A DNA stretch of 64,000 nt from Anaeromicropila populeti (GCF_900112775.1 NZ_FOYZ01000003.1:251494-315493); one strand, 5' to 3'. Shown: positions 1 to 64,000, counted from the stretch's first letter. A program made the numbers and translations. Notes: generated by a model not told the origin, from the letters alone.

Positions 1-877
1 AGGAATTCATCATTTCAAGATATCCCAGTCGCAGGGCACCCATTATTCCAGGATCGTCTCCTAGCTTAGGGGCTACAATGTATTCCTCAATATTTTTTAC
101 TATGGCATCATGTCTGATATATCCGTTCAGCTTATTTACAACACCATTCCGAATCATCGGAAACAACTGAGGCTGATGCATAACGCCGCCCCAAAGCACA
201 ATTTTATTAGGAGAATAGGTTAAAATGTAATTTACCAGAGCTTGTGAAACATACTCTGCTTCCATCTTCCAGACCCCTTCTGAATCTGCCAGTTCGATTG
301 CTTTCTTTCCCCATCTTCCTTCAATAGCCGGACCTGCCGCAAGTCCTTCCAGGCAGTTAGGATGAAATGGGCACTTCCCTGAATACGTATCATTTGGTAA
401 CTTTTCTAGCAGTATATGTCCTGCCTCTGGATGTACAAGCCCATGAAGAAGCTTCCCACCTATGCAGACCCCAACACCAACACCTGTACCGATTGTAATA
501 TATAAAACCACATCGCAGCCTGCACCAGCTCCCCAGGTAGCTTCAGCCAGAGCAGCTCCGTTGACATCTGTGTCAATACCAACCGGAATGTGAAATTCTT
601 CAAGAAAAGCTCCCCTAAGATTTACATTACCCCAAAAAGGCTTTGGAGTACTGGTAATATATCCAAAGGTTTCAGACTTTCTATCCAAGTCTAACGGTCC
701 AAAGCTTCCAATTCCTATTGCCTCAACAGGAAAATCCTTAAAATATGAAATCATTGCAGGTATTGTAACATCTGGTGTTTCTGTTGGAAATACCTTTCTG
801 TCAATTAACTTACCATTTTCGTCACCAACTGCACATACCATTTTAGTACCACCAGCTTCTAATCCTCCCAATAACAT
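1..877 (-). CDS. ROK-family fructokinase (3' end outside window)
   Basis: Sugar kinase of the ROK family that phosphorylates a hexose, probably fructose, with ATP. I translated it from the minus strand from ATG at 877, 9 nt after a GGAGAG ribosome site. It begins MLLGGLEAGGTK, the ROK N-terminal nucleotide-binding loop, and later has IGTGVGVG and a zinc-site region with GHILLEKLP followed by CPFHPNCLEGLAAGPA. The H-C-C-C zinc pattern with CPFH is typical of ScrK/YdhR/GmuE fructokinases. 292 codons are visible with no stop, close to the usual full length of about 290-300, so only a few residues are missing. It lies 25 nt downstream of apt and may be cotranscribed. Mannokinase activity is an alternative. 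Confidence 0.9.
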   Translation of the reverse strand, partial: MLLGGLEAGGTKMVCAVGDENGKLIDRKVFPTETPDVTIPAMISYFKDFPVEAIGIGSFGPLDLDRKSETFGYITSTPKPFWGNVNLRGAFLEEFHIPVGIDTDVNGAALAEATWGAGAGCDVVLYITIGTGVGVGVCIGGKLLHGLVHPEAGHILLEKLPNDTYSGKCPFHPNCLEGLAAGPAIEGRWGKKAIELADSEGVWKMEAEYVSQALVNYILTYSPNKIVLWGGVMHQPQLFPMIRNGVVNKLNGYIRHDAIVKNIEEYIVAPKLGDDPGIMGALRLGYLEMMNS

Positions 878-902
878 ACCGTCTCTCCTTTATGCTGAAA
901 TT

Positions 903-1427
903 TTATTTACCTTCGTATTTAATAACAGAAACTACATCATAATCCTTTAATTTTTCTCTTCCACAAAGACCTTCCAGCTCCATTAAAAATACAATTTTAA
1001 TTACTTCACCGCCAAGCTTCCTTACTAATTTAGTAATTGCTTCTATGGTTCCTCCTGTAGCAATCAGATCATCAATGATTACAACCTTTTGTCCTGGCTG
1101 TATGGCATCCTTGTGCATTTCAATCACTGCTGTACCATATTCTAAATCATATTCCATCTCAACTGTTTCACATGGTAGTTTTCCCTTTTTTCTTACAGGA
1201 ATAAACGGCTTATTCAAATTATATGCCACAGGAACTCCAAAAATAAATCCTCTGGACTCAGGTCCTAAAACTAAATCAAAATCTACCTGCGCTAATTCTT
1301 CTTGTATTTTATCAATTGCCATTCTTAAGCCATCTTTATCTTGTAATATACTGGTTACATCTCGAAATATAATTCCCTCTTCCGGAAAATCAGGAATACT
1401 TCTTACATAATCTTCTAATTTTTTCAT
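903..1427 (-). CDS. apt: Adenine phosphoribosyltransferase
   Basis: Cytosolic purine-salvage enzyme making AMP from adenine and PRPP. The 174-residue length fits the family. The PRPP-binding motif VVIIDDLIATGGT is at residues 115-127, and GPESRGFIFG near residue 55 is the usual Apt loop. The start is ATG with AGAAAGGTAG just upstream. It follows recJ by 88 nt and precedes a sugar kinase. The order secDF-recJ-apt is common in Clostridia, where relA often follows; here relA lies about 31 kb away in the window. Confidence 0.97.
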   Translation of the reverse strand: MKKLEDYVRSIPDFPEEGIIFRDVTSILQDKDGLRMAIDKIQEELAQVDFDLVLGPESRGFIFGVPVAYNLNKPFIPVRKKGKLPCETVEMEYDLEYGTAVIEMHKDAIQPGQKVVIIDDLIATGGTIEAITKLVRKLGGEVIKIVFLMELEGLCGREKLKDYDVVSVIKYEGK

Positions 1428-1515
1428 AAAATACTACCTTTCTTCTTGTACAAAATTGAACTTACGCCATTATTGTATCATCTACTGAAAAAAATGCAAG
1501 TATGTTAGCGTTAAT

Positions 1516-3279
1516 TTATCGAAAATGTTGAATAATAATCTGAACTGTTTCCTTTCCGTTGTATTCATTCACATCTGGATAAAACACAAGATCTAACAAA
1601 ATATTTTTCGCATTTCCTTTCAGAATCTGTTCCATTGCGTTCTTCCCGTATTTTTCTCCTACTATTTCTTCAAATCTATCTAATCCCTGAAACAACATAG
1701 CAGAATACAAATTCGAACTACTCTTTGTTTTTACAGACAACCGCAGCATGGAATTATCTTTCCCAATTAGCCTGCCATTGATAATTTCAACATTTCTCAA
1801 TACAAAAGTTGGTTTTCCATTCCCTTTTCCGAATGGCTCTAGCAACTCCATTTCACGAATAAACTTGGGACTGATTTCATTAAAAGGAAGCTCCATATCA
1901 AAAGACACTTTTCTGATTAAATCATCTTCTGTAAGACTGCTGTTTTGGTTTAATTTTGCCCTAAGCAAGGAAATATTTTCTTCTGGAAGTGAAAGTCCTG
2001 CTGCCATAGGATGTCCACCAAATTTTGTTAATAATTCTCTGCACTCATTCAATTTTTCAAACATAGAATACGCTTCTATGGATCTTCCCGAACCCTTTAC
2101 ACCCTGCTCTGCTCTAGTCAATATAATTGCTGGTTTATTATACTTTTCTCTGACTCTTCCTGCAATAATACCTGCAATACTTTCATGGCAGTCTGGCAGA
2201 AATACCACAAGCACAGAATCACTCTCGTACTGCTCCTCCACAACTGAATACGCCTGTTTTACCCCAAGGCTTGTTAATTCCTTGCGTTCCTCATTTAAAA
2301 GCTTTAGCTTCTTTGCTGATTGCATCGCTCTTTCATAATCCTCTGCCAAAAACATTTTCAAGCTGATTTTAGCAGATTCCAGCCGCCCCGAAGCATTGAT
2401 ACAAGGTCCTAAAATAAATCCCATATGATATGCTGATAACTTTCGTTCTTTCAACTGGTTTACCTCTATCAGCGCCTGAATACCGTAATTTTTTGAGAAA
2501 GGCAGTTTCTTTAACCCCTGACTTACCAGTACACGATTCTCTCCTTCCAAATCCATGACATCACATACCGTTGCGATTGCCACAAAAGGAAGCAGTTCTT
2601 CTAGTTCATTAAGTGCTATGAAATATTCTTTCCATAAAAGTTCTAACAATTTGAACACCACTGCTGCGCCACATAACTTTTTAAACAGATAGCTACAGTC
2701 CCATTGTTTCGGGTTCACTACAGCATCTGCGGGAGGAACCTTGTATATCCTCTTTCCATCCTCCTGCTCTTCATAAGGAACCTCATGGTGATCTGTAATA
2801 ATTACCGTCATCCCCAGTTCCTTTGCACGTTGGATTTGATCATATGCTGCAATACCATTATCACAGGTAATAATGGTATCAATGTTATCACTACTTGCCG
2901 CCTCTACAATATCTATATTAATGCCATACCCATCCTTAATTCGGTCTGGAATTTCATAATCTACAACAGCGCCCACCCTGGAAAGACCCACCTTTAGCAA
3001 ATAAGCAGCCATTACACCATCAACATCATAGTCGCCAATAATTCGTATCGATTTCCTTTGTTCTATCTTCTTCTTTAAAATATCAACTGCAAGAACACTA
3101 TCCTTCATCTTATTTGGTTCCAAAAGCATATGCGTATCTGGATATAAATATTCCTTAAGCTCTGACGCAGATTTAACATTTCGATTTACAGCCAGCTGTA
3201 CCAGTTTCTCACTAACTCCAAATGCTCTAGCAATCTTTGAAAAATCACCCTTTTTGTTTTTAATAAACCATTTTTCCAT
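1516..3279 (-). CDS. recJ: Single-stranded-DNA-specific exonuclease RecJ
   Basis: 5'-3' single-strand DNA exonuclease used in recombination and repair. The DHH-superfamily motifs are visible: GDYDVDG at 82-88 (motif I), DHH at 163-165 (motif III), and GGHPMAAGLS further on (DHHA1 GGH motif). An OB-like C-terminal section follows. The length of 587 is in the family range. It sits downstream of secDF behind a hairpin that may act as a terminator, so it may have its own promoter, although none obvious was found. Confidence 0.95.
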   Translation of the reverse strand: MEKWFIKNKKGDFSKIARAFGVSEKLVQLAVNRNVKSASELKEYLYPDTHMLLEPNKMKDSVLAVDILKKKIEQRKSIRIIGDYDVDGVMAAYLLKVGLSRVGAVVDYEIPDRIKDGYGINIDIVEAASSDNIDTIITCDNGIAAYDQIQRAKELGMTVIITDHHEVPYEEQEDGKRIYKVPPADAVVNPKQWDCSYLFKKLCGAAVVFKLLELLWKEYFIALNELEELLPFVAIATVCDVMDLEGENRVLVSQGLKKLPFSKNYGIQALIEVNQLKERKLSAYHMGFILGPCINASGRLESAKISLKMFLAEDYERAMQSAKKLKLLNEERKELTSLGVKQAYSVVEEQYESDSVLVVFLPDCHESIAGIIAGRVREKYNKPAIILTRAEQGVKGSGRSIEAYSMFEKLNECRELLTKFGGHPMAAGLSLPEENISLLRAKLNQNSSLTEDDLIRKVSFDMELPFNEISPKFIREMELLEPFGKGNGKPTFVLRNVEIINGRLIGKDNSMLRLSVKTKSSSNLYSAMLFQGLDRFEEIVGEKYGKNAMEQILKGNAKNILLDLVFYPDVNEYNGKETVQIIIQHFR

Positions 3280-3320
3280 AACTACTCCTTATATGTGCCA
3301 ACATCCTCTTCTGACATAGG

Positions 3321-3350
3321 AAAAGCCATGAAAGTTCATCTCTCATGGCC
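3321..3350 (-). terminator. Probable intrinsic terminator after secDF
   Basis: On the minus strand GCCATGA (3343-3349) pairs with TCATGGC (3325-3331) around an 11-nt loop and is followed by TTTTCC. It lies 33 nt past the secDF stop. The U-run is short, so termination may be partial and allow read-through to recJ. Confidence 0.55.
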
Positions 3351-3382
3351 ATTGAAACTACTAAAACTATACTTCTCAATTA

Positions 3383-5524
3383 TTAAGCTTTTTTCTTTGT
3401 AAACGTCTTCTTTAATACAAACCACAATGCACCTGTAATACAGATAGAAGAATATGCACCACCTATAATACCAGCCATAATTGGAATTGCAAATTCTTGA
3501 ATTGAATCCACTCCTAAGATTGCTAAAACCAATACCATTACAAAGGTTGTTAAAGATGTGTTAATATTTCTGCTGATTGTCTGGCTAACACTAGTATTAA
3601 CTACATTTTCTAGTAAATCTGGGCGGTTCATTGTGCCTTTATTTTCACGAATTCGGTCAAATACAATAATCGTTGCATTAATAGAGTAACCAACAATTGT
3701 CAGCATACATGCTATAAATGTACTGCTTACAGATATACGATTCATTGCACTGGCTACTGCATATACCGTTATCACAATTAATACGTCATGGCACAATGCA
3801 AGCACTGCACTGGCACCAAAGTTAGCATCTTTAAATCTGAACCAGATGTAAATCAGCATACAGATAGTAGCAATGATAACTGCAACAACTGCATCCTCTT
3901 TCATTTCATCACTGATGGCACCACTGATATTTTCTGTCTGAATTTTGTTCTTATCAACACTATATGTTTCAACTAATTTATTTTCTAAAGCAGTTCTTTC
4001 ATCAAGTGACAGTTCCTGTGTTTTAATAACAACAGCATTCTCACCTTTTACTTCTGACGTTTCGGCATTCTTTCCTGTAACTGTTTTTACAAGTTCTCTA
4101 ATTTCTGTACTGCTTGGAACAGTTCCTTCAAAAGTCACCTCAGTTGAAGTACCACCCTTAAAATCAAGTCCATAATTTAAAATCTGTCCTGTCTGAGCTT
4201 TGTTATAAATAAGTGATCCAATACCAACTAAAATTATAACTCCAGATATAGATGCAAATTTCAGGAAGTTTCCAGTAAAGTTTTTAACCTTAACTTCTTT
4301 TTGTACACCATAGAATTTTTCCTTGTCAAATCCAATTCCATATAGACCTTTTAAAATAAACTTAGTAACTGTTAATGCTGTAAACATAGATAAAATAATA
4401 CCAATTGCTAATGTCTGGGCAAATCCCTTTACAGTTCCCGAACCTTTAAAATATAATACCGCAGCAGCAATTAAAGTAGTTACGTTACCATCTATAATAG
4501 CAGATAGTGCTTTATCAAAACCTAATTTAATAGCAGAACGAACTGTCTTGCCTGTTGCAAGTTCTTCTCGGATTCTTGTAAAAATAACAACATTGGCATC
4601 TACCGCCATACCAATAGATAAAATAATACCAGCAATACCTGGAAGTGTCAGAGTTACATTAAAACCATTCAATACTACTAAAGTAACTACAACATATAAA
4701 CATAATGCAATTGCAGAAGCTAAACCTGGAATTCTGTAATAAGCAATCATAAACAATAGAACAATAGCCAAACCAATGATACCTGCTAATAAACTTGTAT
4801 CAACTGCTTCTTCACCAAGCCTTGCACCTACTACGTTAGAACGAACTTCCTTTAATTCTAATGGAAGTGCACCAATACGAATTGTGGATGCTAGTGCTTC
4901 CGCTTCATCATAGCTGCTCTGTCCACTGATTTGTGCCTTACCACCTGTAATTGCTTCATTTACCTTTGGAGAAGAAATGACCTCACCATCATAAACAATT
5001 GAAATTGTTTTACCGATATTAGCTGCCGTTGCTTCTGCAAATTTATTCGCTCCTGTTGCATTAAGCTCCAAGTTAACGACATATTCCGTAAGTCCCTGTG
5101 TAATAGTTCCTGCCTTGGCTGTAGAAATATCAGAACCATCAATTACAACATTACCATCTTCATCTTTAAATTCAATGGAACCTGCTTTTCCAAGTGCAGC
5201 AAGAATTTCATTTGCATTGGTAACACCTGGAATATCTACATTGATACGGTTACTTCCTTCCTGATAAACAGCTGCCTCCATGCTATAATTTTCAACACGC
5301 TTCTGTAACTTGTAAATAGTATCTTTCATTTCAGTCGCAGTTGGATTATCATCTACTGTTTCATAAGTAATACTTACACCACCTGCTAAGTCCAAACCTA
5401 ATTTAATGTTTTGGGCACTACCCTTATGTTGTTTACCAATTCCCATAAATGCTATGGCACTAAATGCACCAATTACAATTACCACAAGAAGTAAGCTTGC
5501 TATGCCTCTTTTCTTATCTTTCAT
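3383..5524 (-). CDS. secDF: Protein translocase subunit SecDF (fused SecD and SecF)
   Basis: Membrane component that uses proton motive force to help pull exported proteins through SecYEG. One 713-residue protein contains SecD (about 1-400) and SecF (about 430-713), each an MMPL-like six-helix unit. Residue 1 onward is a short cytoplasmic segment followed by a membrane helix. The GMAVDANVVIFTRIREEL motif in SecD and GYSINATIIVFDRIRENKG in SecF are the conserved TM4 signatures. The fusion is common in Firmicutes. It follows the SCIFF maturase by 45 nt, the conserved clostridial arrangement. Confidence 0.96.
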   Translation of the reverse strand: MKDKKRGIASLLLVVIVIGAFSAIAFMGIGKQHKGSAQNIKLGLDLAGGVSITYETVDDNPTATEMKDTIYKLQKRVENYSMEAAVYQEGSNRINVDIPGVTNANEILAALGKAGSIEFKDEDGNVVIDGSDISTAKAGTITQGLTEYVVNLELNATGANKFAEATAANIGKTISIVYDGEVISSPKVNEAITGGKAQISGQSSYDEAEALASTIRIGALPLELKEVRSNVVGARLGEEAVDTSLLAGIIGLAIVLLFMIAYYRIPGLASAIALCLYVVVTLVVLNGFNVTLTLPGIAGIILSIGMAVDANVVIFTRIREELATGKTVRSAIKLGFDKALSAIIDGNVTTLIAAAVLYFKGSGTVKGFAQTLAIGIILSMFTALTVTKFILKGLYGIGFDKEKFYGVQKEVKVKNFTGNFLKFASISGVIILVGIGSLIYNKAQTGQILNYGLDFKGGTSTEVTFEGTVPSSTEIRELVKTVTGKNAETSEVKGENAVVIKTQELSLDERTALENKLVETYSVDKNKIQTENISGAISDEMKEDAVVAVIIATICMLIYIWFRFKDANFGASAVLALCHDVLIVITVYAVASAMNRISVSSTFIACMLTIVGYSINATIIVFDRIRENKGTMNRPDLLENVVNTSVSQTISRNINTSLTTFVMVLVLAILGVDSIQEFAIPIMAGIIGGAYSSICITGALWFVLKKTFTKKKA

Positions 5525-5569
5525 TGTTCTTTCTCCTTTTCCTCTTAACTTTACTAAATCACAGCCCTC

Positions 5570-6937
5570 TTACTCTGATTCTGCTGCTTTTATCATGATT
5601 GCACATTCAATGCGCTTTTTTTGCAGTTCACACCCGATGTCATAAGCATCTGTAATGGTTCCATGAAAATTATATGAATTAGCTGCACAGCCTCCGCTGC
5701 AATAAAACTTTGCAAAGCATTCTCTGCATTTTTCCTTGGCGTAAACATTGCAAAGCTTAAACTCATCTCTGATCTCAGTCTTTTGTACCCCTTCAAAGAC
5801 ATTGCCCATCAGAAAATCTTCATTCCCAACAAATTGATGGCAGGGATATAAATCTCCCCAAGGTGTTACTGCTAAATATTCAGTACCAGATCCACATCCA
5901 GATAATCTTTTTGCTACACACGGACCTCCGCTCAGATCAAGCATAAAGTGGAAAAAATTGAAACCATTCTTTTCCCTGTTTCTCCGAATCATTTCTCTGG
6001 CGAGAATATCATATTCCTCCATAATTTTTGGAAGGTCATCCTCTTTAATCGCGTAAGGCTCCTCTTCCTTTGAAACAACAGGCTCTACAGAAATTTGCTT
6101 AAAGCCCATGTCTGCTAAATGTAATACATCCTTTGAAAAATCTAAATTAAAATGTGTAAAAGTACCCCTCACATAATAATCCGTTTGCTTTCTGCTTTCA
6201 GCCATCTGTATAAACTTTGGCATAATCAAATCATAACTACCTTTATCATTTCTTGAAGGTCTCATATAATCATTGACTTCTTTTCTCCCATCAATGCTGA
6301 GGACAACATTTGACATTTCTTTATTTAGAAATTCCATTATTTCATTATTTAGTAATACACCATTTGTCGTAAGAGTAAAACGGAAGTTTTTACCATGCTT
6401 CTTTTCCTGATCTCTTCCGTATTGAACAAGCTGCTTTATGACCTCAAAATTCATAAGAGGCTCACCGCCAAAGAAATCTACCTCCAGATTTTTTCTGCTT
6501 CCAGACTGGGCAATCAGAAAATCCAGTGCCTTTTTCCCGACTTCAAAGCTCATATATGCTTTATCACCCTGATATTCACCTTTTCCTGCAAAACAATATC
6601 TACATGCCAGATTACAATCATGGGCAATATGTAAACATAAAGCCTTTACAACTGTCTGCCTTTTTTTAAAGTCCACAATATATTTTTCATAAATATCTTC
6701 TGTGAACAGACATCCACCCTCTTTAAGTTGTTCTATTTCGTTAAAGGCCTCATGAATATCTTCTATTTCAACTCCACTTTCCCTGTATTTTTCCAGCATT
6801 CTGCTTATAATGGATTCTTTCTCGTTTGTTTCATACAATTCAATCATGTCATAAACTAAATCGTCCACTACATGGACACTACCACTATTCACGTCTAAGA
6901 CAATATTATAACCGTTATTTTTATACTGATGAATCAC
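5570..6937 (-). CDS. scfB: SCIFF peptide radical SAM maturase (thioether-forming)
   Basis: Radical SAM/SPASM enzyme that installs thioether crosslinks in the SCIFF (ranthipeptide) precursor encoded just upstream. I use GTG at 6937 because AGGAG lies 7 nt upstream; an ATG 42 nt earlier has no such site and would add 14 unlikely residues. The protein then starts (M)IHQYKNNGYN, as in the family. An N-terminal peptide-recognition region is followed by CNLACRYC (Cys about 108, 112, 115; binds the SAM [4Fe-4S] cluster) and a C-terminal SPASM region with CHQF, CRECFAKFYCSGGC and a last Cys near the end (auxiliary clusters). 455 residues. Known family chemistry; the product here is inferred. Confidence 0.95.
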   Translation of the reverse strand: MIHQYKNNGYNIVLDVNSGSVHVVDDLVYDMIELYETNEKESIISRMLEKYRESGVEIEDIHEAFNEIEQLKEGGCLFTEDIYEKYIVDFKKRQTVVKALCLHIAHDCNLACRYCFAGKGEYQGDKAYMSFEVGKKALDFLIAQSGSRKNLEVDFFGGEPLMNFEVIKQLVQYGRDQEKKHGKNFRFTLTTNGVLLNNEIMEFLNKEMSNVVLSIDGRKEVNDYMRPSRNDKGSYDLIMPKFIQMAESRKQTDYYVRGTFTHFNLDFSKDVLHLADMGFKQISVEPVVSKEEEPYAIKEDDLPKIMEEYDILAREMIRRNREKNGFNFFHFMLDLSGGPCVAKRLSGCGSGTEYLAVTPWGDLYPCHQFVGNEDFLMGNVFEGVQKTEIRDEFKLCNVYAKEKCRECFAKFYCSGGCAANSYNFHGTITDAYDIGCELQKKRIECAIMIKAAESE

Positions 6938-7028
6938 GGTATTACTCCTTTCATTCTTATGTTTTGGCATGTCCTGCATATATCACATTGAATAGGCAGC
7001 GACATCTGCCGCTGCCCTCTGCTTATAA

Positions 7029-7169
7029 TTATTTGTTCTCACAGCTTTGATTACCAACTGTACAAGAAGTTTTACAAGCTGATTGGCAAGAAGTCTGACA
7101 TTCTCCACAACCGCCTTTTTTCATTGTCTCTTTCAAATTACGAGTAGTTAATGTTTTGATATGTTTCAA
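7029..7169 (-). CDS. scfA: SCIFF precursor peptide (six cysteines in forty-five)
   Basis: Short ribosomally made precursor of a sulfur-to-alpha-carbon thioether peptide. The frame starts at TTG 7169 after a strong AAGGAGG (7179-7185), 9 nt away. The 46 residues end at TAA. The leader is KHIKTLTTRNLKETMKKGG and the core has Cys at 21, 24, 28, 32, 36 and 43, ending SCENK, almost identical to the widespread clostridial SCIFF peptide. It lies 91 nt upstream of its maturase on the same strand. The biological role of SCIFF is not settled; quorum sensing or redox roles have been proposed. Confidence 0.96.
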   Translation of the reverse strand: MKHIKTLTTRNLKETMKKGGCGECQTSCQSACKTSCTVGNQSCENK

Positions 7170-7251
7170 TGCAAGTAACCTCCTTTATTTGAATTTTCTG
7201 TTAAAAAATAAACTTTTGCTATGTAACAAAAAATTCATGTCAACTCAAAAT

Positions 7252-7280
7252 ATTATAACACAAATCATTTTGTATTGGAA
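7252..7280 (-). promoter_or_regulatory. Probable promoter for the SCIFF peptide
   Basis: Minus-strand TATAAT (7252-7257) is preceded by TG one base upstream (extended -10) and, 17 nt away, by a weak -35 TTCCAA (7275-7280). It would start transcription about 75 nt before the SCIFF TTG, separating the peptide from the membrane-protein gene upstream. Confidence 0.6.
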
Positions 7281-7307
7281 GTTTTTTTTTATTAACATAT
7301 TAACTTA

Positions 7308-7682
7308 TTAACTAAGCATACCACCCAGCATGCCACCTAAGCTGCACATAAAAAACACAGTGATCATACTTCCTATTTCGCCCATAATATCTCTTTGCAT
7401 TAGAATAGAAACTGCAAATATAATTGCAAAATACAGCATGCCCAATATGATTCCCCACAAAAATCTTTTTTGCGATGAATGTTTTCCCACAATTAGCCCC
7501 CCTATAAATGATGAGAAAATATATGAGAAAATAATTCCAGCATTTACTGCAATATCAGGCATTTCCAGCCTCGCCATGGCAAGAGCTAAAAATAACATAA
7601 AAGCCCCTGTTATAACATAAGCAATAAATAATGCCTTTAGCAAAGTAACACCTCTTGACTGTTTCATAATAGAACGATTCAT
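7308..7682 (-). CDS. TIGR04086-type four-helix membrane protein
   Basis: Small integral membrane protein of unknown function. Four hydrophobic helices fill most of its 124 residues, with GGLIVGKHSS between helices 2 and 3 and a glycine-rich end SLGGMLGGML. In Clostridia this family regularly sits between yajC and the SCIFF genes, which matches here. I prefer ATG at 7682, because GGAGG is 7 nt upstream; the ATG at 7688 would be only 1 nt from it. The conserved location suggests a link to Sec-dependent export or SCIFF, but no residue proves it. Confidence 0.8.
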   Translation of the reverse strand: MNRSIMKQSRGVTLLKALFIAYVITGAFMLFLALAMARLEMPDIAVNAGIIFSYIFSSFIGGLIVGKHSSQKRFLWGIILGMLYFAIIFAVSILMQRDIMGEIGSMITVFFMCSLGGMLGGMLS

Positions 7683-7731
7683 CTCCATACCTCCAACCTC
7701 TCCAGTACCTGTACTTTTATTAACATATATA

Positions 7732-7761
7732 TTGACAAAGAATGGCAGATAGAACTACAAT
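7732..7761 (+). promoter_or_regulatory. Sigma-A-type promoter for the PHP gene
   Basis: TTGACA (7732-7737), an 18-nt spacer and TACAAT (7756-7761), ending 57 nt before the PHP gene start on the same strand. Confidence 0.7.
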
Positions 7762-7818
7762 AAAAATAAAATATTTATCCAACAAACTATATCTATCTAT
7801 AAAAAGAAAGGCTTTCAA

Positions 7819-8688
7819 ATGAAATTAATTGATTTACATGTGCATTCAAATATTTCAGACGGCACTTTTCCGCCAGAAGATTTAGTAAAACTTGCTGTTG
7901 AAAATAATCTTGCAGCTTTTGCCCTAACGGATCATGATACAATAAGCGGAATTGCTCCAGCAGCCGCTTTTGCAGAGAAATTTAAAAAAGAAGGAACTGA
8001 CATTCAGGTTATTCCTGGTGTAGAACTATCTGTCGGATATAAAAACAGGGATATTCATATTTTAGGATTATTAATTAATGAGCAAAACTCTTTGCTTATC
8101 TCCACTTTGAATGAGTTACAAAAAGAACGGGAAAACCGTAACCTTAAAATGATTGCAAATTTTAATTCTGTTGATATTCCTATCACGATAGAAGATTTGA
8201 CTCAATACGCAGAAGCTGCCGTTATTACACGAGCTCATTTTGCTAAATACTTAATCGAACACGGCTATGTCAAAACATCAAATGAGGCATTTGACCGTTA
8301 TCTAAAAGAAGACGGACCATTTTACGTAAACCGTCACTTCATTTCTCCTGAAGACGCAATTGACTTAATCCGTCATGCTGGAGGAATTCCTGTACTGGCT
8401 CATCCCATGCTTTATAATCTCCCACCAGAAGAGCTTGATCAATTGACCAAACGACTTGCCTTGCATGGTCTGCTAGGCATTGAGGCAATTCACTCCTCTA
8501 ATACCATTACTTCTGAAAACGTGTCACGCTATTTGGCAAGTAAGCACCATCTCCTTATTACGGGGGGCTCTGATTTTCATGGTTTAAATAAACCAGATAT
8601 ATCTTTGGGAACTGGGAAAGGAAATTTGCAAATATCTTATTCTATCTATGAAAACTTATTAAATAAGAAGCATGAATTATTCTCTTAA
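7819..8688 (+). CDS. PHP-domain phosphoesterase (RNase AM/TrpH-like)
   Basis: Metal-dependent phosphoesterase of the PHP family, probably a nucleotide or 5'-RNA phosphatase/exonuclease like E. coli YciV (RNase AM). The 289-residue sequence starts with LHVHSNISDGT (metal-binding HxH), then ALTDHDT, VIPGVELS, ITRAHFAKYL, VLAHP and a C-terminal GGSDFHG, the full series of PHP metal ligands. AGAAAGG precedes the ATG by 7 nt. It is the only plus-strand gene within the otherwise minus-strand tgt-yajC-membrane protein-SCIFF-sec block, with its own promoter and terminator, so it looks like an inserted or inverted cassette. Substrate uncertain. Confidence 0.9.
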   Translation: MKLIDLHVHSNISDGTFPPEDLVKLAVENNLAAFALTDHDTISGIAPAAAFAEKFKKEGTDIQVIPGVELSVGYKNRDIHILGLLINEQNSLLISTLNELQKERENRNLKMIANFNSVDIPITIEDLTQYAEAAVITRAHFAKYLIEHGYVKTSNEAFDRYLKEDGPFYVNRHFISPEDAIDLIRHAGGIPVLAHPMLYNLPPEELDQLTKRLALHGLLGIEAIHSSNTITSENVSRYLASKHHLLITGGSDFHGLNKPDISLGTGKGNLQISYSIYENLLNKKHELFS

Positions 8689-8700
8689 TTTCTGCCAAAA

Positions 8701-8738
8701 AAGGCCGTTATTACAGTATAATGCAATAACGACCTTTT
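8701..8738. terminator. Bidirectional terminator between PHP gene and yajC
   Basis: AAGGCCGTTATT (8701-8712) pairs with AATAACGACCTT (8725-8736), one mismatch, followed by TTTT on the plus strand and preceded by As that give a U-run on the minus strand. It is placed between the two convergent genes. Confidence 0.85.
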
Positions 8739-8762
8739 CATAATAATAACTATTCACCAAAA

Positions 8763-9077
8763 TTAACTCTCTTTTTTGGGTTTTTCCACACTGACAATTG
8801 ATTCTCTCTTCATCGGAATCCGGCAGTTTTTATTGCTTCCAAATTCAACAATTACGATTTCAGGCATCACATCAATAATAACACCATAAAAACCACTTGT
8901 TGTCAAAATACTGTCACCAATTTCCACAGAAGCAACAAGTGCATCATGTTCCCTCTGCTGCTTTTTTTGTGGTCTCATCACAAGAAAATAAAACACTAAG
9001 AACATAGCAATAATTGGTAAAAAAGTAGCCAGCATACTTGCTGTATCTGCTGCCAAAAAAATAGCTGGTAAATTCAT
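8763..9077 (-). CDS. yajC: Preprotein translocase subunit YajC
   Basis: Small accessory membrane protein of the Sec holotranslocon. 104 residues: one N-terminal membrane helix (about 15-36), then RPQKKQQREHD, the family signature, and a soluble beta domain with LTTSGFYGVI. AGGAGG precedes the ATG. It is downstream of tgt on the same strand, as in most bacteria, but here 227 nt with several hairpins separate them. Confidence 0.95.
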   Translation of the reverse strand: MNLPAIFLAADTASMLATFLPIIAMFLVFYFLVMRPQKKQQREHDALVASVEIGDSILTTSGFYGVIIDVMPEIVIVEFGSNKNCRIPMKRESIVSVEKPKKES

Positions 9078-9122
9078 TTTAATCCTCCTAATTATGCATT
9101 TTCATTTTATATTTTACCTGCC

Positions 9123-9290
9123 CTTCAAGGAACAAAGTGTGTGTTCCACACACTTTGCCGCGCCTTGGGGGGTGGCTGTCCTTTAGCCACAATATTCCTT
9201 ACCCACAAGTGCGCATCATCCTGCACCCTGTTTTTTAGGGTGCTTTTTTCTGTGATAGCAAAATGCGGAGCAATTTCCTATCACAGAAAA
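9123..9290. repeat. Array of four hairpins between tgt and yajC
   Basis: Four consecutive palindromes. CAAAGTGTGTG/CACACACTTTG with a 3-nt loop (9133-9157); GTGGCT/AGCCAC (9172-9190); GCACCCT/AGGGTGC with T6 after it on the plus strand (9223-9249); and TTTTCTGTGATAG/CTATCACAGAAAA (9246-9290), whose interior AAATGC-GGA-GCAATTT continues the stem. No protein is apparent. It could be a dispersed intergenic repeat, an attenuating leader for yajC, or a chain of processing sites. A shorter hairpin resembling the first stem is at 55848-55869. Confidence 0.7.
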
Positions 9291-9304
9291 ACAGGTCATA
9301 TATT

Positions 9305-10435
9305 CTATTCACCTTCTGCCATTCGGGCCAGTTTATCCCTTTTATATTCTTGAAAACGATGTTCCTCAATTGCCATTCGGATTTCTTCCATCATCTTATT
9401 ATAAAAATACAAGTTATGTGTCACCAGAAAACGTAATCCCAGCATCTCCTTGGCTTTTAGTAAATGTCTGATATAAGCTCTGCTGTATGTCTTACAGACA
9501 GGACACTGACACCCCTCTTCAATCGGACGTTCATCCAGTTCATACTTGGCATTCAGCAAGTTCATTTTTCCATGGTTGGTATAAGCATGTCCATGTCTTC
9601 CATTCCTTGAAGGATAAACACAGTCAAAAAAATCTACCCCTCTCTCCACGGCCTCTAAAATATTAGCTGGTGTCCCCACCCCCATTAAATAAGTGGGCTT
9701 TTCCAGTGGCAGATAAGGTACTGTTTGTTCAATTATCTCATACATTTCCTCGTGGGATTCCCCAACTGCCAGACCGCCTAATGCATATCCATCCAAATCA
9801 AGTTCCGAAATCCTTCTGGCATGCTCTATCCGTATATCTGCAAAGGTTCCTCCCTGATTAATACCAAACAGCATCTGCTTTGGATTAATGGTATCTTCAA
9901 GTGAATTCAATCGTTCCATTTCTGTCTTACAGCGCAAAAGCCAGCGGGTAGTCCTGTCAACAGAGTCCTGCATATATTTTCTTGTCGCTGGATGAGGAGG
10001 ACATTCATCAAAAGCCATTGCAATAGTAGATGCTAGGTTTGACTGAATCTGCATACTTTCCTCTGGCCCCATAAAAATACGTTTTCCATCAATATGAGAC
10101 TGAAAATATACTCCCTCTTCCTTTATTTTTCTTAACCCTGCCAGAGAAAAAACTTGAAATCCTCCTGAATCAGTAAGAATTGGCTTATCCCATACCATAA
10201 ACTTATGCAACCCACCCATTTTTTTTACTACAAGGTCTCCTGGTCTTACATGCAGATGATACGTATTGGATAGTTCAACCTGAGTATCAATTGCCTGCAA
10301 ATCCAATGTGGACACAGCACCCTTAATGGCAGCCGCTGTCCCAACATTCATAAATACAGGTGTCTGTATTGTACCATGTACAGTATGAAATTCGCCTCGT
10401 TTCGCATTATTATCTCTAGTTATCAAACGATACAT
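9305..10435 (-). CDS. tgt: Queuine tRNA-ribosyltransferase
   Basis: Exchanges guanine-34 in GUN-anticodon tRNAs for a queuosine precursor. DSGGFQVFS and the GGLAVGE loop are the family's substrate-binding motifs. The zinc site is CQCPVC followed by a His near the C-terminus (THN). I prefer ATG at 10435, giving MYRLITRDNNAKRGEF, because GGAG lies 6 nt upstream; the ATG at 10447 has its purine run directly adjacent. 376 residues is normal. It leads the yajC/Sec cluster in the usual order. Confidence 0.96.
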   Translation of the reverse strand: MYRLITRDNNAKRGEFHTVHGTIQTPVFMNVGTAAAIKGAVSTLDLQAIDTQVELSNTYHLHVRPGDLVVKKMGGLHKFMVWDKPILTDSGGFQVFSLAGLRKIKEEGVYFQSHIDGKRIFMGPEESMQIQSNLASTIAMAFDECPPHPATRKYMQDSVDRTTRWLLRCKTEMERLNSLEDTINPKQMLFGINQGGTFADIRIEHARRISELDLDGYALGGLAVGESHEEMYEIIEQTVPYLPLEKPTYLMGVGTPANILEAVERGVDFFDCVYPSRNGRHGHAYTNHGKMNLLNAKYELDERPIEEGCQCPVCKTYSRAYIRHLLKAKEMLGLRFLVTHNLYFYNKMMEEIRMAIEEHRFQEYKRDKLARMAEGE

Positions 10436-10461
10436 TGCCTTCTCCATTCCTTACATAATTC

Positions 10462-10510
10462 CGCAGACAATAGACAGAAAAAGTATCTCCTGACATTCAT
10501 ATTGTCTGCG
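10462..10510. repeat. Inverted repeat upstream of tgt
   Basis: CGCAGACAAT (10462-10471) and ATTGTCTGCG (10501-10510) are perfect 10-bp arms around a 29-nt interior. There is no U-run, so a terminator is unlikely. A protein-binding site or an mRNA stem in the tgt leader is possible. Confidence 0.6.
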
Positions 10511-10616
10511 TAACTACAAGTTCTTCTAATGTACTTCCCTGTAGTTTGCCGACTAATAGTATAGCCTCTAACAGAGAAAATTTCAACACATTAAAAGTGT
10601 TTTACGTATTAAATTT

Positions 10617-10844
10617 TTAGGATACAGCAAATTTCTTAAGAATATTTTCAAAATTTGGATTATAACCTCGACAAGTTACACTTAATTCCTTGGTAAGATC
10701 TAAACTCAATACACCCAGTAGAGATTTTGCATCTACAACTACTCTGTTGTAGCTAATATCAATATCAAAGTTACACCTAGATGCCTCACGCACAAATTCT
10801 TTTACCTGGTTTACTTCCTGTAATCTTATCTTCGTCTTTTCCAT
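10617..10844 (-). CDS. HPr-like protein lacking the active-site histidine
   Basis: A 75-residue protein with the HPr fold pattern: VNQVKEFVREASRCNFDIDI (helix 1 and strand), then VVDAKSLLGVLSLDL, which matches the HPr regulatory-serine segment NAKSIMGVMSL, including the serine. The region that should carry the phosphorylatable His15 (HARPA in true HPr) is absent; the N-terminus reads KIRLQEVNQV. It therefore cannot act as an ordinary PTS phosphocarrier but could still be seen by HPr kinase or bind HPr partners. Such degenerate HPr proteins are frequent in Clostridia. It has its own promoter 58 nt upstream. Confidence 0.8.
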   Translation of the reverse strand: MEKTKIRLQEVNQVKEFVREASRCNFDIDISYNRVVVDAKSLLGVLSLDLTKELSVTCRGYNPNFENILKKFAVS

Positions 10845-10901
10845 AAATAATTCACTTCTTTCTTTTAATAAAAACTCAACTATGTGCTAACATTTTAGTT
10901 A

Positions 10902-10930
10902 GTTATATCACCTTTTGCGAATACCGTCAA
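10902..10930 (-). promoter_or_regulatory. Promoter for the HPr-like gene
   Basis: Minus-strand TTGACG (10925-10930), 17-nt spacer, TATAAC (10902-10907), ending 57 nt before the HPr-like start. A CTAAC repeat with inverted copies follows immediately. Confidence 0.7.
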
Positions 10931-11058
10931 TCTTTTTTCTATTTAATTTTAATTTTTATATTTATAGGAAAATTCTTCTTATAATAAGATGTATCTTATT
11001 CGATTTTATTCCTTACTATTCGTCATAAAAAAATATTTCTAAATTTTTTAAAATTATC

Positions 11059-11087
11059 TTGACAATAGCAACAATTTATTGTATTAT
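11059..11087 (+). promoter_or_regulatory. Promoter for tRNA-Trp
   Basis: TTGACA (11059-11064), exactly 17 nt, TATTAT (11082-11087), 41 nt upstream of the mature tRNA 5' end. A near-consensus vegetative promoter, as expected for stable RNA. Confidence 0.85.
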
Positions 11088-11128
11088 GATTAAGCAACAC
11101 AGCAGTGCTGCAACATACATAAGTACAT

Positions 11129-11201
11129 AGGGGTATAGTTCAGTTGGTAGAATAACGGTCTCCAAAACCGCAGGTCGTGGGTTCAAGTCCTACTGCCCCT
11201 G
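11129..11201 (+). tRNA. tRNA-Trp (anticodon CCA)
   Basis: 73-nt cloverleaf. Acceptor arms AGGGGTA (11129-11135) and TGCCCCT (11194-11200) with discriminator G. The D arm contains AGTTGGTAG, the anticodon loop CTCCAAA reads CCA, and the T arm contains GGTTCAA. No CCA is encoded. It stands alone with its own promoter and terminator. Confidence 0.96.
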
Positions 11202-11210
11202 TTCTTTTGA

Positions 11211-11242
11211 GTCATAAGCCTTTTGGTTTATGACTTTTTTGT
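11211..11242 (+). terminator. Terminator after tRNA-Trp
   Basis: GTCATAA (11211-11217) pairs with TTATGAC (11228-11234), followed by T7. It starts 10 nt after the tRNA. Confidence 0.9.
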
Positions 11243-11459
11243 TTTATATGCTTTCATACACATATTTCATGTATATTCTATTTCCATATGCCATTTTCTA
11301 TTCCTACAAATTGCTGACATATAATAAACCGTTACTATTATTTTATGAAAGAAAAGATAGACTCTTGTCAGATTACTATTTTTCATATAAAATAACACTA
11401 TTGCGCGAGCTGGTGAAATTAACAAAATAAAAACTTTTCAAGTATAAGGAGTTTATTGT

Positions 11460-13016
11460 ATGAGTATCTTAAATGTTGAAAATCTAAGTCACGGATTTGG
11501 TGATCGGGCTATTTTTCATAACGTATCCTTTCGTCTTTTAAAAGGGGAACATATTGGGTTATTTGGCTCCAATGGCGAAGGTAAATCTACCTTCATGAAT
11601 ATAATCACAGGAAAACTCCAGCCAGATGAAGGTAAAATTGAATGGTCAAAAAATGTTCGTGTAGGCTATCTGGATCAGCACACCGTTCTTGAAAAAGGCA
11701 TGACTATTCGAGATGTTTTAAAATCTGCTTTTGCTTTTTTATACGATATGGAAAACCAGATGAATGAAATCTGTGACAAAATGGGAGAAGCTTCTGAAAC
11801 CGAACTAGCTTCTATGATGGAAGATCTAGGTGTCATTCAGGATTTACTTATGGCACACGACTTTTATATTATAGACTCTAAAATCGAAGAAATCGGCCAT
11901 GCTCTAGGATTAGATGATATTGGATTAGATAAAGATGTTACTGATTTGAGCGGTGGTCAAAGAACTAAGGTTCTACTGGGAAAATTATTATTAGAAAAGC
12001 CCGACATCTTATTATTGGACGAGCCTACTAACTATCTGGACACCCAACATATTGAATGGTTAAAGCGTTACTTACAGGATTATGAAAACGCATTTATTTT
12101 AATATCCCATGACATCCCTTTTCTTAATAGTGTCATTAACCTAATCTATCATATGGAAAATCAGGCGCTTAACCGTTATGTCGGCGATTATGATAAATTT
12201 CAAGAGGTTTATGAAATGAAGAAGGCACAGCTAGAAGCTGCTTATCGAAAGCAACAACAAGAAATCGAAGAACTAGAGGATTTTGTTGCTCGTAATAAAG
12301 CAAGGGTTTCCACCCGCAATATGGCTATGTCCCGCCAGAAAAAGCTAGATAAAATGGAAGTGATTGAGCTGCAAAAGGAAAAACCAAAACCTGAATTTAA
12401 TTTTATAAGTGCAAGAGCATCTGGCAAGGTTTTATTTGAAACGAAAGACTTAGTAATTGGTTATGATGAACCACTCTCTCATCCTTTAAATCTATCTATG
12501 GAACGGGGACAGAAAGTAGTTTTAGTTGGAGCAAATGGAATTGGTAAAACAACTCTTTTAAAAAGTATTTTAGGCTTAATCCCACCTGTATCTGGAAGTG
12601 TGTCCTTGGGAGACTACCTTCATATTGGCTACTTTGAGCAAGAAATGACTCCTGGTAATACAACAACGTGTATTGAAGAAATCTGGAAAGAGTTCCCTTC
12701 TTACACTCAGTATCAGGTTCGCTCTGCCTTAGCAAAATGTGGACTGACAACAAAGCATATCGAAAGTCAGGTCCGCGTTTTAAGCGGAGGTGAACAAGCT
12801 AAAGTCAGACTTTGCAAGCTCATCAACCGCGAAACAAATATTCTGCTTCTGGATGAGCCTACAAACCATTTAGACATTGATGCGAAAGATGAATTAAGAC
12901 GTGCCCTGCAAGCCTATAAAGGCAGCATTCTGCTGATTTGTCATGAACCAGAATTTTATGAAGGACTGGCTACAGACGTATGGGACTGCTCCAGCTGGAG
13001 CTTAAAAATCATCTAA
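11460..13016 (+). CDS. ABC-F family ATPase (YbiT-like)
   Basis: Soluble twin-ATPase of the ABC-F type, which act on the ribosome in translation control or antibiotic protection. Two nucleotide-binding domains each have Walker A (GSNGEGKST; GANGIGKTT), signature (LSGGQ; LSGGE) and Walker B with DEPTN. The 80-residue linker is charged and helical (KAQLEAAYRKQQQEIEELED). 518 residues with no membrane segment rules out a transporter subunit. AAGGAG precedes the ATG. It resembles YbiT-type members rather than known resistance proteins such as Vga or OptrA, so a housekeeping role is more likely. Confidence 0.92.
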   Translation: MSILNVENLSHGFGDRAIFHNVSFRLLKGEHIGLFGSNGEGKSTFMNIITGKLQPDEGKIEWSKNVRVGYLDQHTVLEKGMTIRDVLKSAFAFLYDMENQMNEICDKMGEASETELASMMEDLGVIQDLLMAHDFYIIDSKIEEIGHALGLDDIGLDKDVTDLSGGQRTKVLLGKLLLEKPDILLLDEPTNYLDTQHIEWLKRYLQDYENAFILISHDIPFLNSVINLIYHMENQALNRYVGDYDKFQEVYEMKKAQLEAAYRKQQQEIEELEDFVARNKARVSTRNMAMSRQKKLDKMEVIELQKEKPKPEFNFISARASGKVLFETKDLVIGYDEPLSHPLNLSMERGQKVVLVGANGIGKTTLLKSILGLIPPVSGSVSLGDYLHIGYFEQEMTPGNTTTCIEEIWKEFPSYTQYQVRSALAKCGLTTKHIESQVRVLSGGEQAKVRLCKLINRETNILLLDEPTNHLDIDAKDELRRALQAYKGSILLICHEPEFYEGLATDVWDCSSWSLKII

Positions 13017-13049
13017 TTTTTATGTAATCCAGATTTTATAGAATAACAT

Positions 13050-13097
13050 AAGAGGTATATAAAATAGATGCTGCATTTATTTTTCATACCTCTTTGT
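13050..13097. terminator. Hairpin between ABC-F and thioesterase genes
   Basis: AAGAGGTAT (13050-13058) pairs with ATACCTCTT (13086-13094), with a second short stem inside. The T-run is weak. It lies between convergent genes and probably ends transcription in both directions. Confidence 0.6.
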
Positions 13098-13153
13098 ATT
13101 TGTATCATATATTTCACTATTCAATTAATATGTATTTCAATGAATCCCTTAGG

Positions 13154-13594
13154 TTATGGAATGTCAATTACATCTTGTCCCACTAACCCTGCAAAAAAAT
13201 CATATGCATCTGGATGTGACTTCTTTAATGAGATCAAATGATAGTTTTTATCAAGGACTGCATGAGCTGTACTTCCTAAAACCCTCAGCTCCTTTGTTAC
13301 TGCATCAATAACCTGATATGTAAATTCAATTTTTACACCGTTGAAACCTTCTACTTTAGGAACAATATATACTGTTTCATCAAATCGAACCATCGATTTA
13401 TACTTACAAGCTACTTCTGTTAAGGGACAAATAAATCCCATTTCCTCCATTCTATGATAAGAAAAATCTAGTAAATCTAACATCTCATTTCTGGCCTCTT
13501 CAAACCACCTAATATAATTGGAATGATGTACTACCTTCATCTGATCTGTTTCATAATACTGTGCCTTATGTTTATATACGCCTATTTTCCTCAT
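13154..13594 (-). CDS. Acyl-CoA thioesterase (YbgC/FadM hotdog family)
   Basis: Hotdog-fold thioesterase that hydrolyses acyl-CoA (or acyl-ACP) esters in the cytosol. The segment ETDQMKVVHHSNYIRWFEEAR contains the catalytic Asp and the family's H-x-N-Y pattern, and the 146-residue length is typical. ATG at 13594 follows GGGGGAAGAC. It is a single gene between convergent and divergent neighbours. Substrate not predictable. Confidence 0.9.
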   Translation of the reverse strand: MRKIGVYKHKAQYYETDQMKVVHHSNYIRWFEEARNEMLDLLDFSYHRMEEMGFICPLTEVACKYKSMVRFDETVYIVPKVEGFNGVKIEFTYQVIDAVTKELRVLGSTAHAVLDKNYHLISLKKSHPDAYDFFAGLVGQDVIDIP

Positions 13595-13714
13595 ATGTCT
13601 TCCCCCTATGCTTCGTAATAAATTATTTACTTATTTTCCTAAATACATATATTATAACAATTTTATTGAAAAAATCAATAAATTTCTAATTTTTTTTAAA
13701 TTTTAATTAAATTT

Positions 13715-13759
13715 TTTCACAATTTTTACACTTTCACAATTTTTACACTTTTACAATTT
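13715..13759. repeat. 17-bp tandem repeat in AT-rich leader
   Basis: The unit TTTCACAATTTTTACAC occurs at 13715-13731 and 13732-13748, followed by a partial copy TTTTACAATTT. It lies just upstream of the promoter of the unknown coiled-coil gene, so it could be an upstream activating or binding site, or simply slippage in AT-rich DNA. Confidence 0.75.
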
Positions 13760-13785
13760 GTTCATTTCTAGTACGAAAATATTAG

Positions 13786-13814
13786 TTGTTTCCAAATTGA
13801 AATCATGGTACAAT
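13786..13814 (+). promoter_or_regulatory. Promoter for the unknown coiled-coil gene
   Basis: TTGTTT (13786-13791), 17 nt, TACAAT (13809-13814), 37 nt upstream of the ATG. Confidence 0.65.
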
Positions 13815-13851
13815 AATCATACGTATTAATTCTGAAAAGGGAGTGATTAGA

Positions 13852-14520
13852 ATGGCAAGTTATGTTCAATTTTTAAACGTAGGCTTTGGTATTATTAACA
13901 ATACAAAAGAAGTAGAATCATGGGATATAAAAACAGCTATGGAAGAAGCACTATTAATGGATAATCCAGATACTGATGTTCGAATCATTGGTTTTAGATT
14001 TTATGACCTTGATCCAGTTACAAACCATGTTTCAAAGCGAAGTGGTATTTATTATCTGGATGGTGAGGTCTTCTACTATCCAAAAGTTGATAATGATATC
14101 TTGAATTTCTTAAAGACAATGAACAAGGAATTCCAGAAAAATCAACGCATTATAAAAATTCAAAAGCCATATACACTTGTATATCCTTTTGAAAGTGATG
14201 ATACTATTGTAGATGTGAAACCATTCTTAGCAAAGATTAAGGCGAAGAAAGCGGAAGAACAGCTTGATCGAATGAAAGAAGAAATTGAAGAGTACAAGAA
14301 TAATTTATTAGAGGCATTGCGTAAAATTGAAGATGCAATTGAAACAAATGCATTCAATACAATACCTTTATTAGATTCTCCGTATTCAGAAGCTACAAAA
14401 ACTCTTAATATTATGAATGATGGCGGTAATTTTAATAAACATATTGAATACCTGCGTAATAAGCGTGTTGAAATTATGAACTTAGAACGCACAATGAATG
14501 AAACCGGCGGAGTGCAATAA
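13852..14520 (+). CDS. Unknown cytosolic protein with coiled coil
   Basis: I do not recognise this family. 222 residues from ATG 13852, chosen because GGGAG is 8 nt upstream; a GTG 9 nt earlier overlaps that site. The N-terminal half (1-130) looks like a mixed alpha/beta domain with VRIIGFRFYDLD and KRSGIYYLDGEVFYYPKV. Residues about 135-165 (KAKKAEEQLDRMKEEIEEYK) are a strong heptad coiled coil, followed by a helical tail. There is no signal peptide or membrane segment. It is monocistronic, with its own promoter and terminator. It may be a lineage-restricted conserved protein. Confidence 0.8.
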   Translation: MASYVQFLNVGFGIINNTKEVESWDIKTAMEEALLMDNPDTDVRIIGFRFYDLDPVTNHVSKRSGIYYLDGEVFYYPKVDNDILNFLKTMNKEFQKNQRIIKIQKPYTLVYPFESDDTIVDVKPFLAKIKAKKAEEQLDRMKEEIEEYKNNLLEALRKIEDAIETNAFNTIPLLDSPYSEATKTLNIMNDGGNFNKHIEYLRNKRVEIMNLERTMNETGGVQ

Positions 14521-14528
14521 TACATAAT

Positions 14529-14564
14529 AAAAGGAAATTGTGATAATTCATCCAATTTCCTTTT
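14529..14564. terminator. Bidirectional terminator
   Basis: AAAAGGAAATTG (14529-14540) and CAATTTCCTTTT (14553-14564) are perfect 12-bp arms between two convergent genes, with A- and T-runs giving U-runs on both strands. Confidence 0.85.
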
Positions 14565-14605
14565 ATTGATTTATAAGACAATATGTTTTATAAATCATGA
14601 AAGTA

Positions 14606-15322
14606 TCATCCTGGCTCATTTGATACTATCTGACTATGTTCTTTTAACCACAAACGTCTTTTTTTATAATCAGGAATTATGGATGCAACTAGATCCCAAA
14701 AGTTCTTTGAATGATTCATATGTTTCAGGTGACACAATTCATGCACAACAACATAATCTATCATTTCTAATGGCGCCATAATAATTTTCCAGTTAATCAT
14801 CACAGCTCCTTTACTACTACAGCTGCCCCAGCGGGTTTTTGCTTCTCTTAATGTTAATTTACTAACTCTGACACCCAGTTTTGCACTGTACATTTTAATC
14901 TGATTATCTATTACCCATTTTGCCTGTTCAAAATACCAGCTGCATAATGCTTCTCTCACAATTTCCCTTGAAAGCTTCTTCCCAGATACTTGAATTTGAT
15001 TATGTAAAATTTTTACCTCTGGAACATCGTTCACCCTGTCTTCTACTAAAAGTAATGTATACTCTTTCCCTAAGTATAAAAAATGTTCCCCATTGACATA
15101 TTCTTTTGCCTGTGTCCTTTTTTCCATCAAATGCATCTTTTTTTGTTTTTCCCGAATCCACCCCAGCTTCTTCAAAACAATAGCCTCTACTTCATTCATG
15201 GACAAAATAGCAGGAGCTTTTACGATAACACTCCCATCCTGTTCCACAATGATTGAAATTGTTTTTCGTTTTGAACGAATTAGTACATATTCTAAATCTA
15301 CTTCCTCTCCAATACACTTCAT
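14606..15322 (-). CDS. YgjP/SprT-like zinc metallopeptidase (M48-type, DUF45)
   Basis: Predicted zinc-dependent hydrolase of the YgjP family. VVHELCHLKHMNHSKNFW near the C-terminus carries HExxH and the third ligand His. Upstream, LREAKTRWGSCSSKG is the other conserved block. 238 residues, no export signal. It is the last gene of the LRR-VWA-MoxR-MBL set, 30 nt after the MBL gene. Cellular substrate unknown. Confidence 0.9.
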   Translation of the reverse strand: MKCIGEEVDLEYVLIRSKRKTISIIVEQDGSVIVKAPAILSMNEVEAIVLKKLGWIREKQKKMHLMEKRTQAKEYVNGEHFLYLGKEYTLLLVEDRVNDVPEVKILHNQIQVSGKKLSREIVREALCSWYFEQAKWVIDNQIKMYSAKLGVRVSKLTLREAKTRWGSCSSKGAVMINWKIIMAPLEMIDYVVVHELCHLKHMNHSKNFWDLVASIIPDYKKRRLWLKEHSQIVSNEPG

Positions 15323-15352
15323 ATCCTTAATTCCACCTTATTTATATTGTAT

Positions 15353-16546
15353 TTATTGTGCCACACAACTTGAAAGTTTATTTCCATAACTGTCATAGAG
15401 CAAAGCAATGTCTTCCTTTTTTGTACTCCACACCTTCTCCTCTTTCCAAATATAATCACCTTTCTTGCCAGTGCATGCAATTGTTATTTTTTCATTTCTT
15501 AATAGCCTGCTCCCTTCAGGAAAGCAAAATACTTCCTTTCCTTTTGTGGAAAAAATGAAATATCCTGACAAATCCACCTCATCACCATTATTTATAATCG
15601 TAACCGTCTGATTTTCCAGCGAAACTGATTGGATTTCCAGGCTGGCAACTAACTTAGGAATAATAGGATCTGATACCTCTGTGTTTCCATTTGTATCAAT
15701 TTTAATAAGGACACCACATGCATAGTCTTCTGTAACATAAACCTTGGCAGAAGAGAAAAACGCTTTGACCTTTTTATTTGCAGAATTTTCATCCACTGAT
15801 GTATCCGTTGATATAACAGCTATTTCTGGTGAAACTGCCTTTGCAAACTTTACTGAAGTCGCATCCTTGTTTCCATGATTTGCCACCTTTAAAATGTCTG
15901 CTGAAACATCAGCACCAGCTTTTAATAACGTTTCTTCCTCTGCAAATTGCATATCCCCCGTAAATAGAAATGTTTTTCCATTTACCGACAGCTTCAGTAC
16001 CAGTGAATTATCATTATCATCTGCATCATTGTATTGAAGTGGTCCCAATACTTCAAAATAAACATCTGATGTAATAGCAATCTGGTCCCCTGCCTTTAGT
16101 TTTTTATGTGGCAGTGCTAATTGTTCCACTACCTGTTGTATTTTATTTTCACCTGTTTCTTCATTCATTGATATTTCGGCTGAATACACATTTTCTATTT
16201 CACATCTTTGTGCAAGTGCCTCCATACCACCAATGTGATCACTATGGGTATGGGTCAGAATAACACCATCTAATTTTGCCACTTCCTTATACTGTAATGC
16301 TCTGAAAAGAGAAGGTACAGAGTCATTCTCGCCTGCATCGATCAGAAAATTTTTTTCATCAACCTGTACTAATATAGAATCTGCCTTCCCCACATTTATA
16401 TACATAACAGATACTTGATGATGATACTGCTGCTTGTCTTCTTTACAGCCTGTTAATATACACAAATTCACTGCTATAAGAAGTACTGCTGCACCGATCC
16501 AAATCAATTTACCCCTCTGATTCTTAATCATATTTCTTTCACCCAT
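15353..16546 (-). CDS. ComEC-like MBL-fold lipoprotein with lamin-tail domain
   Basis: Exported metallo-beta-lactamase-fold hydrolase. A signal peptide ends in the lipobox LTGC (about residue 34), so it should be a lipoprotein on the outer face of the membrane. The catalytic motif THTHSDHIGG is at about 99-108 with further ligands GDMQFAEE and NHGNKD, as in the C-terminal nuclease-like domain of ComEC. Residues about 305-397 look like a lamin-tail domain (SLENQTVTIINNGDEVDLSGYF). This pairing suggests an extracellular nuclease or phosphodiesterase bound to the cell surface. The start could also be ATG five codons later. Confidence 0.85.
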   Translation of the reverse strand: MGERNMIKNQRGKLIWIGAAVLLIAVNLCILTGCKEDKQQYHHQVSVMYINVGKADSILVQVDEKNFLIDAGENDSVPSLFRALQYKEVAKLDGVILTHTHSDHIGGMEALAQRCEIENVYSAEISMNEETGENKIQQVVEQLALPHKKLKAGDQIAITSDVYFEVLGPLQYNDADDNDNSLVLKLSVNGKTFLFTGDMQFAEEETLLKAGADVSADILKVANHGNKDATSVKFAKAVSPEIAVISTDTSVDENSANKKVKAFFSSAKVYVTEDYACGVLIKIDTNGNTEVSDPIIPKLVASLEIQSVSLENQTVTIINNGDEVDLSGYFIFSTKGKEVFCFPEGSRLLRNEKITIACTGKKGDYIWKEEKVWSTKKEDIALLYDSYGNKLSSCVAQ

Positions 16547-16551
16547 TCTTC

Positions 16552-18081
16552 TTAACTTTCCATCAGCTTGTTTACTTCTTGAATGTCTCTGATAATACTT
16601 TCTTTTCTGTCTTGAAACAGCAAGCCTTTATTGTATTCATAATACTTATCACAGCCAAACTCACTAATATATCTCATACTGTGATAATTTCCAGCTAATT
16701 CCGTAATAAAGATAACCATTTCCTGACTTTCGCCAAATGCTTTTTCCATAAAAAGAAAAGCATGCTTTAAACGATTGGAGGCTTTTTCAATTGATTCGTT
16801 TCTTTCCTTGGTTTCCTCATAAAACCATTCTTTCAGAAGCTGAAAGGATTCTTCATCCGCCATGCTTCCCTTCTGTACCAGCTTATCCTTATATTCCTCT
16901 AACGTCTGAATCATATGAAGAATAGCCTGTACTTGGTCAATTTCTATCTGACCAGCTTCTTTCTGAGCTGTTAAAACAATATTTTTTCGCTGTATGATAG
17001 ACATTAATAACTCTGGCACACCATCCACATTACTATTTTCTTGAACATTTTCTTTTATTTCCTGTAAAACCTCATATAATCCTGTCACATATGCATCCAT
17101 ATGCAATGCCCTTTGAAAATTTTCATTTATGCCTGCCAGCAACAGTCCAATCACGGTATACCTTTCATCAAACTGTGCTTCCTTCACTCGTTTTACCAGT
17201 TCTGATTCAATTTGTCCATTTAAAATACTCTGAATCTGATAATCTTTTTCATATTTAACATACAACTCTAGATAGCTGGAAAAATCCTTTGCAATTTTCT
17301 GATTTTGCAGATACTGGATGACAACCTGTTCATCTACTTTAAGATTTAGTTCTTCATATACTAAGAGTAATTTAGACAGGTCTTCCCACCCCCTGGCTGT
17401 TACAAAACTCATACCATCTATTGTTGTTTCAATTTTATAAAAATGGTCTTTTTTTATTTCTAAATAGGAAAGAACTGCCCCGTGGATTCCCTGCTTATAA
17501 GCATATTCCTTCCAAACATCAAAATTGTCTTCTACCTCAATCTTTTTTAGCCGATCTAGTGTTACAATGTCAAAATCACGAACAGATTTATTATATTCAG
17601 GAGGATTTCCAGCTGCAACAATGATCCAGCCTTCTGGAAGCTTATGATTTCCAAACGTTTTAAATTGCAAAAATTGAAGCATAGTAGGTGCCAATGTCTC
17701 TGAAACACAGTTTATTTCATCCAAAAATAAAATACCTTCTCTTAATCCTGTTTCCTCAATTTTATTATATACCGCAGCAATTATCTCGCTCATTGTATAT
17801 TCTGTTACCGCATATTCTCTGCCACTATACACCTTCTTACTAATAAATGGCAGGCCAACTGCACTCTGACGTGTATGATGTGTGATCGTATAAGCCAGCA
17901 GTCCGATTTTACATTCCATTGCAATCTGCTCCATAATCGCCGTTTTTCCAATACCAGGCGGACCTATCAGTAGAATTGGACGCTGCTTCATAATCGGAAT
18001 TTTATACATTCCATACTCATCTTTACTTAAATATGCCTGAATTGAGTTTTTAATTTCTTCCTTTGCACGCTTTATATTCAT
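16552..18081 (-). CDS. MoxR-family AAA+ ATPase
   Basis: AAA+ chaperone-like ATPase of the MoxR group, which usually works with a VWA-domain partner to mature or remodel a target. Walker A is GPPGIGKTAIM, Walker B ILFLDEINCV, followed by the sensor segment IVAAGNPPEYNKSVRDFD. 509 residues is long for MoxR; the extra C-terminal 200 residues are helical. Its start is 3 nt from the stop of the VWA-like gene, so the two are translationally close. No cofactor- or sulfatase-type target is encoded nearby. Confidence 0.9.
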   Translation of the reverse strand: MNIKRAKEEIKNSIQAYLSKDEYGMYKIPIMKQRPILLIGPPGIGKTAIMEQIAMECKIGLLAYTITHHTRQSAVGLPFISKKVYSGREYAVTEYTMSEIIAAVYNKIEETGLREGILFLDEINCVSETLAPTMLQFLQFKTFGNHKLPEGWIIVAAGNPPEYNKSVRDFDIVTLDRLKKIEVEDNFDVWKEYAYKQGIHGAVLSYLEIKKDHFYKIETTIDGMSFVTARGWEDLSKLLLVYEELNLKVDEQVVIQYLQNQKIAKDFSSYLELYVKYEKDYQIQSILNGQIESELVKRVKEAQFDERYTVIGLLLAGINENFQRALHMDAYVTGLYEVLQEIKENVQENSNVDGVPELLMSIIQRKNIVLTAQKEAGQIEIDQVQAILHMIQTLEEYKDKLVQKGSMADEESFQLLKEWFYEETKERNESIEKASNRLKHAFLFMEKAFGESQEMVIFITELAGNYHSMRYISEFGCDKYYEYNKGLLFQDRKESIIRDIQEVNKLMES

Positions 18082-18084
18082 TTT

Positions 18085-19422
18085 CTATTCCTTTCGTTTT
18101 TGTCTTAAATCATCTGGTTCTATTATAAGTTTCATTGCCCACGGGGGAACCTTTTTGTCTGTATAGTTTTCTTCAATAAATACAAATGCCACCTCATACC
18201 CTGGCGGTTTAGTAGGATAAACTCCCATTCCATCGGTGAAATAAAGTAATCCCTTTAAATGATGCAGCTCTTTCCTTTTGATCAGGTCATCAACATATTG
18301 AAACACAGGGCGGAAATCTGTCCCTCCATATCCTTTAACAGAAAACCCTTTTATACAATCTTCTATTTGTTCCATATCTGTGATAATCATATCTTCCTTT
18401 ATTTCATTATCACACTGAATCACATGTACATTTACCTTATTAAAAAAATTCTCACTATCCAGCAGAATTGTAAAAGTCTCTTCCAAAAATGCCTTTACTG
18501 TCTCTCCCTGACAGGATCCTGATGTATCAATAGCAATTACAAACTCTTCTATCTTGTTTACCTCACTATACTCTAATGGTTCTATTAATGGCATATTCTG
18601 ATAAAGCTCCAATCCGTAATGATAAAATCCATAATCAAAGCTATCCATATCCATTTTGTTTTCTTCCCGCAGCAATGCAAATCTACGTAAAAAACTTCTG
18701 TAATTATACTGCTCCCGGTGCTTAACATTTAAGTAGTCCATTAGTGCTCTTGATTCATTTCCTGCATTTTTAAAATAAGTTTCCAAATTGGTCTTTATAG
18801 TTTCACTTACTTTTTCCCACCTTTGATATTCTTCCTCTGGTGCCTTTCTGCTCTCAGGCTCCTCATTCTGTCCTCCCTTTTTCTTTTTTCTCCACAAGGT
18901 ATGATCGTCTACTAAAAATTCCAATCCTATTTTTACTATATCCTGTTCTGCAAACCTCCCAGATAATAGTACCTTATAGATTCCCTCAGCAGTTAAAATC
19001 TTCTGCTCGTCCTCTAAGCTCGCATAAATTTGCTTTCTGTAATCGGAAATTAATTTTTGTATACATTTATAGTCCATTCCATCCATAATATATTCAACAG
19101 CAATATCACAGCTTATATCCCATAGTTCTTCATTCTTATCTTCATAATTATAAATGTGAAAAAAAATGCAGTGAAGCAGCATATGAAAATAACTCCTGTT
19201 TACCAAGATTCTGTTAAACTCATACCGTTCTGTCAAAAACTTGGGGTTATAATATATCTTCTCCCCGTCTGTTCCCATATAAAAAGTAGATAACAGAAAT
19301 TCATAAGAAAACTGGCTCAGTGCTACATCTAAAAATCTCATAGAAAGGTACAATTCATTTCTGGAAGCCTTTAAAATCTGATTACATATATTTATTAATC
19401 TTTCCTTAATCTCATTTTTCAC
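18085..19422 (-). CDS. VWA-like metallopeptidase-domain protein (DUF2201 type)
   Basis: Partner of the MoxR ATPase. The N-terminal 150 residues resemble the putative metallopeptidase domain of DUF2201 (HMLLHCIFFHIYNYE in place of a canonical HExxH, with later VEYIMD). The C-terminal 180 residues are a VWA-like domain with the MIDAS-type DTSGSCQG and a GYGGTDFRPVF loop. The start is GTG at 19422, with AGGAG 8 nt upstream. The HExxH glutamate is replaced (HMLLH), so peptidase activity is doubtful. Known family: DUF2201/VWA with MoxR; role unassigned. Confidence 0.88.
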   Translation of the reverse strand: MKNEIKERLINICNQILKASRNELYLSMRFLDVALSQFSYEFLLSTFYMGTDGEKIYYNPKFLTERYEFNRILVNRSYFHMLLHCIFFHIYNYEDKNEELWDISCDIAVEYIMDGMDYKCIQKLISDYRKQIYASLEDEQKILTAEGIYKVLLSGRFAEQDIVKIGLEFLVDDHTLWRKKKKGGQNEEPESRKAPEEEYQRWEKVSETIKTNLETYFKNAGNESRALMDYLNVKHREQYNYRSFLRRFALLREENKMDMDSFDYGFYHYGLELYQNMPLIEPLEYSEVNKIEEFVIAIDTSGSCQGETVKAFLEETFTILLDSENFFNKVNVHVIQCDNEIKEDMIITDMEQIEDCIKGFSVKGYGGTDFRPVFQYVDDLIKRKELHHLKGLLYFTDGMGVYPTKPPGYEVAFVFIEENYTDKKVPPWAMKLIIEPDDLRQKRKE

Positions 19423-19437
19423 TTTTTGCTCTCCTGT

Positions 19438-20331
19438 CTACAATTCAAAACTTTTGTCAGAAAAACCAAACTTTCTTTTCTTATATGTTAATAAAAAATG
19501 AATGATTTCTAATTTTCCTAATGAACTGGCCGCCTTCAAGATGCGTTCAAGACTTTCCCTGTCAAATACCTCTAGTTTAGAAAGCTGCTCTAATATTTCC
19601 ATATCTTCTCGTTCCGCTGCCAAATTGAAAATGTAATCTAAGTTCTCTTTTATATAAGCAAGATACATCTGCTGCGCTTCCTCTTCTAGCTTATAGGGAT
19701 AAAAAGCCCTATACATAGCCAAAAATGCTGCTGTTTCATCAGAATCATTTGCTCTGGCAACAAAAAAATCTGCATCATATTTTTTATAGTCCACATCTCC
19801 ACCAAACATACATTCCCGAAAATGTACGCCAGAACCGTATGTTACCTGATTGATGATTCTTGCCGCAGTCACTTCTTCATAATCAAACTCATATTTAGGA
19901 AATACAAGTTTAGCAACTGATATGCCATTCCATTTATCTTCACCATAATCCAGAGTCACATGAAGCTCCTGGTTAATTTCTGATAGGATTCCCTTTAAAC
20001 ATTTTGTTTTAGGAATTACACGATATATAAAAACTTCTTTCAAATTCCCACAATTTTTAAATGCACCATCTCCAATGGAATTCACTGTATTGTAAAGTAC
20101 TATTTTCCTCAATTCTCGACAATTATAAAATGCATGTGTACCAATGCTTAGTAGTCCATCTGGCATAAACAATTCATACAATCCCCGGCATCGTTCAAAT
20201 GCATATGCTGCCAGGCTGACAACTTTTTGCTCATCAATCTTTTCTGGAATGATTACACTAGAAGCGTCCCCTAAGTACCGGGTAATCTCAATTCCTGTCT
20301 CAACTATCTTCCATTCAAAATGATTTTTCAA
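19438..20331 (-). CDS. BspA-type leucine-rich-repeat protein (cytosolic)
   Basis: The N-terminal third holds LRR_5 repeats of the BspA type (AYAFERCRGLYELFMPDG; HAFYNCRELRKIVL; GAFKNCGNLKEVFI). The rest is an unknown helical domain with KYDADFFVARANDSDETAAF. There is no signal peptide, unlike most surface BspA proteins. Start TTG at 20331, with AAGGAG 9 nt upstream. First gene of the LRR-VWA-MoxR set, with a clear promoter. It could be a substrate-recognition partner of the MoxR/VWA pair, which is inference from position only. Confidence 0.85.
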   Translation of the reverse strand: MKNHFEWKIVETGIEITRYLGDASSVIIPEKIDEQKVVSLAAYAFERCRGLYELFMPDGLLSIGTHAFYNCRELRKIVLYNTVNSIGDGAFKNCGNLKEVFIYRVIPKTKCLKGILSEINQELHVTLDYGEDKWNGISVAKLVFPKYEFDYEEVTAARIINQVTYGSGVHFRECMFGGDVDYKKYDADFFVARANDSDETAAFLAMYRAFYPYKLEEEAQQMYLAYIKENLDYIFNLAAEREDMEILEQLSKLEVFDRESLERILKAASSLGKLEIIHFLLTYKKRKFGFSDKSFEL

Positions 20332-20376
20332 TTTTCCTAGCTCCTTGTTTCATAAATCAATAGATAATTTATAACG

Positions 20377-20405
20377 AGTATACCATTTTGGACTTTTTTT
20401 TACAA
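20377..20405 (-). promoter_or_regulatory. Promoter of the LRR-VWA-MoxR-MBL operon
   Basis: Minus-strand TTGTAA (20400-20405), 17 nt, TATACT (20377-20382), 45 nt upstream of the LRR gene's TTG. Confidence 0.65.
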
Positions 20406-20460
20406 TATTTATATCCATGTTCTGTAACGATAAAAATGAGAACAAAGGGGCTGTCACAAT

Positions 20461-20493
20461 AAAAATGGCGTTTTGCATTGGCAAAACACCATT
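20461..20493 (-). terminator. Terminator after the minus-strand AgrD-like peptide
   Basis: On the minus strand ATGGTGTTTTGC pairs with GCAAAACGCCAT (one G-T), followed by TTTTTATT. It begins 12 nt past the peptide stop. Confidence 0.85.
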
Positions 20494-20504
20494 AAGACAT
20501 AATT

Positions 20505-20645
20505 CTATTTTTTAAATCTCTCTGCACCTTTCGGAAGAACTGGCTGATAATACCAACTGATACATGCAGAATTTATTTCTTTTGATACAAAATGCTCTGC
20601 TGTTTTACTAATTATTTTTTCCACAATTTCTTTTCTCTTTTTCAC
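20505..20645 (-). CDS. AgrD-like cyclic thiolactone autoinducer precursor 1
   Basis: 46-residue quorum-sensing peptide precursor, too short for usual gene calls. GTG start at 20645 with a strong AAGGAGG (20654-20660), 8 nt away. The N-terminus is an amphipathic helix (KKRKEIVEKIISKTAEHFVSK), then NSA-C28-ISWY followed by YQPVLPKGAERFKK. By analogy with the clostridial AgrD of C. perfringens (CLWFT then HQPEEP), the ring would be Cys28-Ile-Ser-Trp-Tyr32. The C-terminal LPKGAE-R/K-FKK is shared with the second precursor at 23837. It has its own promoter and terminator. The ring boundary is inference. Confidence 0.88.
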   Translation of the reverse strand: MKKRKEIVEKIISKTAEHFVSKEINSACISWYYQPVLPKGAERFKK

Positions 20646-20978
20646 CTTATGAACCTCCTTTTATTATAATCATTCAGATTATTAATATTCAAAATTTTCA
20701 TTCAAAGTGTCGTAAATACAAAACTTGCAAAATATTAGTGTATAACATATTTTAACATAATGTTACAAGACATTCAATCCTATATTATACTTTTATCATT
20801 ATTCAGTATACTTTTTTAAATAGATTCTGTCAAATAGTATCCTTACAAGTATTGAACGATGCAAAACTGGTACCATTCGTCATTTATCTTCTGACCCTTT
20901 TAATCATTCCACTTATATATTATAGTTATAGTACTTATACAAACAATTATATGAATAAATGAGATTCAGGAGGCTGTT
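20646..20978. other. Divergent intergenic region of AgrD-like 1 and ECF gene
   Basis: 333 nt with no further coding frame I can support. It holds the minus-strand promoter of the AgrD-like peptide (20740-20768) and, towards the plus-strand gene, an AT-rich stretch with TATATTATAG near 20915-20925 that may be its -10. AGGAGG precedes the ECF gene ATG. No riboswitch was recognised. Confidence 0.6.
20740..20768 (-). promoter_or_regulatory. Promoter of AgrD-like peptide 1
   Basis: Minus-strand TTGTAA (20763-20768), 17 nt, TTATAC (20740-20745). The spacer contains ATGTTA twice, 10 bp apart, a spacing of one helical turn that could suit a DNA-binding regulator. Upstream is TTGAATGT, also present at the kinase promoter. 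Confidence 0.6.
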
Positions 20979-21500
20979 ATGAAAAAAGATAGAATTACGA
21001 AATTAACTCTTGCTGCACTTATGGCTGCATTAACCTATGTAGCAACAACTATTGTAAAAATCCCATCCCCTACAAATGGATTTATTCATCCAGGTGATGG
21101 CATGGTATTTTTGTCTGGTATATTGCTTGGTCCTATATATGGAGCATTTGCTGCCGGAATTGGTTCTATGCTTGTTGACTTGCTTTCAGGCTACACCCAG
21201 TACGTTCTTGGAACCTTTGTAATTAAAGCACTGGCAGCTTTTACCTGTGGACTTCTCTACCGTGTCCTTTCCACTAGATTTCACAATGCTATCCTTCCCA
21301 GCATATTGAGTGGTCTTGCTGCCTCTTCCATTATTGTGCTTGGGTATTTTGGATATACCTATTTATTTCTAGGGATGGGAATATCTGCTGCTGCTGACAT
21401 TCCAGGAAATATTATTCAGACCTTGTTTGGTACTTTTACAGTGACAATTATTTTTCCAGCATTGAAAAAAGCCAACATATTTACCTATATAACTCATTAA
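20979..21500 (+). CDS. ECF transporter S component
   Basis: Substrate-binding membrane subunit of an energy-coupling-factor vitamin transporter. 173 residues with five to six hydrophobic helices. ALMAALTYVATTIVKIP at the N-terminus and PTNGFIHPGDGMVFLSGILLGP are typical of the riboflavin/pantothenate-type S family; GSMLVDLLSGYTQYV follows. AGGAGG precedes the ATG. No A, A' or T component lies nearby, so it probably shares an energising module (group II ECF). The vitamin cannot be named. Confidence 0.87.
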   Translation: MKKDRITKLTLAALMAALTYVATTIVKIPSPTNGFIHPGDGMVFLSGILLGPIYGAFAAGIGSMLVDLLSGYTQYVLGTFVIKALAAFTCGLLYRVLSTRFHNAILPSILSGLAASSIIVLGYFGYTYLFLGMGISAAADIPGNIIQTLFGTFTVTIIFPALKKANIFTYITH

Positions 21501-21643
21501 ATACAGCATATTGCACATTCCAGTTTTTTGTTTTTAAAGAAACGCCCGCCTATTTTATGTGCTTTTTTTACATTGTATATAACGATTGTCCATACTAATC
21601 TTAGATTATTGTGTATTTTTAATAAAAAAAATAATTTAATGTG

Positions 21644-21672
21644 TTGAATGTAGTTACAATTTATGATAAAAT
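21644..21672 (+). promoter_or_regulatory. Promoter of the agr-like kinase-regulator operon
   Basis: TTGAAT (21644-21649), 17 nt, TAAAAT (21667-21672), then GGGAG at 21702-21706. The -35 is embedded in TTGAATGTAGTTACAATTTATG, similar to TTGAATGTCTTGTAACATTATG at the promoter of the opposite-strand AgrD-like peptide. Confidence 0.7.
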
Positions 21673-21785
21673 AATTAAAACGGGGAATACAATAGAACAT
21701 AGGGAGATGTGTTATTATAAATGAATTAAATATAATACTTGCACTACTCTCGTATAGTATCGAGCCTTTTATTTGGATTCGGATC

Positions 21786-23039
21786 ATGTCAAAAATTTTT
21801 AAACCGAAATACTCAAACAGAATCTATTATTTTTCCGCTGGCTTCGGTATGTATTTGCTGGGAGTATTAAAGCAAGTTCTTGCATTTAGGATTCAGAATG
21901 ACGTGATAAATCTAGTAATACCGATTGTTATGATTTCCTATACTATATTTTTAACAAATATTTTGTTTAAAAACACTTTATACTCACGGCTTTTATGTCT
22001 GGGAATTTTAAATATTGTGTCCATCATAACAGATATCCTTACAGTCGGAATATTATATGGAATTATACGTATTCCAATTAATGAAATTACCTCGTTCGGA
22101 ACAATTAATGTACTAGCAAGCTTATTTGCCCGATTGTGTTACATAATTATTTGTGAAATGATTTTTACAATAAGCTTTCGAAAGTTAATTTCCCGATTAC
22201 TTTACAATAAAGAAATTGTTCCTTTGATACTAAGCAATATAATTTTAGTTGTACCTAGTGTCGCTGTATTTAATAATAAAAAATTGATTGGAAGTAATGT
22301 TTCACTGTTATTCTTTTTCTTATTGGAACAATTTTTACTTGTAGGGATTACCATTTATGTAATAGTTTTATTTGACAGGCGGCAACAACGAGAGTTTAAG
22401 AATACTCTTCGTTTACAACAGATGGAACTAGAAATGCAAATGAATAAAGATATTATTGAAGTTACAGATAAATTGAGAGAATTACGACATGATATGCGAT
22501 CACATTATGGATTAATAAAATCACTTGTTATTTCAAAAAAATATAATGAATTAGAGTCGTATATTAATGATCTGTACGTGGATATAGAAGTTGCAGAAGA
22601 TATTTTTCTTCTTGATAATAAAAATGTCGCTATTTTATTAAATCAAAAGAAGAAAGCAGCTAAACAGCTAAAAATCAAGTTCTCTTCTACTATTACAGTT
22701 AATGATTTTAAAATGTCTGATGTTGATATTTGTTCGCTGCTCTCCAATTTGCTTAATAATGCAATTGAAGCCAATGAAAATGTTTCTGTGGAACAGCGCT
22801 TTGTTAATTTGGACATTCAGCTAGAGGAGGCTGGTTACTACATTATATGTAATAATTCATTAGCTGATATGCCCGTTTTTAGAAAAGGGAGCTTTATTAC
22901 TACTAAACTTGATTCCTCAAATCATGGTTTAGGTGTAAATATTATTCGAAATATTGTAAAGAAATATCATGGCAACGTTAAATTTGATTTTAATGAAAAT
23001 GAATTTACAGTAGAAATTTTTATTCCAAATGCTTCATAG
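21786..23039 (+). CDS. AgrC-type sensor histidine kinase (GHKL family)
   Basis: Membrane sensor for a cyclic autoinducer peptide. Five to six helices fill residues 1-195. A helical linker leads to RELRHDMRSHYGLIK (phospho-acceptor H235) and a GHKL ATPase with LSNLLNNAIEAN (N box) and GLGVNIIRNIVKKYHG (G box). The first ATG (21786) is internal: the frame stays open upstream and encodes a missing first helix, INELNIILALLSYSIEPFIW. The Shine-Dalgarno at 21702 points to ATT at 21714. An ATG at 21721 would be in frame if one base were inserted. Followed after 14 nt by the regulator gene. Confidence 0.92.
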   Translation: MSKIFKPKYSNRIYYFSAGFGMYLLGVLKQVLAFRIQNDVINLVIPIVMISYTIFLTNILFKNTLYSRLLCLGILNIVSIITDILTVGILYGIIRIPINEITSFGTINVLASLFARLCYIIICEMIFTISFRKLISRLLYNKEIVPLILSNIILVVPSVAVFNNKKLIGSNVSLLFFFLLEQFLLVGITIYVIVLFDRRQQREFKNTLRLQQMELEMQMNKDIIEVTDKLRELRHDMRSHYGLIKSLVISKKYNELESYINDLYVDIEVAEDIFLLDNKNVAILLNQKKKAAKQLKIKFSSTITVNDFKMSDVDICSLLSNLLNNAIEANENVSVEQRFVNLDIQLEEAGYYIICNNSLADMPVFRKGSFITTKLDSSNHGLGVNIIRNIVKKYHGNVKFDFNENEFTVEIFIPNAS

Positions 23040-23053
23040 GAGGTTTCGGATAA

Positions 23054-23776
23054 ATGGAACTTAATATTATTATTTGTGATGATGACCAAGTAAGCTTAAG
23101 TATTAATCGAACTTACATTGAGGAATTCAGCAAGAAATTTAAGGTACGCCCCAATATTCAGTGTTTTAGTACCATTAATGCATCATTTAACAGTATTGTA
23201 AAAAAAGAAAAGATTGATATTGCCCTTTTAGATATTGATTTAAAAGATCATAGTGGTATAGAAGTTGCAAAATTAATTCAGAAAAATAGTCCATGGGCTG
23301 TTATTATTTTTATAACCAGTCATTCTGAGTACGCATTGGACGCCTTTGAATTATTTGCATTTGGATATCTTCAGAAACCGATTGAGCAATCTCGACTTGA
23401 AAAATTATATGCAAAAGCAATTGTTCAGGTACAAAGTATTAAAAATAAAAAGATAAGTGCTTGTATTTATTTTACGGTTAATAAGAATAATATTACGTTA
23501 AAACAATCTAGTATTATTTATATTGAAAAAATACAACAGAAAACAAGAATTGTTACTTTTAAAGAAACATACGAAATTTACGAAACGTTATCTGCTGTTG
23601 AAGAACGGTTAGAATATATTTTTGTACGAATAAGCCAAAGTATTATTGTAAATATGGATGAAATTCTATCTATGGACAAAAATACTATTTATATGAAAAG
23701 CGGACAAGAATTTCGCATCGGAAGAACATTCTTAAAGAATGTGAAAGATATTTATTCCAAGTTTCCTAAACACTAG
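23054..23776 (+). CDS. AgrA-like LytTR response regulator
   Basis: Cytosolic transcription regulator paired with the AgrC-type kinase. The receiver domain (1-120) starts IIICDDDQVS (acidic pocket), has phospho-acceptor D60 in ALLDIDLKDHSG, and a T/K pair in FITSHSEYAL and GYLQKPI. The C-terminal half (about 140-240) is a LytTR DNA-binding domain with YIEKIQQKTRIV and RISQSIIVNMDEI. AGGAGG lies upstream. 240 residues, the usual AgrA/VirR length. The likely targets are the promoters of the two AgrD-like peptides. Confidence 0.94.
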   Translation: MELNIIICDDDQVSLSINRTYIEEFSKKFKVRPNIQCFSTINASFNSIVKKEKIDIALLDIDLKDHSGIEVAKLIQKNSPWAVIIFITSHSEYALDAFELFAFGYLQKPIEQSRLEKLYAKAIVQVQSIKNKKISACIYFTVNKNNITLKQSSIIYIEKIQQKTRIVTFKETYEIYETLSAVEERLEYIFVRISQSIIVNMDEILSMDKNTIYMKSGQEFRIGRTFLKNVKDIYSKFPKH

Positions 23777-23836
23777 ATATACATACTAATGACAATAGCA
23801 TAATTGACACATTCATGTTGAAAGGCGGTGTTTTTT

Positions 23837-23980
23837 ATGAAAGAAACAAAAGATACTGTGAAAGCTGCAATTGTAAGCTTATCAGAACAAGTGGTGAAAA
23901 ATAATGTTAACTGTGCATGTTGGTGGTTCTTACACCAACCGAAGTTGCCAAAAGGCGCAGAAAAATTTAAAAAGCATTAA
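23837..23980 (+). CDS. AgrD-like cyclic thiolactone autoinducer precursor 2
   Basis: 47-residue precursor downstream of the regulator on the same strand. ATG at 23837 follows AAAGGCGG by about 7 nt. The N-terminal amphipathic helix (TKDTVKAAIVSLSEQVVKN) is followed by NVNCA-C28-WWFL and HQPKLPKGAEKFKKH. The CWWFL-HQP arrangement closely parallels CLWFT-HQP of C. perfringens AgrD, so the ring is probably Cys28 to Leu32; the extra Cys26 is a second possible nucleophile. AgrB, the protease that would cut and cyclise it, is not in the window. Confidence 0.9.
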   Translation: MKETKDTVKAAIVSLSEQVVKNNVNCACWWFLHQPKLPKGAEKFKKH

Positions 23981-24000
23981 TTATTACCTAAAAACCTAAT

Positions 24001-24049
24001 AATAGAGAGTCATGGAGGCATATCCTGTTTCAATGACTCTCTATTATTT
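24001..24049 (+). terminator. Hairpin after AgrD-like peptide 2
   Basis: AATAGAGAGTCAT (24001-24013) and ATGACTCTCTATT (24033-24045) are perfect 13-bp arms followed by ATTTTG. Positioned to end the kinase-regulator-peptide transcript 21 nt after the stop. Confidence 0.75.
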
Positions 24050-24350
24050 TGCCAATATTTATATCTATTTTGCTATTATACGTCAATATTTTTATACAAA
24101 TTCATATACTTGCGTGCAGAATTTATAATTTCTTCTTTATTTTTCATGCAAAAACTTGCCATATTGTTGCTATAAAATGCAAAATACATAGTTTGATTGC
24201 ATAAATAAAATCTATAGTATATTATATAACCATACAAATGAGGTGCAAATTTATAAAGCATTATCATTTATATCTTCGCAAATTAGCACAAAAAACCTTT
24301 TAATTCTTATTAAATTAAGCCCCCTTAATAAGTATTATACCCCTCGTTTA

Positions 24351-24388
24351 AAGGCTGTGACCGCACACATCACAGTCTTTATTTTTTT
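24351..24388 (+). terminator. Strong terminator without an obvious upstream gene
   Basis: AAGGCTGTGA (24351-24360) pairs with TCACAGTCTT (24370-24379), followed by TATTTTTTT. No plus-strand gene ends nearby, so it may serve read-through from the agr-like operon or an unannotated small RNA. Confidence 0.75.
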
Positions 24389-24465
24389 GCTTTTATTGCA
24401 CTAGTTATATCGTACAACCATACTTTAATATAATTCTATTAATAGCATATATTTTAGAGGTTATT

Positions 24466-25260
24466 ATGGATATTGACGAAGAAAAAGAGAAAATAGTCAA
24501 ATTTATTAAAGGAGGGCTTTTTGGGCTTTCTATTGTATTACTGTTTGCTTGTGGAATATATTATTTTCCTAAAGCAGTTGCAACCATTTCAAATCCTCCT
24601 GTTCAGGATGAAAAAAAGCTGCCTATTTATTGCGTAAACTGTCAGGAAAAAAAGGTCTCTTTAAGCTTTGATGCCGCATGGGGAAATGAAGACACCCGTG
24701 AAATACTTGATATTTTGGCCAAATACAATGTAAAAGTTACTTTTTTTATGACAGGCGGATGGATTGAAAAGTATCCTGATGATGTAAAGGCAATTGCCGC
24801 TGCTGGCCATGACCTAGGTAATCACAGTGAAAATCATAAGCAGATGTCTCAGCTCAGCCTTGAACAATGTAAAGAAGAAATTATGAAACCGCATGAAAAA
24901 GTAAAGGAACTGACAGGAAAAGATATGCTTCTTTTTCGTCCCCCTTATGGAGACTATAATAATACATTAGTAGATGCCGTTAAGGAATGTGGTTATCATT
25001 GTATTCAATGGGATGTTGATAGTCTTGATTGGAAAGATTATGGTGTAGATTCTATTATTAAAACGGTTTGCAACCATAAGCACTTGGGAAATGGTTCTAT
25101 TATTTTATGCCATAACGGTGCTAAATTTACAAAGGACGCTTTAGCATCTATGATTGCTGGCTTGCAAGAGCAGGGATATCAAATTGTACCTATTTCAGAA
25201 TTAATTTATACAGACAATTATTATATGGATCATGAGGGCAGACAATTTCTAAATCAATAA
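24466..25260 (+). CDS. Polysaccharide deacetylase (PdaB-like)
   Basis: Membrane-anchored NodB-domain protein acting on peptidoglycan or another exopolysaccharide. One N-terminal membrane helix (about 18-38) precedes the NodB domain. KVSLSFDAAWGNEDT is the PdaB-type motif 1, with Ala replacing the second Asp of the usual TFDDG. HDLGNHSENH provides the two metal histidines and RPPYGDYN is motif 3. 264 residues. PdaB proteins are needed for spore maintenance in Bacillus, so this suggests a sporulation role if the host sporulates. The changed metal site leaves catalysis uncertain. Confidence 0.9.
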   Translation: MDIDEEKEKIVKFIKGGLFGLSIVLLFACGIYYFPKAVATISNPPVQDEKKLPIYCVNCQEKKVSLSFDAAWGNEDTREILDILAKYNVKVTFFMTGGWIEKYPDDVKAIAAAGHDLGNHSENHKQMSQLSLEQCKEEIMKPHEKVKELTGKDMLLFRPPYGDYNNTLVDAVKECGYHCIQWDVDSLDWKDYGVDSIIKTVCNHKHLGNGSIILCHNGAKFTKDALASMIAGLQEQGYQIVPISELIYTDNYYMDHEGRQFLNQ

Positions 25261-25398
25261 TTTTTCTCTATAATTTTATAATTACTTTACAAAAATTAAT
25301 AAGATTCCTATTTCATTTGTCCAGCTAATATGCTACAATTTAGTATATTAGCTGTTCATTTTCACATAAGATTTAAGAAGAGAAAGGGCGTGCACTTA

Positions 25399-25812
25399 TT
25401 GCCTATGATGAAGAAAATAGTATCCGTCATATCCCGACTTTTATATGGGCGTTATGGAATTGATAAATTGTCCCTGCACATATTATATTTAAGCATATTA
25501 CTATCCTTTATTAATGGTTTTTTCCGAACAATTAGTTTAAATATTATTACAACTTTGTTATTAATCGTATCTCTATTAAGAATCTTTTCCAAGAACTATA
25601 ATCAGAGACGTTCCGAATCAACGAAATGGGAAAATTTCATTTTGTCAGTTCGCAATTTTTTTTGCAAATGCGGAAAACGCCTTAGGGATTTACCACACTA
25701 TAAATATTATACCTGTATGAATTGCAGCCAAACTCTTAGAGTACCAAGAAAAAAAGGTACCATTGAAATCCGGTGTCCAAAATGTGGCTATTCATTTCGG
25801 GGACGAACCTAA
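25399..25812 (+). CDS. Zinc-ribbon membrane protein, unknown function
   Basis: Two hydrophobic helices (LSLHILYLSILLSFINGFF and an adjacent ITTLLLIVSLL) are followed by a basic cytoplasmic tail ending in a zinc ribbon: YYTCMNCSQTLRVP, then IRCPKCGYSF, i.e. two CxxC pairs. Conserved in Lachnospiraceae by my recollection, but unnamed. The start is uncertain: TTG 25399 lies 10 nt from AAGGG, GTG 25390 only 1 nt, ATG 25405 16 nt. An even earlier ATG at 25330 lacks a ribosome site. Confidence 0.75.
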   Translation: MPMMKKIVSVISRLLYGRYGIDKLSLHILYLSILLSFINGFFRTISLNIITTLLLIVSLLRIFSKNYNQRRSESTKWENFILSVRNFFCKCGKRLRDLPHYKYYTCMNCSQTLRVPRKKGTIEIRCPKCGYSFRGRT

Positions 25813-25875
25813 AGTATTGTTTTCTATTAACTATAAGTAATTCAAGAATACCTTGTTCATTTACTATGTCAATAT

Positions 25876-25917
25876 AAAAGGTACTAGAATCTCAAGTAAG
25901 AAACTCTAGTACCTTTT
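25876..25917. terminator. Bidirectional terminator
   Basis: AAAAGGTACTAGA (25876-25888) and TCTAGTACCTTTT (25905-25917) are perfect 13-bp arms, ending both the zinc-ribbon gene and the minus-strand aspS-DUF1294 transcript. Confidence 0.9.
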
Positions 25918-25921
25918 CATC

Positions 25922-26212
25922 TTATCTTAATTTCAAATACCAACCAATTAAAATGAAAACTTGCACTATCAGAATAGTGGGAATACCAATATAAAATTTG
26001 GGATGCTTGGTTTTATGGTGAAAAATCTGCATTCCCGCTATAGAACCTATACTTCCTCCAAGCACTGCCACAGCTAGCAGATTTCTTTCACGAACCCTCC
26101 ACTTATGGTGCTGTGCACGCCTCTTATCTATATACATAAGAGTGAATCCTGTCAAATTTATAGCTCCTGCATATAGGAGCAGACTCATTCTTATAATATT
26201 TCCATCCCACAT
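25922..26212 (-). CDS. DUF1294 membrane protein
   Basis: Small inner-membrane protein, 96 residues. The family signature is clear: MYIDKRRAQHHKWRVRE, then GGSIGSIAGMQIFHHKTKHPKF, between three hydrophobic helices. Function unknown for the family. 17 nt downstream of aspS and last in that operon. Confidence 0.9.
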   Translation of the reverse strand: MWDGNIIRMSLLLYAGAINLTGFTLMYIDKRRAQHHKWRVRERNLLAVAVLGGSIGSIAGMQIFHHKTKHPKFYIGIPTILIVQVFILIGWYLKLR

Positions 26213-26229
26213 CGCCTGTCTCCTGCTTT

Positions 26230-28026
26230 CTACTGTTCCTGTTCCATCATTTCTATTGCAATGGCTAATTCTTTTAATTGTTTTGCATCTACTACATTAG
26301 GAGCATCTGACATGAGGCAGGATGCGTCTTTGACCTTAGGGAATGCAATTACATCACGTATGCTGTCTTCTTTTGCCATAAGCATAATCAGACGATCTAG
26401 TCCATATGCCAATCCAGCATGAGGTGGGACGCCATATTTAAATGCATTTAATAAAAATCCAAACTGTTCATACGCATCTTCCTTACTAAATCCTAATACC
26501 CCAAACATTTTTTCCTGAACATCGTTTTGATGAATACGAATACTGCCACCACCAAGCTCTGTACCATTTAATACGATATCATATGCTTTCGCACGTACTT
26601 TCCCGGGATCACTTTCCAATAAATACAAATCCTCTTCCATTGGCATGGTAAAAGGATGATGCATTGCAGTAAAACGGTTTTGCTCCTCATCCCATTCTAA
26701 CAGTGGAAATTCTGTTACCCATAAAAATCGATATTCATTTTTATCTAAAAGTCCTAATTGACTGGCAATCTCCAAACGAAGAGCACCTAACACATTATAT
26801 ACTACCTTATTCTTATCCGCTGCGAATAGCAGTAAATCGCCGTTTTTACCATCCATTGCTTCTACTAAAGCATTCATTTCCTCTGGCGTCATAAACTTGG
26901 CGAAAGAGGATTTGTAGCTTCCATCTTCTCCAATTGCAATGTATGCCAGTCCCTTTGCACCATATCCCTTTGCAAACTCTACTAATGCATCGATTTTCTT
27001 ACGTGGCATTGCCCCCTGTCCTTCTGCATTAATACCACGCACGCTTCCTCCAGCTTCGATTGCATTTTTAAATACAACAAATTCAACATTTTTCACAACC
27101 TCTGTTACATCTTTCAGTTCCATCCCAAATCTTAGATCTGGTTTATCAGAACCAAACCGATCCATTGCTTCTTGCCATTTCATTCTCTGTATTGGAAGTG
27201 AAATTTCGACATCTAAAATTTCTTTAAATACTTTTTCCAGCAATCTTTCATTCACATCTAAAACATCATCAACCTCTACAAATGACATTTCCATATCTAT
27301 CTGAGTAAATTCTGGCTGTCTGTCTGCCCGTAAATCTTCATCGCGAAAGCACTTGGCAAGTTGAAAATACCTATCGTATCCAGAACACATTAACAGCTGC
27401 TTAAAAAGCTGAGGTGACTGAGGCAATGCATAAAAATTACCTGGATGTACACGACTTGGCACCAAATAATCTCTTGCACCTTCTGGGGTACTTTTATTCA
27501 GCATCGGAGTCTCAATTTCTAGAAAACCTTCCTCACTCAAAAACTGACGTACCAACGTGGCTACTTTACTTCTCATAATAAGATTTTTTTGTAAATCAGG
27601 CCTTCGTAAATCAAGATAACGATATTTCAGCCGAAGTTCTTCCTTCGTCTTACTATCCTCTTCAATTGGAAATGGCGGTGTTTCAGCCTCTGAAAGTATT
27701 CTAACAGATAATGCACGTACTTCAATTGCACCTGTTGTCAAATTTTCATTTACGGCACCAGAACGCTCTACCACATTTCCTTCCACTGCAATTACAAATT
27801 CACTTCTCAGCTTTTCAGCTTTGGCAAAGTTCTCACTACCACATTCACTTTCTTCAAAAATTAATTGTAAAATACCAGAACGGTCTCTCAAATCTACAAA
27901 AATAATTCCGCCCTTATTTCTGCTTTTCTGTACCCATCCCATCACGGTTACCTTTTGTCCAATGTTTTCCTGGGAAACCTCGGTACATCTATGACTTCTT
28001 CGCATACCCATCATTGATTCTGACAT
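26230..28026 (-). CDS. aspS: Aspartyl-tRNA synthetase
   Basis: Class II synthetase charging tRNA-Asp (bacterial type). An N-terminal OB anticodon-binding domain (VTVMGWVQKSRNKGGIIFVDLRDRSG has the usual pattern) is followed by class II motifs: FLEIETPMLNKSTPEGARDYLVPSR, FRDEDLRADRQPEFTQ and the motif 3 GLAYGLDRL. The GAD insert is present. 598 residues is normal. 11 nt after hisS, as in most Firmicutes. Confidence 0.97.
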   Translation of the reverse strand: MSESMMGMRRSHRCTEVSQENIGQKVTVMGWVQKSRNKGGIIFVDLRDRSGILQLIFEESECGSENFAKAEKLRSEFVIAVEGNVVERSGAVNENLTTGAIEVRALSVRILSEAETPPFPIEEDSKTKEELRLKYRYLDLRRPDLQKNLIMRSKVATLVRQFLSEEGFLEIETPMLNKSTPEGARDYLVPSRVHPGNFYALPQSPQLFKQLLMCSGYDRYFQLAKCFRDEDLRADRQPEFTQIDMEMSFVEVDDVLDVNERLLEKVFKEILDVEISLPIQRMKWQEAMDRFGSDKPDLRFGMELKDVTEVVKNVEFVVFKNAIEAGGSVRGINAEGQGAMPRKKIDALVEFAKGYGAKGLAYIAIGEDGSYKSSFAKFMTPEEMNALVEAMDGKNGDLLLFAADKNKVVYNVLGALRLEIASQLGLLDKNEYRFLWVTEFPLLEWDEEQNRFTAMHHPFTMPMEEDLYLLESDPGKVRAKAYDIVLNGTELGGGSIRIHQNDVQEKMFGVLGFSKEDAYEQFGFLLNAFKYGVPPHAGLAYGLDRLIMLMAKEDSIRDVIAFPKVKDASCLMSDAPNVVDAKQLKELAIAIEMMEQEQ

Positions 28027-28037
28027 AATTGTTCCTC

Positions 28038-29294
28038 CTACTGTTCTTTCCTTAAAAAGTACTCACTTATTTGACTTAATTCTACCTCTGTCTGTTCATG
28101 CGTATCCATATTTTTAATCGCTGCTTTATTATTGGCAATCTCATCTGCACCAATTACAACTGTATTCTTTGCTCCAATTTTATTAGCAAATTTCATCTGT
28201 GCCTTTACACTGCGATCCAAATAATCCGTTTCAACAATGATACCATTTAAACGCATTTCATTCACAATCTGATAAGCTGCTGCTTTTGCTTCTTTTCCCA
28301 AAATTCCCATATACAAAGAAATCTCTGGTTCTGGCTGAACCATAACCCCTTCCTTCTCCAGAAAATAAATAATTCGTTCGATTCCCATTCCAAAACCAGC
28401 AGATGGAATATCTTGCTTTTCATCTATTTCATGAACCAGATTATCGTATCGTCCACCACCACAAAGTGTAAAGCCTTCGCTGTTAACAAATTCAAAAACT
28501 GTCTTTGTATAATAATCAAGCCCCCTCACAATTCCTGTATCAATTTCATACGGTATGTTGAGACTTGTAAGAAGATTCTGCAACTCATCAAAATGCTCTC
28601 TGCACTCTTCGTCCAGGTATTCAATAGTGCGTGGTGCATTAGCCACAATTTCTTTACAGGCAGGCACTTTGCAATCTATTACGCGCAATGGATTTTTCAA
28701 CATACGTTCCTTGCAGGTAGGACAAAGCTGATTTTCATATTTTTTCAAATACGCTAACAATGCCTCGTTATAAGTTTTGCGGCAATTAGCACAGCCAATG
28801 CTGTTAATGTGAAGTTTTGCATCCTTCAGTCCAATTTTCTTGATAAAGGTTGTAATTAAAGAAATTAATTCAACCTCCACTAGTGGGCTTTTTGAACCTA
28901 CTATTTCTACTCCAAACTGATGATGCTGTCTTAATCTTCCACTCTGTGGCTGTTCATATCGAAATGCCGGTGTCACATAAAACATTTTAATTGGCTGACT
29001 CTGTGCATATAAATTATTTTCCAGATAAGCGCGGATTGCCCCCGCAGTACCTTCTGGTTTCAGCGTAATACTTCTGTCACCCTTATCCATAAATGTATAC
29101 ATCTCTTTTTGTACCACATCTGTTGTTTCACCTACACCTCTTTGAAATAAAACAGTATGTTCAAAAACCGGTGAAATAATTTCCTTTATATTATATACTT
29201 TGCATAAATCTCTTGCTAATTTTTCAATTACCGTTCTTTTATGCATTGATTCACCATACCAGTCCTGTGTCCCTTTTGGTCTTTGCGTAATCAT
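28038..29294 (-). CDS. hisS: Histidyl-tRNA synthetase
   Basis: Class II synthetase charging tRNA-His. PKGTQDW near the N-terminus, motif 2 [32 protein letters not shown] and GGGRYDNL are diagnostic. An unusual cysteine cluster CANCRK followed by CPTCKERM and CK-(4)-C in the middle is seen in many clostridial HisS and probably binds zinc. 418 residues. No T-box leader was recognised; the gene follows the HD-GYP gene by 26 nt. Confidence 0.97.
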
Positions 29295-29320
29295 AGTCTT
29301 CCTCCTTATCTCTTATGCAT

Positions 29321-29935
29321 TTACCTATTCCTGCTATGAATCAACTCGCCTATATGGGCAAAATTACTAGAATTAATCAGGCTTTGAAAAGCCAGAAAAA
29401 CACTCATATCAAAGTTTTTTACTTCATCTATCATCAACTCTAACGCTACTTCTATATCAAAAGCTTCTCGATAAGGACGATCAGATACCAAAGCAGCAAA
29501 TACATCGCAGCAGCGTATAATTCTTGCTCCCCATGGAATATCATCTCCCTTTAAATTACCTGGATAACCACTTCCATCATAATTTTCATGGTGATGATAA
29601 ATTGCCTCAAGAATAAAAGGTGAAAACCCTTCATTCTCAAGAATCTGCCTACTAAAAGTAGGATGCATCCGGACATATTTAATTTCCTCAATTGACAGGG
29701 CATCCTTCTTTCGGCCATATAGATATTTGCTAAGCTTTAGTTTTCCAATATCATGCAGCATTCCTGCCAAAGCCATTTCCTTGCAGAAGAACTCGCTTTC
29801 ACCCAATTCCTGGGATAAAAAATAAGCCAGATTACTTACCACCATTCCATGATCAATAGCATATTGTAAGTCTTCCCTTATCGCTTCATCCAAATCATCT
29901 TCATCAAGTATAATATTTTGTTTAGCAACAGACAT
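29321..29935 (-). CDS. HD-GYP domain protein
   Basis: Predicted metal-dependent phosphohydrolase of the HD-GYP group, a possible cyclic-di-GMP phosphodiesterase. HDIGK (the HD ligands) and HHENYDGSGYPGNLKGDDIP (GYP motif) are intact. 204 residues with no receiver or sensor domain. The start overlaps the hemZ stop by 14 nt, with AAGGGG before the ATG. Its place in the relA-to-aspS block is unusual and suggests nucleotide second-messenger interplay, which is inference. Confidence 0.9.
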   Translation of the reverse strand: MSVAKQNIILDEDDLDEAIREDLQYAIDHGMVVSNLAYFLSQELGESEFFCKEMALAGMLHDIGKLKLSKYLYGRKKDALSIEEIKYVRMHPTFSRQILENEGFSPFILEAIYHHHENYDGSGYPGNLKGDDIPWGARIIRCCDVFAALVSDRPYREAFDIEVALELMIDEVKNFDMSVFLAFQSLINSSNFAHIGELIHSRNR

Positions 29936-31391
29936 TGTATTCCCCTTCTATGAAAGCTCTCTTTCTTTCAATCATTTCGTCAATTCGTTCCACATAATCT
30001 TTTACACTTTTAACATTTTCGATCCGTTCAATTCTTGATCCATCTGGAAAAACAAACTTACAGGCAGCCCCTGCTCCTAATGCTAAAATAGTATGCTTTT
30101 CTTCCATAATCAGAATATTATAAAGCCCCTCTTTTCCGTTTTTAGCATAACCAATATTTTCTCTGCTGCTGTTGCTGCTTCCTGTGGTGTTCTTCTGGCG
30201 GTATAAATAATACGGTTCCATTTCATTCTCTTTTGCGTATTTATGACCTAATGCAATCATCTTTTCCACGTCACCAAAATGAAACTCTTCATATCTTTCT
30301 CTCTTCATATTCAAAATGGCGGCTCTTTTTAGTACCAGCGAATGAACTGTAATGCTGTCGGGATTTAGTTTCTTTATTTCATCAAATGTATGCATCACAT
30401 CCTCAACCGTCTCATTAGGCAGTCCCACAATCAAATCCATATTAATATTACGAAAACCTATTTCCCTGGCAAGAAAGAAGGTATCCTTCACTTGTTCCAC
30501 CGTATGGCATCGTCCAATCACATCTAACGTAGTCTGATTCATGGTCTGAGGATTAATAGAAATTCTTGTCACACCAGTTTTTTTCAATACCATTAATTTA
30601 TCTTGGCTAATACTGTCGGGCCTCCCAGCCTCTACCGTAAATTCCTTTACAAAGGACATATCGAATGTTTCTTTGATTTTTCCAATTAAACGTTCTAATT
30701 GAAATGCCGTCAAAGTAGTTGGCGTGCCGCCTCCTATGTATATAGTAGCCAGCTTTTTCCCATTTAAACAAGCACCTGCATACTGGATTTCCCGAAATAA
30801 TGCATCCAAATACTGTTCCACATAGGACGAAAATAATTTGAGTGAATACGATGTAAAGGAACAATATAAGCAAGTTGTTGGACAAAAGGGAATACCCACA
30901 TATAAACTGTAGCTTTCCTTATAGTCTATATCTTTTAGAAGTGAAAGTTCCTTTTCCACAATATCTACTCCCAAGCGTGCTTTATCCTCAGAACATAGAT
31001 ACCACTTCTGCATCCTTTCTCTTGCCTCTTCCTTTGATATTCCAGATTCCACCAATTCCATCGCAAGCTTAGTTGGTCTGACACCAGTCAGTGCTCCCCA
31101 TGGAAGTACATCACCTGTTACTTCTGCCAGCACTTCATATAAAGTACGCTTCAAAATATTTTTAAATTCTCTTTTTGGTTCTCTGACAAGCTCACTTGTC
31201 CTTTTAACAAGCACATTGTCAGACTTGATAAAAGAAACGGTAATATTGGATTCTTCTAAAAAAATCCAGATTTTTTCCGTTTCCCCTGTAATTTCATCTG
31301 TTCCAATTGTAATTTTTTCTTTTGGAAAGAATGCCTTTACTAATGCTTGTATTTCATAAGAAAATACATCTTCTGATAATAAAACGTACAT
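29922..31391 (-). CDS. hemZ: Oxygen-independent coproporphyrinogen dehydrogenase HemZ
   Basis: Radical SAM enzyme of the HemN/HemW superfamily, HemZ type. The cluster motif CPTTCLYCSF sits mid-protein at about residue 170 after a HemZ-specific N-terminal domain of about 160 residues. GGGTPTTL and the NMDLIVGLPNE motif follow. In Clostridia without a haem pathway HemZ may be a haem chaperone or have another role. Conserved place in the relA-MBL-hemZ-hisS-aspS cluster. 489 residues. Confidence 0.92.
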   Translation of the reverse strand: MYVLLSEDVFSYEIQALVKAFFPKEKITIGTDEITGETEKIWIFLEESNITVSFIKSDNVLVKRTSELVREPKREFKNILKRTLYEVLAEVTGDVLPWGALTGVRPTKLAMELVESGISKEEARERMQKWYLCSEDKARLGVDIVEKELSLLKDIDYKESYSLYVGIPFCPTTCLYCSFTSYSLKLFSSYVEQYLDALFREIQYAGACLNGKKLATIYIGGGTPTTLTAFQLERLIGKIKETFDMSFVKEFTVEAGRPDSISQDKLMVLKKTGVTRISINPQTMNQTTLDVIGRCHTVEQVKDTFFLAREIGFRNINMDLIVGLPNETVEDVMHTFDEIKKLNPDSITVHSLVLKRAAILNMKRERYEEFHFGDVEKMIALGHKYAKENEMEPYYLYRQKNTTGSSNSSRENIGYAKNGKEGLYNILIMEEKHTILALGAGAACKFVFPDGSRIERIENVKSVKDYVERIDEMIERKRAFIEGEYNVCC

Positions 31392-31410
31392 AATATCTCC
31401 TGTCTGTCAA

Positions 31411-32076
31411 CTAATTGAAATCAAATCCATTCACATATGGGTTGTTTTTCTTTTCATATCCTATCGTTGTACTATCTCCATGTCCTGGCAGAACAATTGT
31501 TTTTTCCTCAAGTCCAAACAATTTTTTATTAATAGAAGATACAATCGCTGAACTATTACCCGTTGGCAAATCCGTTCTTCCCACTGATTCTAAAAATAAA
31601 GTATCACCACTAAATAATACTCCTTGTTGTTCAAAGAAAAAGCAAACAGAGCCTTTTGTATGACCTGGAGTATGCAGCACCTTAATATCACAATCAATTA
31701 AATGCAACATTTCATTATCCCGAAACACATGTTCAACTGAGACTGAATATGTTTTTGCAATCATACCAGAGCAATTCATTATGGAATCCTCTACAATTTC
31801 CTTTTCTTCTGCATGACAATATATAGGAGCATGATACGCTGTTTTTAATTCACTTGCAGCTAAAATATGATCAAAATGACCATGTGTTAATAGAATAGCC
31901 TCTAGTTTTAATGAATTATCTTTTAAATATTTGTCAATGACACAAAATTGATCTGCTGGATCAATCACAATTGCTTTTTTCGTTTCTCCATGGCTTACGA
32001 TAAAGCAATTTGTCTGTACCATTCCAAGAATAAATAACTTTATTTCAATTGGCTCAACTCGTAAAATATCTCCCAT
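31411..32076 (-). CDS. MBL-fold metallohydrolase (glyoxalase II-like)
   Basis: Cytosolic metallo-beta-lactamase-fold hydrolase. THGHFDHILAAS gives the HxHxDH metal motif, then HTPGHTKGSV, SGDTLFLESVGRTDL and VLPGHGDSTT, as in YcbL/GloB-like thioesterases. I chose ATG 32076 because AAGGG lies 9 nt upstream; the ATG at 32094 directly abuts the relA stop. About 220 residues. The relA-MBL pairing is common in Firmicutes. Substrate probably a thioester such as S-lactoylglutathione or bacillithiol analogue; not proven. Confidence 0.92.
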   Translation of the reverse strand: MGDILRVEPIEIKLFILGMVQTNCFIVSHGETKKAIVIDPADQFCVIDKYLKDNSLKLEAILLTHGHFDHILAASELKTAYHAPIYCHAEEKEIVEDSIMNCSGMIAKTYSVSVEHVFRDNEMLHLIDCDIKVLHTPGHTKGSVCFFFEQQGVLFSGDTLFLESVGRTDLPTGNSSAIVSSINKKLFGLEEKTIVLPGHGDSTTIGYEKKNNPYVNGFDFN

Positions 32077-32098
32077 TTTTCTTTTCCCTTCCATCTAA

Positions 32099-34405
32099 TC
32101 AGCCTGAGGTTCTTTCAATGTCAATAACCCCTTCAACACTACGAAGCTTTCCTGTTATATTACTTAACTGTTCTACTCCCTGAATTTCAAATCCAACACT
32201 AATTGTAGCTGTTCCCTGCTTACTTGTGCGGACAGTCATAGAAGTTACATCAATTCTATTTTCTGTAAATGCCTTAGAGACATCCACAAGCACACCACTT
32301 CTATTTTTTGCATAAATCCTAATTTCAGCTGTATAAAATTCATTTTCTGACTTGCTGGTTCCAACCCGCCATTCTGCTTCGATTAATCTTACTCTGTCCT
32401 CTTCTGGCAAGTTAATAACATTGATGCAGTCTGTCCTGTGAATGGATACTCCTCTTCCTCGTGTAACAAAACCAATAATTTCGTCTCCAGGAACAGGGCT
32501 GCAACATTTTGAAAATCTTACTGCAACATCATGGATTCCTTCCACCACAATACCACTTTTGGATTTACTTATCGCAGCAGGCTTATTGTCCTTAACCTCC
32601 TGGACAGTTTCCATTACTTTTTCATCTGTAATTTCTTTCCTATGTTTCTTCAGGTAACATTCTTGAAGCTTATTAATAACCTGACCTTCCTTAAGTCCGC
32701 CATGGCCTACAGCAGCATATACAGAATCCCAGTCTCTGAAACCATACTTCGTCATACATTCATTCATAAACTCTGGTTTCAGTAAATCACTCAATACAAT
32801 GGTTTTTGACTTACAATAAGACAACAGCATATCTTTCCCTTTTATAATATTGTCTTCCTTTAATTGTGTTTTAAACCATTGATTAATCTTATTCTTTGCT
32901 TGTGTGCTTTTAACCTGCCAAAGCCAGTCTCGACTAGGTCCTCTTGAATTTTGTGAAGTCAGGATCTCAATTCTGTCTCCATTCTGTATTTCATAATTAA
33001 TATTTACCAGTTTGCCATTAACCCTTGCACCCACCATTTTATTCCCTACCGCACTATGGATACTATAAGCAAAATCAACTGGGGTCGAACCTGTAGGAAG
33101 ATTTTTAACATCTCCTGAAGGTGTAAAACAATATACACTCTCTGAAAATAAATCCAAATCACTCTTAATCAGACTTAAAAACTCTTTATTATCTGACATT
33201 TCCTGCTGCCACTCTAAAATCTGACGCAGCCATGTTAGTTTAGCTTCTTCACTGTCCTTGCTGTTCTTTCCATCATTTCCCTCTTTATATTTCCAATGAG
33301 CCGCTATACCGTATTCTGCGATACGGTGCATTTCATAGGTTCTAATTTGGATTTCGAACGGCTGACCAGTAGGACCAATTAAAGTTGTATGAAGCGACTG
33401 GTACATATTTGCTTTTGGCATTGCAATATAATCTTTAAATCTTCCCGGAATTGGTTTATACATTTCATGAATAATTCCCAAAGCTGCGTAACAGTCTTTT
33501 ACAGACTCCACTATAATCCGCACGGCAAATAAATCATAAATCTGCTCTAACGTTTTATTTTGATTTACCATCTTGCGGTAGACACTAAATAAATGCTTTA
33601 CTCTGCCATCAATATCTGCATCAATATTGGCATTGTTTATATGCCGGATTACTTCATCTACAATCTGGTTGACAAAAACTTCCCGATCACATTTCTTAAC
33701 ATTAATTTTTTGAAGTAAATCCGCATATACTTCTGGCTCCAGATATTTTAAACACAAATCATCCAGTTCAATTTTAATTTTAGAAATACCAAGACGCTGG
33801 GCAATGGGAGCATAAATATCCATAGTCTCTCTTGCCTTTTCCCTTTGCTTTTCTGGCTTCATATACTGTAACGTACGCATATTATGAAGACGATCCGCAA
33901 GCTTTATTAAAATTACCCGTATGTCCTTTGCCATTGCTAAAAACATCTTCCTCAAATTCTCTGCCTGTAATTCAACCTTATCAGAAGAATAATTCAAATT
34001 AGTTAATTTGGTTACTCCATCAACTAATAATGCTATCTCCTCACTAAACTGAACCGCTAATTCTTCAACCGTACACACGGTATCCTCTACTACATCATGT
34101 AATAGCCCTGCAACAATTGTTTCCTTATCTAATTCCAGTTCTGCCAAAATAATAGCAACACAGATTGGATGAATAATATATGGTTCTCCTGATTTTCGAA
34201 ATTGTTCTTTATGTGCCTCATATGCAATTGAATATGCTTTTTCAATCATGGAAAGATCAGCAGAAGGATGATAACGCTTTATCGTATCTATTAACTTGTT
34301 ATATAAGATCTCCGGGTCTGTAAAATCGGCTGGAGCAGTTAATGCGGTATGACTTTTTCTCACTAATTTTTTATTAACATCAAGTCCATTGCCAATTATA
34401 TCCAT
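32099..34405 (-). CDS. relA: Bifunctional (p)ppGpp synthetase/hydrolase
   Basis: Rel enzyme that makes and degrades the stringent alarmone. Domain order: HD hydrolase (HDVVEDT at about 107-113; intact catalytic HD), synthetase (RLHNMRTLQYM, then ELDDLCLKYLEP and DLFAVRIIV), TGS (VKNLPTGSTPVDFAYSIHS), zinc-finger region (CCSPVPGDEIIGF) and C-terminal ACT (IRIYAKNRSGVLVDV). 768 residues, the full length of Rel. Monocistronic promoter 31 nt upstream, with GGGGTGAT as ribosome site. Confidence 0.97.
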   Translation of the reverse strand: MDIIGNGLDVNKKLVRKSHTALTAPADFTDPEILYNKLIDTIKRYHPSADLSMIEKAYSIAYEAHKEQFRKSGEPYIIHPICVAIILAELELDKETIVAGLLHDVVEDTVCTVEELAVQFSEEIALLVDGVTKLTNLNYSSDKVELQAENLRKMFLAMAKDIRVILIKLADRLHNMRTLQYMKPEKQREKARETMDIYAPIAQRLGISKIKIELDDLCLKYLEPEVYADLLQKINVKKCDREVFVNQIVDEVIRHINNANIDADIDGRVKHLFSVYRKMVNQNKTLEQIYDLFAVRIIVESVKDCYAALGIIHEMYKPIPGRFKDYIAMPKANMYQSLHTTLIGPTGQPFEIQIRTYEMHRIAEYGIAAHWKYKEGNDGKNSKDSEEAKLTWLRQILEWQQEMSDNKEFLSLIKSDLDLFSESVYCFTPSGDVKNLPTGSTPVDFAYSIHSAVGNKMVGARVNGKLVNINYEIQNGDRIEILTSQNSRGPSRDWLWQVKSTQAKNKINQWFKTQLKEDNIIKGKDMLLSYCKSKTIVLSDLLKPEFMNECMTKYGFRDWDSVYAAVGHGGLKEGQVINKLQECYLKKHRKEITDEKVMETVQEVKDNKPAAISKSKSGIVVEGIHDVAVRFSKCCSPVPGDEIIGFVTRGRGVSIHRTDCINVINLPEEDRVRLIEAEWRVGTSKSENEFYTAEIRIYAKNRSGVLVDVSKAFTENRIDVTSMTVRTSKQGTATISVGFEIQGVEQLSNITGKLRSVEGVIDIERTSG

Positions 34406-34435
34406 GATATCACCCCTAGTTTAGAATATTCTATT

Positions 34436-34464
34436 ATTATAATGATTTTTTTGCAAAAAATCAA
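34436..34464 (-). promoter_or_regulatory. Promoter of the relA operon
   Basis: Minus-strand TTGATT (34459-34464), 17 nt, perfect TATAAT (34436-34441), 30 nt upstream of the relA ATG. Confidence 0.75.
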
Positions 34465-34494
34465 TTGCTTTATTGAATAATGTCTTTTTACCAT

Positions 34495-34537
34495 AAAAAA
34501 ACAAAAGAAACACTTATTTGTATTCCTTTTGTTTTTT
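34495..34537 (-). terminator. Terminator after bioY
   Basis: On the minus strand AAAACAAAAGGAATAC pairs with GTGTTTCTTTTGTTTT across a short loop and ends in a T-run. It lies 33 nt past the bioY stop and upstream of the relA promoter. Confidence 0.8.
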
Positions 34538-34570
34538 GGCAGATATTAATTTTTCAATACAAAAAATCTA

Positions 34571-35116
34571 TTAGTTAAACTGGTAAACACCTGATTTAGT
34601 AAGACCCTGGCGAATTGCTAAAGCCACAAAATATGCGATTCCTATTGAAATAATATCTTTTACAAGAAATGGAACCGAAACTAATGTTATAGAATATGGA
34701 ATACTTAATTTCATAAGAAAAGCAAATTGAAGTACGCCAAACATATGGCAAATAATCAAACCCGCCAAAGAGAATATTGCAGTAAATACTTTATTCTTCA
34801 TCTGCACTGCAATTCCGCAAAATACAGTTAAAACAACAAATCCAATCAGAAATCCGCCTGTCTTTCCAAACAACACCTGAACTCCACCGCGGAAGTTGGC
34901 AAAGACTGGAATCCCAATTACTCCTGCTAAAATATAAACCAAATTAGAAACCATTCCATATTTCCAACCAAGAATATAACCACAAAGTGCCATTCCAAGA
35001 GTCTGTAATGTCACAGGTACTCCTGATGGCAGGGGAATCGAAACTTGTGCCATTACAGCAAGTATTGCAGCAAACATTCCACACAGCACTATATTTTTAA
35101 TTGACATCTTCTTCAT
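34571..35116 (-). CDS. bioY: Biotin transporter BioY (ECF S component)
   Basis: Membrane subunit binding biotin for the energy-coupling-factor transporter. 181 residues with six hydrophobic helices. QVSIPLPSGVPVTLQTLGMALCGYILG near the N-terminus and FRGGVQVLFGKTGGFLIGFV are strongly diagnostic of BioY. It has a BirA operator over its promoter, which supports biotin as substrate. No biosynthetic bio genes are seen nearby, suggesting reliance on uptake. Confidence 0.96.
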   Translation of the reverse strand: MKKMSIKNIVLCGMFAAILAVMAQVSIPLPSGVPVTLQTLGMALCGYILGWKYGMVSNLVYILAGVIGIPVFANFRGGVQVLFGKTGGFLIGFVVLTVFCGIAVQMKNKVFTAIFSLAGLIICHMFGVLQFAFLMKLSIPYSITLVSVPFLVKDIISIGIAYFVALAIRQGLTKSGVYQFN

Positions 35117-35157
35117 TTTATGTAGCCTCCAACAAACTAATTTTCTTTTGCTCTTTC

Positions 35158-35210
35158 ATCATACTTCAAAAAAAACAATTTGTCAACCTATATTGTTATC
35201 AGGTTGACAA
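35158..35210 (-). promoter_or_regulatory. BirA operator and promoter of bioY
   Basis: TTGTCAACC (35180-35188) and GGTTGACAA (35202-35210) separated by 13 bp match the Firmicutes BirA box TTGTTAACC-N13-GGTTAACAA. The minus-strand -35 TTGACA (35181-35186) lies inside one arm, with a 17-nt spacer and -10 TATGAT (35158-35163). BirA with biotinyl-AMP would block RNA polymerase directly. Confidence 0.92.
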
Positions 35211-35234
35211 TTATATGTTTTTCTTAATTCTGTT

Positions 35235-35966
35235 CTATTTTCTGCTAATACCATTTAATTTGCTCATAGCCAATATTTGAGAGGCTCCTGTCTTTTCCCA
35301 CTGCTCTACCTGATCAATTGCATCCTCTGGACTTTTTCCCAAGCCAACCAATACTCCTGCCAGTATAAATTCCTGAAAAAGATGTTCCTGATTAATTCCT
35401 TGCTTCGCTTCCTGCAAAGCACGCTTTGCCAACGGCATAATATAATTTACCCAGTCATCTGGTGTAAATTTTGTTCTGTCCATATCCATTGCATTAAGCA
35501 CTGGCTGGTTCATACCTTGATTTAATGTAAATAAATAATTGTATTTTGATGCATGCTTTATTTCATCTGTGATAATATCAAACAGAGTGTCCTGATAGGC
35601 TCCCATTGGAAGTCCGCTTCGAATGATTCGGTACTTCTCCACCGCAGCAAGCTCACCAAATAAAGCCCTCCTAATACCATCTACGTACGATTCCGGCATT
35701 TCAAAGTCAACCTCTTCTTGACTGCCAATTTCATTTCCAGTAAAATCGTAGTAAATTCTTCGAAATAACTTATTATGTTTCCGTTCATCATCTCTGATAG
35801 AAGTAATAATTTCTACCTCTTCTTCCGTAGGTGCCTGACTCAATAAGTAATCATAAAATAATTCATCTTCCTTTTCAGATCCCACAGCATCACTTATCGC
35901 TGCAATGGCTGCCCGAAGCTGGGCATTATCTGTTAATTTACTGCTTTGACATGGGGCTATAAACAT
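35235..35966 (-). CDS. Ferritin-like/rubrerythrin-type protein
   Basis: Predicted di-iron four-helix protein. SIRDDERKHNKLFRRIYYDF and TDEIKHASKYNYLFTLN supply the repeated E-x-x-H pairs, and GELAAVEKYR another carboxylate helix. There is no rubredoxin C-terminal domain. 243 residues, longer than simple ferritin-like proteins; the last 60 residues hold a further helical segment. It may detoxify peroxide or store iron. It precedes bioY but is separated by the BirA-controlled promoter. Confidence 0.85.
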   Translation of the reverse strand: MFIAPCQSSKLTDNAQLRAAIAAISDAVGSEKEDELFYDYLLSQAPTEEEVEIITSIRDDERKHNKLFRRIYYDFTGNEIGSQEEVDFEMPESYVDGIRRALFGELAAVEKYRIIRSGLPMGAYQDTLFDIITDEIKHASKYNYLFTLNQGMNQPVLNAMDMDRTKFTPDDWVNYIMPLAKRALQEAKQGINQEHLFQEFILAGVLVGLGKSPEDAIDQVEQWEKTGASQILAMSKLNGISRK

Positions 35967-36015
35967 GCCAACCCTCCTAAAAGAATTCCTTTACTACTAT
36001 ATATATGATACTTCT

Positions 36016-37254
36016 TTAAATCTGGTGAATAAAAATTCCACTTCTTAATTTCGGCTCAAACCAGGTAGATTTAGGCGGCATTAATTTTTCTTCATCTGCC
36101 ACCTGAAAAAGTTCATTTATAGAAGTTGGATACATAGCAAAAGAAATCTTCATATCTTGATTTGCTCTCCGCTCAAGCTCCTCCAGTCCCCGTATTCCCC
36201 CTATAAAATCAATTCTCTTATCTGTTCTTGGGTCTTCAATTCCCAATACTGGTTCCAGCAGATAATTCTGCAATAAGGATACGTCAAGGGATTCCACTGG
36301 ATCTTTCATTTCAGATAACCCAGAACCTGCAACAAGTTTATACCACTTGTTTTCCAGATACATTCCAAATTCGCCCTTTTTCTCAGGTCTATATGGCGTT
36401 GTTCCGTATTCTGTAACATCAAAATTTTCTTTCACTTTATTAATAAAAGCTTCCTTAGTTAATCCGTTCAAATCTTTTACCGTTCGATTATAATCCATAA
36501 TCATCAACTGGTCATGTGGAAACAGTACAGATAAAAAGAAATTAAACTCTTCTGTACCATCATAGTTTTTAGTTTGTTCCCGTCGCTTCAAGCCAACCTT
36601 TACGGCTGAAGCCGCCCTGTGATGTCCATCTGCTATATATATCTCCTGAATAGCAGAAAAAGCCTGCTGAATGTTCTGCACTTTCTCTGGATTAGCAAGC
36701 TTCCATACATTATGTCCGATACCATCATCAGAAATAAAGGAGTATAACATGGTTTCTTCCTTAACCTGATTCACAATTTGATTAATAATGTCATTAGAGC
36801 GATATGCAAGAAAAATAGGACCTGTCTGTGCACTTAATGTATCTACATGAGTAATTCTGTCCACTTCCTTATCTGCTCGTGTGTTCTCATGCTTTTTAAT
36901 TACCTTGCTCTCATAGTCATCGATCGAAGCACATGCCACGATGCCTGTCTGACTTCTGCCCTGCATAATTAGTTCATAAATATAATACGCTGGCTCTGTA
37001 TCTTTTATAAAAATTTTTTTTTCCAGCCAGTTTTGAAAAAGCTCTCTTGCTTTTTCGTACACACACGGTGCATAGGTATCTACTGTATCATCAAATTGAG
37101 TCTCCGCGCGATCGATATTTAAAAAGGAAATCGGTTCTTTCCCAACTTCAGCTTTGGCCTCCTGTCTATTGTAAACATCATACGGGAGAGCTGCTACTCG
37201 TCCCACCAAATCTGCATTGGGTCTAACACATTGGAAAGGTTTAATTACTGCCAT
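36016..37254 (-). CDS. DUF1015 family protein
   Basis: Conserved bacterial protein of unknown biochemical role. The N-terminal VAALPYDVYNRQEA and FLNIDRAE, and IYIADGHHRAASA in the middle (a ParB/kinase-like GHHR motif), are DUF1015 signatures. 412 residues. In many anaerobes DUF1015 follows serA/serC; here those genes are absent, so it is separated from the serine context. AGGAGG precedes the ATG. Confidence 0.93.
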   Translation of the reverse strand: MAVIKPFQCVRPNADLVGRVAALPYDVYNRQEAKAEVGKEPISFLNIDRAETQFDDTVDTYAPCVYEKARELFQNWLEKKIFIKDTEPAYYIYELIMQGRSQTGIVACASIDDYESKVIKKHENTRADKEVDRITHVDTLSAQTGPIFLAYRSNDIINQIVNQVKEETMLYSFISDDGIGHNVWKLANPEKVQNIQQAFSAIQEIYIADGHHRAASAVKVGLKRREQTKNYDGTEEFNFFLSVLFPHDQLMIMDYNRTVKDLNGLTKEAFINKVKENFDVTEYGTTPYRPEKKGEFGMYLENKWYKLVAGSGLSEMKDPVESLDVSLLQNYLLEPVLGIEDPRTDKRIDFIGGIRGLEELERRANQDMKISFAMYPTSINELFQVADEEKLMPPKSTWFEPKLRSGIFIHQI

Positions 37255-37342
37255 GTTTCATCCTCCTAAACAACATTATTCTTCATTCGTCTTTATCATA
37301 ACAAAACAATTTTAGTATAGCACCCTGCCTGCAAAAAGTAAA

Positions 37343-38065
37343 TTACTTCATAAACTTTTCTATTTCTTCTGATGTGCTGTTTGGAAAATGCCTGCTTATC
37401 TTAGAAATTATTTTTTCCTTTGATAACAGTGGATTCTCTGAATAGCAGCTTCTCACATAATCTGTACCAAATACCATCTCAGGCAAACAATAAACTGCAA
37501 CAGCCCATCCATATTCTTCATTTTGCTTGTTTCTCTTTTTCTGGAATCTTTTTACCGTAACATAAGTCTGCATCTGCAACGTTGTTAACCCAGTGTCAAA
37601 CCCCTTCTCACCTGCCTTACCAAAACCAGCTGAATTTTTTAGTTCACTTGACAATATTTCATTATGCTGCTCTAGTACTTCCATTAACAACTGGCTTTTT
37701 CTTCCTGCCAGGCCTTCTTCATACCTTGTATCAAAATCATAACCATCCCTCCTATAATTGCAAAAAACCGGATACCATTCTTTTGAAACAAAGCCTGCCT
37801 TTTTTGAAAATAATTTACCATAGGCAATCTCTCCCTGTTCTGCAATCCTGCCTCTCCATTCCCATGGATCTTCCAGCGGATTTTCTCCCCACCAGGCATC
37901 TTTATCGGTTATTTCTTCTACTGAAAAGCCAGGTATACTATTTTTAAATAGTGGCAAAAAGCCGACCTTATTAATATACTTTATTAATTCATCCATGCTC
38001 CTGATACAATTTGGATCATCCTTCGACAATCCTTCCATAATCCATTTACCATTTATTTCATTCAT
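37343..38065 (-). CDS. AlkZ-like (winged-helix) protein, tentative
   Basis: 240 residues from ATG 38065, with GGGTGG 9 nt upstream; a longer frame reaching 38176 runs into the promoter of the divergent operon and is unlikely. The middle motif GENPLEDPWEWRGRIAEQG followed by GKLFSKKAGFVSKEWYP is one I associate with proteins named AlkZ-related (YcaQ DNA glycosylase relatives). The C-terminus is helical. I cannot see catalytic residues of AlkZ with confidence, so treat the name as tentative. Monocistronic. Confidence 0.75.
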   Translation of the reverse strand: MNEINGKWIMEGLSKDDPNCIRSMDELIKYINKVGFLPLFKNSIPGFSVEEITDKDAWWGENPLEDPWEWRGRIAEQGEIAYGKLFSKKAGFVSKEWYPVFCNYRRDGYDFDTRYEEGLAGRKSQLLMEVLEQHNEILSSELKNSAGFGKAGEKGFDTGLTTLQMQTYVTVKRFQKKRNKQNEEYGWAVAVYCLPEMVFGTDYVRSCYSENPLLSKEKIISKISRHFPNSTSEEIEKFMK

Positions 38066-38142
38066 ACAATAATCCACCCTGTCAATTTTTTTAGATAAAT
38101 TTATTATAATTTGGCATATTAGATTTGTACAGAAAATTTTAC

Positions 38143-38194
38143 TTGACAAATAGCATTTTTGTATTAAAATAAACATATGAACAATAATTCATAT
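38143..38194 (+). promoter_or_regulatory. Promoter and ArsR/SmtB-type operator of the cad operon
   Basis: TTGACA (38143-38148), 16 nt, TAAAAT (38165-38170), then the palindrome ATATGAA-CAATAA-TTCATAT (38175-38194), which has the TGAA/TTCA core of SmtB/CadC operators and overlaps the start of transcription. Metal binding by the repressor encoded 15 nt downstream would release it. Confidence 0.85.
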
Positions 38195-38208
38195 GAAAGG
38201 ATGATGGT

Positions 38209-38568
38209 ATGAAAGAAACAAAGAATGAATGCTGTGATTTCCTGTGTGTACATCCTGATATAGTGGAAAATGTTTTTTCAAAAATGCCTGAAGAAGAAAA
38301 TCTGTACGACCTGGCTGAATTATTTAAAGTATTTGGAGACTCTACCCGCATTAAGATTTTATATGTTCTTTTTGAACAGGAGATGTGTGTTTGTGACATT
38401 GCACAAATACTGAATATGACCCAAAGTGCAATTTCTCATCAGCTTAGAGTACTAAAGCAAAATCGTCTGGTCAAATACAGACGTGAAGGAAAAACAGTTA
38501 TCTATTCCCTGTCAGATGACCATGTCAGAACAATTATGGATCAGGGTATGGAACATATTAGTGAATAG
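38209..38568 (+). CDS. cadC: ArsR/SmtB-family metal-responsive repressor (CadC-like)
   Basis: Dimeric winged-helix repressor released from DNA by Zn, Cd or Pb. 119 residues. An N-terminal cysteine-rich tail (NECCDFLCVHPD) plus EMCVCDIA in helix 3 form the CadC alpha-3N thiolate site; DDHVRTIMDQGMEH near the C-terminus matches the alpha-5 zinc site. The recognition helix is MTQSAISHQLRVLKQ. First gene of the cadC-HMA-cadA operon, with an operator over its own promoter. Both site types present implies sensing of soft metals as well as Zn. Confidence 0.93.
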   Translation: MKETKNECCDFLCVHPDIVENVFSKMPEEENLYDLAELFKVFGDSTRIKILYVLFEQEMCVCDIAQILNMTQSAISHQLRVLKQNRLVKYRREGKTVIYSLSDDHVRTIMDQGMEHISE

Positions 38569-38598
38569 CAATATAATAATAGGAAGGTGGATATATTT

Positions 38599-38817
38599 AT
38601 GAAAAAAACGTTTAAACTTCAAGATTTGGATTGTGCAAATTGCGCTGCAAAAATGGAGCACGCAATTAATGAAATGGAGGCTGTACACTCCGCAACCGTT
38701 AATTTTATGACGCAAAAGTTGACAGTAGACATCGACGAAGAGAAATTTGATTCTACTATGAAGGATATCCAAAAGACAATCCGCAAAGTAGAGCCAGACT
38801 GCACGATTATTATGTAA
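38599..38817 (+). CDS. Heavy-metal-associated (HMA) domain protein
   Basis: Small cytosolic metal chaperone of the CopZ/HMA fold. LQDLDCANCAAKMEHAI carries CxxC in loop 1; the rest follows the ferredoxin-like pattern. I chose ATG 38599, with GGTGG 8 nt upstream, over the GTG at 38587. 72 residues. It lies between the repressor and a P-type ATPase that lacks its own HMA domain, so it probably replaces that domain in trans. Confidence 0.92.
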   Translation: MKKTFKLQDLDCANCAAKMEHAINEMEAVHSATVNFMTQKLTVDIDEEKFDSTMKDIQKTIRKVEPDCTIIM

Positions 38818-38854
38818 AATTAATTGTATGTTTTATTATGGAGGTGGTTAACAA

Positions 38855-40711
38855 ATGACAAAGCGACAAAAGAAATCGCTTATACTAATCCTTTTAAGTT
38901 CATTGATTTTTATCATTGGCCTGATAGTTCCTTTAGGAAATACCGGAAAGTTAATCATTTACCTGGCTTCCTACATACTTGTAGGCCACCACGTTTTGCA
39001 AAAAGCATTTCGTAACATCCTGAAAGGCCGGGTATTTGATGAAAATTTCCTGATGGCACTTGCTAGTTTGGGTGCTTTCTTTATTGGTGACTATAAAGAG
39101 GGCGTTACTGTTATTATATTTTACCAGATTGGTGAGCTGTTTGAACATATTGCCGTAGATCGCTCCAGAAAATCAATTAAAGATTTAATGGACATTTGTC
39201 CTGATTATGCAAACTTGGAAAAAGACGGTAACCTTGAAACAGTAGATCCTGATGAGGTCTGCATTGATGATATCATTTTAATTAAAACAGGTGAAAAGGT
39301 TCCTTTAGACGGTGAAGTCGTAGAAGGCAGTTCCACCCTGGATACTACTGCTCTTACAGGGGAAACCGTTCCCAGAACAGTTCATGCAGGTGATACTATT
39401 TTAAGTGGAACGATAAATCTGACTGGTGTTTTGCGGGTTCGGGTGACAAAAGAATTTGGCGAATCTACTGTATCAAAAATATTGGATTTAGTTGAAAATG
39501 CCAGCAATAAAAAGGCTCATCACGAACAGTTCATTACAAAGTTTGCACGCTACTATACTCCTATTGTGGTAATCATTGCTGCTTTTCTTTCTTTGATTCC
39601 GCCTTTACTTATTCCTTCTGCTTCCTTCTCCGATTGGATTCACAGAGGACTGATTTTCCTTGTTATCTCTTGTCCATGTGCATTAGTGATTTCGGTTCCA
39701 CTAAGCTTCTTTGGAGGAATTGGTGCCGCTTCTAAAGCGGGTATATTAATTAAAGGCAGTAACTATATTGAAGCTCTTGCAAATGCAGAAACTGTTGTTT
39801 TTGATAAAACAGGAACCTTAACCAAAGGAACCTTTGAAGTTACAAAGATTGCTCCGCTCCAAATTTCAAAAGATAAACTTCTTGAATATGCCGCTTATGC
39901 TGAATGTTATAGCAGTCACCCCATTGCCCTTTCCTTAAAAAAATCATATGGAAATCCAATTGATACAAACATGGTATCTGATATAGAGGAAATATCTGGT
40001 CATGGCATTAAAGCGGTAGTGAATGGTGTTGTTGTTCATGTTGGAAACAGCAAACTTATGAACCAAATTCAAGTTGAAATTCCTGCACATTCCTCAACAG
40101 GAACCACTGTACACATATCTGCTGATTATCAGTATGCTGGATATATTACCATTTCCGACCAGGTAAAAAGCGACTCAAAGTCTGCAATTACTTCTATTAA
40201 AGCATTAGGTGTAAAAACTACGGTTATGCTGACTGGTGATCAGAAAGCAGTAGGTGAAATGGTCGCTTCTGAATTAGGAATAGATAAAGTACGCACAGAA
40301 TTGCTACCTGTTGACAAAGTGAATGAAGTTGAAAAACTTCTGGAAGAAACATCACAGACTGGAAAATTAATTTTCGTTGGCGATGGCATCAATGATGCAC
40401 CTGTTTTAACTCGATCTGACATTGGTATTGCAATGGGTGGTTTAGGTTCTGATGCTGCTATTGAAGCCGCTGATATTGTAATCATGACCGATGAACCAAG
40501 CAAGGTTGCAACCGTCATTGCCATTAGCAGAAAGACCCTCCGCATAGTAAAACAAAACATTATATTTGCTCTTGGTGTTAAACTGTTTATCCTAAGCCTT
40601 GGCGCTTTTGGATTGGCAAATATGTGGGAAGCTGTTTTTGCAGATGTAGGAGTATCCGTTATTGCCATCTTAAATGCCATGAGAGTTTTAAAAATGAAAC
40701 ATAATGAATAA
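38855..40711 (+). CDS. cadA: Zn/Cd/Pb-exporting P-type ATPase
   Basis: Membrane pump of the P1B-2 group. SCPCALVIS (metal-binding CPC in TM6), DKTGTLTKG (phosphorylated Asp), the TGE loop, SSHPIALSL (the HP nucleotide site) and GDGINDAPVL are all present. TM8 has FADVGVSVIAILNAMR with the Asp and TM7 a Lys, the pattern for divalent Zn/Cd/Pb. 618 residues, with no N-terminal HMA domain, compensated by the separate gene just upstream. GGAGGTGG precedes the ATG. Confidence 0.95.
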   Translation: MTKRQKKSLILILLSSLIFIIGLIVPLGNTGKLIIYLASYILVGHHVLQKAFRNILKGRVFDENFLMALASLGAFFIGDYKEGVTVIIFYQIGELFEHIAVDRSRKSIKDLMDICPDYANLEKDGNLETVDPDEVCIDDIILIKTGEKVPLDGEVVEGSSTLDTTALTGETVPRTVHAGDTILSGTINLTGVLRVRVTKEFGESTVSKILDLVENASNKKAHHEQFITKFARYYTPIVVIIAAFLSLIPPLLIPSASFSDWIHRGLIFLVISCPCALVISVPLSFFGGIGAASKAGILIKGSNYIEALANAETVVFDKTGTLTKGTFEVTKIAPLQISKDKLLEYAAYAECYSSHPIALSLKKSYGNPIDTNMVSDIEEISGHGIKAVVNGVVVHVGNSKLMNQIQVEIPAHSSTGTTVHISADYQYAGYITISDQVKSDSKSAITSIKALGVKTTVMLTGDQKAVGEMVASELGIDKVRTELLPVDKVNEVEKLLEETSQTGKLIFVGDGINDAPVLTRSDIGIAMGGLGSDAAIEAADIVIMTDEPSKVATVIAISRKTLRIVKQNIIFALGVKLFILSLGAFGLANMWEAVFADVGVSVIAILNAMRVLKMKHNE

Positions 40712-40727
40712 CTTACTTGTAACAGAC

Positions 40728-40770
40728 AAAACCAGTTCTGTTGTATCTGCCAGAACTGGTTTTATTTTTA
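40728..40770. terminator. Terminator after cadA
   Basis: AAAACCAGTTCTG (40728-40740) and CAGAACTGGTTTT (40751-40763), followed by ATTTTTAT. Strong on the plus strand; the minus-strand MCP gene may also use it. Confidence 0.88.
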
Positions 40771-40805
40771 TAATTTGGTTTATTTACTAAACTAATTTTA
40801 AAACA

Positions 40806-41441
40806 TTATTCTACAATTTGTTTTACGCTATCCGTAATTTCTCTTTGATAGGCAATCTCATGCTCCATTTTTCTTGAAACATCATTGGCAATGGAAGCAG
40901 CCTCCAGTATTTTATTAAATATCTCTCCAGCACTGGTATTCACATTATTTTGTTGATCTACAACATCTAATAAAGCCTCCATACTAGAACCCATTTCATT
41001 ATTAAAGGCTTGCACTGCCTGAATGGTTTCCTTTATTTCCTTGGAAGAATTAGCTGACTGTGCTGCTAATTCCCGTACCTGATTTGCCACAACTGCAAAT
41101 CCCAGCCCATGCTCACCAGCTCTTGCTGCTTCTATGGAAGCATTTAGTGCCAGCATATTGGTTTTATTGGAAATTCCTCCAATGACACCTGCAAATCCTT
41201 CGATTTTATTTGTTAATTTCTCCATTTGCTCCATAGTTCCAGATGTCTTCTTCATCACTTCATTCAGAATCGATATTTTCTCCGAAAGCTCTTTTATGCA
41301 CTGCATGCCTTCTTTTACAAGATTTAATGTTGTATCCGAGGAATTAATTGCGTCAAAAGCATTTTGCTCCACCTTCAACTGTGAAGCATCTAAATTGTTT
41401 AAAACAGATTTTACGTCCATGTCCTTTATGTTTGTGTTCAT
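40806..41441 (-). CDS. Short soluble methyl-accepting chemotaxis-like protein
   Basis: Only the MCP signalling hairpin is present, with no membrane helix or sensor domain. [41 protein letters not shown] is the conserved tip region. 211 residues of near-continuous coiled coil. GAAAGGGG precedes the ATG. No other chemotaxis gene lies in the window, so a cytoplasmic scaffold or orphan signalling role is possible. It is 14 nt downstream of radA. Confidence 0.87.
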
Positions 41442-41455
41442 TTTGAATCCCCTTT

Positions 41456-42817
41456 CTACAAAATATATTCTAATATTTCTCTAATATGTTGAATCCCTAC
41501 TAGCTGCATACTCACTTTCGTATTATCCCGGGCACTCTGGTTTGCTTTTGGCAAAATACACTTTGTGAATCCCATTTTCTCTGCCTCTGCAATTCTTTGT
41601 TCCGAAAGGTTTACTGCTCTTACCTCTCCAGTCAGTCCGACTTCTCCAAATATAATTGTATTTTCATCTACTACACTATTTCGAAAGCTTGAGATAATTG
41701 CTGCAACAATTGCCAAATCCAATGCAGGTTCCATTATTTTCATTCCACCAGCCACATTGATATAAGCATCACAATTCGATAAGGTAATACCCAGACGTTT
41801 CTCAATTACAGCTATCAACAAATTGATTCTGTTATAATCCGTTCCAGCCGCAGTCCTTCTTGGCATATTGAAATTAGTATGACAGATCAAAGCCTGTGTC
41901 TCTATTAGAATTGGCCTTGTTCCTTCCATGGAACAACAAACCACAGAACCTGATTCCCCCTTTGGTTTGCCTTGCAGCATATATTGTGACGGATTGCTTA
42001 CCTCACATAATCCACTTTGCTTCATTTCAAATACACCAATCTCATTAGTAGATCCAAAACGATTTTTTACAGCTCTTAAAACCCGGTATGTACTTGACGA
42101 ATCACCTTCAAAATACAACACCGTATCAACCATATGTTCCAGTAATCTTGGGCCTGCCACTACACCTTCTTTTGTAACATGGCCAACTATAAAGATCGAA
42201 ATGCCATAGCTTTTTGCTAATTTAAGTAAAACTCCTGTGGCCTCACGTACCTGTGAAACGCTTCCTGGAGCAGCACTCACTTCCTCACAAAACATAGTTT
42301 GAATGGAATCAATCATTACGATCTGTGGTTTTCTCTTTGTTATAATGTCTTCTACAGCGTTAAGATTTGTTTCACTATATAATAATAAATCACCTGAGAA
42401 GCCTCCGATTCTTTCTGCTCTCATTTTAATCTGACGAAGTGATTCTTCTCCTGAAACATAAAGAACATTTAATTTCTTTTCAACCATATCTCTGCAAACC
42501 TGCAAAAGCAATGTTGACTTTCCTATTCCAGGATCTCCTCCCACCAGCACTAATGAGCCTACAACGATTCCTCCTCCAAGTACTCTGTCAAATTCCATCA
42601 TTCCCGTAATAAAACGGCTGCTTTCTTCTGTTGAAATTTCTGATAACGGTTCTGGTTCATTTACATTGATCATGCTTTTTTTGAAAGTACCGTTCTTTTT
42701 CACTACCGGCTCTTCTACAAAAACATCCCATTGGTGACAAGCGGGACATTTCCCAAGCCACTTATTGGACTCAAAACCACACTCCTTGCAAAAGAAAATC
42801 GTTTTATTTTTTGCCAT
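41456..42817 (-). CDS. radA: DNA repair protein RadA (Sms)
   Basis: RecA-like helicase acting in recombination and branch migration. An N-terminal zinc finger CKECG-(n)-CPACHQW (residues about 10-30) is followed by Walker [15 protein letters not shown], the KNRFGSTNE motif (RadA-specific KNRFG), and a C-terminal Lon-like domain. 453 residues. It follows a terminator downstream of the clpC cluster's small gene. Confidence 0.97.
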
Positions 42818-42840
42818 TTTGTCTCTCCATTTTACATTGA

Positions 42841-42871
42841 AAGAAACATCAGTGCCAAAGCACTGATGTTC
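42841..42871 (-). terminator. Terminator between small conserved gene and radA
   Basis: Minus-strand AACATCAGTGC (42861-42871) and GCACTGATGTT (42846-42856) with loop TTTG, followed by TCTTT. A strong 11-bp stem with a modest U-run. Confidence 0.75.
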
Positions 42872-42880
42872 TAATATTTC

Positions 42881-43294
42881 CTATCGCTGAACTACACTAA
42901 CTTTTACAGCCTCTTGATTTCCTAATTCTACACTAAGAACCAGCTTCCCGCCAAGATTGGTTTTCATTTCACCAATAGCAGCGTCAGCAATGGAAACACT
43001 GTATTCTTTCTCAGGCTCCAGTTCTAGTGTAATCTGCGCATCTTCATATCCAGTTACGCAAAATTCTATACCCTTATCTGATAAATCTAATTGTGTTACA
43101 GTAGTACCTGGTACTGATTCGTAAACAAATAAACCATTCTTTTCCAGCTTCGTAATTTCTTTAAATGTTTTTACTTTATAAAGATCCCCATTGTGTTCGA
43201 AATCAGATACCTTAGATTTCTTGTCCAACTCATAATTACCAAAACTTAAGGTTCCGTCTACTTCTTTGCGTATTAACTCTTGGATTACAGCCAT
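42881..43294 (-). CDS. Conserved small protein of unknown function
   Basis: 137 residues from ATG 43294 with AGGAGG 9 nt upstream; a longer in-frame start has no ribosome site. MAVIQELIRKEVDGTLSFGNYEL begins a compact beta-rich protein with repeated acidic/aromatic strands (GNYELDKKSKVSDFEHNGDLYKVKTFKEIT). No signal or membrane segment. Similar proteins occur next to clpC in other Lachnospiraceae by my memory and have been labelled endosialidase-like; nothing here supports that enzymology. Confidence 0.8.
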   Translation of the reverse strand: MAVIQELIRKEVDGTLSFGNYELDKKSKVSDFEHNGDLYKVKTFKEITKLEKNGLFVYESVPGTTVTQLDLSDKGIEFCVTGYEDAQITLELEPEKEYSVSIADAAIGEMKTNLGGKLVLSVELGNQEAVKVSVVQR

Positions 43295-43392
43295 TTTCAA
43301 AGTCCTCCTACTTGCTAAAGAAAAAAGCAATTTTATAGTCATATTATATTATATTTTCAAGAAAATTTCTAGTCTATTATGCATATTACCTT

Positions 43393-45837
43393 TTATTTGA
43401 TCGAAAATTTTATTTCCTTGTCTTTCAATCTCATAGAAACAACATGACCACTCTTAATATTTCCCTCTAATACTTCCTCTGCAAGCTTATCCTCTACGTT
43501 GCTCTGGATTGCCCGTCTAAGTGGTCTGGCTCCATAGGTAGGATCATAATTCTTTTCTGCCAGAAATTCCAACACCGCATTACTTGCTTTCAGTGTAATG
43601 TTCATTTGCTCCTTGGTACGTTTACTAATACCATCTAACATAATGCTCACAATCTTCTTAATGTCATCTTTTGTTAATGCATGGAATACTATAATCTCAT
43701 CAATACGATTAATAAATTCTGGTTTAAACTGATGCTTAACCTCTTCCATCACACTTTCCTTCATTTTCTTGTAATCTGCCGCCACATCCTGAGCTGATGC
43801 AAATCCTAATGTCTTTGGTGCAATTATGCGTTTTGCTCCTGCATTAGAGGTCATAATAATAATGGCATTCTTAAAGCTGACCTTTCTTCCCTGAGCATCG
43901 GTAATGTGTCCATCCTCCAGAACCTGTAACAAAATATTAAACACATCTGGATGAGCCTTTTCTATTTCATCAAATAAAATGACGGAATATGGATTTCTTC
44001 TTACTTTTTCACTTAATTGTCCGCCCTCTTCATATCCTACATATCCAGGAGGAGAACCGATTAATTTGGAAACACTATGCTTTTCCATATATTCAGACAT
44101 ATCTACACGAATCATGGCATTTTCACTGCCAAACATTGCCTCTGCCAGTGCCTTTGATAATTCGGTCTTACCAACACCAGTTGGTCCCAAAAACAGAAAA
44201 GAACCAATCGGACGGTTTGGATCCTTTAATCCTACTCTGCCTCTTCTAATTGCTTTAGAAATTGCCTTTACTGCCTCTTCCTGTCCAACAACCCGTTTAT
44301 GCAGAATGTCCTCCAGCTTTCTTAATCGCTCCGTTTCTTCCTCTTCCAGTCTCTTCACTGGAATTTTTGTCCACGATGAAATAATATCTGCAATTTCAGC
44401 TTCTCCTACAATTAGTTTTCTTTCTGCTTTTTCTTTCTCTTTTTTCAGCTTAATCTTTACCAGTTTCTCCAAGTTATCCTGTTGTTTTTTCTTTATTTCA
44501 CCAGCAAGTTCATAAGCTTCACTTTTTATAGCTTCTTCCTTCTCAATTTCCAGCTTTTCATTCTCTTCTTCTATTTTTCTCACCTCAGGAGAAGCAATGT
44601 AGGTACTTAAACGTACCTTAGATGCCGCCTCATCAATTAAGTCTATTGCTTTATCTGGTAAGAATCTATCGTTAATATAACGCATTGACAGCTTTACTGC
44701 TGCCACAATAGCTTCATCCTGAATCGTAACCTGATGATGTACTTCATAGCTTTCTCGTAATCCCTTCAGAATCAATACAGATTCTTCTTCAGAAGGTTCC
44801 TCTACCGTAACTGGCTGAAATCTTCGCTCAAGAGCTGGATCCTTTTCAATATACTTTCGATACTCTTCTATAGTAGTCGCACCAATAATCTGAAGTTCTC
44901 CCCTTGCTAAAGAAGGTTTTAATATATTAGAAGCATCAATTGCACCTTCCGCTCCACCTGCTCCTATAATCGTATGAATTTCATCAATAAATAACAAGAC
45001 ATTGCCATCGCTCATTACTTCTTGGATTACTTTTTTAATTCTTTCTTCAAATTCACCACGATACTTGGAGCCAGCCACCATTCCAGACAAATCAAGAGTC
45101 AGTACACGCTTATCCTTAATGGTATCTGGAATATTTCCTTCTGTAATCTTCTGTGCAAGACCTTCTGCAATTGCCGTCTTACCTACACCTGGTTCACCAA
45201 TTAAGCATGGATTGTTTTTTGTCCTTCTGCTCAATATCTGAATAACTCTCTGGATTTCACTTTCACGCCCAATGACAGGATCTAATTTTCCTTCTCGTGC
45301 ATACATGGTTAAATCTCTGCTGTACTGATCAAGGGTCGGAGTTGTACTTTTCCCTTTCGTTTTGTTTTTACTTGCAGAAAATTCATTTTTTGCCGCCCCT
45401 ACTTCTTGTCCAACTGCGGTTAACAAATCAACAAATAATTTTTGCAGATTGATTCCTAGCGTATTTAATAAGCGGACTGCAATGCAGTCCCCTTCTTTCA
45501 GTAAAGCAAGCAATAAATGCTCTGTACCCACTAGATCACTTTTTAATCTTGACGCCTCCCGATAGCTTTGGCCAACAATTCTTTTCACCCTTGGAGTAAT
45601 ATTATCAGCTGAAACCATACCTATTGAAGCATTGGGAGAAATAAATTCTTCAATTAATTTTATTAAACGTGTTTCTTCTACACCGTTTTCATCCAATACC
45701 TTTGCTGCAACTCCTGGTGCCTTCACAAGGCCAATTAAAAGATGTTCCGTCCCAATATAATCATGAGAAAGCTCCTGGGCTACTTCTGATGCTTTATTCA
45801 TTGCAATTTTTGCATTATCTGTAAACTTATCAAACAT
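43393..45837 (-). CDS. clpC: ATP-dependent Clp protease ATPase ClpC
   Basis: Hsp100 unfoldase that feeds substrates to ClpP and recognises arginine-phosphorylated proteins through its N domain. Two Clp_N repeats (1-145), AAA1 with [16 protein letters not shown], a middle domain with UVR-like coil, AAA2 with [16 protein letters not shown], and [14 protein letters not shown]. 814 residues, typical of ClpC. 25 nt after mcsB; in the operon mcsA-mcsB-clpC. Confidence 0.97.
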
Positions 45838-45862
45838 ATTTAACCCTCCTAGTTACCAATTT

Positions 45863-46900
45863 TTATCTCGACTTAAGTTCTGGCAGATTTTTATTAATAT
45901 ACTCTGCTCGAAGCCTTTCCCTTTGAACACTTCCAATGTTTTTTCCAAATCCATATTGTAAGCCATAAGGCTGAATATTCATCATCATCTGATAAATACT
46001 TCTATCCCCTTCCAGTGAAATAATTCCTGTGTCTGCTCCGAACTTTACCTGTGACAGTAATGTCATTGCATCCTTTGTATTAATCTGTCTTGTATATTTT
46101 AATACACCATACGAACGATACACCTGATCTTCAATCTCATTATAATTCTTATTCAAAACGTATTCCCTGCGAAGTCTTTCCTGTTTAATCACCTGCATTA
46201 CAATGTTATTTAAACTCTGAATAATATCGCTTTCATGGGTGCCAAGTGTCTTTTGATTGGAAATCTGAAAAATGTCGGCCTGGCTCTTACTCCCCTCCCC
46301 GTACAAACCGCGAAGAGTCACTCCATATTTACTCACTTCACTTGCTAACTTAGTAATCTTACCAGCACCACTTAATGCTGGTAAAAATATCATATAGGAT
46401 GCTCGCAGTCCTGTTCCTACATTGGTAGGACAAGACGTAAGATATCCATATTTTTCATCAAAAGCAATTTCAAATTTCTCCTGTATCCGATCGTCTATTT
46501 CATTTGCCCTTGAAAAAGCCGTCTTCATATTCATACCACCAGTAAATGTCTGAATCCGAAGATGATCCTCCTCATTTATCATAATACCAGCCGATTCATC
46601 TTCTGATAGAATCAGACCATTACATTGCTTTTTGTTTACAATCTGCGGACTGAGAATATGACGTTCTACCATGGCAAGTTTATCAATTTCACCAAGTTCA
46701 TTTAGTTTGCAGGTAAAATAGTTTCCTGACACATCCTTGTAATGTTCCATTCCAGCTTTTACTTCTTCAAACAGCTCATTCGCTCCCTGTTCCGTAAGCC
46801 TGACACCAAAAGGATACTTCTTCAGATTTCTAGCCAGACGCACACGGCTTGAAATTACAATATCATCATGTTCACCCTTTTGTTCAAACCATTTAAGCAT
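45863..46900 (-). CDS. mcsB: Protein arginine kinase McsB
   Basis: Phosphorylates arginines on damaged proteins and marks them for ClpC. ISSRVRLARNL at the N-terminus and the CPTNVGTGLRAS loop are guanidino-kinase signatures. ATP contacts lie in GVTLRGLYGEGS and the RREYVLNKN region. 345 residues. Its start overlaps the mcsA stop by 8 nt, so translation is coupled. Confidence 0.97.
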   Translation of the reverse strand: MLKWFEQKGEHDDIVISSRVRLARNLKKYPFGVRLTEQGANELFEEVKAGMEHYKDVSGNYFTCKLNELGEIDKLAMVERHILSPQIVNKKQCNGLILSEDESAGIMINEEDHLRIQTFTGGMNMKTAFSRANEIDDRIQEKFEIAFDEKYGYLTSCPTNVGTGLRASYMIFLPALSGAGKITKLASEVSKYGVTLRGLYGEGSKSQADIFQISNQKTLGTHESDIIQSLNNIVMQVIKQERLRREYVLNKNYNEIEDQVYRSYGVLKYTRQINTKDAMTLLSQVKFGADTGIISLEGDRSIYQMMMNIQPYGLQYGFGKNIGSVQRERLRAEYINKNLPELKSR

Positions 46901-47471
46901 TACTTGGTTCCTCCTTTTGGCCTGGAGTATGATTTACAACTTCTTCTGCTTCTTTCTTCCTTAATTCTCGTATTAAATCCCTAAGCCTTGCTGCTTCTTC
47001 AAACTCTTCCTTTTCAACTGCATCTTGAAGCTTTAAGGACATCTTGTCAATTTCTGTAATTTCACTAATCACCTTTTCTGTTTTACTCATAAAATTCTTT
47101 GGAATTTTCCCTATATGCTTATCGCTTCCTTGAATCTGCAACAAACTCTTATCAAATATTTTGCCAAAAGCTTCATAACAGTTGGCACAGCCAAATTTTC
47201 CATTTGTCAGAAACTCCTCGTAAGTCATTCCACATTCTTTACATTTTACCGATTCCTGGAGTTTTTTATGCTCTTCCTTATAAACATTGTCTAACAAACC
47301 GGATAAGAGATTTCCTAAATTAACTTCTTTGCTCACACCAACTGCTTCTAAGTGAAAGGATGCATACTCAGCAGCACATTCTTCACATAAATACTGTTCC
47401 TTTTTTACCCCATTCACTATTTCCGTACAATATATCCTTGCTTCTCGTTTATGGCATTTATCACATAACAT
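46893..47471 (-). CDS. mcsA: McsA (zinc-finger activator of McsB)
   Basis: Zinc-binding partner of McsB. MLCDKCHKREA with CxxC, then YLCEECAAEYA, CKECGMTYEEF and GCANCYEAF give the usual multiple CxxC zinc sites; the C-terminal UVR motif (LQDAVEKEEFEEAARLRDLI) binds McsB/ClpC. 192 residues. AGGAGG precedes the ATG by a few nt. First gene after the GntR-type regulator, 46 nt away. Confidence 0.95.
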   Translation of the reverse strand: MLCDKCHKREARIYCTEIVNGVKKEQYLCEECAAEYASFHLEAVGVSKEVNLGNLLSGLLDNVYKEEHKKLQESVKCKECGMTYEEFLTNGKFGCANCYEAFGKIFDKSLLQIQGSDKHIGKIPKNFMSKTEKVISEITEIDKMSLKLQDAVEKEEFEEAARLRDLIRELRKKEAEEVVNHTPGQKEEPSNA

Positions 47472-47517
47472 AGCAGAACCTCCTTCCCCTGCATGAAATG
47501 ACAGCTACAAACTGCTG

Positions 47518-47913
47518 CTATTCTGTTCCACCTTTTCTTTCCTGGCATGAATATTGTTCAAACACCTTATCTACCAATTCATAGACTTCATTTTTTGAAA
47601 TATTCCGACATACTGCCTTTGCAAGTATCACCTGCATCTCTGACATCAATTCTGTTAATGCATTGTACTTGTCAACTTCAACTGCAATGACTGCCCCTTT
47701 TCTGCGATCCAGCTTCAAATAACCTTCCTGCCTCAATATACCATATGCTTTATTCACTGTGTGCATATTAATTCCTATATTATCTGCCAGTTCCCGTACA
47801 GAAGGAAGGTTATCCCCCTCTCTGATTTGAGCAGTCGCAATGCCAATAATAATCTGATTACAAAGCTGAATATAAATAGCTTCTTCGCTATTAAAATCTA
47901 TTGTTACAAGCAA
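47518..47913 (-). CDS. GntR-family regulator (YtrA-type) heading the mcsA operon
   Basis: Transcription regulator, 131 residues from TTG 47913 with AGGTGG 5 nt upstream; longer frames lie upstream of the promoter itself. N-terminal winged helix: EAIYIQLCNQIIIGIA, REGDNLPSVRELADNIGINMHTVNKAYGILRQEG, with the GntR recognition segment. The short C-terminal helix is of the YtrA type without an effector domain. It occupies the place where ctsR normally sits in ctsR-mcsA-mcsB-clpC operons of Firmicutes. No CtsR direct repeat was seen upstream. Confidence 0.92.
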   Translation of the reverse strand: MLVTIDFNSEEAIYIQLCNQIIIGIATAQIREGDNLPSVRELADNIGINMHTVNKAYGILRQEGYLKLDRRKGAVIAVEVDKYNALTELMSEMQVILAKAVCRNISKNEVYELVDKVFEQYSCQERKGGTE

Positions 47914-47940
47914 TGTCTCCACCTCTGCTTTCGTTACATC

Positions 47941-47979
47941 TGTTATATTAATAGTATAACAAGAATGCAATTCTGTCAA
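47941..47979 (-). promoter_or_regulatory. Promoter with palindromic operator of the gntR-mcsAB-clpC operon
   Basis: Minus-strand -35 TTGACA (47974-47979), 17 nt, -10 TACTAT (47951-47956). The 21-bp palindrome TGTTATA-N7-TATAACA (47941-47961) covers the -10 and the start site, 28 nt upstream of the TTG. Probable autoregulatory site of the GntR protein. Confidence 0.8.
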
Positions 47980-48016
47980 GTACCAGACGACTTGTAATAT
48001 TATACATGTTAGTGTA

Positions 48017-49264
48017 TTATTCTTCCTCTTTATAAGTATGCATACTCTTAATAACAAGTGTAATCGTCAGAATAATACAAATAACACCCAGTACCGCTAA
48101 AGCAAATACCATCGCTGTCATCCTTTTCTGATACTCACTTTTGGTAATAGAATCCAAACTGTCAGATTCCTGGTTTTCACCAGTTCCGTCGTTTTGTGAA
48201 TAGCGCTGAATTGTTTTTTCAATCCGATCCATCTGGTAAAATCTTTTTTCTCCAAAATCATTTTCTAAGAATAGCAAAAAGAACTCACTTTCCATATCAT
48301 TTTTTAGTAAAAATGCCTCTATTTCAATTTCATTGATTGTTACAGATGACTGAACATATCCTGCTGGGATTTCTGTAGAATCATCCAGCTCTGCTAATTT
48401 ATATTTACTTTGGTTCTGAAGATAAACCGTTCCGTCTAGTTCATATACGACTCCCGATTCATCCTGAGGCAGCTCCACATCCCCCTCTTCACCATTCTCC
48501 TCTTCTACGGATAATCTTCTGACTTCAATCTGGTAATCCTGCTTATCTCCCGACGGTGCTGTTACAATAACGTGGACAAAGTTTACTCCTTCTTTTAACT
48601 CCTGATTCCCCTGAATTTCTACAACAGCATCCTGGTCTTCTGGTATGGCGGATAGAAATAATCGTTCGCTGGCATTTGGAATTTCAACCTGATATTTGAA
48701 ACGATCCTTTTGAAATTCTGGCGTTAATGTTCCTGGACTTACTTCTAAGCTGGAAAGTGATGAATTGTCACTTAATTTTTCTGAACTAACAACCGATATG
48801 GTAAGGCGGCTTCTTGAAACTGACATTTCATCACCATCTGCATTGTAAACACCAGGTGTATCACTGACTGCAATTTCACAATTGCCTACTTTTATTGCCT
48901 TAAACTGAATGGAATACTTCTTGGACTCACTTTGTATGTCAGAGTTCAAATCGGATATTTTAAGCAGTCCGCTTCCTCCACTAACATGGCTTCCTCCTGT
49001 TGTAAACTCCAAAATCTCTGGATCATATGATACATATGCTTCAAAATCTCCAATGATGTCACTGGAATCCAAGGAAACAACCACTGATAAGTCGTCACCC
49101 TTCTGTACTTCTCTGTTGGCAATAGAAAAAGTAATGGTAGCACTGGATGCCATAACGATTCTACCAGACATCCCTACCCCTGTAACTATAATAAACAGAA
49201 TACAAGTAACAAAAAACAGATTCTTCCTATTATTATATGAATTATTTTTCTTCTGACACTTCAT
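48017..49264 (-). CDS. Surface protein with cohesin-like and cadherin-like domains
   Basis: Exported protein anchored by a C-terminal membrane helix (MTAMVFALAVLGVICIILTI, residues about 385-405) with a short basic tail. The N-terminus is a signal peptide ending near VMASS. Residues about 40-160 have the cohesin pattern (FSIANREVQKGDDLSVVVSLDSSDIIGDFEAYVSYDPEILEF). Residues about 170-250 are a cadherin-like beta-sandwich (SSLSSLEVSPGTLTPEFQKDR). No dockerin partner is seen nearby. It lies 51 nt after a cell-wall hydrolase gene; may help assemble surface complexes. Confidence 0.85.
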   Translation of the reverse strand: MKCQKKNNSYNNRKNLFFVTCILFIIVTGVGMSGRIVMASSATITFSIANREVQKGDDLSVVVSLDSSDIIGDFEAYVSYDPEILEFTTGGSHVSGGSGLLKISDLNSDIQSESKKYSIQFKAIKVGNCEIAVSDTPGVYNADGDEMSVSRSRLTISVVSSEKLSDNSSLSSLEVSPGTLTPEFQKDRFKYQVEIPNASERLFLSAIPEDQDAVVEIQGNQELKEGVNFVHVIVTAPSGDKQDYQIEVRRLSVEEENGEEGDVELPQDESGVVYELDGTVYLQNQSKYKLAELDDSTEIPAGYVQSSVTINEIEIEAFLLKNDMESEFFLLFLENDFGEKRFYQMDRIEKTIQRYSQNDGTGENQESDSLDSITKSEYQKRMTAMVFALAVLGVICIILTITLVIKSMHTYKEEE

Positions 49265-49315
49265 TTTATCACACCTTTTCTTCCTTATAACGTAAGTCTG
49301 GCTGATTTACTTGTT

Positions 49316-51604
49316 TCACGCATTTTTAATAACATATATCTCATAGGTTCGCTGCTGCCCATTTTCTGCTGTCACAACAACAGGAATGGTATTAACACCT
49401 ATATTAACTGGATATTCTACATTTCCTACAACCGTTGCTTTACTGCTTACTGCTGATGCCTCTATTGTAACACTTGTAACGCTGCTGTCAACTATAACAG
49501 TATAGGAAGTATTTACAGCATCTGACACCTGAAAAGTTGGTGTCATGGTCTGACCTATAACAGAAAGCTTCTTCAGCCAGTTATTCGGATTTAAACCACC
49601 TGATGGAACTGGGCATGGTGCAGCAGGCATATTATAGTAAACTGGTATATAAAATACCACAGGAATATCCGTAAAGTTTTTATACGCTGTATAAGTTTTT
49701 TGAGCCTCAGCCCTTGCTGCTTCTACATTTGCCATATATTGATGCGAAAATGTACTATAATTTGACAAATTAAATTTTTGCAAATAAACTGTGTCCTGAC
49801 CTTTATTAATGTAATTATTTCCGATAAACTTTGCTCCTCCTACAATAGAGCGATAAGGACTTGTCCATGGAATCAAAAATAAATCTTTATTTGCTTGCGA
49901 ATAACTTCCTCCTGTTTTAGCAAAGGATAATCCATTGGCAATGGCTCCACCAGCAACAGTGCTGTGAGTCGCTCCTATATTGTAAAAATTGTAGTACCCT
50001 TCATATCCTGCAAACTGTCCTGTTGCAGAAGCACTCAGTCCTGTCGAAGTGGCAACCTCCTGCTTTACCCTTGTTGCCAGATGAAATGGATTCACATTGG
50101 AGTACTTTGCCGCTGCAATAAATGTGTCACCATACGTAGTACTTGTCTCAGTTTGTGCCTCATCCAGATACGTATAACTTTTATTCCCCATCACCGTATT
50201 GGACAAAATACTTTCCACTCCTGACTTTGTCTGATACTGTTCATTATATGCTAAATGCTCAAATTGAAAAATTCCATCTGTTGTAAGAAAATTTCGAGGA
50301 TCCATGTAATAAGCAAGACCTTCTTTTGACACAGTAACCCACGTAGAACCATCAAATGGAATAAACGAATCGGTTGACCAGTTATAGGCTCCTGCTTCAA
50401 TCGATTTCCAGGCAATGGACTTAGCATTGGTAATTAAATTTTTACCAACCACACTTTCTTTCTCTATAACAGTGTTCCAGTCATATCCTGTATGATATGC
50501 CTTAAACTGCCATAGTGGGTATTGCTGGTGCAACAGACGCAATTTTGCTTTATAGTCCTCTGGAAACCCTTCACTCATCAGTGCTGCTTCAAACTCTGCG
50601 TCCGTCAACGCTGTTGGTACTGGTGTTACTGTTGGCACTGGTGTTATTTCTGGAGTAGGTTCTGGGGTTATCTCTGGTGTTTCTGTTATTTCTGGGGTTG
50701 ACGTTACCTCAGGAATTTCTGTTATCTCTGGGGTTGGGGTTGCCTCTGGCAATGGGGTAACTGCTGTCTTAGTTGTTAATTGAATAAACTCTCCTGAAAC
50801 ATAACCTTTAAGAGAGGCTGATTCATAGGAAAACTTCACCTGATACCATAAAACAGTATCTACTTTCTTTTCACTTACAATTGTTACCAGTGTCCCTTTT
50901 GTTAACTGTACCTTTTGCTCTTTATACTCTAAAATAGGATATGTAGTTCCGGCACCTGTTCTTACATTCAGCCTGGACGCCGCAACTGACCCTGTTTTTG
51001 TTGTCTCTGGTATTACAAAGGAAACGGAATCGGCAAGAATATATCCTTTATAAGTTTTTTTCTTATACACAAAGGATATGTAAAACCATTTCTTCTTACT
51101 AACAGTGGATTCCTTCAGTACCGTTACCGCTGTACCTTTTTTAAGTGAAACCACCTTCCCGCTTACTTTTTTATAAGTACTTCCTCCAGCCTTTGTTACG
51201 ATTTTCTGACTTGTCTTTGCACTTACAGCTGCACTTGCCGAAGTTTTTAAGGTCAGCTTCACGTAATTGCTAAGCACATAACCACGATAGCTTTTTTTCA
51301 AGTATTTAAATGAAATGTAGTACCACTTTTCACCTGATACCACTTTTTCCTTTAGTACTGTTACCGCTTGGTTTTTACTTAGCTGCACTTTTTTCTCATT
51401 AATTATCATCTGAGAGGCTGTACGCCCTGGCTTTGTCCTGACATTCACCTTACTTGCTGTTGACTTGCCAGCTAACTTTAATGTACTTGCCGCATAGGAA
51501 TCAATCCTTCCTAAATTGTGAACTGAAACAAACAGCACTATAGTTAGCGCAATACAGCTGACGCAAAATAATATTCTATGCTTATTACTTTTCATTCTCA
51601 TCAC
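49316..51604 (-). CDS. Secreted N-acetylglucosaminidase-like protein with SH3 repeats
   Basis: Exported wall hydrolase. Signal peptide in the first 40 residues. Three bacterial SH3 repeats (about 40-280) each with a K/S-x-VNVRTK/G-like start and G-Y-V/I end, a Pro/Thr/Glu linker (TPEATPTPEITEIPEV-type repeats, about 285-335), a LytD-like glucosaminidase region (about 345-640) containing LATRVKQEVATSTGLSAS and FYNIGATHSTVAGGA, and a C-terminal cadherin-like beta-sandwich (about 670-762). It probably trims peptidoglycan during growth or separation. Confidence 0.88.
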   Translation of the reverse strand: MMRMKSNKHRILFCVSCIALTIVLFVSVHNLGRIDSYAASTLKLAGKSTASKVNVRTKPGRTASQMIINEKKVQLSKNQAVTVLKEKVVSGEKWYYISFKYLKKSYRGYVLSNYVKLTLKTSASAAVSAKTSQKIVTKAGGSTYKKVSGKVVSLKKGTAVTVLKESTVSKKKWFYISFVYKKKTYKGYILADSVSFVIPETTKTGSVAASRLNVRTGAGTTYPILEYKEQKVQLTKGTLVTIVSEKKVDTVLWYQVKFSYESASLKGYVSGEFIQLTTKTAVTPLPEATPTPEITEIPEVTSTPEITETPEITPEPTPEITPVPTVTPVPTALTDAEFEAALMSEGFPEDYKAKLRLLHQQYPLWQFKAYHTGYDWNTVIEKESVVGKNLITNAKSIAWKSIEAGAYNWSTDSFIPFDGSTWVTVSKEGLAYYMDPRNFLTTDGIFQFEHLAYNEQYQTKSGVESILSNTVMGNKSYTYLDEAQTETSTTYGDTFIAAAKYSNVNPFHLATRVKQEVATSTGLSASATGQFAGYEGYYNFYNIGATHSTVAGGAIANGLSFAKTGGSYSQANKDLFLIPWTSPYRSIVGGAKFIGNNYINKGQDTVYLQKFNLSNYSTFSHQYMANVEAARAEAQKTYTAYKNFTDIPVVFYIPVYYNMPAAPCPVPSGGLNPNNWLKKLSVIGQTMTPTFQVSDAVNTSYTVIVDSSVTSVTIEASAVSSKATVVGNVEYPVNIGVNTIPVVVTAENGQQRTYEIYVIKNA

Positions 51605-51709
51605 TCCTATGTGTTTTTTCTACAGCAGTAGTGTTTTCATCTACAATATTAGTACAAATATATCCCATATATATGGCAGTATTATGTCAGTCCTCAGAAG
51701 CTCATCGAC

Positions 51710-51750
51710 AAAAAGCACCTATGAGAAGTTTCCTTCTCACCAGTGCTTTT
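51710..51750 (-). terminator. Terminator after purD
   Basis: Minus-strand AAAAGCACTGGTGAGAAG and CTTCTCATAGGTGCTTTT form a long stem with an internal 4-by-4 mismatch and loop GAAA, followed by TTG. It lies 47 nt past the purD stop. Confidence 0.75.
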
Positions 51751-51796
51751 CTTCTATGCTTCCTACTGGATGCATTCTTATCTACTTGTATTTTAC

Positions 51797-53068
51797 TTAC
51801 GCTTCATCAATTGCTTTTCCAATATCATTTCTCATATATTTATTAGAAAATTCAATCCAATCCGTTGCCTGATATGCCTTCTTTCTTGCATCTTTTAAAT
51901 CTTGTCCCAGCGCAGTCACACCTAAAACACGGCCTCCATTTGTCACAATGCCTTCTTCCGCAGCTTTTGTACCTGCATGAAACACAAAGTATTCTTCCTT
52001 ATCTGAAAAATGTTCAAGCCCTGTAATTACCTTACCCTTTTCATATGCCTCTGGGTATCCTTCTGATGCTAAAACAACACAGACAGCCGCGTTATTGTCA
52101 AATTCCAGTTCTAGTTCATTTAACTTTCCATCTACACAGGCTTCCATCACTTCGATAATATCATTTTTCATACGAGGCAGAACAACCTGAGTCTCAGGAT
52201 CACCAAAACGGGCATTATACTCCAGTACCTTTGGCCCCTGTTCCGTAAGAATCAGACCAACAAACAAAATTCCAGTAAATGCTCTTCCCTCTGCCTTCAT
52301 GGCGTCCATAGATGCCTGATAAACGTATTTTTCACAAAAACTCTTTACTTCCTCTGTGTAAAAAGGACTTGGTGAAAAAGTTCCCATACCACCTGTGTTT
52401 AAGCCCTGGTCTCCGTCTTTTGCTCTTTTATGATCCTGAGCGCTGGTCATTGGCTTCACAGTCGATCCGTCACAGAAACAAAGAACAGACACTTCTCTTC
52501 CTGCTAAAAATTCTTCTACGACAATTTTATCACCAGCAGACCCAAATTGCTTGTCCAACATCAAGGTTTTCACACCTTCTATTGCCTCTTCCTTGGTGTT
52601 GCAAATCAGAACACCCTTTCCCAAAGCAAGTCCATCTGCCTTTAAAACAATTGGAAAGCTGCTTGTTTCCAGATATTCCACCGCTTTTTCAGCAGACTGA
52701 AACGTTTCGTATTGGGCAGTTGGAATATTATATTTTTTCATCAAATCTTTAGAAAATGCCTTAGATCCTTCTATGATTGCTGCATTTTTCCGTGGTCCAA
52801 ATACCCGCAGCCCCTTTGCTTCAAAAGCATCTACAATACCTGCCACTAATGGATCATCTGGTCCGATAATGGTAAAGTCAATTTTTTCTTTTTCAGCAAA
52901 TGCTGTCATTTTATCAAATTCCATTACAGAAATGTCAACGCACTCTGCAAGCTCTGCAATTCCTGCATTACCTGGAGCACAATAAATTTTCTCAACTTTT
53001 TTGCTTTTTGCAACACTTGCAGCAATGGCATGTTCTCTGCCTCCGCCACCTACAATTAAAACTTTCAT
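51797..53068 (-). CDS. purD: Phosphoribosylamine-glycine ligase
   Basis: Step 2 of purine synthesis, joining glycine to phosphoribosylamine. VGGGGREHAIA at the N-terminus, the ATP-grasp region with GLALGKGV and EYNARFGDPETQV near residue 280, are diagnostic. 423 residues. Order purM-purN-purD with gaps of 3 and 24 nt. Confidence 0.97.
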   Translation of the reverse strand: MKVLIVGGGGREHAIAASVAKSKKVEKIYCAPGNAGIAELAECVDISVMEFDKMTAFAEKEKIDFTIIGPDDPLVAGIVDAFEAKGLRVFGPRKNAAIIEGSKAFSKDLMKKYNIPTAQYETFQSAEKAVEYLETSSFPIVLKADGLALGKGVLICNTKEEAIEGVKTLMLDKQFGSAGDKIVVEEFLAGREVSVLCFCDGSTVKPMTSAQDHKRAKDGDQGLNTGGMGTFSPSPFYTEEVKSFCEKYVYQASMDAMKAEGRAFTGILFVGLILTEQGPKVLEYNARFGDPETQVVLPRMKNDIIEVMEACVDGKLNELELEFDNNAAVCVVLASEGYPEAYEKGKVITGLEHFSDKEEYFVFHAGTKAAEEGIVTNGGRVLGVTALGQDLKDARKKAYQATDWIEFSNKYMRNDIGKAIDEA

Positions 53069-53092
53069 CCTGCATCCTCCTACCTTGTAAAG

Positions 53093-53716
53093 CTATTTTT
53101 CCCTAACCAGATGTCCACTTATCACAAGCTTGTCATTTGCAATCAGGTCAATGGCTCTAGGAAGTATTTTCCACTCCGCTTCTTCCATTACCCTTTTTTG
53201 TAAAATCTCAGCCGTATCTCCTGCTTTTACCTCTACTGCTTTCTGTAAAATGATTGGTCCTGTATCCGTACCTTCATCAACAAAATGAACGGTTGCACCT
53301 GTTACTTTATTACCACGTTCCAGAACTGCTTCGTGTACTTTCAACCCATAAAATCCTGCTCCACAAAAGGATGGAATCAGACTAGGATGAATATTAATAA
53401 TACGGTTCCTGTAATGCTTCACCACAATCTCTGGCATTATCACTAAATAACCTGCCAATACAATTAAATCAATCTGATAGGATAGTAAGGTATCTAAAAG
53501 CTTTTTCCCAAAGTCCTCACGGTCTGAAAAATCCTTTGGTGATATGCAGTGAGCTGGAATTTCTTTATTCGCAGCACGTTCTAACGCATATGCATTCTGC
53601 TTATTACTAATTACTACTTCTATCGATGCATTCGTAATACTTCCATTTTCCATGCTGTCTATTATTGCTTGTAAATTCGTTCCTCCACCAGAAACTAAAA
53701 CTGCTGTCTTAAGCAT
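53093..53716 (-). CDS. purN: Phosphoribosylglycinamide formyltransferase PurN
   Basis: Formylates GAR from 10-formyl-THF. VSGGGTNLQAIID at the start (phosphate loop), HPSLIPSFCGAGFYG (catalytic His and folate pocket) and GATVHFVDEGTDTGPI are family signatures. 207 residues. Starts 3 nt after the purM stop, so probably translationally coupled. Confidence 0.97.
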   Translation of the reverse strand: MLKTAVLVSGGGTNLQAIIDSMENGSITNASIEVVISNKQNAYALERAANKEIPAHCISPKDFSDREDFGKKLLDTLLSYQIDLIVLAGYLVIMPEIVVKHYRNRIINIHPSLIPSFCGAGFYGLKVHEAVLERGNKVTGATVHFVDEGTDTGPIILQKAVEVKAGDTAEILQKRVMEEAEWKILPRAIDLIANDKLVISGHLVREK

Positions 53717-53719
53717 GCC

Positions 53720-54751
53720 TTAAGCCTCCTCGATTGTAATTCCTTTTTCGCCTGAAATGATTTCACCTATAATATAAGGAGTTTCACCTGCTGCCTTAAT
53801 GGTAGCCATTGCAGCATCTACATCTAACGGATCTACCACTACCATCATGCCAATACCCATATTAAAGGTGTTATACATAACATGCTCTGCTACATCTCCA
53901 TCCTCTTGAAGCATTTTAAAAATTGGAGGTACTGGATAACTTTTTTTACGGAGTACTGCATGAAAACCATCTGACAGCATTCTAGGTACGTTCTCATAAA
54001 ATCCGCCGCCTGTAATATGACTGCAAGCCTTTACTTTAATGTTGGCAGCTTTAAGATCACTTAATGCTTTTACATAAATTTTCGTAGGAGTCAGCAACGT
54101 CTCTCCCAATGTACTTCCAAGTGATTCCACGTAAGTGTTTAGATATTGTTCTTTTATATTAAAAATCTTGCGAACTAAAGAGTATCCGTTACTATGGATT
54201 CCAGAAGATGCCATTCCAATAATAACATCATTTTTTCTTAAGTCTTTTCCATTAATTAAATCTTTTTCATCAACAATTCCTACAGCAAAGCCTGCAAGAT
54301 CGTATTCATCTACTGGATAAAAGCCTGGCATTTCCGCAGTTTCTCCACCTATAAGTGCCGCATTTGCCTGTTTACAGCCTTCTGCTACGCCACTTACGAT
54401 TTTGGCAATTTTTTCTGGCTCATTTTTTCCACATGCGATATAATCTAAGAAAAATAATGGTTCTCCGCCTGCACAGGCAATATCATTTACGCACATAGCA
54501 ACACAATCTATTCCAATGGTATCATGTCTGTCTAATTCAAACGCAACCTTTAACTTTGTTCCAACGCCGTCTGTTCCAGAAACCAAGGTTGGCTTTTCCA
54601 TATTTTTAAAGCTTTCTAAAGAAAATGCTCCCGAAAAACCACCAATATGGGTAAGCACCTCTTTTCGCATCGTACCTTTTATATGTTCTTTCATAAGTTC
54701 AACTGATTTATATCCTGCTTCAATATCTACACCAGCATTTTTGTAATCCAT
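53720..54751 (-). CDS. purM: Phosphoribosylformylglycinamidine cyclo-ligase
   Basis: AIR synthetase, the fifth step. [37 protein letters not shown] and [15 protein letters not shown] are the ATP- and FGAM-binding signatures. 343 residues. First gene of the purM-N-D transcription block; ACCTTTTC-type leader and AGGAGG precede the ATG. Confidence 0.97.
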
Positions 54752-54791
54752 TTCCTTTTCCTCCTAAAATCAGATTCACGCTTATTATTTT

Positions 54792-54830
54792 ATTGTATCA
54801 TACTTGTCTCAATGGTATTGTATCATACTT
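54792..54830. repeat. Direct repeat in purM upstream region
   Basis: ATTGTATCATACTT occurs at 54792-54805 and 54817-54830, 25 bp apart. On the minus strand each reads AAGTATGATACAAT and includes TATGAT/TACAAT, so the repeat may be a doubled -10 region or a regulator site. A hairpin CTTATGGTAT/ATACCATAAG (about 54867-54906) follows toward the channel gene. Confidence 0.65.
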
Positions 54831-54937
54831 CAAAAGATTTGTCCTTTTTTTGAAGTTATTTATTTCTTATGGTATCTATTAGAACCATTAATAAATACCA
54901 TAAGCTTTATAAGTAAGAGTTGATACAGCTGTATTCT

Positions 54938-55816
54938 TTACTTTATCGAAATGCAAATTCTTTTCTTATATTTGTCATAAAAAACAGATACGGTTAGTGC
55001 CAATGTCACTGTACCTAGTACGGTTTCTGCCATTACCAGGCCTCTCACCATGGATTCATTGGGAAGTATGTCGCCATATCCTAATGTGGTTATGGTCACT
55101 GCACTAAAATACAAAAAATCAATGACAGGATACTTAAAATTTTCATTTGTCTCATAGTCGTAAATAATATCAATTGCTTTATCAAAATAGTTCACGGCAC
55201 ATGCTACTATAATTTTGCAAAAACCAATTTCCAGATAACCTGCCTTTTCCCATGTCTCTTTTTCAATCCCCAGTTCATCTCCCTTTACGTATACTAGAAA
55301 ATCCTGCTGCTTCATTACTTCAGTCATTTCAGACACGTTTTCCTCTGACGGTGCCAGTTCAACAAGGCTTAGTTTTAACTTGGTATATTCAGCAGTTCCC
55401 ATAATGCGGTTTCTGGTTTCTATGATTTCGATCTGACAATAATTATATTTTTCCTGCTTCCACTTTGTTATATAATAGTTTGCCCAGTCAGCACCAAGAT
55501 TTTCAAGCTTTCCATCAATAAAATTAAAGGTTATATTCATCGGTCCTGAATCCTCAAACTTTAACATGGTAAAGTTTTCATTGTAATGGCGAAACAGTTC
55601 TTTTGTAATGTGATTTTCCATAGAAATCCCCAGTTTTCTTTGAAATGCCTCATTTTTGGAATGTAGCAAAATATCTTCTTGAAAAATGAATGCTTCTCCA
55701 CCTGTGGTATTTGCCCGAATCCAATAAAACAATCCAAATATGAGCCAGATAAAGATATAAAGACAAATACACAGTTTCTCTGCATTTCTTTTTATAAACC
55801 GAAGCAGCCCCCTCAT
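54938..55816 (-). CDS. K+-channel-like protein with large extracytoplasmic insert
   Basis: Membrane protein with TM1 at about residues 14-34 and a C-terminal pore unit: FLYFSAVTITTLGYGDILPN (pore helix and TLGYGD filter) and TM2 with GLVMAETVLGTVTLALTVSVFYDKYKK. In ordinary 2TM channels TM1 and the pore helix are about 30 residues apart. Here about 190 residues lie between, predicted outside the cell, with mixed alpha/beta composition. The filter has Leu in place of Val of TVGYG. 292 residues, no RCK domain. It sits between purM and purE. Confidence 0.87.
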   Translation of the reverse strand: MRGLLRFIKRNAEKLCICLYIFIWLIFGLFYWIRANTTGGEAFIFQEDILLHSKNEAFQRKLGISMENHITKELFRHYNENFTMLKFEDSGPMNITFNFIDGKLENLGADWANYYITKWKQEKYNYCQIEIIETRNRIMGTAEYTKLKLSLVELAPSEENVSEMTEVMKQQDFLVYVKGDELGIEKETWEKAGYLEIGFCKIIVACAVNYFDKAIDIIYDYETNENFKYPVIDFLYFSAVTITTLGYGDILPNESMVRGLVMAETVLGTVTLALTVSVFYDKYKKRICISIK

Positions 55817-55847
55817 TTACTTCCCCCACTTTTCATAGTTCAGATAA

Positions 55848-55869
55848 AAGTGTGTTCTACACACTCTGC
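55848..55869. repeat. Short hairpin similar to the yajC-leader stem
   Basis: AAGTGTGTTCTACACACTCTGC resembles the first stem of the array at 9133-9157 (AAGTGTGTGTTCCACACACTTTGC), with a shorter arm. Located between purE's terminator and the channel gene. Confidence 0.5.
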
Positions 55870-55884
55870 AATTTTTAAGTACTG

Positions 55885-55907
55885 AAAAAGACAGCCCTAA
55901 GGCTGCC
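55885..55907 (-). terminator. Terminator after purE
   Basis: Minus-strand GGCAGCC-TTAG-GGCTGTC, a 7-bp stem with one G-U pair, followed by TTTTTC. It lies 22 nt past the purE stop. Confidence 0.85.
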
Positions 55908-55928
55908 CTTGTCATATTACTATTGTAT

Positions 55929-56441
55929 TTACATTTGTTTTAAATATTCTTCATAACCAAGTGTATTTAACTTTTCTGCCTTCTTTACAACGCCTTCTTT
56001 TAGGCCCTGGCAGTATGTTTTCACTTTTTCACGCAATTCTTTGTTACCAATAGACAGCATTTGTGCTGCTAATATTCCTGCATTTGCCGCTCCGTCAATG
56101 GCTACGGTTGCAACTGGAATTCCAGAAGGCATCTGTACGATTGAGTACAGAGAATCTACTCCGCCTAAAGTTTTTGTATGAATTGGAACGCCGATTACTG
56201 GAAGCTTAAATAATGCAGCACACATTCCTGGTAAATGTGCAGCTCCGCCTGCTCCTGCAATAATCACCTCAACGCCTCTTGCTTCAGCACCTGTTGCATA
56301 TTCTACAAAAATATCTGGCATTCTGTGGGCACTGATTACGGTCATCTCATATTCTATTCCAAATCCTTCAAGTATTTCTGCTGCTTTTTTCATAATTGGA
56401 AGGTCTGAATCGCTTCCCATTAAAATTCCTACTTTTGACAT
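55929..56441 (-). CDS. purE: N5-carboxyaminoimidazole ribonucleotide mutase
   Basis: Class I PurE that isomerises N5-CAIR to [26 protein letters not shown] and [15 protein letters not shown] are the active-site segments, as in all PurE. 170 residues. No purK follows here, so N5-CAIR synthetase must lie elsewhere if the pathway is of the bacterial type. Terminator immediately downstream. Confidence 0.97.
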
Positions 56442-56496
56442 TTCAAATCTCCTTCTGTTTCTTATTTTCCTTAGGTTTTACTGCAACTGAATTGAA

Positions 56497-56808
56497 TTAA
56501 ATGTACTTAACAGCTGTTCCAAATGCCATAATTTCTGCTGCACCTGCTGCTACTGCACTGGAACTGTAGCGTACTGCCACAATAGCATCTGCTCCCACTG
56601 CTTCTGCCTGTTTTATCATTCTTTGTGTAGCAAGTTTTCTGGCATTGTCCATCATTTCATTATAGGATGTCAGCTCACCACCCACTAATGTTTTAAAGCT
56701 ATTCATAATGTCTTTTCCTGCATGAACGGTCTGAATGGAAGAGCCTATTACAACCCCTAACATTTCAAGGTTTTTCCCAGTTATTGTTTCTGTCGTAACT
56801 AATACCAT
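56497..56808 (-). CDS. YbjQ-family protein
   Basis: Conserved small protein of unknown role (UPF0145). MVLVTTETITGKNLEMLGVV, GGELTSYNEMMDNARKLA and QAEAVGADAIVAVRY are the family signature. 103 residues, cytosolic, forms pentamers in known structures. AGGAGG precedes the ATG. It lies 55 nt upstream of purE on the same strand and may be cotranscribed. Confidence 0.93.
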   Translation of the reverse strand: MVLVTTETITGKNLEMLGVVIGSSIQTVHAGKDIMNSFKTLVGGELTSYNEMMDNARKLATQRMIKQAEAVGADAIVAVRYSSSAVAAGAAEIMAFGTAVKYI

Positions 56809-56964
56809 ATTAAATCCTCCTTGACACTATTTTTTTGCTATTATACCATATGTTTCTTGTTTGTAAAACCTATAAAATGATTTTTTCGGCTTTCCTTTCA
56901 GTTTTCCACCAAGTGAAAGGGATTATACATGGGTATATTTCTAAATTCGCTTACTCAATTATTC

Positions 56965-57276
56965 TCATTTCACTTTAGTCTGTATTATGTCTATACATTC
57001 GTCAACATATTCTTTTAATAAATTCAAGTCTCTACAATTTTTCTGTAGAACTGGGTTTTCCCACTGATAATCTTTTATAATACTTACTCTAAAAAACCCT
57101 TCTTCATCAAATTCAGGATACCAACCAATATCTATTAGATAATTACTTTCATAAATCACCTGAATTAAGTCTTCTTTTAGCAAATCAGTTTGTTCTTTTA
57201 AAGGTATTACTTCATTTATATTAAAGTCAATATATTTTCTATTCACACCTTTCCCAAAATCAATATCTTGAAACAA
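56965..57276 (-). CDS. Small acidic protein, possible immunity gene beside the IS
   Basis: 103 residues (TTG 57276; an in-frame stop sits just upstream, at the IS edge). MFQDIDFGKGVNRKYIDFNINEV starts a compact acidic protein with YLIDIGWYPEFDEEGFFRV, a composition typical of polymorphic-toxin immunity proteins. No export signal. Not recognised by name. It is separated from the Rhs immunity-type genes only by the IS200 element, and the IS may have removed its original ribosome site or first codons, which would leave it weakly expressed. Confidence 0.65.
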   Translation of the reverse strand: MFQDIDFGKGVNRKYIDFNINEVIPLKEQTDLLKEDLIQVIYESNYLIDIGWYPEFDEEGFFRVSIIKDYQWENPVLQKNCRDLNLLKEYVDECIDIIQTKVK

Positions 57277-57289
57277 ATAATCTCACCAT

Positions 57290-57960
57290 CCTAAGGCATC
57301 TACCACCACTTCAAGTGGTGGTTTGATATTAGCCCTATAAGGGCTGTTTACTTGCGCGCCTAAAAGGCGAGTATCACAAGCACTATTACCGTCTGCCTCT
57401 AAAAGAGGCTATTTTCTTGTTTCTTCTGCTTTTGCTTCTTCTTGCTGTTCTTGTATATATTTTTTAATTGCATCTTCAGTGACATTTCCTACTGTAGAAA
57501 CATAGTATCCTCTTGCCCAAAATGATTTCGTCCATTTGGTTGTTAACTCTGGATGTTTATCAAATATCATTAATGCTGATTTTCCCTTCAAATAACCTAC
57601 GAAGTCAGAAACACTTTCCTTAGGGGGAATACTTACGCATAAATGTACATGGTCTGAACACACTGCTCCTTCTATTATTTCAATATTCTTATACTCACAA
57701 AATCTTTTTATTATTTCCCTTATATCTGCTCTTACTTGCCCAAACAGTACTTTTCTCCTGTATTTCGGAATGAATACTATATGATACTGGCATTTCCATC
57801 TAGTGTGTGATAAACTTGAACTGTTCATTAAACCGCCTCCTGTTCTTTTTGATAATGGCTTGCGATACCTTTATCATAATACCACAGGAGGCTTTCTAAT
57901 GTCCGTAGTTACGCCACCGCTTACTCTATTCGCCCCAGCATAGCTGGGGGATTAGCGTTT
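57290..57960 (-). mobile_element. IS200-type insertion sequence
   Basis: About 670 bp with a single HUH transposase and no accessory TnpB. The downstream side has four hairpins (57302-57322; 57331-57345; 57357-57369; 57395-57409) and the upstream side one strong hairpin, CCCCAGCATAGCTGGGG (57933-57949), as expected for single-strand IS200 ends. There are no inverted terminal repeats or target duplications. Exact ends are estimates (about 20 nt either way). It separates two probable immunity genes. Confidence 0.8.
57409..57828 (-). CDS. tnpA: IS200/IS605 TnpA transposase (Y1 HUH)
   Basis: Single-strand DNA transposase. SDHVHLCVSIPP gives the HUH motif (His60 and His62), and the catalytic tyrosine is Y124 in DAIKKYIQEQ. 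Early CQYHIVFIPKYRRKVL and KGKSALMIFDKHPEL are TnpA signatures. 139 residues, intact, so the element may still be mobile. GGCGG precedes the ATG. Confidence 0.95.
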   Translation of the reverse strand: MNSSSLSHTRWKCQYHIVFIPKYRRKVLFGQVRADIREIIKRFCEYKNIEIIEGAVCSDHVHLCVSIPPKESVSDFVGYLKGKSALMIFDKHPELTTKWTKSFWARGYYVSTVGNVTEDAIKKYIQEQQEEAKAEETRK

Positions 57961-58045
57961 TCATTTACCATGCACTTTTTACTACGAAGCAGTGTCTAAG
58001 ACAAGGTTTATAGGAATTTTCTCAGTATGCAAGACAACTGCACAT

Positions 58046-58477
58046 TTACTTAAGAGTTTCCGAACCCACTCTATATACATAAATATATTCAATTGGTGCC
58101 GTCAACTCATCCCATTCTTCATCATAGTCAACATCCTCAAGTTCAAAACACATTCCCTTATCATTCTCTATTTCATAAGTATTATGTTCTTCATTATAAT
58201 CACCAAATTTCTCCTTTACTTCTTTCAACGTTGATCCTATTCCAATTACATTCTTATATTTTCCTTGAAAGTCCTTGGATACTCCAATTTGATATAATTT
58301 TCCATCATTAGTAAACCAAAACTTTGCATTTTCAACTATTATAATTGAAATGAACTCAAATATTTCTTCCTCATATTCTATGCCTATGAGATGTATAAGT
58401 TCTTCTTTTGTTATACCAAGACTAATATTTGATATACCAATCCCTGGTATAATCTCACCATTCTTTAACTTCATCAT
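58046..58477 (-). CDS. Probable immunity protein for the orphan Rhs tip
   Basis: 143 residues, acidic, cytosolic; not recognised by name. MKLKNGEIIPGIGISNISLGITKEELI, then KFWFTNDGKLYQIGVSKDFQGKYKNVIGIGSTLKEVKEKFGDYN. The GIGxTLKEVKEKFGDY pattern is reminiscent of small immunity proteins found beside polymorphic toxins. The ATG overlaps the stop of the orphan tip by 4 nt (ATGA), which is the usual coupling between toxin and immunity gene. Function is inferred from this position. Confidence 0.7.
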   Translation of the reverse strand: MMKLKNGEIIPGIGISNISLGITKEELIHLIGIEYEEEIFEFISIIIVENAKFWFTNDGKLYQIGVSKDFQGKYKNVIGIGSTLKEVKEKFGDYNEEHNTYEIENDKGMCFELEDVDYDEEWDELTAPIEYIYVYRVGSETLK

Positions 58478-58815
58478 TGCACCTGTTTCCCTCCAGACCT
58501 AATAATTATTTGTATCTTTCCTGATTCTACGCCTCTGCTTGAATTCCATGTTGCTTCAAATATTTCAGCAGTATTCTTATTTTTTTCAATAAATTCTCTA
58601 GCACCATAATTAGCCTCAGAACCTCCCTTTGCTGCCATCATTTTGTCCCAGTCACACTTTATTTTACCGGTTCCCTTAAATACAACGGATCCTTCATTTG
58701 CTATTTCAATAACTCCAGATTCTATCTCTAATATTGTAATTTCCATAGCAGCTACAGTTAGCCAACCGCCTGAACAGACTGTTAATTCATCACCTATGAC
58801 TCTGCCTAATAATAA
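58474..58815 (-). pseudogene. Orphan Rhs C-terminal tip
   Basis: Encodes the end of an Rhs core plus a different tip. It starts in frame directly behind the stop of the immunity-type gene (LLLGRVIGDELTVCSGGWLTVAAM, no start or ribosome site), then EITILEIESGVIEIANEGSVVF and KIKCDWDKMMAAKGGS, matching the big Rhs protein, with about 27 core residues missing. After GGS the sequence diverges: SEANYGAREFIEKNKNTAEI to ...IRSGGKQVQ. So it is a toxin tip that can only be expressed by recombination into the full Rhs gene. About 90 residues remain from the internal ATG. Confidence 0.85.
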
Positions 58816-58818
58816 TTA
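58618..58818. repeat. Duplicated Rhs core end, copy A
   Basis: Nearly identical, about 87-90% by eye, to 59696-59870, continuing with 59944-59972 after an internal gap of roughly 75 nt. Provides the homology that would let the orphan tip replace the resident one by gene conversion. Confidence 0.85.
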
Positions 58819-59328
58819 AATCTTCATCCATTCTTTAAATAAATAATGATTTGCTAGACCGTTACACAAAACTGAACTATAAGATAAGAAATTCTTGTAT
58901 AAGTTGTTAAAAATTAAAGAAACTTCTTCCTTTCTCATCTTAATATTGTTTGGTTTAGGTATCCAATTAGTTCTACTTATGCATACTAGCCTTACACATT
59001 CTACATCATTGACAAATACTATTTCTCTTTCAATTCCCTGTTCATAAAAATCCAATTTAAAGTTGAAATCTTTATTATTAATTCTTCTTATTATTTCAGG
59101 TAATTGCTCAATTATGATTGGGAGGTCAAAACGACAATCAACAGTCCACTTATCATCTCCAAATCCCGAAACACAAAATAAGATTTGTTCTGTATTACCC
59201 ATTATTTTGCATATATCCATTATTACCGACCTCCCATCATCTAGCTCATCATCATAATCTCCAATTCCACAATTATCAATTTTGATAGTATTCAATGGTA
59301 TTATAGTCTTTATTTCCATATTAAACAT
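58816..59328 (-). CDS. Probable immunity protein for the resident Rhs toxin
   Basis: 170 residues; not recognised. MEIKTIIPLNTIKIDNCGIGDYDDELDDGRSV, then VSGFGDDKWTVDCRFDLPIIIEQLPEIIRRIN, and a C-terminal helical part. Acidic and cytosolic, the usual profile of polymorphic-toxin immunity proteins. AAAGGAG precedes the ATG, 37 nt after the Rhs stop. The order toxin-then-immunity is the standard Rhs arrangement. Its stop is directly followed by the orphan tip. Confidence 0.75.
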   Translation of the reverse strand: MFNMEIKTIIPLNTIKIDNCGIGDYDDELDDGRSVIMDICKIMGNTEQILFCVSGFGDDKWTVDCRFDLPIIIEQLPEIIRRINNKDFNFKLDFYEQGIEREIVFVNDVECVRLVCISRTNWIPKPNNIKMRKEEVSLIFNNLYKNFLSYSSVLCNGLANHYLFKEWMKI

Positions 59329-59365
59329 GTTTACATTCTCCTTTATAATTAATATCCAATCAATT

Positions 59366-62300
59366 CTATAGAATTGGAAATGCAGTCTTTATGCCTGTTG
59401 CAGATGGTACAACTATCGCCTTAGTAGCAGGTACTATATTACCTGTTGGAGTTATTACCTGTCCCAAGCCCTTTGGTATTGAAACTGTTATTGGTTCCGT
59501 TATATTTCCTAGAAATTCAAGAAACTCCGCAGCCCTTTGATTATTGAGCCATTGACCTTGATTATTTCCTGTACTTCTAGATCGATCTATTAAGCTTTTT
59601 GTATTTTTTGCTCCAGATCCATGCGTGCTAAAAGTATGACCAAATTGTTTAACACTCTTCCAATTAATCGTACTAGTTCCCTTGGACTTATCCTTAGAAC
59701 CTCCCTTGGCTGCCATCATTTTGTCCCAGTCACACTTTATTTGACCAGTTCCCTTAAATACAACGGCACCTCCATTTGCTATTTCAATAACACCCGATTC
59801 TGTCTCTACTATTGTAATTCCCATAGCAGCTACCGTTAGCCAACCGCCTGAGCAAACTGTTAAAGCATCACCAACTTCAATTGCAGTACATATCTTTTTG
59901 TATCCTTTGTAACACTCTTTCGCACCCCATACTATACTTATCGCATCACCAATGACTCTCCCCAAATAATAATCATACTGACTTTCATAAGGATAATTTG
60001 AAAGATCAATATCATTGCATAATGAAATAATTTCCATTGTCAGATCAAATGCCAAACCCAAGTCTAATGTCTCATCTAGACATAAAGTTAATCCAACTAC
60101 AGTATCCAATGTTGAATATCCACTCTTATCAATATACCTCAGTGAATTATTTTCACAATACAGATATCGGTTAAATGTTGTTGGATGTTCCTCAATTCCC
60201 TTAAAAACATCCTGGCTGATAAACTTAGCCGTTTCGGAATCATAATATCTTGCTTGGACGTAGTACATGTGGGATGCTACATCGTATTGATAGCCTGCGT
60301 AACCGTAAATATTTTTCTGAAAGCTGTTTTCATCACCTTCCGTCACTGGTTTTCCATAGATATCATAATCATAGCTCTCTAATACTGTTTCGTCCTCTCC
60401 TGTCAGATTCATTGTACTTCCCAGTTCGTTTTGGAGATAATAGGACTTTACAGCGGAACTGTCTTCCAAATAACTGCCAATGGAATAATCCCAATCCATT
60501 GTTTCATTTTCTGTACAATCAACACTAATTGTTCCTAATCCATGTACATAACGGCTTGTCACATTATGTTCACCGTACACCAGCATGACCAAATCAGCAG
60601 AACTTGTGCTATCATTTACATATTCATATTCCTTGCTATAGTTTACACCATCAAAAATGGCATTACAAGAATTCTTTAGTGCTTTTTCCTCATCAGAATC
60701 TTCCTCATCAATAAGAAATGAATCTGGCTGTTCTGCTTCAGGGAGTTGAATATACATTGCAATTCTTTTGTTATTTCCATCGTACGAATACTCTGTTTCC
60801 ATACCAAATTGATTTACTGAGGACGACATTCTGTTTTGGCCATTAAAAGTAAATGCAGCAACAGATGAACCATCTTGATAAATCTCAGCAATATTTCCTC
60901 GGTTATCATACTCCATTGTAATTGGCTCATTCGCATATTCTTCACGAATATCTGCTGTCTGTCCACTTAATAATATCAGTTGATTCTCCTGGTTATACTC
61001 ATACTCTAATGAATTCTCAAAGGTTTGCTCATCGTTCCAGTTTTCTTGACGAATACAGTTTTGTAATGTATCGTAGAAATATCTCACAATTCCAGTAGAA
61101 GAAACAGCACAAGTTAATTGATTTAATCCATCATATGTATAGCTGGTAACATCAACGGTTGTACTGTCACTCTCGTTTCGAGCAATACTCATTTTATTAC
61201 CTACATTGTCTAGTGTAAATGCAGATTGATTTAATAATTGGTTGTTATTTGTATAATCCACCAATCCTGTTAAATAGGATAACTTGTTATACGAATACTC
61301 CGTCCTGATTCCATTCGGTAATACCTTTTTAATTAAATTTCCAATATTGTCATACTCATAGGTAGTTTCTGCATTATCTGCATCTACTACTGATATAAGT
61401 CGATTTCTATTGTCATAGCTATAATTTACCACGCTGCCATCTGGGTAAGTAATCATTTTTTTCTTACCATCTGCTGTCCATTCATAATCAGTTGTCCTAT
61501 ATTGATAATCGGTTACACTTGTAATTCTGTTTAAGCTATCTAGTTCATAACTTGTGATTCCATTCCAGTCTGTCATGGAGGTTATTTGATTCAACTCATT
61601 GTACTCATATTGAACTGACTTACCATCACTATATTGCACTGATACCAAATTATCCGCTTCATCATATGAATAATTTATTATATTTCCATCTTCATCTGTT
61701 GCAGCTATCAAATTACTATTTCCATCATAGCAATAAAATTTAATTTTTCCTGTAGGACTTTTTTCTTCAACTAAAAGACCTCTGTTATCGTAATTATATT
61801 CTGTAATTAATTCTTCTTGTGTAGAAGCATATTTACTTTGGTCATCTGCAAACATCTGGGTAATTGTATTATCAGTAATTGCTTTGAATTGTTGAATCTG
61901 CTTAATATTTCCAATTTCATCATACTGATACATCGTTTTATTACCTAGTGGATCAATTACTTTTGATAACTGGTTATTGAAATTGAATTCATAACATGTT
62001 ATATTCCCATTTTCATCAGTAAATTCACTTACCTTCCCACAAGGAGCATATTTTAAATGTTGCTCACCCTGTTCTGCATTTACTGTCTGAATAAGTCTGT
62101 TTCGATTATCATACTCACTGGTAATTATATTTCCATTTCCATCTTGTATGCTAAGCATATTACTATTGCCATCGTAAGTTGCCTCTTCTGTTGTTCCATC
62201 TGGATGTATTACTTCTATTATATTTCCTTGAATATTATACTTGTACTGCGTTACATTTCCATTTACATCTGTTTCCTTAATTTTGTTTCCTAACAAATCG

Positions 62301-62473
62301 TACTCATAGGACTCCACATTATCAGCTTCATCTTTATAGCTTATTAATTGCCCACAAGAATCAAACGTATATTCTTTGGTTGCACCTAGAGGATTTATTT
62401 CTTTTATCAGTTTTCCATTATTGTCATATTCATAAGTTGTCGTATTTCCTCTTTCATCTGTTGTTGAAGCCAA
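59366..62473 (-). CDS. Rhs/YD-repeat protein with toxin-like tip (5' end missing)
   Basis: 1035 residues from a TTG without ribosome site; the frame is open back to 62539 (stop TGA at 62540-62542) and also lacks any ATG or GTG, so the N-terminus and export signal seem lost. Residues 1-800 hold about 20 YD repeats (YDNNGKL, YDLLGNK, YNIQGNI...). The conserved core end NIYGYAGYQYDVASHMYYVQARYYDSETAKFIS ends in YLYCENNSLRYIDKSGYS. A pretoxin section then leads to a tip with FGHTFSTHGSGAKNTKSL and RSRSTGNNQGQWLNNQRAAEF, resembling RNase-like CdiA/Rhs tips. Confidence 0.85.
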   Translation of the reverse strand: MASTTDERGNTTTYEYDNNGKLIKEINPLGATKEYTFDSCGQLISYKDEADNVESYEYDLLGNKIKETDVNGNVTQYKYNIQGNIIEVIHPDGTTEEATYDGNSNMLSIQDGNGNIITSEYDNRNRLIQTVNAEQGEQHLKYAPCGKVSEFTDENGNITCYEFNFNNQLSKVIDPLGNKTMYQYDEIGNIKQIQQFKAITDNTITQMFADDQSKYASTQEELITEYNYDNRGLLVEEKSPTGKIKFYCYDGNSNLIAATDEDGNIINYSYDEADNLVSVQYSDGKSVQYEYNELNQITSMTDWNGITSYELDSLNRITSVTDYQYRTTDYEWTADGKKKMITYPDGSVVNYSYDNRNRLISVVDADNAETTYEYDNIGNLIKKVLPNGIRTEYSYNKLSYLTGLVDYTNNNQLLNQSAFTLDNVGNKMSIARNESDSTTVDVTSYTYDGLNQLTCAVSSTGIVRYFYDTLQNCIRQENWNDEQTFENSLEYEYNQENQLILLSGQTADIREEYANEPITMEYDNRGNIAEIYQDGSSVAAFTFNGQNRMSSSVNQFGMETEYSYDGNNKRIAMYIQLPEAEQPDSFLIDEEDSDEEKALKNSCNAIFDGVNYSKEYEYVNDSTSSADLVMLVYGEHNVTSRYVHGLGTISVDCTENETMDWDYSIGSYLEDSSAVKSYYLQNELGSTMNLTGEDETVLESYDYDIYGKPVTEGDENSFQKNIYGYAGYQYDVASHMYYVQARYYDSETAKFISQDVFKGIEEHPTTFNRYLYCENNSLRYIDKSGYSTLDTVVGLTLCLDETLDLGLAFDLTMEIISLCNDIDLSNYPYESQYDYYLGRVIGDAISIVWGAKECYKGYKKICTAIEVGDALTVCSGGWLTVAAMGITIVETESGVIEIANGGAVVFKGTGQIKCDWDKMMAAKGGSKDKSKGTSTINWKSVKQFGHTFSTHGSGAKNTKSLIDRSRSTGNNQGQWLNNQRAAEFLEFLGNITEPITVSIPKGLGQVITPTGNIVPATKAIVVPSATGIKTAFPIL
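59696..59870. repeat. Duplicated Rhs core end, copy B (resident)
   Basis: Counterpart of 58618-58818 within the full Rhs gene. The further matching segment is at 59944-59972. Translated, both give VCSGGWLTVAAM and IKCDWDKMMAAKGGS. Confidence 0.85.
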
Positions 62474-62526
62474 TTGATTTATGTCATTATAAGTATATGT
62501 TTTTCTTATTCTTTTATAAACAACTC

Positions 62527-62572
62527 TACCATGGAAACGTCAGGTAATACAGCCCCTGACATTCCCATGGTA
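62527..62572. repeat. Long inverted repeat at the ptsI-Rhs junction
   Basis: TACCATGGAAACGTCAGG (62527-62544) and CCTGACATTCCCATGGTA (62555-62572) are 18-bp arms with two mismatches and a 10-nt loop. T-rich sequence follows on the plus strand and A-rich sequence precedes it on the minus strand, but the minus strand, where ptsI ends, lacks the U-run. It may be the ptsI terminator truncated by the Rhs insertion. Confidence 0.7.
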
Positions 62573-62625
62573 TTTTATTAGACAACATTCTATTAAAAGT
62601 AACTTTTTTCTAAATTAAAAATATT

Positions 62626-64000
62626 TTACATGCACCAACCTAATTTGTCAACAATTTCTCCTACATTTGTCTCTCTTATCCTTTTTCGTAATGGCAATAT
62701 TCTAGACGGTGAAACAGATAATTCATCAATTCCGATTGACAGGAAAAATTCCGTCATCTCCAGGTCTGCTCCCAGCTCTCCGCAGATTCCAATCCAGATT
62801 CCTGCCTTATGAGCATTATCAGCAGTCATTTTAATCATTCTTAGAATGGCTGGATGATGTGGGTCATAAAAATCATCCAGTTTGGGATTTTGCCGATCAA
62901 TTGCCTCCGTATACTGTGTCAAATCATTTGTTCCAACACTAAAGAAATCCACTTCCTTCGCAAGACAGTCACTAATCATCACCGCTGCCGGAGTCTCAAT
63001 CATAATGCCCTGTTCCATCTCTTTATCAAAAGGAATGTTCTGGCTGGTCAACTCCTCCTTTACTTCTGCCACAATCTCTTTAATCTGCTTTATTTCATTA
63101 AGAGATATAATCATAGGATACATTACAGCGATTTTCCCATAGACACCTGCTCGGAAAATTGCTCTCAGCTGTGTTTTAAAAATGTCCTTCTGCGTAAGAC
63201 AGATACGGATAGCACGATAGCCCAATGCTGGATTTTCCTCCTGATCCATGTTAAAATATGCAGCCTGCTTATCTGCACCGATATCCAGTGTTCTAATGAT
63301 AACACGCTTTCCTGCCATCATTTCTGCTGCCATTTTGTATACAGCAAATTGTTCTTCCTCTGTTGGATAGGTGTCCTTTTCCAAATATAAGAATTCACTT
63401 CTGAACAAACCAATTCCACCGGCATCATTTTTTAGAACACTACCAATATCACCTACATTTCCAATATTGGCATATACAAGAACCTTCTGTCCATCTAACG
63501 TAATATTTTCTTTTCCCTTTAACTCCTCAAGCAGCTTCTGTTTTTCCTGTAAATCCTTTAACTTGCTCTCCATGACAGCTAACAGTTCACTTTCTGGCTC
63601 AATAAATATTTTTCCTTCAAATCCATCTACCGCTGCAAGCTTTCCATTCAGTTCCTTATCCAGTGTAATGTTTGTACAAACTATCGCAGGAATGTTCATA
63701 GTTTTTGCCAAAATAGCTGTGTGGGAATTTACGGAGCCATTCACTAAAATAAAAGCAAGTACTTTTTCCTTATCAAGCTGAACTGTCTCACTAGGAGCAA
63801 GATCATCTGCCAGAATAATCACTGGTTCATCCGATACTCCTGCCATTGTACTGTCCTTCCCTAATAAGATAGAAATAACACGTTCTGAAATATCCTTCAC
63901 ATCAGCAGAGCGTGCCTGCATATATTCATCATCCATAGAAGCAAACATTTTTGCAAAATTATCGCAGGTTTCAGCCACCGCATATTCTGCATTTACCTCT
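62626..64000 (-). CDS. ptsI: PTS enzyme I, PtsI (5' end outside window)
   Basis: Phosphotransferase that takes phosphate from PEP to HPr to start sugar uptake. The window holds the C-terminal 450 or so residues plus seven in-frame codons upstream to the edge. NGSVNSHTAILAKTMNIPAI has the active-site His, and the PEP-binding domain has GIGLFRSEFLYLE, GTNDLTQYTEAIDRQNP and the active Cys in GICGELGAD. The usual length is about 540-575, so about 90 N-terminal residues lie beyond 64000. An HPr-like protein without His is at 10617; a true HPr is not in the window. Confidence 0.95.
   Translation of the reverse strand, partial: EVNAEYAVAETCDNFAKMFASMDDEYMQARSADVKDISERVISILLGKDSTMAGVSDEPVIILADDLAPSETVQLDKEKVLAFILVNGSVNSHTAILAKTMNIPAIVCTNITLDKELNGKLAAVDGFEGKIFIEPESELLAVMESKLKDLQEKQKLLEELKGKENITLDGQKVLVYANIGNVGDIGSVLKNDAGGIGLFRSEFLYLEKDTYPTEEEQFAVYKMAAEMMAGKRVIIRTLDIGADKQAAYFNMDQEENPALGYRAIRICLTQKDIFKTQLRAIFRAGVYGKIAVMYPMIISLNEIKQIKEIVAEVKEELTSQNIPFDKEMEQGIMIETPAAVMISDCLAKEVDFFSVGTNDLTQYTEAIDRQNPKLDDFYDPHHPAILRMIKMTADNAHKAGIWIGICGELGADLEMTEFFLSIGIDELSVSPSRILPLRKRIRETNVGEIVDKLGWCM

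Follow-up and report, generated by a model that had tools for sequence, protein, structure and literature searches.

The window analysed here, a stretch of 64,000 nucleotides from the draft genome of Anaeromicropila populeti (GCF_900112775.1 NZ_FOYZ01000003.1:251494-315493), contains an agr-like locus in which genes for a sensor kinase, a response regulator and a signal precursor follow each other on the plus strand in the order agrC-agrA-agrD. The agrC gene (21714..23039) encodes a multi-spanning sensor with about six to seven hydrophobic spans and a GHKL histidine kinase domain (HATPase_c_5, PF14501; 81 bits), and alignment with its paralogues shows that the motif LRHDMRSH, which holds the phospho-acceptor His, and the N-box are retained. 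Its first ATG lies at 21786, but translation probably starts upstream of it, near an ATT at 21714, since the first membrane helix (..LALLSYSIEPFIWIRIM..) runs on in frame and agrees with the paralogues; the match of the paralogue AgrC profile begins at 21720, and a Shine-Dalgarno sequence suited to the ATT is found at 21700-21706 (plus strand). Upstream of agrC, a predicted promoter-like site, TTGAAT-17-TAAAAT with TG ahead of the -10 element, was located by consensus scan and as a shared motif at 21644..21672 (plus strand). The regulator gene (23054..23776, plus strand) combines a receiver domain (PF00072, 63 bits) with a LytTR domain (PF04397, 59 bits), in accordance with the paralogue alignment, and as its product scores only 28.9 bits against the NCBIfam AgrA equivalog NF046049 (cut-off 400), it is best described as AgrA-like without being the staphylococcal equivalog. 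Behind it lies an agrD with an ATG start (23837..23980, plus strand; 47 aa), whose product carries the candidate ring Cys28-Leu32 (CWWFL) and the tail QPKLPKGAEKFKKH.

A second, solitary agrD with a GTG start is encoded on the minus strand (20505..20645; 46 aa), with the candidate ring Cys28-Tyr32 (CISWY) and the tail QPVLPKGAERFKK. Judged by its sequence, it forms a transcription unit of its own: the Shine-Dalgarno region (20646..20661; aaggaggttcataag ahead of the GTG) contains AAGGAGG, two predicted promoter-like sites precede the gene on the minus strand, namely TTGACA-17-TATACT with 11/12 consensus matches (20805..20833; consensus scan) and TTGAAT-17-TAAAAT with TG ahead of the -10 element (20749..20777; consensus scan and shared motif), and an intrinsic-terminator-like hairpin with a 13-bp stem and a T-rich tail (20464..20493, minus strand) follows directly 3' of the stop codon. 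The latter promoter-like site resembles that of agrC, spacer positions included. A Gibbs motif search of the upstream regions likewise returned promoters of the extended -10 type (TTGAAT-17-TGnTAAAAT), the spacer of which is partly shared in several triads; as a search for an AgrA operator it yielded promoters only, and no clear LytTR repeat was established. No Rfam match was obtained for positions 15-30 kb of the window.

The first-pass annotation had proposed an AgrC-type kinase, a LytTR regulator and two AgrD precursors without an AgrB, and all four genes are indeed present with the expected domains. Both short ORFs score well above the cut-off of 19 of the curated AgrD model TIGR04223 (CISWY 31.6 bits, E 1.3e-7; CWWFL 36.4 bits, E 4e-9) and are thus not chance ORFs. 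As had also been noted, the two precursors have in common Cys28, the ring length and the frame NxAC...QPxLPKGAE(R/K)FKK, to which can be added that both have the P35xxP38 tail with a Pro at Cys+10. The central Trp that the two rings were said to share, in contrast, is out of register, being at ring position 4 in CISWY and at positions 2 and 3 in CWWFL.

The window locus is not a singular arrangement. In the draft genome (4.22 Mb, 44 contigs, 96.9% complete), the profile of the window AgrC finds ten paralogues above 540 bits while the next match remains below 160, and the window triad is one of ten in a multi-copy quorum-sensing system without local AgrBs, each with the order agrC-agrA-agrD and exactly one AgrD behind its own agrC-agrA. 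By position, CWWFL is therefore the cognate AgrD of the window triad and CISWY the extra one. Genome-wide, 13 AgrD-type sequences exceed the TIGR04223 cut-off and 12 of these are intact ORFs, with the rings CISWY, CWWFL, CFFFF, CLFWF, CFWVL, CWFLW, CIWWL, CFFWL, CWFFL, CLGTL, CFWLI and CWFWF; on contig C29 there is a remnant with the ring CLWWF that has neither a start codon nor an AgrC-AgrA pair. The highest count elsewhere is seven, among 397 family and 391 class genomes (partly overlapping, about 790). The ring Cys is kept in all, and the variable rings are set in a common frame (NxNxAC, ring, (Y/H/N)QPxLPxG..KFKK): among the ten cognate AgrDs, mean pairwise identity is 73% in the QPxLPxG segment versus 31% at ring positions 2-5.

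An AgrB next to AgrD, which marks a canonical agr locus, was found neither at the solitary agrD nor at any of the ten triads. None of the 13 AgrDs has an AgrB within 4.5 kb, whereas in 16 relatives with several AgrDs 49 of 56 do. A genome-wide search with PF04647 returned only two AgrB genes, both outside the window, on contigs C18 (AgrB1) and C31 (AgrB2). Hence the locus lacks an AgrB as previously claimed, and an enzyme gene adjoining either precursor, the finding that would have spoken against that claim, was looked for and did not turn up. As the assembly is a draft, it may lack a further AgrB gene, though not one beside the triads.

AgrB1 (PF04647, 138 bits; cut-off 23) is a solitary gene: it is flanked by a dehydrogenase-like gene and MYG1_exonuc, with LPG_synthase_C a few genes off, and no AgrD was found among the neighbouring genes. 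The protein is intact and keeps the equivalents (PLRSFAGGVHAKTQTRC) of the active-site residues R70, G75, H77 and C84 of Staphylococcus aureus AgrB (PMC10196373). The AgrBs nearest to it in other genera and family genomes adjoin AgrDs such as NVNASCMLFAHQPELPKGAEKLRKF and NVNSACHFVAYQPKLPKGAEKLRKF, which are close to the orphan AgrDs of A. populeti. Across 36 AgrB-AgrD pairs, likeness of the enzyme to AgrB1 tracked likeness of the partner AgrD to the orphan set (Spearman rho 0.73, p 4e-7), with a p-value that is only indicative as the pairs come from related genomes and were partly sampled by likeness to AgrB1.

The same layout occurs in a second genus. The genome G301, which holds the best AgrB1 match among the 397 family genomes (42% identity), encodes this AgrB as a solitary gene between MYG1_exonuc and LPG_synthase_C, in the same neighbourhood as that of AgrB1 in A. 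populeti. At four places G301 has AgrDs that lack an AgrB but adjoin genes of the AgrC/AgrA type, one of these AgrDs scoring below the cut-off of the AgrD model, and it also has one ordinary AgrB-AgrD locus.

From our point of view, AgrB1 is likely to be a maturase shared by many private signal-receptor circuits, a reading to which we assign a probability of roughly 0.72. Each triad would make its own AgrD, which AgrB1 would recognise through the common frame NxNxAC-ring-(Y/H)QPxLPxG..KFKK, cut after the fifth ring residue and cyclise to a thiolactone; the mature peptide would then activate the triad's own AgrC, and this kinase would phosphorylate the LytTR regulator of that triad. The CISWY AgrD would be an additional solo signal gene, matured by the same enzyme. 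While the anatomy and the comparative evidence are strong, we infer the enzymology and the channel specificity, namely the processing of all these AgrDs by AgrB1, a ring size of five residues and signalling that stays within each triad. Divergence of the rings was not significantly correlated with that of the sensors (Mantel r 0.22, p 0.10; partial r 0.19, p 0.18) and so does not demonstrate that receptor specificity is private.

The first-pass annotation had offered two explanations for the locus. That an AgrB elsewhere matures both precursors is now the better supported of the two, given the stand-alone AgrB1 of the right subtype on C18, whereas two signals feeding one receptor are not the principal explanation. 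According to the latter idea, CWWFL would activate the window AgrC, on which CISWY would act as a built-in antagonist or decoy, or else as a second activator. In staphylococci, inhibition of AgrC by non-cognate AIPs is established, and the CISWY gene is only 1.1 kb away from agrC and has its own promoter-like sites, Shine-Dalgarno sequence and predicted terminator, with one of these sites like that of agrC. However, an ECF transporter gene sits between the two, a second AgrD is absent from the nine other triads, and the C29 remnant is another AgrD without a receptor, so that the CISWY gene may be a mere leftover of a lost triad. We thus regard the two-signal arrangement as possible but doubtful. 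The CISWY AgrD itself could act as an antagonist or as an additional agonist, or be what is left of a lost triad.

One could also imagine that the orphan AgrDs persist without being processed since the local AgrBs were lost, with receptors that answer peptides of other cells or nothing at all. The absence of AgrB from every triad would fit, as would the C29 AgrD, which has lost both its start codon and its AgrC/A. Decay of this kind is nevertheless unlikely in view of twelve intact ORFs in which the ring Cys is always present and the recognition frame conserved, ten kinases and their regulators, likewise intact, and an intact solitary AgrB whose place is conserved in two genera. A different question is which of the enzymes would act. 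AgrB2 is intact as well and has the same catalytic motif, and could mature the orphan AgrDs instead of AgrB1 alone, be it by itself or together with AgrB1. Yet it is paired with an AgrD of another type (CAGFTRFLFYEPEIPKCLKTS) and an AgrC of a different type, and likeness to AgrB2 hardly tracks likeness of the partner AgrD to the orphan set (rho 0.32, p 0.06 in the same 36 pairs, versus 0.73 for AgrB1), which makes a role of AgrB2 improbable. Finally, that adjoining AgrBs were lost at contig breaks is very improbable even for a draft with two triads on short contigs (C14 and C17), since each triad is flanked by several kb of ordinary genes without an AgrB and G301, which is 99% complete, has the same layout.

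In the AgrC tree, the sensors of the AgrB-less C-A-D type from A. populeti and G301 form one clade (100/100), and those of A-C-D operons (C26b of A. populeti, C18 of G301) cluster with that of the relative G024, whose operon has the order A-C-D-B. This suggests an ancestral A-C-D-B system from which B was split off as a gene of its own, and an old set of C-A-D triads dependent on that B. The significant correlations between AgrC and AgrA (Mantel r 0.80) and between AgrA and AgrD (r 0.64) fit cassettes that are inherited as units. In named genomes, AgrC homologues reach at most 37% identity over their full length, so that these genomes yielded no close relative that shares the triads; the best of these matches, in a Herbinix MAG (L060), has neither AgrD nor AgrB on its 7-kb contig.

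At two loci, C26a and C17, the flanks are 85-97% identical and the C-A-D cassette between them only 51-74%, as if the cassette had been exchanged or diversified inside fixed flanks. Some triads may further be located on mobile elements, as is suggested, though only suggested, by the C38b cassette, which lies beside DUF2800 in a region listed as viral in IMG/VR, and by the C14 triad near an FtsK-type gene and a resolvase-like ORF. No close AgrC copies were found in the plasmids and named phages searched, and the single IMG/VR match to AgrC, considered as an independent copy, is apparently the C38 cassette of this genome itself. As a tentative extension of the shared-maturase reading, one could speculate that the host AgrB is a hub maturase for exchangeable signal-receptor-regulator cassettes, some on prophage or conjugative-type elements, and that mobile elements bring agrC-agrA-agrD and borrow the enzyme, which would allow at least ten parallel private channels per cell.

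Agr is usually described as one operon with one signal. Were a single AgrB to serve at least 11 precursors, maturation would be uncoupled from the identity of the signal, a cell could gain new channels by acquiring a cassette of three genes, and all channels would be silenced by one deletion. Such a system would provide a direct handle on the substrate rules of AgrB, on the diversification of peptides and receptors without a co-evolving peptidase, and on the number of private channels that one bacterium can run. Hub-type maturation as such is familiar from ProcM for prochlorosins and PptAB/Eep for streptococcal pheromones, where likewise one enzyme serves many precursors from scattered loci, but with other enzyme families and chemistries and outside Agr.

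Compared with agrBDCA of S. aureus, the plan of AgrD (amphipathic leader, Cys28, five-residue ring, Pro at Cys+10), the AgrC/AgrA pair and the catalytic residues of AgrB are alike (PMC10196373), whereas S. aureus has one AgrD and AgrB in one operon and A. populeti has the order C-A-D, ten triads without B and a solitary AgrB. In Clostridioides difficile, agr1, agr2 and agr3 together with the agr locus of phage phiCDHM1 provide a parallel for split or partial loci, some of them phage-borne, and agr2 has the content A, C, D and B as in G024; every one of these loci, however, retains an AgrB adjoining AgrD (PMC3901668). A literature search found no description of a solitary AgrB that serves many AgrDs, which is weak evidence as most subscription journals lay outside its coverage. 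The closest case found is Clostridium autoethanogenum with its Agr 1/2 systems, in which the agrD2-agrC2 locus has no agrB and processing of both AgrDs by the single AgrB1 was inferred by the authors (PMC8748961). Common to both organisms are an agrD and agrC without a local agrB and an AgrB proposed to serve more than one AgrD, but in C. autoethanogenum the AgrB lies beside agrD1, there are two AgrDs, and neither operon has an agrA (PMC8748961), whereas in A. populeti a solitary AgrB faces at least 11 AgrDs, ten of them with full AgrC-AgrA pairs.

When the triads (agrC-agrA-agrD cassettes without agrB) of contigs C26 (DNA piece L024, 4722-8509) and C17 (L030) are compared, the flanks are 85-97% identical and the agr cassettes 51-74% identical. 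Several triads are adjoined by phage-type DUF739 helix-turn-helix genes, which occur in pairs (L024, 7878-8519; L026, 9235-9997; L030, 10417-11160) and are 85-92% identical in their DNA. Besides, stretches of DNA from two genes, one encoding an RHS-repeat protein and the other a small lipoprotein-like gene, are repeated beside the C38a AgrD and the AgrD remnant of contig C29 (L026, 2958-6265; L028, 7205-8818; L019, 11829-12435), and the latter gene is likewise present ~2 kb from AgrB1, the solitary AgrB peptidase.

The C26a triad is followed, after about 3 kb, by a C39-peptidase ABC exporter of the bacteriocin type (L024, 10280-12463), which is possibly a target of the C26a circuit. In the window, an ECF transporter S component of a riboflavin-type family (20979-21500) separates the solo AgrD from agrC, and Rfam found no riboswitch at this gene. 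At 16552-19422 (minus strand), a VWA/DUF2201 metallopeptidase-like gene adjoins an AAA (MoxR-like) ATPase gene.

The window's AgrC likely starts at a non-ATG codon: upstream of the first ATG (21786), its reading frame and first membrane helix reach an ATT at 21714, preceded by a Shine-Dalgarno sequence at 21700-21706. Otherwise, AgrC would be a receptor shortened at its N-terminus.

Finally, IMG/VR lists as viral a contig piece (L182, IMGVR_UViG_2599185221_000009) that holds the C38 triad with the ring CLGTL.
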